From IMG/VR virus record IMGVR_UViG_3300023242_001029, positions 1-22,564 of that record: a stretch of 22,564 nt of DNA, one strand, 5' to 3'. The notes under the pieces were generated by a model. It did no database searches. It was not told where the DNA came from and saw only the letters and a program-made list of their open reading frames with translations. How positions within the stretch are numbered: position 1 is the stretch's first letter; each line of letters begins with the position of its first letter. This document shows, in pieces, positions 1 to 22,564 of this stretch. The translations under genes were made by a program, and so were the position numbers. This stretch comes from a virus.

Positions 1-37
1 TAAAAAGAAAAGTAAGGAATTTATTAAAAAAAGATTT

Positions 38-583
38 ATGGATGTATTAAAATTTAAAGAGTGGGTATATAATCAACATGATGTTGTTTGTAATCAAAAA
101 TATAATAAGACTTTACCTTATTCATTCCATTTAGATTTAGTAGCTACCAATACTATGAGATTTAAACACTTACTTGGTGTTAATAACCTAAATGTTGCTT
201 TAATGGGTGCATTAGGTCATGATTTAATTGAGGATGCTAGAGTTACTTATAATGATATTAAGCAATTGGATTTAAGATCAGAAGGTCATATGCCAATTTC
301 AGAAAGAGTAGCTGATGTAATTTATGCATGTACTGAATTACGAGGTAGAAATAGAGGTGAACGTCATGGAGGAGAATATATTCAAGGTTTAAAAGATAAT
401 CGTTTAGGTTTATATGTGAAACTTTGTGATATTGGAGCAAATGTTGGATTTGGTGTTTTAACTAATTCCTCAATGGTAAAAAAATATAGGGAAGAATTTC
501 CCAAATTAAAAGAAAAACTTTATAGAGATGAGTTTGATGAATTATTCGTCTATATTGAAAAATTATTAACTTTAAATAAATAA
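38..583 (+). CDS. Small alarmone hydrolase-like HD-domain protein (SpoT/MESH1-type)
   Basis: This is probably a (p)ppGpp-type 3'-pyrophosphohydrolase of the SpoT/MESH1 class. The full HD signature is visible in 181 aa: H31, the block GHDLIED (H61, D62, E65, D66), and D131 with N135 in KLCDIGAN. In SpoT the equivalents are H53, H77-D78, E81-D82, D144 and N148; the HDxxED spacing and the four-residue step from Asp to Asn are the same here. There is no synthetase domain, so it would only hydrolyse. The TROVE gene starts 6 bases after its stop, so the two are probably co-transcribed. The reading frame is open leftward from the ATG at 38 to the window edge, so the true start could lie further upstream; no Shine-Dalgarno helps decide. 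A hydrolase for another nucleotide remains possible. Confidence 0.75.
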   Translation: MDVLKFKEWVYNQHDVVCNQKYNKTLPYSFHLDLVATNTMRFKHLLGVNNLNVALMGALGHDLIEDARVTYNDIKQLDLRSEGHMPISERVADVIYACTELRGRNRGERHGGEYIQGLKDNRLGLYVKLCDIGANVGFGVLTNSSMVKKYREEFPKLKEKLYRDEFDELFVYIEKLLTLNK

Positions 584-589
584 TAGATT

Positions 590-2146
590 ATGTCAAAGTA
601 CAATCAAACAAAAACACCAAGAAAGCCGGATGCGGTTTCTTATGAGGGTGGAGCATCATATAAGTATGGTGAAAAAGAAGAATTAATTTCAATTCTGGTC
701 ACAGGATTTGGGAATACATTCTATGAAAAATTAGGAGAAAGAGAAACTAGACTTCAAAATCTAATCGTTTCTTTAGGTAAAAAAGATCCTGAATTCGTAG
801 CAAAAGCTTTAGTTTATGCTAGAAGCGTTGTTGGACAAAGAAGTGCAACTCAATTTGGAGCTGTAGCATTTGCTTCATCATTATCAGGTTCTCCATTAGG
901 TAGAGCGTTTTTCGGTAAGAGAAACAGAAAAGGTAATTTTGGAGGTATTGTTCATCGTTTAGATGATATGCTTGAGATTGTTGCTTGTTATTTCCATTTC
1001 AATCCAGGTAAACCTTTACCTAACGCGATGAAGAGAGGATTTAAGGATGCTCTTGAAAATGCTGATACTTACGAGCTAGCTAAGTACCAAGGGAAGAACA
1101 AAAATGTATCTCTAGTAGATGTTATTAATTTAGTTCACCCAAGACCTTCTAGTGAAATGGAAGGAACTTTTAAAGACCTTATGAATGGTAATTTAAAGCA
1201 GTTTAATACTGTTGAAGATAAAAATACTACAGCAGGTCAAGAAGTTGCTGCTCAAGTTAAAGCAGGTGAAATTTCAGAAGACGAAGCTAAAGTTAAAGTT
1301 TCTCAAATGAAGGAAGATAACTATATAGAGTTAATTGAAACCGGTAAAATTGGATATTTAGCATTACTACGTAACCTACGTAATATGTTAAAAGATTCAT
1401 CATCTCCAGATTTAATTCTTGCTGCTAGTGCTTTATTAGTGAATAAGGAAAAAATTAAAGGTTCTTTAGTATTTCCTCACCAAATTGATTTAGCGTTAGA
1501 AGTACTGTTAAGTGAGAAGATTGATGTACCTAGGTACTTACTTCAAGCTTTAAATACAGCTTATGAGTTAGCAATTCCAAACTTAACAGAGTTATTTCCA
1601 AGTGGAAGAACTGCTATTATATTTGATACATCATCATCAATGAATGGGTCTTATGGTGGTATGATTAAATTACTAAACGGTAAGCAAGGTAGTACCTCAG
1701 CTCTTAAAAAAGCATCATTAGTAGCAGCTACATTAGCTAAAGGTATTGATGCAGATGTTTTCCATTTTGCTTCTACTTGTGAGAAAATTAATTTTAATCC
1801 ACTTGATAGTGTAAATACTATGAAGAATCTGTTTATATCAAAAGAAGGTAGAGTTGGTCATGGTACTAATTTTGGTCCAATATTTGAAACATTAAAATCA
1901 AATGGAGGATATGATAGAGTATTTATTATTAGTGATCTACAAGGTAATTCTTATATTAGACCTCAAGATTACACTCATATGCATGTTTATTCAATTGATA
2001 TAACAGGTTATGGTACGACTATGTTCAAACCATTTAACAAATTATACCAATTATTTGGATATACTTCAGAGCTTTATGAGCTAATCAAAAAGGTAGAAGT
2101 TGATCCTAGGGTGTTAATGAATGAAATTGATGCCATTGTAATTTAA
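590..2146 (+). CDS. Ro60/Rsr-like TROVE-domain RNA-binding protein with vWA domain
   Basis: This 518-aa protein has the layout of Ro60 (Rsr in bacteria), a ring-shaped protein that binds Y RNAs and misfolded or decaying RNAs. The N-terminal HEAT-like TROVE domain (about 15-335) includes two blocks I recognise as typical of the family, LVHPRP near 181-186 and LLRNLRNM near 259-266. The C-terminal vWA domain (about 340-515) has a complete-looking MIDAS: D346, S348 and S350 in FDTSSSM, T426 in GHGTNFGP and D449 in FIISDL. The length matches the bacterial and animal proteins, and I see no truncation or frameshift. It follows an alarmone-hydrolase-like gene by 6 bases and ends just before a strong terminator. 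No Y RNA is visible next to it, so its RNA partner may be a host RNA or encoded elsewhere. The family assignment is firm; its role in a phage is unknown. Confidence 0.93.
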   Translation: MSKYNQTKTPRKPDAVSYEGGASYKYGEKEELISILVTGFGNTFYEKLGERETRLQNLIVSLGKKDPEFVAKALVYARSVVGQRSATQFGAVAFASSLSGSPLGRAFFGKRNRKGNFGGIVHRLDDMLEIVACYFHFNPGKPLPNAMKRGFKDALENADTYELAKYQGKNKNVSLVDVINLVHPRPSSEMEGTFKDLMNGNLKQFNTVEDKNTTAGQEVAAQVKAGEISEDEAKVKVSQMKEDNYIELIETGKIGYLALLRNLRNMLKDSSSPDLILAASALLVNKEKIKGSLVFPHQIDLALEVLLSEKIDVPRYLLQALNTAYELAIPNLTELFPSGRTAIIFDTSSSMNGSYGGMIKLLNGKQGSTSALKKASLVAATLAKGIDADVFHFASTCEKINFNPLDSVNTMKNLFISKEGRVGHGTNFGPIFETLKSNGGYDRVFIISDLQGNSYIRPQDYTHMHVYSIDITGYGTTMFKPFNKLYQLFGYTSELYELIKKVEVDPRVLMNEIDAIVI

Positions 2147-2149
2147 ATT

Positions 2150-2174
2150 AAGCCGCCTAGTGCGGCTTTTTTTT
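2150..2174 (+). terminator. Intrinsic terminator after the TROVE gene
   Basis: A perfect 7-bp inverted repeat (AAGCCGC at 2150-2156, GCGGCTT at 2162-2168) with a 5-base CTAGT loop runs into eight T residues (2167-2174). The GC-rich stem stands out in this AT-rich region. It lies four bases after the TROVE stop codon and probably ends the hydrolase-TROVE transcript. Confidence 0.92.
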
Positions 2175-2175
2175 A

Positions 2176-2183
2176 TATTTATA
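2176..2183 (+). promoter_or_regulatory. Candidate AT-rich promoter element TATTTATA
   Basis: TATTTATA lies between the terminator and the next start codon, 23 bases upstream of the ATG at 2207. The same octamer occurs in the gaps before 5005 and 8248. Its position directly after a terminator makes a promoter plausible, but the motif also arises easily in AT-rich DNA. Confidence 0.3.
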
Positions 2184-2206
2184 TTTAACATAAAAACATA
2201 TATAAT

Positions 2207-2431
2207 ATGAACACATTTTTCAAAGCTAGTTATGGTGCAATTAAAGAATGGATTTTAGGAGTATTTTCTCTAAATGGATTTATCAATGGAGGTTGGTTAA
2301 TAGGTGGTGTAGCTTTAATACTTTTTGGATTTCCTTTGTTTGGTGGATTTTCTTTAGGTATATTTGTTGAGAAAAACAGAAAAACATTAATTAAACTTTA
2401 TAAAAAAGTAAAGGAGAATATTAAAAAATAA
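2207..2431 (+). CDS. Small membrane protein, unknown function
   Basis: I do not recognise this 74-aa protein. Residues about 13-54 are rich in Gly, Phe, Leu and Ile and form one long or two short membrane segments (clearest at 28-54). The C-terminal tail (55-74) is lysine-rich and would stay in the cytoplasm by the positive-inside rule. There is no cleavable-signal pattern. It is the first gene after the terminator at 2150-2174 and may start a new transcript. Small phage membrane proteins can act in lysis or superinfection exclusion, but nothing here shows either role. Confidence 0.65.
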   Translation: MNTFFKASYGAIKEWILGVFSLNGFINGGWLIGGVALILFGFPLFGGFSLGIFVEKNRKTLIKLYKKVKENIKK

Positions 2432-2444
2432 AAAGTAAATTGTT

Positions 2445-2702
2445 ATGGAAAAATTAAATAATGAATTAAATGAATATTTAAATCCCCTATTAACTAAGTT
2501 GATGGGGGATTCTTTTGATACCCTCCAAGGTTTATATCAAGAAGGAGGTTTGAAAGAATTAGAAGTTATAGAGCTTGAGTTTTTCTTGAAGTTCATATTA
2601 GATGCGCGCGAATTTTACCAAGATTTGCCCGATAGATTAGATGATTTAAATATTATCGATGCGTCTATCAAAGATTTAATTAAATCAAAAAGTAACGGTT
2701 AA
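2445..2702 (+). CDS. Small acidic helical protein, unknown function
   Basis: This 85-aa protein is predicted mostly helical and acidic, with a leucine- and glutamate-rich centre (about 28-60) and a lysine-containing end. I cannot assign a family. Two points are odd. The codons for residues 13-23 form a 14-bp RNA hairpin (2481-2511), and M20 offers an in-frame start within the 3' arm of that hairpin. Also, the frame +1 to this gene stays open past its TAA stop for a further 28 or so codons, into the gap at 2703-2792. A holin-like or toxin role is not supported, since there is no membrane segment. Confidence 0.6.
   Translation: MEKLNNELNEYLNPLLTKLMGDSFDTLQGLYQEGGLKELEVIELEFFLKFILDAREFYQDLPDRLDDLNIIDASIKDLIKSKSNG
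2481..2511 (+). promoter_or_regulatory. Strong RNA hairpin inside the start of the 85-aa gene
   Basis: The arms at 2481-2494 and 2498-2511 pair over 14 bp, with two G-U wobbles and a 3-base TAA loop; five G-C pairs are in the stem. A short T-rich stretch (cttttga) follows. It begins 37 bases into the coding sequence. It could be an attenuator, an RNA-processing or RNA-binding site, or a translation control element around the internal ATG at 2502. Confidence 0.5.
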
Positions 2703-2792
2703 AATATTAGAACAAAATTCTTTTAAAAGCTTTTTAGAAAAGGCGTGCCTGGGCCAAAAAAAGGATGTATATTCTGACCCAAATTAAAACAT
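2703..2792 (+). other. 90-base gap encoding an open peptide without a canonical start
   Basis: No ATG, GTG or TTG opens a gene here. One frame, open from 2680 to the TAA at 2785-2787, reads ...KILEQNSFKSFLEKACLG... and ends in YSDPN. The part SFKSFLEKA resembles the short capsid-targeting tags of T4 internal head proteins (pattern K-T/S-Y/F-x-x-F-I/L-x-E/K-A). It may be a remnant of a deleted gene, a +1 frameshift extension of the preceding gene, or chance. The segment at 2741-2756 (ggcgtgcctgggcc) is unusually GC-rich for this genome and there is a run of seven A residues just after it. Confidence 0.35.
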
Positions 2793-3086
2793 TTGGAAAA
2801 ACAAATCACAATTTACACTTTAAAAAATTGCCCAATTTGTCAATTCTTAAAAGGAGAACTTGAAGGAAGAAAAAGGGAATTTAAAGAAATAAGGATAGAA
2901 GATAATAATGAAATAGGGGATGTTCTGGAAGAAAAATTTAAAACAATAACCTATCCAATTTTCCAAATTTACGAGAAAGGTAAAATACTTACTTTTCTTC
3001 GTGAAACAGACTTGGAGTCCCCAAATAACGTCATTATATTTGACATAAATAATATACCAAATATATTAAATCAATATGAGATATAA
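2793..3086 (+). CDS. Glutaredoxin-like thiol-disulfide oxidoreductase
   Basis: This is a 97-aa thioredoxin-fold protein of glutaredoxin size. The redox motif C13-P-I-C16 follows a first beta strand (ITIYTLKN), and the cis-proline loop appears as ITYPIFQIYE near residues 52-61. In T4-type phages such proteins supply electrons to the phage ribonucleotide reductase; whether one is present cannot be seen in this window. The start is TTG: a stop lies in frame at 2775-2777 and no ATG or GTG occurs between it and the CPxC motif. The C-terminal part (after about 70) is less typical of the family. Its last bases overlap the next small gene by 11 bases. Confidence 0.85.
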   Translation: MEKQITIYTLKNCPICQFLKGELEGRKREFKEIRIEDNNEIGDVLEEKFKTITYPIFQIYEKGKILTFLRETDLESPNNVIIFDINNIPNILNQYEI

Positions 3087-3249
3087 ACAATTAGTAGTAC
3101 AAAAATTAAATGCTATTGAAAATAGATTAAATGCTATGAATAGCGAAATTTCAAGAGGGAATCGTCCCAATTACGAAAAACATTCTGAATTAATGAAAGA
3201 ACAAATTGAAGAAGTTCAATCATTAATCAATACAAATGACGAAGATTAA
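3076..3249 (+). CDS. 57-aa coiled-coil protein, unknown function
   Basis: A short gene fills the space between the glutaredoxin and the YhaM-like HD gene. It starts at ATG 3076 (MRYKQLVVQKL), overlaps the glutaredoxin end by 11 bases in another frame, and stops with TAA at 3247-3249, two bases before the next ATG. The 57 residues are rich in Glu, Gln, Asn and Leu with a heptad-like pattern, consistent with a helical hairpin broken near GNRPNY (29-34). The tight packing on both sides supports it as a real gene. I do not recognise a family. Confidence 0.7.
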   Translation: MRYKQLVVQKLNAIENRLNAMNSEISRGNRPNYEKHSELMKEQIEEVQSLINTNDED

Positions 3250-3251
3250 TT

Positions 3252-3908
3252 ATGACTAATCTAACAGCAGAACAAATTCAAGAAAATTGGAATATTTTCA
3301 TCCAAAACATAGAAGACTATATAACTGAAGACAGAAAATTACAATTAAAAGATTTCTATGAATCACTTCAGGAACGTTTAATAGTTTATCCAGCCTCTAA
3401 CCAATTAAAATATCATAATTGTATGCCAGGTGGTTATGTTGATCATGTTAATAGAGTTGTTAAAGCATCATTATATGTTTTTAAATTATGGGGGTTAATG
3501 GGAGCTAAAACTGATAATTATACTCAGGAAGAATTAGTATTCTCAGCAATTAATCATGATTTAGGTAAAATTGGAGATACTAATCACGAAGCGTATTTAC
3601 CATCAGATGATGCTTGGAGAAAGAAGAATTTAGGGGAAATGTATACATTTAATACTGAATTACATTTTATGCAGGTTCCTGATAGATCAATATTCTTACT
3701 TCAAGAAGCAGGAATTCCAATAACAAGAAACGAATTTATAGCAATTAAAACACATGATGGTTTATATGATCAGGCCAATGAGGCTTATTTAAAATCATAC
3801 ACACCAGAAACTAAACCACGAACTAATTTACCTTATATTCTACATCAGGCTGACATGATGGCAGCTAGAATAGAAGCAGAAGGTCAAATTCTAAAAGACC
3901 TTATTTAA
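3252..3908 (+). CDS. YhaM-like HD-domain phosphohydrolase
   Basis: This 218-aa protein has an HD-superfamily core: H55 and the block MPGGYVDHVNRV (H65), then INHDLGKIGD (H102, D103, K106), H138, THDGLYD (H168) and HQADMMAARIE (D201). The PGG-x-x-x-H block, the HDxGK motif and the C-terminal A-D-x-x-A resemble the HD domain of the 3'-5' exoribonuclease YhaM, but the OB-fold RNA-binding domain of YhaM is absent. A metal-dependent nuclease or nucleotide phosphohydrolase is likely; the substrate is not visible. Unlike the first HD gene it has no HDxxED motif, so an alarmone hydrolase is unlikely. It starts two bases after the 57-aa gene and ends two bases before the next gene. Confidence 0.75.
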   Translation: MTNLTAEQIQENWNIFIQNIEDYITEDRKLQLKDFYESLQERLIVYPASNQLKYHNCMPGGYVDHVNRVVKASLYVFKLWGLMGAKTDNYTQEELVFSAINHDLGKIGDTNHEAYLPSDDAWRKKNLGEMYTFNTELHFMQVPDRSIFLLQEAGIPITRNEFIAIKTHDGLYDQANEAYLKSYTPETKPRTNLPYILHQADMMAARIEAEGQILKDLI

Positions 3909-3910
3909 TT

Positions 3911-4207
3911 ATGATGACATATACAACATTTTTTATCATTCAAGGTAGTATAATCCTAGTAGGTATAATAGCAATTATTATCAGGAATATATTTATCAAG
4001 AATAAAAAATTATCTTCTATTATTGCTTCGCAAGATAAATATTTAATGGAATTATATAATACTATTAAATTAAGTGAACAAAGAATTAAAGAGATTGATG
4101 AGAAACAAATATTCCAAGGTGATGATGAAATTGGATGGTTCTTTACTAATCTTAAGAAAATGCAAGAAGCTTTATCAGAATATATAGATTTAGTTTCAAC
4201 AAAATAA
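3911..4207 (+). CDS. Small membrane-anchored coiled-coil protein
   Basis: This 98-aa protein has one clear N-terminal membrane helix (about 6-28, ending in basic residues RNIFIKNKK) followed by a charged helical region (about 36-95) likely to form a coiled coil. The basic residues after the membrane helix suggest that the C-terminal part is cytoplasmic. It follows the HD gene by two bases and precedes the 60-base gap before the sigma-factor gene. The layout resembles spanin- or Rz-like proteins only superficially; there is no lysis cassette around it. I cannot assign a family. Confidence 0.65.
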   Translation: MMTYTTFFIIQGSIILVGIIAIIIRNIFIKNKKLSSIIASQDKYLMELYNTIKLSEQRIKEIDEKQIFQGDDEIGWFFTNLKKMQEALSEYIDLVSTK

Positions 4208-4229
4208 CAATAACATTTATAAATTTATA

Positions 4230-4250
4230 AGGGGATATTTTATATCCTCT
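4230..4250 (+). promoter_or_regulatory. Hairpin upstream of the sigma-factor gene
   Basis: The arms AGGGGATAT (4230-4238) and ATATCCTCT (4242-4250) pair over 9 bp with one G-U wobble around a TTT loop. No long T-tract follows (tccctactc), so it is a weak terminator at best. It ends 17 bases before the ATG at 4268 and could affect expression of the sigma gene. Two ATTTATA elements (4215-4221, 4223-4229) lie just upstream. Confidence 0.45.
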
Positions 4251-4267
4251 TCCCTACTCTGCAAAAT

Positions 4268-4975
4268 ATGGCAAGAAAAAGAAAAAACTTCTATTTTACA
4301 AAAGATACAGAAGAAGCAATTTTAGAATACGTAGCATCAACTCATCAACCAACACGAAATAAAATATATAGAGAAAGGATTGATCATGCCTTTTTTAAAT
4401 TAACCCAAAATATAATTAATACATTTAAATTTCATTATACTGATGGAGTTAGTATTGAAGATTTACAACAAGAGGTTATTTGTTTTTTATTAGAAAAATT
4501 AGATAAATATAAACAAGAAAATGGTGCAGCATTTTCATATTTTGGAACTATCGCTAAAAGATATTTAATACTTAAAAATAATAAGAATTATAAAAAACTT
4601 AAAAATAAAGAAGATATTTCTGTTATAGATGAAGATAAAAATATTACAAATGATATAGTTAATAATGAATTCAAAAATCAACCATTCTTTGAAGAAGATT
4701 ATACCATAAAACATTTTATTGAGTATGTTGAATTACATGAATCAACAATATTTGACTCAGAAGAAGATAAGAAAACATCTTGGGCAATAATTGAATTATT
4801 TAAACGTAGAGAAAATATAGAAATATTTAATAAAAAGGCATTATTATTATATATTAGGGAAATGACTGGTCAAGAAACTCCCCAAATCACCAAAATATCC
4901 AAAAAACTCAAAAAAATATACAACAGATTACGTAATCAGTATGATGAATATGGATTTATTTCCTTAAACTTTTAA
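4268..4975 (+). CDS. gp55: gp55-like late RNA polymerase sigma factor
   Basis: This 235-aa protein resembles T4 gp55, the small sigma factor that directs host RNA polymerase to late phage promoters. The best evidence is a sigma region-2-like segment at about 36-105: a helix with FKLTQNIINTFKF, then SIEDLQQEVICFLLEKLDKY and AFSYFGTIAKRYLI, the usual order of a sigma-70 region 2. The N-terminus is basic (RKRK at 3-6). The protein is about 50 residues longer than T4 gp55; the extra lies in a C-terminal acidic and then lysine-rich helical part (about 120-235) that may replace region 4 or bind a clamp. It stands at the head of the tail block, as expected for a late regulator. Region-2 similarity is read by eye, so a more general sigma-like protein is the alternative. 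Confidence 0.72.
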   Translation: MARKRKNFYFTKDTEEAILEYVASTHQPTRNKIYRERIDHAFFKLTQNIINTFKFHYTDGVSIEDLQQEVICFLLEKLDKYKQENGAAFSYFGTIAKRYLILKNNKNYKKLKNKEDISVIDEDKNITNDIVNNEFKNQPFFEEDYTIKHFIEYVELHESTIFDSEEDKKTSWAIIELFKRRENIEIFNKKALLLYIREMTGQETPQITKISKKLKKIYNRLRNQYDEYGFISLNF

Positions 4976-4983
4976 ATTGTTTA

Positions 4984-4991
4984 TATTTATA
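4984..4991 (+). promoter_or_regulatory. Candidate AT-rich promoter element TATTTATA
   Basis: TATTTATA sits in the 29-base gap between the sigma gene and the first gene of the tail block, 13 bases before the ATG at 5005. A late promoter here would drive the whole tail module. It is the exact reverse complement of the T4 late -10 element TATAAATA. Confidence 0.35.
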
Positions 4992-5004
4992 TAAAAATAA
5001 ACAT

Positions 5005-5340
5005 ATGGAATTTAATGATGTAAAAATTTATGAAGGTACAAATTTAGGAAATATATTACAAGAAATTCATAAAAATTCTCAATCCAAAGAAAAGGAATTA
5101 AAAAAATTAATTAATGATCTAAAACCACTAATTGAAACAGCGGGTGATGCTGTTATAGTAGTTCCATTAATTACTAGTTATATGAATGCCGCTATTAAAA
5201 ATGATGATAATTTAATTAAAATGGCTACAATAGTTCAAAAGGCTATGAATTCAGGAAAATCAGCTGAGGATGATTATGGTTTAAGTGATAAGGAAAAAGA
5301 AGCTTTATTAGATAATGTAAGACAAATGAATGTTGTTTAA
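5005..5340 (+). CDS. Small helical protein at the head of the tail block
   Basis: I do not recognise this 111-aa protein. It is mostly helical, with an acidic and lysine-rich N-terminal half (about 15-48, coiled-coil-like), a hydrophobic patch GDAVIVVPLITSYMNAAI (about 47-64) and a C-terminal part ending in DKEKEALLDNVRQM. The hydrophobic patch contains Asp and Pro and looks like a buried helix rather than a membrane segment. Its stop codon is directly followed by the ATG of the hub gene, so it is probably a virion component or assembly chaperone translated together with the baseplate proteins. Confidence 0.6.
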   Translation: MEFNDVKIYEGTNLGNILQEIHKNSQSKEKELKKLINDLKPLIETAGDAVIVVPLITSYMNAAIKNDDNLIKMATIVQKAMNSGKSAEDDYGLSDKEKEALLDNVRQMNVV

Positions 5341-6129
5341 ATGAGTTTATATCCGTTCCTATCAAATAATTATAAAGGAAAAAATGAATCTAAACCAACT
5401 AGTGTTTTATTCCCTGCAAGAGTAAAACAAATATTATTATCAGATAATGATAAAATATTCGAAAAATTAGGTGGTTGGGGATCAATTGGGGCTATTCAAT
5501 TTAAACCTTTATATAGTTATACTGATATAAATACAGATAATAATTTCTTTGCCAAACCATTATTCTCAAATATAAAACAATACCCCTTAAAAGAAGAACT
5601 TGTTTTAGTAATATCTGCTCCATCACCTACAATTGTAGATGATCCAAATTCAAAAGAATATTATTATTTACCATTACCTATTGGAGTTTGGAATAGCCCA
5701 AATCATAATGCTTTACCTGATATTCCTTATTTTGAAAGTAAAAGGGAGGAAATCAATTTAGGTAAAACATTTGAAGAAAAATCTGAAGCTAGGAATTTAT
5801 TAGCTGAAGAAGGTGATGTAATAATTCAAGGGAGAAATAATCAAGCTATAAGATTTAGTGCAACTCATAAAGGTAAAAACAACCCTTGGAGTACATCAGG
5901 TGAAAATGGTAATCCAATTACTATTATTACAAATAAATTAGCTAATAAGGAAGATGATCCTTGGGTACCAACTTATGAAGATATAAACGAAGATGGTTCA
6001 TCAATATACTTATGTTCTACACAAGAAATACCTATTAATTTTGCAAGCAAAAATTTACAAACTCTAAATATAACCCTTTCAGCTGGATTTAATCCATCAT
6101 TACAAATTGAAGATAATAATAGCTTTTAA
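5341..6129 (+). CDS. Baseplate hub/spike OB-fold protein (gp5 N-terminal-like)
   Basis: This 262-aa protein looks like the OB-fold hub component found at the base of the central spike. It starts with FPARVKQILL (24-33), the usual first OB strand, continues through YPLKEELVLVISAP (81-94), and later has EEGDVIIQGRNNQAIRFS (156-173) and SIYLCSTQEIPI (221-232), blocks I associate with spike-base proteins of marine T4-like phages. There is no lysozyme domain, unlike T4 gp5. The next gene overlaps by one base (TAATG) and encodes a beta-helical spike, so gp5 function seems divided between two proteins. Exact equivalence to gp5 is inferred from motif and position. Confidence 0.65.
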   Translation: MSLYPFLSNNYKGKNESKPTSVLFPARVKQILLSDNDKIFEKLGGWGSIGAIQFKPLYSYTDINTDNNFFAKPLFSNIKQYPLKEELVLVISAPSPTIVDDPNSKEYYYLPLPIGVWNSPNHNALPDIPYFESKREEINLGKTFEEKSEARNLLAEEGDVIIQGRNNQAIRFSATHKGKNNPWSTSGENGNPITIITNKLANKEDDPWVPTYEDINEDGSSIYLCSTQEIPINFASKNLQTLNITLSAGFNPSLQIEDNNSF

Positions 6130-6542
6130 TGTATACTCCCATATTTCCATATAATAAAGAACAAATAATTATTACTAGTGATAGGGTAGTATTGAATTCA
6201 AAATTAGATTCAATTTTTATGTTTGCTGATAAAGTAATTAGTTTATCATCAAATGAGGGTATTCATATTAATACTAGTAAAGAAGTATATGTAAATGGTA
6301 GTGAAATAAAATTAGGATTAAATGCACAAGAACCTATTGTTAAAGGAAATGAATTAAAAAATTTATTAGATAATTTATTAAATACATTAAGTAATGTAGG
6401 AGGTTTATTATCAAGTGCTACAGATTCAAATGGAAATCCAATACCTCAAGTAGTTACTGCAGGTAAATCATTACAAAAATCAGCAACTAGAATAAAAACA
6501 TTAACTAAAAAAATTAATTCTAAACAGAATTATACTTTATAA
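6129..6542 (+). CDS. Beta-helical central spike protein (gp5 C-terminal-like)
   Basis: This 137-aa protein has short alternating beta strands in its first 75 residues (IIITSDRVVLNSK, DKVISLSSNEGIHINTS, EVYVNGSEIKLG), the pattern of the intertwined beta-helix in gp5/VgrG-type membrane-puncturing spikes. It is followed by NAQEPIVKGNELKNLLDNLL, where the E-P-x-V-K-G-x-x-L motif is typical of spike or baseplate-V C-termini that end in a helix. The last 50 residues are Ser- and Lys-rich. It overlaps the OB-fold gene and the next gene by one base each. It probably forms a trimer at the tip of the tail tube. Confidence 0.68.
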   Translation: MYTPIFPYNKEQIIITSDRVVLNSKLDSIFMFADKVISLSSNEGIHINTSKEVYVNGSEIKLGLNAQEPIVKGNELKNLLDNLLNTLSNVGGLLSSATDSNGNPIPQVVTAGKSLQKSATRIKTLTKKINSKQNYTL

Positions 6543-8227
6543 TGAGTGTAACTAGATTTTCAAAAATATTATTAGATAAAGCACCTAAAAATATAAACGA
6601 GGCGGCTAATGATATTGTTGATGTTATTTTTGAAATAAATGAAATTGTAAGATTATTAAATTCAATTGATTTTTGTAATCCATTAGGATTTATTTTGACC
6701 CAAACCTTACCACCTGGTGGTGCAGTAGATAATTTATTAAAAGGATATTCTAAAAAGGTAAATACTTTTGTGAATAGTTTTAATACAAAATTAGAATTAA
6801 ATGATAGTTCTAATATTGGGGATGATATTGAGGAATTAAGAATATCCTTAGAGGGATTAATACCAGAACCTGAATTAGAAAGGGTAATTCCTGGAGGAGG
6901 AAATATAGCTGGTGTAGTTCAAACATTAAATGATTCATTAGTTATTAGTAATACTTTATTATCAAATAGTGAAAAACGTAAACTTCTAAAATCATTTACA
7001 AATAGATTAATCCCATTAAGTAATCCTGTTAGTTTAACAGAAGTATTATTATCATCTCAAGTAGATAATTTAAATGAAACACTTAGAGGTATAATAAGAC
7101 CAGAACGTTTTCAAGATGATGTTTTAAAATTAGTTAAATCGTTGATTAAAATTGATCGTGGTATTGCACAAATTGAATCGACTGTTTTACTTTTAAATAA
7201 AATTATTAAGGCTATTAATGTATTGGTAAAAATATTTAAATTAACAGCTAAAATATTAAAAAAACTACCAATTCCAGCTAAATTTGTTACAGTAGGAATT
7301 ACAACAAGTAATGCATCAAAAACAGTAAAATTAGAAAGAGATGTATCTGATTTAGAAAAAATATTAAATAGTATTAGTGTATTTTTAAATACTACTATTA
7401 TTACTCAAATAAGAAATATTCGAAGAGAAATATTTATATTATTAATTGGATTAAATCAGTTATATGAAAATATAGCAGCATGTCCTTATTTAAGGGATGA
7501 TGAATTACTAAATAATGTTTTAAAAGACAGGATTGATGGTTTAAATAATAATATAACAACATTAGAAAATCTATTTCCTTCAATAGCAACTCCAGAAAGA
7601 GGAGTTACATCTTATAAAGGGTATACAATTAATATTGTACAAGAACAAGCTAATGATAATAGAACATCATTATTAAGAAGATATGTAATAGTCACTAATT
7701 CTCAAAATTTAATTGAATATGAAGGAACTCCAACATTTTCAAATAATGATCAAACATTAATAAAAGAAGGTCAATTTTTTATAGATAGTAGATCTGAATA
7801 TGGAACTGGTGATAATGGTACAGATAATATAACTGATGCTGAAACTGAAACTATATTACAAGAAAATGGATTACAGGATTCTTCACTAAAATCAGCAATT
7901 GAAAAAGAAAAACAAATTAATATTTTAATACAAAACCAAATACAGGAAAATCCAGCTGATAAAAAATTATTTGATTTAGCAAATAATACACAACCTGACC
8001 CTGATCCAAAGAAAGTAACACAAATAAAAAGAATGATTAATAGTGTTGTAAATGATAATATGATAACTTCCCCCCTAAAAAAACAACAAAGATTATCTAA
8101 ATTAAGATCTAATTTATTTTCTAGGGGTTATACACAAAAAGAAATAGCAACTGCATTTAAATCATCAAATCAACCAAAGAATAATATAGTAATATCAAAT
8201 AATAATATAAAATTAAATAAAGATTAA
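6542..8227 (+). CDS. Large helical tail/baseplate structural protein
   Basis: This 561-aa protein has no catalytic motif that I can see. The first 340 residues are mainly helical, with a strongly hydrophobic stretch at about 213-255 (includes KIIKAINVLVKIFKLTAKIL). A beta-rich part follows (about 357-417, GYTINIVQEQA ... RRYVIVTNSQ ... EGQFFID), and the last 110 residues are Asn-, Gln- and Lys-rich and probably flexible. It lies between the spike and the gp25 gene, where hub, tape-measure or baseplate-tube proteins occur. It is much too short for a typical tape measure of a long tail, and a hub-associated role is more likely. Confidence 0.6.
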   Translation: MSVTRFSKILLDKAPKNINEAANDIVDVIFEINEIVRLLNSIDFCNPLGFILTQTLPPGGAVDNLLKGYSKKVNTFVNSFNTKLELNDSSNIGDDIEELRISLEGLIPEPELERVIPGGGNIAGVVQTLNDSLVISNTLLSNSEKRKLLKSFTNRLIPLSNPVSLTEVLLSSQVDNLNETLRGIIRPERFQDDVLKLVKSLIKIDRGIAQIESTVLLLNKIIKAINVLVKIFKLTAKILKKLPIPAKFVTVGITTSNASKTVKLERDVSDLEKILNSISVFLNTTIITQIRNIRREIFILLIGLNQLYENIAACPYLRDDELLNNVLKDRIDGLNNNITTLENLFPSIATPERGVTSYKGYTINIVQEQANDNRTSLLRRYVIVTNSQNLIEYEGTPTFSNNDQTLIKEGQFFIDSRSEYGTGDNGTDNITDAETETILQENGLQDSSLKSAIEKEKQINILIQNQIQENPADKKLFDLANNTQPDPDPKKVTQIKRMINSVVNDNMITSPLKKQQRLSKLRSNLFSRGYTQKEIATAFKSSNQPKNNIVISNNNIKLNKD

Positions 8228-8236
8228 TTTACGAAA

Positions 8237-8244
8237 TATTTATA
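8237..8244 (+). promoter_or_regulatory. AT-rich element TATTTATA before the 156-aa gene
   Basis: This is the third intergenic copy of the octamer, ending three bases before the ATG at 8248. That is too close for a normal -10 element serving this ATG. It may instead be an AU-rich translation-start element, or chance. Confidence 0.2.
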
Positions 8245-8247
8245 ACC

Positions 8248-8718
8248 ATGAAGAAGAAACCAATAGATCAATTTAAGGAACTAATTAAAGGATGTGTTAG
8301 GGATGTTATTAGAGAAGAACTACAAGTTTTAACTGAAAATAAACAAACTATCACTCCAACTGTAAAAAGAAATTTACAAGAAGAATTAAGTAAAAAATTC
8401 AATCCAAATATCAATCCCTCAAAAAGAACAGGGGATAGACCAGACTATTTAGATTTACCTACAACAGGTGATCCTTTATTAGATATTTTAAATGAAACTA
8501 AACATACTATGAGTTCAGAAGATTATCAAAGTATAGGTAATTTTGGTAGCCCACAAGCCCAAGGATTTAGTAATTATAATGGATTAGGTGGTGAAGTACC
8601 TGTAGGAAATACTAGTGATATGTTAAGTACAGCTAAGGCATCAAGGGATATCAATCAAGTAAGTATAGATGTAGTCCCAGATTATAGCCAAATGATGAAG
8701 GCTATGGGAGGAAAATAA
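8248..8718 (+). CDS. Virion-associated protein, unknown function
   Basis: This 156-aa protein begins with a basic amphipathic helix (KKKPIDQFKELIKGCVRDVIREEL, first about 25 residues), followed by a low-complexity Asn/Gly/Pro-rich middle (about 50-125) and a conserved-looking end, VPDYSQMMKAMGGK. The shape suggests an extended linker or adaptor that docks by its ends. It follows a 20-base gap after the 561-aa gene and precedes gp25 by 7 bases. No family is recognised, but its position inside the baseplate genes supports a virion or assembly role. Confidence 0.55.
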   Translation: MKKKPIDQFKELIKGCVRDVIREELQVLTENKQTITPTVKRNLQEELSKKFNPNINPSKRTGDRPDYLDLPTTGDPLLDILNETKHTMSSEDYQSIGNFGSPQAQGFSNYNGLGGEVPVGNTSDMLSTAKASRDINQVSIDVVPDYSQMMKAMGGK

Positions 8719-8725
8719 ATAATAT

Positions 8726-9133
8726 ATGAATTACCAAATAATTAATAGAAACCCATTAGATTTACAACCAAATAAAGGTATAGGAATCTCTATCCCGTTT
8801 GATGGACCTACTGGGTTAAATATTACTTATGAAAGTAAAAATGCTATTCGTAATAATTTATTAAATTTTTTATTAACTGGAAGAAGAGAAAGAATATTAA
8901 ATCCAAATTTTGGTACTACTATTCGTAATCAAATTTTCGAACAAATTGTAAGTGGTAATTTACAAAAATTAGAAAAAATTATATATGATGGAATCACAAA
9001 TTATTTCCCAACAGTACAAATAGAAGAATTACAAGTTAATGCTGATAATAATACAGTTAATGTTTTTGTTAGTTATTCAATAATTAATACTAATATTAAT
9101 GACGATTTCCAAATAAATTTTAACAATGACTAA
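8726..9133 (+). CDS. gp25: Baseplate wedge protein, gp25/GPW family
   Basis: This 135-aa protein matches the gp25/GPW family in size and order: a leading segment, GISIPFDGPTG (18-30) before the first helix, AIRNNLLNFLLTGRRER (40-56), then ERILNPNFGTTIRNQIFEQ (55-73), and a C-terminal beta part with VQIEELQVNAD. The RERxxNPxFGT block corresponds to the family's conserved E-P-R/F-G turn. gp25 is the conserved lysozyme-like-fold wedge protein that contacts the sheath and gp6 in contractile tails. The gp6 gene starts inside its last codons (8-base overlap), the usual pairing in T4-like and P2-like modules. Confidence 0.92.
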   Translation: MNYQIINRNPLDLQPNKGIGISIPFDGPTGLNITYESKNAIRNNLLNFLLTGRRERILNPNFGTTIRNQIFEQIVSGNLQKLEKIIYDGITNYFPTVQIEELQVNADNNTVNVFVSYSIINTNINDDFQINFNND

Positions 9134-10964
9134 TAAGAATATACAATATGTAAATAAGGATTTTGGTAGTTTTAAAACAAAATTAATAAATTTTGCAAAA
9201 ACATACTACCCAAATACCTATAATGATTTTTCGGAAACATCACCAGGTATGATGTTAATCGAAATGGCATCTTACGTAGGGGATGTTCTTGCTTTATATC
9301 AAGATAATCAAATTCAAGAGACATTTTTACAATTCTCAAAACAAAGAAAGAATTTATTATCCCAAGCCTATGTATATGGTTATAAACCACAAATAACATC
9401 AGTAGCAAATGTTGGTTTAGAGGTATATCAATTAGTACCAGCAACTACAATATCAGGTTCAATTGTCCCTGATTTTAGATATTCTATTTTATTAGAAGAA
9501 GGAGCACAAGTTCAATCTTCTCAAAATAATAGTGTTAAATTTTATATAGAAAGTAAAATTGATTTTTCAGTTTCAAGTTCTACTAACCCAACAGATGTAA
9601 GTGTATACTCATTAGATGGTAGTGATGAACCAAATTTTTATTTATTAAAAAAATCAACCAAAGCATATTCTGGGGATATAAAGACATCAACATATTCATT
9701 TACCGATCCTCAAAGATTTTCAACAGTAAGTATTTCAGATGATAAAATTATTAAAATTTTAGATGTTTATGATAGTAATGATGAAGAATGGAAAGAAGTA
9801 GATTATTTAGGTCAAGAAACAATATTTGATAAAGTACCAAACCAAAGAAATATTGAATTAACACAATATGAAGATGAAGTACCTTATTTATTAAGATTAA
9901 AAAAAGTACCAAAAAGATTTATTAGTAGATTTAAAACAGATACTGATTTAGAAATCCAATTTGGTGCTGGTATTTCTGATGGTGCTGATGAAGAAATAAT
10001 TCCTAATTTTGAAAATATAGGTTTAGGATTACCAATAGGAATAAATAAATTAGATGTAGCTTATGATCCATCTAACTTTTTATATACAAAAAATTATGGT
10101 ATCGCTCCATCAGATACAACTTTAACATTTAGGTACTTAGTTGGTGGTGGTGCTGAAGCTAATGTTTCATCAAATACATTACAATCTTTATTTACAGGGA
10201 GTGTTTCATTACCTGTTCAAGGATTAGACGGTACTATTTCAACAACAGTTTTAAATTCATTATCATTTAATAATGATTTACCTGCTGTAGGTGGTGGTGC
10301 TGGAGATAGTAATGATGAATTAAAATTAAATATTTTATCAACATATCCAACTCAATTAAGAACAGTAAGTGTAGAAGATTATTTAGTTAGAACTTTATCT
10401 TTACCTGCTGAGTTTGGTTTGATTTCAAAAGCTCATGTAAATAAAAATACAGAGAATATTGATAAAAATTTATTTAATATTTATATTTTATCAAAGAATG
10501 CAAATTCAAATTTAGAAATAGCAAATAGAGCATTAAAACTTAATTTACAAACTTATCTAAATGAGTATAGGTTATTAACAGATGCTATAAATATAAAAGA
10601 CGCTTTTATTATTAATATAGGACTTAATTTCGATATTACATTAAGACCAAATTTTAATAATAGAACAGTAATTAATAATTGTTTAACTGTATTAAAAGAT
10701 TATTTTAATGTTGATAAATGGAGAATAAATCAACCTATTATTTTATCAGAAATATACACATTATTAGATAGGGTAGAAGGAGTACAAACAGTTAAAAAAA
10801 TAGAAATCGTAAACAAAAGTGGTGTTGATAATGGATACTCGAAATATGGATATGATATTAAGGGAGCAACAGTAAATGATGTTATTTACCCTTCATTAGA
10901 CCCAAGTGTATTCGAATTGAAATACCCAAATACTGATATCCAAGGTAGATCAGTAACCTTTTAA
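9126..10964 (+). CDS. gp6: Baseplate wedge protein, gp6/baseplate-J family
   Basis: This 612-aa protein is close to T4 gp6 in length. The N-terminus reads as gp6: DFGSFKTKLINFAKTYYP, then a SPGMMLIEMASYVGDVLALY helix (about 39-58), QDNQIQETFLQFSKQRKNLL and QAYVYGYKP (about 80-88). The C-terminal half has a baseplate-J-like segment, VSVEDYLVRTLSLPAEFG (about 413-432), and ends in YPSLDPSVFELKYPNTDIQG. gp6 forms the iris-like ring of wedge dimers in the baseplate. It overlaps gp25 by 8 bases, and the next gene follows after 11 bases. The middle (100-350) is beta-rich and divergent. Confidence 0.9.
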   Translation: MTNKNIQYVNKDFGSFKTKLINFAKTYYPNTYNDFSETSPGMMLIEMASYVGDVLALYQDNQIQETFLQFSKQRKNLLSQAYVYGYKPQITSVANVGLEVYQLVPATTISGSIVPDFRYSILLEEGAQVQSSQNNSVKFYIESKIDFSVSSSTNPTDVSVYSLDGSDEPNFYLLKKSTKAYSGDIKTSTYSFTDPQRFSTVSISDDKIIKILDVYDSNDEEWKEVDYLGQETIFDKVPNQRNIELTQYEDEVPYLLRLKKVPKRFISRFKTDTDLEIQFGAGISDGADEEIIPNFENIGLGLPIGINKLDVAYDPSNFLYTKNYGIAPSDTTLTFRYLVGGGAEANVSSNTLQSLFTGSVSLPVQGLDGTISTTVLNSLSFNNDLPAVGGGAGDSNDELKLNILSTYPTQLRTVSVEDYLVRTLSLPAEFGLISKAHVNKNTENIDKNLFNIYILSKNANSNLEIANRALKLNLQTYLNEYRLLTDAINIKDAFIINIGLNFDITLRPNFNNRTVINNCLTVLKDYFNVDKWRINQPIILSEIYTLLDRVEGVQTVKKIEIVNKSGVDNGYSKYGYDIKGATVNDVIYPSLDPSVFELKYPNTDIQGRSVTF

Positions 10965-10975
10965 ATAAATTAATA

Positions 10976-11965
10976 ATGGCAGTATATAAAATATTCCCGT
11001 CGAAAGACACTTATGTAGATGAAAATTTACCAAATAATAATTATGGTAGGGATGAAATACTGGAATTATCTAGTTTGACTGGTGGTTTAAAAAGAATATT
11101 AATTGAATTTGATAATGATGAAATACAAAATGTTTTATCTTTAATAACTGGTAGTTATATAAGTAATTTAAAAATGTATATGGCTTATGCTAATAATATA
11201 CCTTTAAATTATAGTATAGAATTTTCATCAATATCTTCAAGTTGGGATATGGGTACAGGAAGAAACGCAGATTCTACTAATCCAGCAAATGGGGCAACTT
11301 GGTTAAGACCTGCACCACTTTCAAATTCATTTGAAATTTGGGTTGGAGGTAATACAACAGGTAGTTCTGTTACCCAATCATTTAATTATAGAGATAGTAA
11401 AGATATTAATGTTAATGTTACTAATTTAATAAATAATAATAATAGAATTTTAATTAAAAATACTAATCAAATTGAATCATCATCAGCTGATATTGAATTA
11501 AAATATTTTGGAGGAGACACTCATACAATATATCCTCCATCATTAGAGTTTAAATGGGAAGATACTAATTATTCTTCATCACTAGATGAACTAACTAATA
11601 ACAGTTTCGCAACAAAAATTACTAATAAAAATATTTATAAAGAGACAGAGGTTGTTAAGATAAGAGTATTATGTAGAGATATATTTCCTACTAGATCGTT
11701 CACAACAAGTTCTGTATACTTAGAAAATAAAATATTACCTAGTGAAAGTTATTGGTCAATAAAAGATGTTAAAACTGACGAAATAATAGTTGATTTTGAT
11801 TCTATTGGAACTAAAATTGGAGCTGACGAAGAGGGTAATTATTTTACATTATATTGTAATGGTTTAGAACCAGAAAGGTTTTACCAAATTATAATAAAAA
11901 CAAATATTAATGGAGAAGATATTATCATAGATAATAATTATGCTCATTTTAGAATTAAAAAATAA
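10976..11965 (+). CDS. Tail structural protein with DNRLRE-like N-terminal domain
   Basis: This 329-aa, all-beta protein starts with a segment resembling DNRLRE domains, which are secreted or surface beta-sandwich modules: FPSKDTYVDENLPNNNYGRD (7-26), then LKRILIEFD (38-46), SISSSWDMGTG and a NVTNLI segment (about 148). The C-terminal third (about 225-329) looks like an Ig- or FN3-like domain, with EVVKIRVLCRDIFP and PERFYQIIIKTNINGE. It directly follows gp6, where T4 has gp7 and gp8, but I see no similarity to those. A peripheral baseplate or carbohydrate-binding appendage role is inferred. The next gene overlaps by one base. Confidence 0.62.
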   Translation: MAVYKIFPSKDTYVDENLPNNNYGRDEILELSSLTGGLKRILIEFDNDEIQNVLSLITGSYISNLKMYMAYANNIPLNYSIEFSSISSSWDMGTGRNADSTNPANGATWLRPAPLSNSFEIWVGGNTTGSSVTQSFNYRDSKDINVNVTNLINNNNRILIKNTNQIESSSADIELKYFGGDTHTIYPPSLEFKWEDTNYSSSLDELTNNSFATKITNKNIYKETEVVKIRVLCRDIFPTRSFTTSSVYLENKILPSESYWSIKDVKTDEIIVDFDSIGTKIGADEEGNYFTLYCNGLEPERFYQIIIKTNINGEDIIIDNNYAHFRIKK

Positions 11966-12300
11966 TGTCTATAAAAGTTTCTTTAAACAAAACTACATTC
12001 CCTAAAATAGAATACCCTAAAGTTGTTGATACTGTATTTAGTCAATTAATCACACCAACACTAGAAGAGGTAGTAGATGAAATTACCCAAGATGATTTTT
12101 TTGATGCATATAATACATTATTTTATGAAATACCATTAACTGGAGAAGTTGATTCTCACCAATATTTAATTAAAAGAAGTACTGAATATTTAGGTATTTC
12201 TCAAAATACAGATGAAGTTGATTTATTATTAGAAGAAATTAACCAATTAAGATTAGAAAACTTAGAGTTAAAACAAATAGTAGATGAACTAACACAATAA
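11965..12300 (+). CDS. Small tail-module protein with C-terminal coiled coil
   Basis: This 111-aa protein has an N-terminal part with TTFPKIEYPKVVDTVFSQLI, an acidic middle (LEEVVDEITQDDFFDAYN) and a C-terminal leucine-heptad segment (about 80-110, VDLLLEEINQLRLENLELKQ). The heptads suggest oligomerisation, possibly trimeric as in fibre connectors. It overlaps the previous gene by one base and ends three bases before the 1807-aa gene, so it may be an attachment or chaperone protein for that giant product. No family is recognised. Confidence 0.55.
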   Translation: MSIKVSLNKTTFPKIEYPKVVDTVFSQLITPTLEEVVDEITQDDFFDAYNTLFYEIPLTGEVDSHQYLIKRSTEYLGISQNTDEVDLLLEEINQLRLENLELKQIVDELTQ

Positions 12301-12303
12301 TAA

Positions 12304-15300
12304 ATGGATAACTTTAAAATTGTAAATACTGAAATAAATCGTTTTGTTTCCCAAGATTACGAACAAAATGATATTGATATTCTAAATCCATTCAAAATTA
12401 ATAAAGAATTTGGTGGTGTTAATGACGTCGTTGAATTTCACTTAATATCGAATTCAGGAAATATATTAGAATCTGATTATAATTTCACTCAATATACTAC
12501 TGGGAATAATAAAAATAATAGTGAATTTTTTACAGATTTAATATTAAACCCAGAACAAAATATTATTAGTTTAGGGTATGATAAAGGTAAATTTAATTTA
12601 GTTTATAATTTCCACAGATTATTATTTAATAGTACAAATAGTAATAGATTCTTTATTAAAGAAATTTCTAGGGATAGAACAGAATTAAAGATAACTTCTA
12701 ACAACATTGAATTTTTAGAATTACAATCTTTATATATTGAATATATTGCAAATAGAAACGAAAATAATTTCTATTCCGATTTCATATTAAATTTTGGTGA
12801 TAATAGCCAAATAATTGGTGTAAATATTGCATTAGATAATGTAAATACTACCACCCCAAGTTTATATATTAAATTATATGAACCGTTACCTAATACTTAT
12901 CAGTTAAAAGATACATTATGGGTAGCTGACATAATTTCAGACCAATATTCATTTACAGTAAATAGAGAGTTTACTACTACTACAAATAATGAGGGGATTT
13001 TATTAAAAGGTCCTAATTTTGATATTGATATTAACGAAAGTGTAAGTACAAGTACTCCATATTTAAATATTACTAATATATTAGGTAATACTTCTGCATC
13101 TTTATTAAATAGGTTAGAAGGTGATTTACAAGATGCAGTGAAAATAAATGTAGACTATTCTACTTTTGATAATTTTATCCATTTTTCTTCTGCTCAATCA
13201 AGGATTGAAAATTTTGTATATAAATTAGGTCAAATAGAAAGACTTGAATCTGATTTAACAAGTTTAAATAATATTACTAATACAGGAAGTATTACTCAAT
13301 CAATATTAAATATTGAAAATCAAATAAATACTTTAGTTCAAGGATTTGATGGGTATGAAAAATACTTATATTACAAATCAGGAAGTACAACATACCCTAA
13401 AACAGGAGCTTTCCCATTTACTAATTTACCTACAACATCTACTGCATCATTACAGTGGTTAGGTAGTACAGATAATTCTTCTCAATACTATGGAGGTATC
13501 TTATTAGATGCTGAAAATTATGATATTGAGAATAGGGATTATTTATGGAATAATTTACCAGAATATATTAAAGAAGACCCACAAAATTCCCAATTAGAGA
13601 TATTAACATCAATGTTAGGTCAACATTTTGATTATATTTGGACTTATATTAAAGATATTTCAAATAAAAATATAAATGATAATAGAATTGACTTTGGTAT
13701 TTCAAAAGATTTAGTTGGAGAAACATTAAAATCATTTGGTATAAAATTATATACTAATTCAAGGAATCAAGATAATATTTTCTTATCTACATTTGGTATA
13801 AATCCAGACGGAACATTTATTCCAACAACAGGTTCATTAGATATAAATACTTATATTAGTGCTTCTGATTATACAATACCTGCAAATGATATTGTAAAAG
13901 AAAATTACAAAAGAATTTACCATAATTTACCTTATTTATTAAAGAGTAAAGGTACAAGAAAAGGACTGCGTGTTTTATTTAGTTCTTTTGGTTTAAGTAA
14001 TGAAATATTACGTATTAAAGAATTTGGAGGAACTACCAAAGATTCGGGTAGTATTGACCAAATTACCGATAAATTTAATTATGCTTTAAATTTAGAAAGT
14101 GGTAGTATATCAATACCTTTCCTTCCTACAACACAACAATTCATATCAAATTCATTCAATGATGTTAAACCAGATTCAATTGAGTTTAGATATAAACATA
14201 TTGGTGTTCTTCCTACAGATGGTGATACTCCATCCTTAATTAGTGGTTCTGGTATTAATATTAATATTGATTATATTAGTGGTAGTGAAAATGGAGAAAT
14301 TAGTTTAGAACTTTATAACAATTTAGGTGATTCTGATTCTAGTGATTTTATTACATTACCTATATTTAATGGGGATTGGTGGAATTTTTTAATTAGAAGA
14401 TCAGAGGATTTAAGAGCAAGTGAAAGTGGATCAAATAATACATACCAATTACTAATTGCTAATAAAGATGAATATGGTATAAATTATTTCCAATCAGCTT
14501 CCCTAGTAATAGATGGTTCATTATCATCATCTTTTAATTCATCTTGGGATGAAACAAACGAATTTATATTAGGAAATAATGTTAATCCAGCATTAGGTGT
14601 TTTTCAAGAATTTAGATATTGGACTGGACCAGTTTTAGATGATGATTTTAAAAATCATACATTAAATCCAAAATCATATTCATATTTAAACGAAACAGGT
14701 TCTTATAATAACTTAATTTATAGACTTCCATTAGGTTCAGAATTAGATAATAACGAAACCACATCATTTGTTTCTGTTCACCCAAATAGGATAGATACTT
14801 TTATTAGTGCCTCTTCAGTAGCTACTGGATCAGGTATTATTACATATTCTGAAAATTTTGAAGATTATTTAGTTAATAACACAGATGGATATATAAATAT
14901 TGAGTCTAATCAAAAAGTTAAAATAGAAGATAATAATATATTATTCGATAATACTTTATCACCATCTGTTTCAATTATTAAAAAACCAATAATCCAACCA
15001 TCATTAAATTCCTCAAAATTAGAAGTAGGCATTTCAGCTACAGATTCAATAAATGATGATATTGTAAAACAATTAGGTAATTTTTCATTAGATGAATATA
15101 TTGGAGATGCTTCAAATTATTCAACAGAATATCCTGATTTAATTACTTTAAATAAAGAATATTTTCAAAAATATAGTGGTAAATCTGACTTAATTGATAT
15201 TATTAAATTATTATCATATTTGGATAATTCTTTATTAAAAATGATAAAGGATTTTGTTCCCGCAAAAGCTAATAATATTAATGGATTTGTTGTAAAACCG

Positions 15301-17727
15301 AATTTATTAGAAAGGAATAAAGTACAAAAATTCGAACCCACTTTTTCTAATGAATATAATGAAGGAATAATAGACACTGCTTTTATAACAGGTAGTGCAG
15401 CATTTGATACTATAATTAATACAGCCTCATCTAAATCTTTCCATACCACTAAAGGTATTATTGAAATTTATAAAAATGATAATATAGAATCCTTCAATGC
15501 CGATTATGATGGTTCTGAAGTTACTGTATATGAATTACCTGAAAATAATGTAGTAAAACAACGTAACAGCATAATATCTGATGATATTGATATTATCAAA
15601 AATTACAGTAAATCTATTGTTAATCCGTTAGAAAATAATATAACTAAATCATTAAAATCTCCATTTCGTTATTTAGCTGATTATAGTAGTAATATTAATA
15701 TACCTAGTAATGCTGAATTAATTTCAAGGGCATTTTTAGTAGGTGAAAGTGATTCTATTATTGAAGCTGAATTACAGAGTTCTAATTATTATATTAAAAG
15801 ACATACTATTCCTAGATACGAAGGAAGCAAAACAACATCAGCAAAATTAAATATATATACTGATGGAGATATTTCATATGGGAAGGAACCAAATATAGAA
15901 TATAAACAAATTAAATTTGGTTATTTTAATGAAATTACAGACCAACCACTATCTTTACCAGGTAGAAGTAATATAAATATTAAATATTTAATTGATGGAG
16001 ATGGTAATATTACTAATTTATCTCCTCAAAATAATAATTTATTTGATGTTCAAAGTATTTTTAATAGTAATACTGTTGATATTTTATTAGATGATAATCA
16101 AACACCAAGTAACCAAAAAAAGATAGATGGTGTTAAAGGTATATTTGCTGGAGGGTTTGAATTTAGTCCAATAGCTCAAAACCTTACAGTTAATACATCA
16201 ATTCATAATAGATTAGAATTTGAATTAGAAACAGAAATCAGACAGATTAATACAAGTATTGATTTAGTAACTTCTTCATTCTCATCATCAGCTATACAAA
16301 TTGGTGATATATCACTAGAAACACCAGTATTAGTATCACCAGGTTATAATCAACCTACTAGTAATATTTCAGCCTTACTAAATAGTGGTATATTAGTCCA
16401 AGCTAGTAGAAATACACCCGCTCAAGATGAATTAATACAAGAAATATCAGGTTCACTTACAATTACAATAACTCTTAATCCACCGTCAAATTTAATAAGC
16501 AATTTTTTTGATAGTGATAATTACATTGGAACTAAATGGACTGCAGAACCAGGTAGATATTCTGATTTTGGAAATAATAGTATTACCCCAGCTTCACTCC
16601 AAGGTTCAAATGATAGAATCAATTCAGCCCAAATACCAGCAGGTGTAGATATTCAATTTTGGGGAGATCGTAACTTCTCAGGTCCTACAACACAAGTTTA
16701 TGTTGGTCCTGAAAATATTCCTAATGGAATAGATAATTTTGGTGGAAATGGTGCATCTTCAATGATAATAAATGTATTAAATGTTACTGGAAGTGTTGTA
16801 AATAGTAATGCCTTTAATAGTTTTGGTGATACACCAGATTATAGTATAGGTAATAATATTAATTTCCCAATAGAATCTGATGGTTTTTCTATGTCTATAA
16901 CATTCCCTATAGAGGGATTAGTAGTTATACCTTTTGGAAATGCTGGTGGGGAATTTAAATTAAGAACAATAAATAATATAGAAGGTCTTATAAGAAATCG
17001 TTCAGAATTCAGAAGAATAGGTCTATCAAATTTCCAAATTACATCAGAACCAGTAATAGATATAGGAAATGTATTAAAAAATGGTAATCCTTATTTTTAT
17101 ACTCAACCTCCTACAAATATTTACTTAAAAACAGTATATGATAACGGGTTTTTATCAGGATCGTTACCTATAAATAATTATTATTTTAAAAGAGTAAAGA
17201 AGAATAATAAATATATATTATTAGAATCTTCATTAGATTTATCTAGAATATTTTATGAATATATTAATACTAATAATAATCAAATAACTCAAACATCCCC
17301 AATATTAAGTAACTCTGGATATCAAGATGTTGAAAATATATTTAATATAAAAGTAGGAGACTTAATTAAATTTTATAATATTAATTCAAAAGTATTCCCA
17401 ATTAATTTTGAGAATGAAATTAAGAATATTATTTTCCCAAATGATTTTCCTATTATATCGAATAGTGAAAGATTAATATTTGAATTAACACAAGAGATAC
17501 CTAATGAAGCATGTTTAGATTTCCCAACAGATGGATCATTTGCTAATGCAATTCAAAATATTATTTTTATGTCTAGAATAGCAAATGAAACTAACATAAT
17601 CAGTATAGGTTCTAAAAACATAGGAAAAACATCACCAGGTATAGTCTTACCAGGTAATTTACCAAATGAATTAAAAGAAAAGGCAGGTAATATTATTAAA
17701 AGACTAAGAAATCAAAACTTAATTTAA
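12304..17727 (+). CDS. Giant multidomain tail/baseplate protein (1807 aa)
   Basis: The longest gene here encodes a 1807-aa protein rich in Asn, Ser, Ile and Thr. Segments in order: beta-rich N-terminus (1-300); a linker with YYKSGSTTYPKTGAFPF (about 355-372); a helical section with NRDYLWNNLPEYIKED (about 405-420) and IYHNLPYLLKSKGTRKGLRV (about 537-556), a motif I associate with large structural proteins of marine T4-like phages; a LamG/concanavalin-like sandwich (about 593-785); DNSLLKMIKDFVPAKANNI (about 976-995); and a betagamma-crystallin-like segment (about 1415-1491). It ends in a basic helix with ELKEKAGNIIKRL. There is no enzyme motif. Its length and place suit a gp7/gp10-like wedge or a baseplate-anchored fibre; homology to either is not visible. 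Confidence 0.65.
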   Translation: MDNFKIVNTEINRFVSQDYEQNDIDILNPFKINKEFGGVNDVVEFHLISNSGNILESDYNFTQYTTGNNKNNSEFFTDLILNPEQNIISLGYDKGKFNLVYNFHRLLFNSTNSNRFFIKEISRDRTELKITSNNIEFLELQSLYIEYIANRNENNFYSDFILNFGDNSQIIGVNIALDNVNTTTPSLYIKLYEPLPNTYQLKDTLWVADIISDQYSFTVNREFTTTTNNEGILLKGPNFDIDINESVSTSTPYLNITNILGNTSASLLNRLEGDLQDAVKINVDYSTFDNFIHFSSAQSRIENFVYKLGQIERLESDLTSLNNITNTGSITQSILNIENQINTLVQGFDGYEKYLYYKSGSTTYPKTGAFPFTNLPTTSTASLQWLGSTDNSSQYYGGILLDAENYDIENRDYLWNNLPEYIKEDPQNSQLEILTSMLGQHFDYIWTYIKDISNKNINDNRIDFGISKDLVGETLKSFGIKLYTNSRNQDNIFLSTFGINPDGTFIPTTGSLDINTYISASDYTIPANDIVKENYKRIYHNLPYLLKSKGTRKGLRVLFSSFGLSNEILRIKEFGGTTKDSGSIDQITDKFNYALNLESGSISIPFLPTTQQFISNSFNDVKPDSIEFRYKHIGVLPTDGDTPSLISGSGININIDYISGSENGEISLELYNNLGDSDSSDFITLPIFNGDWWNFLIRRSEDLRASESGSNNTYQLLIANKDEYGINYFQSASLVIDGSLSSSFNSSWDETNEFILGNNVNPALGVFQEFRYWTGPVLDDDFKNHTLNPKSYSYLNETGSYNNLIYRLPLGSELDNNETTSFVSVHPNRIDTFISASSVATGSGIITYSENFEDYLVNNTDGYINIESNQKVKIEDNNILFDNTLSPSVSIIKKPIIQPSLNSSKLEVGISATDSINDDIVKQLGNFSLDEYIGDASNYSTEYPDLITLNKEYFQKYSGKSDLIDIIKLLSYLDNSLLKMIKDFVPAKANNINGFVVKPNLLERNKVQKFEPTFSNEYNEGIIDTAFITGSAAFDTIINTASSKSFHTTKGIIEIYKNDNIESFNADYDGSEVTVYELPENNVVKQRNSIISDDIDIIKNYSKSIVNPLENNITKSLKSPFRYLADYSSNINIPSNAELISRAFLVGESDSIIEAELQSSNYYIKRHTIPRYEGSKTTSAKLNIYTDGDISYGKEPNIEYKQIKFGYFNEITDQPLSLPGRSNINIKYLIDGDGNITNLSPQNNNLFDVQSIFNSNTVDILLDDNQTPSNQKKIDGVKGIFAGGFEFSPIAQNLTVNTSIHNRLEFELETEIRQINTSIDLVTSSFSSSAIQIGDISLETPVLVSPGYNQPTSNISALLNSGILVQASRNTPAQDELIQEISGSLTITITLNPPSNLISNFFDSDNYIGTKWTAEPGRYSDFGNNSITPASLQGSNDRINSAQIPAGVDIQFWGDRNFSGPTTQVYVGPENIPNGIDNFGGNGASSMIINVLNVTGSVVNSNAFNSFGDTPDYSIGNNINFPIESDGFSMSITFPIEGLVVIPFGNAGGEFKLRTINNIEGLIRNRSEFRRIGLSNFQITSEPVIDIGNVLKNGNPYFYTQPPTNIYLKTVYDNGFLSGSLPINNYYFKRVKKNNKYILLESSLDLSRIFYEYINTNNNQITQTSPILSNSGYQDVENIFNIKVGDLIKFYNINSKVFPINFENEIKNIIFPNDFPIISNSERLIFELTQEIPNEACLDFPTDGSFANAIQNIIFMSRIANETNIISIGSKNIGKTSPGIVLPGNLPNELKEKAGNIIKRLRNQNLI

Positions 17728-17735
17728 AAATTATA

Positions 17736-17743
17736 TATTTATT
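17736..17743 (+). promoter_or_regulatory. Candidate AT-rich promoter element TATTTATT
   Basis: TATTTATT, one base from the octamer seen in three other gaps, lies in the 33-base gap between the giant gene and the next gene, 17 bases upstream of the ATG at 17761. A promoter here would allow separate expression of the distal tail genes. No terminator hairpin is seen in this gap. Confidence 0.25.
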
Positions 17744-17760
17744 AATAACAATATAGTAAC

Positions 17761-18411
17761 ATGGGATATTTATCAAATACAAACTTTACATTAGATGCTA
17801 TTTTAACTAAAAAGGGAAGAGAACTTTTAGCTAAAAATGATGGCTCTTTTAGAATTACACAATTTGCTTTGTCTGACGATGAAATAGATTATACATTATA
17901 CAATCCAGATCATCCATCAGGTTCAGCATTTTTTGGAGAAGCTATCGAAAATACACCTGTATTAGAAGCATTTCCTGATGAAACTCAAATAATGAAGTAT
18001 AAATTAATTACTTTACCTAGAGGAACATCAAGAATACCTGTACTAAACGTAGGTTATAATTCAATTAGTTTAAAACAAGGTGCTACTTTAAGTGTAACTC
18101 CTCAAACATTAAATTATTTAGGTGCAGATAGTACATTTGAATCTTCAGGATATACTTTTACAATAGGTGATTCAAGATTATTATCTAACTTTGAAGGAGT
18201 AGGTATTAGTAATTCTTCTACTGATTCTACAAATGTAAATGGAACAAATGTATCTAGAACAGTACTAGGTACAACATTAAACTTAACAGGTACAAATATT
18301 AATACATTATTTGGTACAAACACAACAATCTCAACAATATTAACTATAGTTGGCAGAGATTCAGGTGCAAGAATAACAGTACCAGTAGTATTAAATAAAT
18401 CAAATAACTAA
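17761..18411 (+). CDS. Conserved virion structural protein
   Basis: This 216-aa protein starts with a pattern I recognise from virion proteins of marine T4-like phages: TLDAILTKKGRELLAKNDGS (11-30), then FRITQFALSDDEIDYTLYNP (31-50). The G-R-x-x-L-A-x-x-D-G-S and F-A-L-x-D-D-E-I-x-Y elements are the recognisable core. The second half (about 100-216) is Thr-, Ser- and Asn-rich beta structure, probably an Ig-like domain. There is no signal peptide. The next gene follows after two bases. The precise role is not known to me; a tail or fibre connector is likely from its place between giant tail proteins. Confidence 0.68.
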   Translation: MGYLSNTNFTLDAILTKKGRELLAKNDGSFRITQFALSDDEIDYTLYNPDHPSGSAFFGEAIENTPVLEAFPDETQIMKYKLITLPRGTSRIPVLNVGYNSISLKQGATLSVTPQTLNYLGADSTFESSGYTFTIGDSRLLSNFEGVGISNSSTDSTNVNGTNVSRTVLGTTLNLTGTNINTLFGTNTTISTILTIVGRDSGARITVPVVLNKSNN

Positions 18412-18413
18412 AC

Positions 18414-19439
18414 ATGAGTTTTACAACAATAAATCCAGAAGAAATTTCAATTAGTTCAGATTCAATAGTCTCTACTTTATGGAGTAATGACACTATTAGT
18501 TTAACTAATTTTTTCCAGGATCCAACACCAACAGGACCATATTTAAACATATATCGTTTAAATCCAACTACAAATGCAAATGCCCCTGTTGAATTTTCTG
18601 TTACTTATGGTCACCAAGAAGGATCAGGTTCAGCTCTGTATAATACATTAGTTCCTAATTTATCACCATCCAGAGTAATTTATGGTCAAACTAGAACATT
18701 AATAACTGGTGATGAAAATACACAAATTAATTTTGGTAATGGTAATAATTCTTCAAGAGATATATTTGTTGTTAATATCAAAAGAAATAGATATAAAGAG
18801 AAAATCTATCCTCATACCTTTAACATTCAATTAGGTAATGCTGATGGAACTTTAAAATTAACTAGTGACGTAAAAGATATAACAAGTGTTTCTTATAACG
18901 ATGCTGGTAGAGTGTTTAACATAGTAAGTGGTAGTGATGGTACTGCAACTTCAACCCCAATAACTTCTGGTGTTTCTGCTGGTTATACTGTTTCTGGTTC
19001 ATATGGTTTATTCCTTCCAGATGTAGGTATGTTATTATTAAATCCAAGAGCTTTATCGTTACCATTTGTAAGTGGAGGTTTAGATTTATCAATTGATGAA
19101 ACTCAAACTGCTTCAAGTTTAGAAACAAATAACAATAAATTATTTCAATATATTGCTAGTGGTAGTTTGTTTAGTTTAAATAGCGAAGAGACAATAACAT
19201 CTGATTATGTTTTTGTTAGAGTGAAAAATAGTGAATATAATTACTCAACTAACCCATCTATGGTAGATAATAATGGTGATTTTATATTTTCATCACTAAT
19301 TTCTAATCCAAGAACTTACGTAACAACAATAGGGTTATATAATGATAATAATGAATTATTAGCTGTAGCGAAATTAAGTAAACCAATTAAAAAAGATTTT
19401 ACATCAGAAGCATTATATAAGGTCAAATTAGACTTCTAA
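18414..19439 (+). CDS. Tail structural protein with duplicated C-terminal domain
   Basis: This 341-aa protein has a beta-rich body with NLSPSRVIYGQTRTLITGD (about 82-100), a Gly/Ser-rich stretch (about 168-215), and a C-terminal domain (about 264-341) containing FVRVKNSEYNYSTNPSMVD and YVTTIGLYNDNNELLAVAKL. That C-terminal domain recurs in the gene cut by the right edge (22339 onward). I associate this motif pair with structural proteins of marine T4-like phages. No catalytic residues are evident. Adjacent genes lie within two bases on both sides, so it is part of one long translation block. Confidence 0.68.
   Translation: MSFTTINPEEISISSDSIVSTLWSNDTISLTNFFQDPTPTGPYLNIYRLNPTTNANAPVEFSVTYGHQEGSGSALYNTLVPNLSPSRVIYGQTRTLITGDENTQINFGNGNNSSRDIFVVNIKRNRYKEKIYPHTFNIQLGNADGTLKLTSDVKDITSVSYNDAGRVFNIVSGSDGTATSTPITSGVSAGYTVSGSYGLFLPDVGMLLLNPRALSLPFVSGGLDLSIDETQTASSLETNNNKLFQYIASGSLFSLNSEETITSDYVFVRVKNSEYNYSTNPSMVDNNGDFIFSSLISNPRTYVTTIGLYNDNNELLAVAKLSKPIKKDFTSEALYKVKLDF
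19323..19348 (+). repeat. 26-bp direct repeat, copy 1
   Basis: These 26 bases are identical to 22495-22520. They encode the TTIGLYNDN core of the domain shared by the 341-aa protein and the right-edge gene. Similarity continues at lower identity on both sides. Confidence 0.9.
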
Positions 19440-19441
19440 GA

Positions 19442-21466
19442 ATGAATCTAGCTTATAAAAAAATTAATTCCAGTAATGTATCAAAATATATTGCCAATAA
19501 AAGTTATACTGTTGATCCATCAATAGAAACTAAAGGCGTTACAATATATATTGGGGAAAATACACCTATAAATAAAAGGAATTATTTTGATGCTAATAAT
19601 GATAATAGAACTTCAAATAATGAGTATAGAAGATTAGTATTTAATAATATTCGTCATTTATTCTATAAAAATTACGATAATTCAGATCAATTATTTTTAT
19701 CATCTTCAAGATATGAAAACTTTGAAGAATCAACATACTATTCAGGTTCATTTAATACTACATTAAGAAGATTAGGACAAGTTACTGGATCTTCATTTGC
19801 TGGTATTTCAGGATTGTATGATGTAAATGGTACATTATATGATACCACACAATTATATGATTTTAATCCATTTACATTAGGGGCGGGTGATTTAATTACA
19901 GTAATATCATTAGATACACAATTATATGGTTCAAGATTAACTCCCAAAAGTATAGATATCCAACTTCAAGATTATTTAATTGATGAAGTAGAAACTGATT
20001 TATATATTAAAGATGATGGTGAAGGTAATTTATTTGATTTTGGTAATGAAAATACATATTTAGATTTTATTGAAAATGGAACAGTACCTGAAAACTATAT
20101 AGGAAATGTTTTATATTCAGCTGGTTTAATAATAATTACAAACCAAGATTATATTTGTATATTTGGTTCACCTCCAACAGCAGTAAATAATTATTATAGA
20201 TATATAAATACCCAACAACCTCAAGATTTTGATGTAACTCAAAATGATTTTAGTGACTGTGGGGGTATTGATTATAGTAGTATTACATTAGTTCCATTAG
20301 AAGGGGAAGATTTTCCCGATGTATTTATTAATGCGGAAGATTCAATACAAATTATCCAAAACCAAAAATCATTTATACCAGGTGTTTTTAAAGTTGGTTA
20401 TACTATTGATAATAATAATGGTTTAACAAGTAATATAGGTATATTAACTATTACTATTACATCAGGTCCTTTACAAATTAGTAATTTAAATGTAGGAGTA
20501 AGTTGTGATACTTCATCTTCCACAGATTTTTCTTTTAATATAGAAGGTGGTATTCCTGTTTATGCTTGGTCATTAGATGGGGTTAATTATACACAATTAA
20601 GTGGATTTTATAATATAGGAGTATCTTCCTCTTCATTTTTCCCAACAGATACTGGAACTATTTATATTAAGGATTATTTAGAAAATGAAATTACTCAAAG
20701 TTTTAGAACAAGATTTCCAGAGCCTAATTATACTATAACATTATTATCATCATCCTTTTGTAATCCAAATAATGGTTCTATAATTGTTAATTCAAGTGAA
20801 GATTTTACTTATTTTATTAGCGGTTCTGGAACAGAATTAAATACAAATATAGAATATACAATAGGAGTAGGAAATTATGAATTATTAATTGATGGCGGTG
20901 GTAATTGTAGTTTTAATAATAATATTACTATTAACCAAGAAATACCTATTTCCATAACCAGTTCACTTAATAATGTTACTTGTTTTGGTGGTAGTAATGG
21001 TTCTATAAATATAACAAATATAAATGGTGGTAATACTCCTTATTCAACAAGAATAATATATCCAGATTCAAGAATATTTACTACATCAAGTGTAAACTTT
21101 TTACATACAGGTAGTTATGATATTGAAGTAACTGATAATAGAGGATGTACCTTTACTAGTAGTATAAATATTATATCTCCAGATATATTAACAATAACAT
21201 CATCAGTATCATATGATGAAAGATGTTACCCAACAGTAAATATAAATGGAAATGGTGGTAGTGGAAGTTATACATATTATATCCAAACACCAGATAATAC
21301 ATATATTACAATAAACGAATCCACAGAATTAATATATGATACTCAAGATGCATTTGATATGACAATATATGCTCTTGATGAAAATGGGTGTGCAAGTACT
21401 GTAATTACTCAATCAGTAGAAGGTAGAGAATATATTTATAGTGGATCATTTTGTGAACAAATATAA
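19442..21466 (+). CDS. Tail/fibre protein with SprB-like adhesin repeats
   Basis: This 674-aa protein has two parts. The first 255 residues are a structural domain with TKGVTIYIGENTPINKRNYF (about 30-49), RLVFNNIRHLFYKNYD, a LTPKSIDIQL strand and DDGEGNLFDFGN (about 193-204). From about 258 onward there are successive Ig-like modules. The clearest (502-581) is SprB-like: NVTCFGGSNGSINITNINGG, then GSYDIEVTDNRGCTFTSSI, matching the V-T-C-x-G-x-x-D/N-G-S and Y-x-V-x-V-T-D-x-x-G-C elements of the flavobacterial SprB repeat. Divergent modules flank it (about 343-428, 429-501, 582-661). Such modules probably extend the protein and contact the host surface. Confidence 0.75.
   Translation: MNLAYKKINSSNVSKYIANKSYTVDPSIETKGVTIYIGENTPINKRNYFDANNDNRTSNNEYRRLVFNNIRHLFYKNYDNSDQLFLSSSRYENFEESTYYSGSFNTTLRRLGQVTGSSFAGISGLYDVNGTLYDTTQLYDFNPFTLGAGDLITVISLDTQLYGSRLTPKSIDIQLQDYLIDEVETDLYIKDDGEGNLFDFGNENTYLDFIENGTVPENYIGNVLYSAGLIIITNQDYICIFGSPPTAVNNYYRYINTQQPQDFDVTQNDFSDCGGIDYSSITLVPLEGEDFPDVFINAEDSIQIIQNQKSFIPGVFKVGYTIDNNNGLTSNIGILTITITSGPLQISNLNVGVSCDTSSSTDFSFNIEGGIPVYAWSLDGVNYTQLSGFYNIGVSSSSFFPTDTGTIYIKDYLENEITQSFRTRFPEPNYTITLLSSSFCNPNNGSIIVNSSEDFTYFISGSGTELNTNIEYTIGVGNYELLIDGGGNCSFNNNITINQEIPISITSSLNNVTCFGGSNGSINITNINGGNTPYSTRIIYPDSRIFTTSSVNFLHTGSYDIEVTDNRGCTFTSSINIISPDILTITSSVSYDERCYPTVNINGNGGSGSYTYYIQTPDNTYITINESTELIYDTQDAFDMTIYALDENGCASTVITQSVEGREYIYSGSFCEQI
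20468..21426 (+). repeat. Tandem SprB-type beta-sandwich modules (protein level)
   Basis: About four modules of 70-85 residues lie in tandem in the 674-aa protein, recognised by a Cys in strand one (SC, FC, TC, RC) and, in the last three, a closing G-x-C motif (GGNC, RGC, NGC). They have diverged at the DNA level, so this is an old expansion or several acquisitions rather than a recent tandem duplication. Confidence 0.6.
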
Positions 21467-21473
21467 TTAAATA

Positions 21474-22337
21474 ATGGCAAACACAGGTTTTATAATACAT
21501 CCTTCAGTAATACAAGTTTTTACTTCAGGTCCAAATTCAGGGTCTATAGTATCGGCATCATTTAATGAAACTTTTAATAGTGGAAGTGGTTTTACTTCAG
21601 CTTCATTATGTGATAATGAATATGTTTATAGAGAACAAGATTTAGAAAATTGCCCAGTAGTTGATGAATGTCCAATACCAACTTTTGTAAGTTTATCAGC
21701 TAATAATTGTACTAATCCTGTACCGGATAGAACATATACATTATTTGTTAATTTAAGTACAGAAGCTACTACATTATTTGTTGAATATAGTACTAGTGCT
21801 ACTTTTAGTACAAATGTAGGTACTTTTAGTAAATCAGCAACAAGTAATGCAATTTTTAGTGTTAATATATCTGATTTATCTAGTTTACCTATTAGTAAAA
21901 CAACACCAATATATTTTAGATGTTATTTTGATTGTGGTGGAGAAAATATTAGTGATTATTCTCCAACAAAATCAACATCATGTCCACCCCAAGAATTACC
22001 AGCATCATTAATAGCAGGATTTCCATCAACAACCTCATGTTATACTTGTGTTGGGATAACAGTACAATTACCTAGAGGTACATCTACTTCTAGGACAGTA
22101 CGAATTACTAAAACTGGTACAGCAGTTTACGCTCCAGGTTTTTGTACAGGGGTAAATCAAGTTGCTTCTAATATTAATGAAGTTATTACATCTAAGAAAA
22201 CATATAATTTAGGATTAGATGCTGCCCAAACCCAAAATAATAACCTTATTAGTAGGATTACTATTCAAGTATTAAAAGGAAATGTAGTAGAAGATACATA
22301 TATTTTAACTAGACAACACATAAATAACTTCTGTTAA
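21474..22337 (+). CDS. Cysteine-rich beta-domain tail protein
   Basis: This 287-aa protein begins with a virion-type N-terminus (ANTGFIIHPSVIQVFTSGP, no signal peptide) and has eleven cysteines, unusual beside neighbours with few or none. A fibronectin-III-like segment lies at about 68-165 (TYTLFVNLSTEATTLFVEYS, then TTPIYFRCYFDCGGE), and a second beta domain at about 185-287 starts with TTSCYTCVGITVQL. The cysteines may form disulfides in the released particle or bind metal. The order after the SprB-repeat protein and the spacing of 7 bases suggest a distal fibre or receptor-binding component. No family is recognised. Confidence 0.62.
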   Translation: MANTGFIIHPSVIQVFTSGPNSGSIVSASFNETFNSGSGFTSASLCDNEYVYREQDLENCPVVDECPIPTFVSLSANNCTNPVPDRTYTLFVNLSTEATTLFVEYSTSATFSTNVGTFSKSATSNAIFSVNISDLSSLPISKTTPIYFRCYFDCGGENISDYSPTKSTSCPPQELPASLIAGFPSTTSCYTCVGITVQLPRGTSTSRTVRITKTGTAVYAPGFCTGVNQVASNINEVITSKKTYNLGLDAAQTQNNNLISRITIQVLKGNVVEDTYILTRQHINNFC

Positions 22338-22338
22338 T

Positions 22339-22564
22339 ATGCTAAGTTTTAAAAATAATCATATTATATATGAAAAAGAATTAATTTGCACCGTAGGAGA
22401 AAATGAATATAATTATTCAACTAATCCAACAGTAGTGACTGGTTCTAATGGTGATATTAAAAATTTTGTAGATGATGATTTTAGTCCTTATGTTACAACA
22501 ATAGGGTTATATAATGATAACAATGATTTGTTAGCAGTAGTAAAATTAGCACAACCTACTAAAA
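22339..22564 (+). CDS. Partial tail protein, paralogue of the C-terminal domain of the 341-aa protein
   Basis: This gene begins at ATG 22339, one base after the previous stop, and runs off the right edge; 75 codons are visible. After a short N-terminus (MLSFKNNHIIYEKELICTVG) it reads ENEYNYSTNPTVV and YVTTIGLYNDNNDLLAVVKL, closely matching residues about 264-341 of the protein at 18414-19439. Here the domain begins near residue 15 instead of residue 264, so it is either a short stand-alone version or the front of a larger protein. Confidence 0.72.
   Translation, partial: MLSFKNNHIIYEKELICTVGENEYNYSTNPTVVTGSNGDIKNFVDDDFSPYVTTIGLYNDNNDLLAVVKLAQPTK
22495..22520 (+). repeat. 26-bp direct repeat, copy 2
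   Basis: This copy is identical to 19323-19348 and lies in the right-edge gene at the TTIGLYNDN core. It marks a duplicated domain rather than a mobile element. Confidence 0.9.

What the first reader, a model, noticed from the sequence alone, without database searches (positions are those of the whole stretch)
38..2174. Alarmone-hydrolase-like gene paired with Ro60 in one terminated phage unit
An HD protein with the full SpoT-type residue set (H31, HDxxED, D131/N135) lies 6 bases before a Ro60/TROVE gene, and a strong terminator follows. Small alarmone hydrolases can neutralise toxic alarmone synthetases used in phage defence; one carried by Salmonella phage SSU5 has been described. Ro60 in bacteria works in RNA decay and stress. 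A shared operon suggests a joint takeover or counter-defence function, which I have not seen described. The pairing itself is observed; the function is inference.
Basis: partly seen in the sequence, partly recalled or inferred. Interest (0 to 1): 0.75.

Follow-up and report, generated by a model that had tools for sequence, protein, structure and literature searches.

The report
Phage alarmone-hydrolase-like gene paired with Ro60
A virus of (probably) Flavobacteria carries, back to back and ended by one terminator, an enzyme gene shaped like small alarmone hydrolases and a gene for a Ro60-like RNA-binding protein; the same pair recurs in four other phage lineages next to tRNA genes, which suggests, but does not prove, a joint job in keeping tRNAs usable during infection.

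Summary
In detail: HD gene 38-583, 6-nt gap, TROVE/Ro60 gene 590-2146, strong terminator 2150-2176. The HD model (pLDDT 94.6) matches small alarmone hydrolases, MESH1 and SpoT above every other HD protein. The neighbour has a Ro60 fold with an intact MIDAS.

The pairing is real but not general. HD directly upstream of TROVE on the same strand recurs in four other phage lineages (gaps -14, 19, 21, 384 nt). Most phages with either gene lack the other. Trees show HD beside two distant TROVE clades (~30% identity), so the arrangement arose twice or the TROVE was swapped.

The other pairs and the window's nearest TROVE relatives sit by phage tRNA genes, often large arrays (tRNA within 500 nt in 24/88 TROVE loci, 0/60 HD-only loci). 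The window's contig ends before that region.

Best reading: a phage cargo unit for tRNA upkeep, the HD enzyme removing 3'-pyrophosphate from tRNA CCA ends or alarmones, Ro60 handling tRNA-like RNAs. The chemistry is untested. Both parts were separately predicted in jumbo phages (PMC7824862); the conserved pair appears unreported.

The parts
38..583 (+). HD hydrolase gene, 181 aa, small-alarmone-hydrolase-like (PHROG 990)
128..130 (+). codon of H31 (first metal-site histidine)
   Evidence: H in 45 of 46 sequences, one gap
218..235 (+). H61-D62-L-I-E65-D66 motif (HDxxED)
   Evidence: H61, D62, E65, D66 in 46 of 46
419..442 (+). K128-L-C-D131-I-G-A-N135 motif (KLxDxxxN)
   Evidence: K128, D131, N135 in 46 of 46
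584..589 (+). 6-nt gap between HD stop and TROVE ATG; no room for a separate terminator
590..2146 (+). TROVE/Ro60 gene, 518 aa (PF05731, PHROG 850)
1625..1639 (+). MIDAS core D346-x-S348-x-S350 of the vWA domain (with T426 at 1865-1867 and D449 at 1934-1936)
   Evidence: invariant in 30 TROVE sequences
2150..2176 (+). intrinsic terminator AAGCCGC-CTAGT-GCGGCTT + T8 closing the unit

Best explanation
A two-gene cargo unit of a tailed phage related to Flavobacterium Immutovirus. Shown: the unit's anatomy, the SAH-like predicted fold and metal-site residues of the HD protein, the Ro60 fold of its partner, recurrence of the HD-TROVE tandem in five lineages, and the placement of the other tandems and of the nearest TROVE relatives at phage tRNA genes or arrays. 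Inferred: the two proteins serve upkeep of the tRNA pool during infection. In this model the HD enzyme removes 3'-pyrophosphate groups, most likely from the 3'-terminal adenosine of tRNA-CCA ends modified by host toxSAS/CapRel-type defences and possibly from (p)ppApp/(p)ppGpp, while the Ro60-like protein binds tRNA-like, damaged or misfolded small RNAs. Graded confidence: HD is a 3'-pyrophosphohydrolase of the SAH kind about 0.8; the pair acts in one pathway about 0.55; that pathway is tRNA-centred about 0.45.
For: HD profile finds SpoT 7qpr E=7.5e-11, P. aeruginosa SAH 6yvc E=2.7e-10, MESH1 3nqw 4.7e-10; structure model pLDDT 94.6, first 21 VIA rows are all SAH/MESH1/RSH (Z 18.9 to 12.7) before the first other HD protein at 12.4; hhalign to SSU5_099, taken here as the toxSAS-neutralising SAH PaSpo, Prob 94.9, E=4.7e-8. 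Tandems in L189/L015, L192, L195, L199 and the window, with terminator-like hairpins after TROVE. HD beside two TROVE clades with discordant trees. tRNA within 500 nt of TROVE in 24/88 dereplicated TROVE loci against 0/60 HD-only loci (Fisher 1.2e-6); many window-type TROVE genes sit in or just behind arrays of up to 25 tRNAs. In the window's own phage group the slot upstream of the conserved gene 3252-3908 holds tRNA genes in 21 of 34 contigs. PaSpo removes the tRNA-CCA pyrophosphate made by FaRel2 (PMC11559606); PaSAH, the closest structural match, is called (p)ppApp-specific (PMC12691689), and the tRNA modification is likewise an adenosine 3'-pyrophosphate. Bacterial Rsr is encoded with Y RNAs in a tRNA-damage-responsive RNA repair operon (PMC7790460).
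Against: Most phages with one gene lack the other: strong TROVE in 4/26 and 2/42 HD records, HD in 6/30 and 2/48 TROVE records. Among about 29 dereplicated relatives in the window's own TROVE clade none has this HD directly upstream; the nearest is 1.3 kb downstream in L240. tRNA genes are seen near the other tandems but not in the window itself, which starts at the HD gene. No Y RNA found. No biochemical data.
Confidence: 0.45

Rival explanations
1. The HD enzyme degrades free alarmones ((p)ppGpp or (p)ppApp) to blunt the host stringent response or nucleotide-based immunity; the TROVE neighbour does unrelated RNA work.
For: SAH/SpoT fold and catalytic residues. Most members of the HD family are found without TROVE. 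'HD-alarmone PDease' of jumbo phages has been predicted to target alarmone (PMC7824862).
Against: Recurrent HD-TROVE tandem beside tRNA genes; Arg of the MESH1/Rel QxR motif is absent, as in PaSAH, described as (p)ppApp-specific (PMC12691689), which speaks against ppGpp in particular.
Confidence: 0.3
2. Neutral neighbours: both genes are mobile cargo in the same tRNA-array slot, and mosaic recombination has put them side by side without a shared function.
For: The slot upstream of the HD2 gene is highly variable; discordant trees show swapping; HD and TROVE often lie apart or 1-5 kb from each other.
Against: Five tandems, always HD first, same strand, four of five with gaps of at most 21 nt, in largely different gene neighbourhoods; even counted as only two independent events among 15 lineages the rough chance is 0.0016 at 1 in 250 genes (ignores hot spots).
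Confidence: 0.22
3. The HD enzyme acts on another 3'- or 2'-phosphorylated nucleotide, such as NADPH or PAPS/PAP, as seen bound in MESH1 structures.
For: MESH1-NADPH and MESH1-PAPS structures rank among the best matches; residues around the presumed base pocket differ from Rel.
Against: No consistent link with redox or sulfur genes at the tandem loci; the shared context is tRNA genes.
Confidence: 0.08

Closest known systems
PaSpo, small alarmone hydrolase of Salmonella phage SSU5 (taken here to be gene SSU5_099)
   Same: Phage-encoded SAH-type HD protein; motifs align, hhalign Prob 94.9; PaSpo reverses tRNA pyrophosphorylation by FaRel2 (PMC11559606)
   Different: Distant in sequence; its annotated neighbours include no TROVE gene or tRNA array; it has QKR before the PY motif, this family has N-x-x-Y
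Pseudomonas aeruginosa SAH (6yvc/6z3n), MESH1, C. glutamicum RelH
   Same: Same predicted fold, Z 18.9, 18.3 and 17.9, and the same HDxxED / KLxDxxxN metal site; PaSAH likewise lacks the QxR arginine
   Different: About 20% identity; cellular enzymes; substrate of the phage family untested
'HD-alarmone PDease' of jumbo phages (Iyer et al. 2021, PMC7824862)
   Same: Same general kind, predicted to counter alarmone signals; Tenacibaculum jumbo phages carry members of this HD family
   Different: The passages read mention no HD-TROVE pairing or tRNA-array context
Phage Ro60 proteins (Thermus phage phiLo 9l5y; Ro-like proteins of actinophages and crAss-like phages)
   Same: Same family and fold
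   Different: About 25-30% identity; none of the named-phage TROVE loci inspected has an SAH-like gene directly beside it
Bacterial rsr-yrlBA-rtcBA RNA repair operon
   Same: Ro60 protein encoded with RNA-end-processing enzymes and linked to damaged tRNA (PMC7790460)
   Different: Partner here is an HD pyrophosphohydrolase-like protein, not RtcB/RtcA; no Y RNA found
TROVE genes in archaeal tRNA gene clusters (PMC6333295)
   Same: TROVE gene inside tRNA clusters (20 of 29 clusters)
   Different: Archaeal genomes; no HD partner mentioned in the passage read

Membership tests
Small alarmone hydrolase (RSH hydrolase domain) | HDxxED plus upstream H and KLxDxxxN metal/catalytic residues | tested here: met
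   H31, H61-D62, E65-D66, D131, N135; all but H31 in 46/46, H31 in 45 with one gap
Small alarmone hydrolase (RSH hydrolase domain) | SAH/MESH1 fold closer than to other HD phosphohydrolases | tested here: met
   VIA Z 18.9-12.7 for the first 21 rows, all SAH/MESH1/RSH; next HD protein 12.4; Foldseek top hits agree
Small alarmone hydrolase (RSH hydrolase domain) | Matches curated family models above cut-off | tested here: inconclusive
   Window protein hits no meaningful Pfam family; 9 of 16 relatives hit TIGR00691 spoT_relA, best 4e-11, and 7 of 16 hit HD_4 weakly
Small alarmone hydrolase (RSH hydrolase domain) | Arg of the QxR motif before PYxxH (MESH1/Rel, base side) | tested here: not met
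   Position carries Y/K in this family; also absent in P. aeruginosa SAH, so not a strict SAH requirement
Small alarmone hydrolase (RSH hydrolase domain) | Mn-dependent hydrolysis of (p)ppGpp/(p)ppApp | not testable with these tools
   needs purified protein
TROVE/Ro60 | TROVE domain by curated model | tested here: met
   PF05731 47.3 bits against cut-off 23
TROVE/Ro60 | HEAT-ring plus vWA fold of Ro60/Rsr | tested here: met
   Foldseek: 9kop, 9l5y, 2nvo, human and other Ro60 entries are the top 13; model pLDDT 83.5, pTM 0.66, so domain placement is unsure
TROVE/Ro60 | MIDAS DxSxS...T...D in vWA | tested here: met
   D346, S348, S350, T426, D449 invariant in 30 sequences
TROVE/Ro60 | Partner Y RNA | tested here: inconclusive
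   No Y-RNA-type match at gathering threshold in the window or 7 related loci; upstream part of the window's locus is missing
rsr-rtcBA RNA repair operon | RtcB/RtcA next to Ro60 | tested here: inconclusive
   The genes beside TROVE in the window gave no ligase or cyclase match; upstream side not seen, and rtcB/rtcA were not searched for by profile

The most novel reading that the evidence does not exclude
A phage tRNA-maintenance module: phage tRNA arrays are accompanied by a Ro60 protein and, in some lineages, a tRNA-CCA 3'-pyrophosphatase, which together undo toxSAS-type attack on tRNA; phage Ro60 would then be a tRNA or tRNA-like RNA quality-control factor tied to tRNA arrays.
Probability: 0.27. 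Interest if true: 0.75.

Novelty: new variant of a known kind. Interest (0 to 1): 0.48.

Why it matters
If the pair works on tRNA, it gives phage Ro60, whose role is unknown, a concrete testable function, and it joins two known phage strategies: carrying tRNAs and reversing tRNA-targeting toxins. It would also name a set of candidate anti-toxSAS enzymes, many apparently from Bacteroidota phages.

Tried and rejected
Single-sequence scans of IMG/VR found no relatives. A first alignment scan suggested the adjacency was limited to one lineage; a closer HD alignment found three more, so the early view was dropped. The named-phage TROVE loci inspected have no adjacent HD gene. The second HD protein in the window (3252-3908) is not related to the first by hhalign, so it is not a duplicate. 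Sigma-70-like promoter matches are no more frequent than in shuffles and are ignored. A scan with distant TROVEs failed for lack of conserved stretches. No Y RNA by Rfam.

Full report
WHAT IS THERE. The window is a 22,564-base virus record with no longer assembly held. On the + strand an HD gene (38-583, 181 aa) is followed after 6 nt by a TROVE gene (590-2146, 518 aa) and a strong intrinsic terminator (2150-2176; -11.6 kcal/mol, z -3.06). The contig begins 37 nt before the HD gene, so the start of the transcription unit is missing. Downstream come a glutaredoxin, a second unrelated HD protein (3252-3908), a weak sigma-region-2-like protein and baseplate genes. The second HD protein is 51% and a baseplate wedge protein 47% identical to those of Flavobacterium phage immuto. 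Immuto has the same gene order there, but its annotation at this place lists no TROVE, SAH-like gene or tRNA.

THE HD PROTEIN. Alone it hits no meaningful Pfam family but PHROG 990. A 16-member profile finds SpoT, P. aeruginosa SAH, MESH1 and Rel in the PDB (best 7.5e-11), and 9 of 16 members hit the RelA/SpoT model TIGR00691. A 46-sequence alignment gave a model with pLDDT 94.6. Its best structural matches are P. aeruginosa SAH (Z 18.9), MESH1 (18.3), C. glutamicum RelH (17.9), L. levettii SAH (17.7) and SpoT (15.8); the first HD protein outside the RSH group is at 12.4. H61, D62, E65, D66, G103, R106, K128, D131, N135 and E153 are invariant in the 46 sequences, and H31 is present in 45 with one gap. 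The arginine of the QxR motif of MESH1 and Rel is absent; the family has N-x-x-Y. P. aeruginosa SAH also lacks that arginine and is described as (p)ppApp-specific (PMC12691689). So an SAH-type 3'-pyrophosphohydrolase is likely, with the base preference open.

THE TROVE PROTEIN. PF05731, PHROG 850, sequence similarity to phage phiLo Ro60 (E=1.6e-19), and a model whose top 13 Foldseek hits are Ro60/Rsr structures. The MIDAS residues are intact.

IS THE PAIRING CONSERVED. Named phages with TROVE that were inspected have no adjacent HD gene. In IMG/VR, an HD gene directly upstream of TROVE on the same strand occurs in L189 (same phage as L015; L016 is a near copy; overlap 14 nt), L195 (21 nt), L199 (19 nt) and L192 (384 nt, with a small ORF between) besides the window (6 nt). 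Hairpins that look like terminators follow TROVE in these loci by eye (only the window's was folded). Looser neighbours: L240 1.3 kb, L087/L089 2 kb, L237/L246 about 5 kb. In most records only one gene is present. The pairing is thus recurrent but not general.

HISTORY. The TROVE proteins of L189, L192, L195 and L199 are 71-82% identical to each other and about 30% to the window's, whereas the window's HD is closest to L189's (57%). In the TROVE tree the window lies in a supported clade of 30 rows and the others in a separate clade; in the HD tree the window and L015 are sisters (99/94). Hence HD has sat in front of two different TROVE types, by two origins or by replacement of the TROVE gene. 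The former would favour functional coupling more strongly; the data do not decide. A rough binomial figure treats it as two events among 15 lineages (0.0016) and ignores insertion hot spots.

SURROUNDINGS. In L189, L192, L195 and L199 tRNA genes lie 5' of the tandem; L015, the first locus fetched for that phage, holds 14 of them. The window's nearest TROVE relatives (54-65%) without HD are mostly in or just behind tRNA groups of up to 25 genes, in several with the last tRNA starting about 170-180 nt before the TROVE start. After removing near-duplicates a tRNA lies within 500 nt of TROVE in 24 of 88 loci against 0 of 60 loci around HD genes without TROVE (Fisher 1.2e-6; loci are related, so this p is optimistic). 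Of 80 contigs of the window's own phage group, 21 of the 34 with enough upstream sequence carry tRNA genes in the slot upstream of the conserved HD2 gene; TROVE is seen there in L273, and in the earlier loci L102-L105, L109, L111. It is therefore likely, but not seen, that a tRNA group lies upstream of window base 1.

HOW IT MOST LIKELY WORKS. Phage SAH PaSpo removes the pyrophosphate that the toxSAS FaRel2 puts on tRNA 3'-CCA ends (PMC11559606). That modification sits on adenosine, like the pyrophosphate of (p)ppApp. Bacterial Ro60 (Rsr) is encoded with Y RNAs and RtcB/RtcA in an operon that responds to damaged tRNA (PMC7790460). An SAH-like enzyme plus Ro60 beside phage tRNA genes therefore fits a tRNA-upkeep and counter-defence unit. 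Steps shown: genes, predicted folds, residues, tandem recurrence, tRNA context of relatives. Steps inferred: substrate, RNA targets, joint action.

NOVELTY. Iyer et al. 2021 (PMC7824862) already predicted HD-alarmone phosphodiesterases as counter-nucleotide factors and TROVE as RNA-repair factors in jumbo phages. Morgado and Vicente 2019 found TROVE in 20 of 29 archaeal tRNA clusters (PMC6333295). The searches made found no report of the HD-TROVE pair or of TROVE with phage tRNA arrays, within an open-licence library only.

Noticed in passing
L101-L115, L207-L238 and others: Phage TROVE genes close to the window's lie in or just behind large phage tRNA arrays; 24 of 88 dereplicated TROVE loci have a tRNA within 500 nt, 0 of 60 control loci.
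   Followed up: yes
L015:479-674: Match to Rfam tmRNA_permuted (60 bits, cut-off 47) in a phage tRNA array; several TROVE loci also carry tmRNA calls by ARAGORN.
   Followed up: no
L015, L115, L117, L235, L242, L244, L248 and others: tRNAs with a CUA anticodon (called tRNA-Pyl) occur in 19 TROVE loci but only 2 of 107 other loci (near-duplicates not removed); possible amber-suppressor tRNAs.
   Followed up: no
L210:8196-8615: A different RSH-like HD protein lies 617 nt downstream of a TROVE gene within a tRNA array, perhaps a second, independent SAH-TROVE association.
   Followed up: partly
window 3252-3908: Second HD protein (HDLGK type), unrelated to the first; part of a conserved block with o98, a sigma-like protein and baseplate genes in many IMG/VR contigs.
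   Followed up: partly
L181 (G036:38512-39051): HD-family gene read through one in-frame TGA; error, decay or recoding not resolved.
   Followed up: no
window 30-40 and 584-592; L189, L199 junctions: Short A/T-rich motif ending in AGATT(T)ATG before several HD and TROVE starts, possibly a phage-specific initiation signal.
   Followed up: no
window 2793-3086: Glutaredoxin-like ORF with a TTG start; a relative lies at the same place in L189.
   Followed up: no
G002, G010, G013, G015, G020, G062: Some HD-bearing phages also carry about 480-aa proteins that match only the vWA end of the TROVE profile (E about 1e-7 to 1e-9); perhaps divergent TROVE-like proteins.
   Followed up: no
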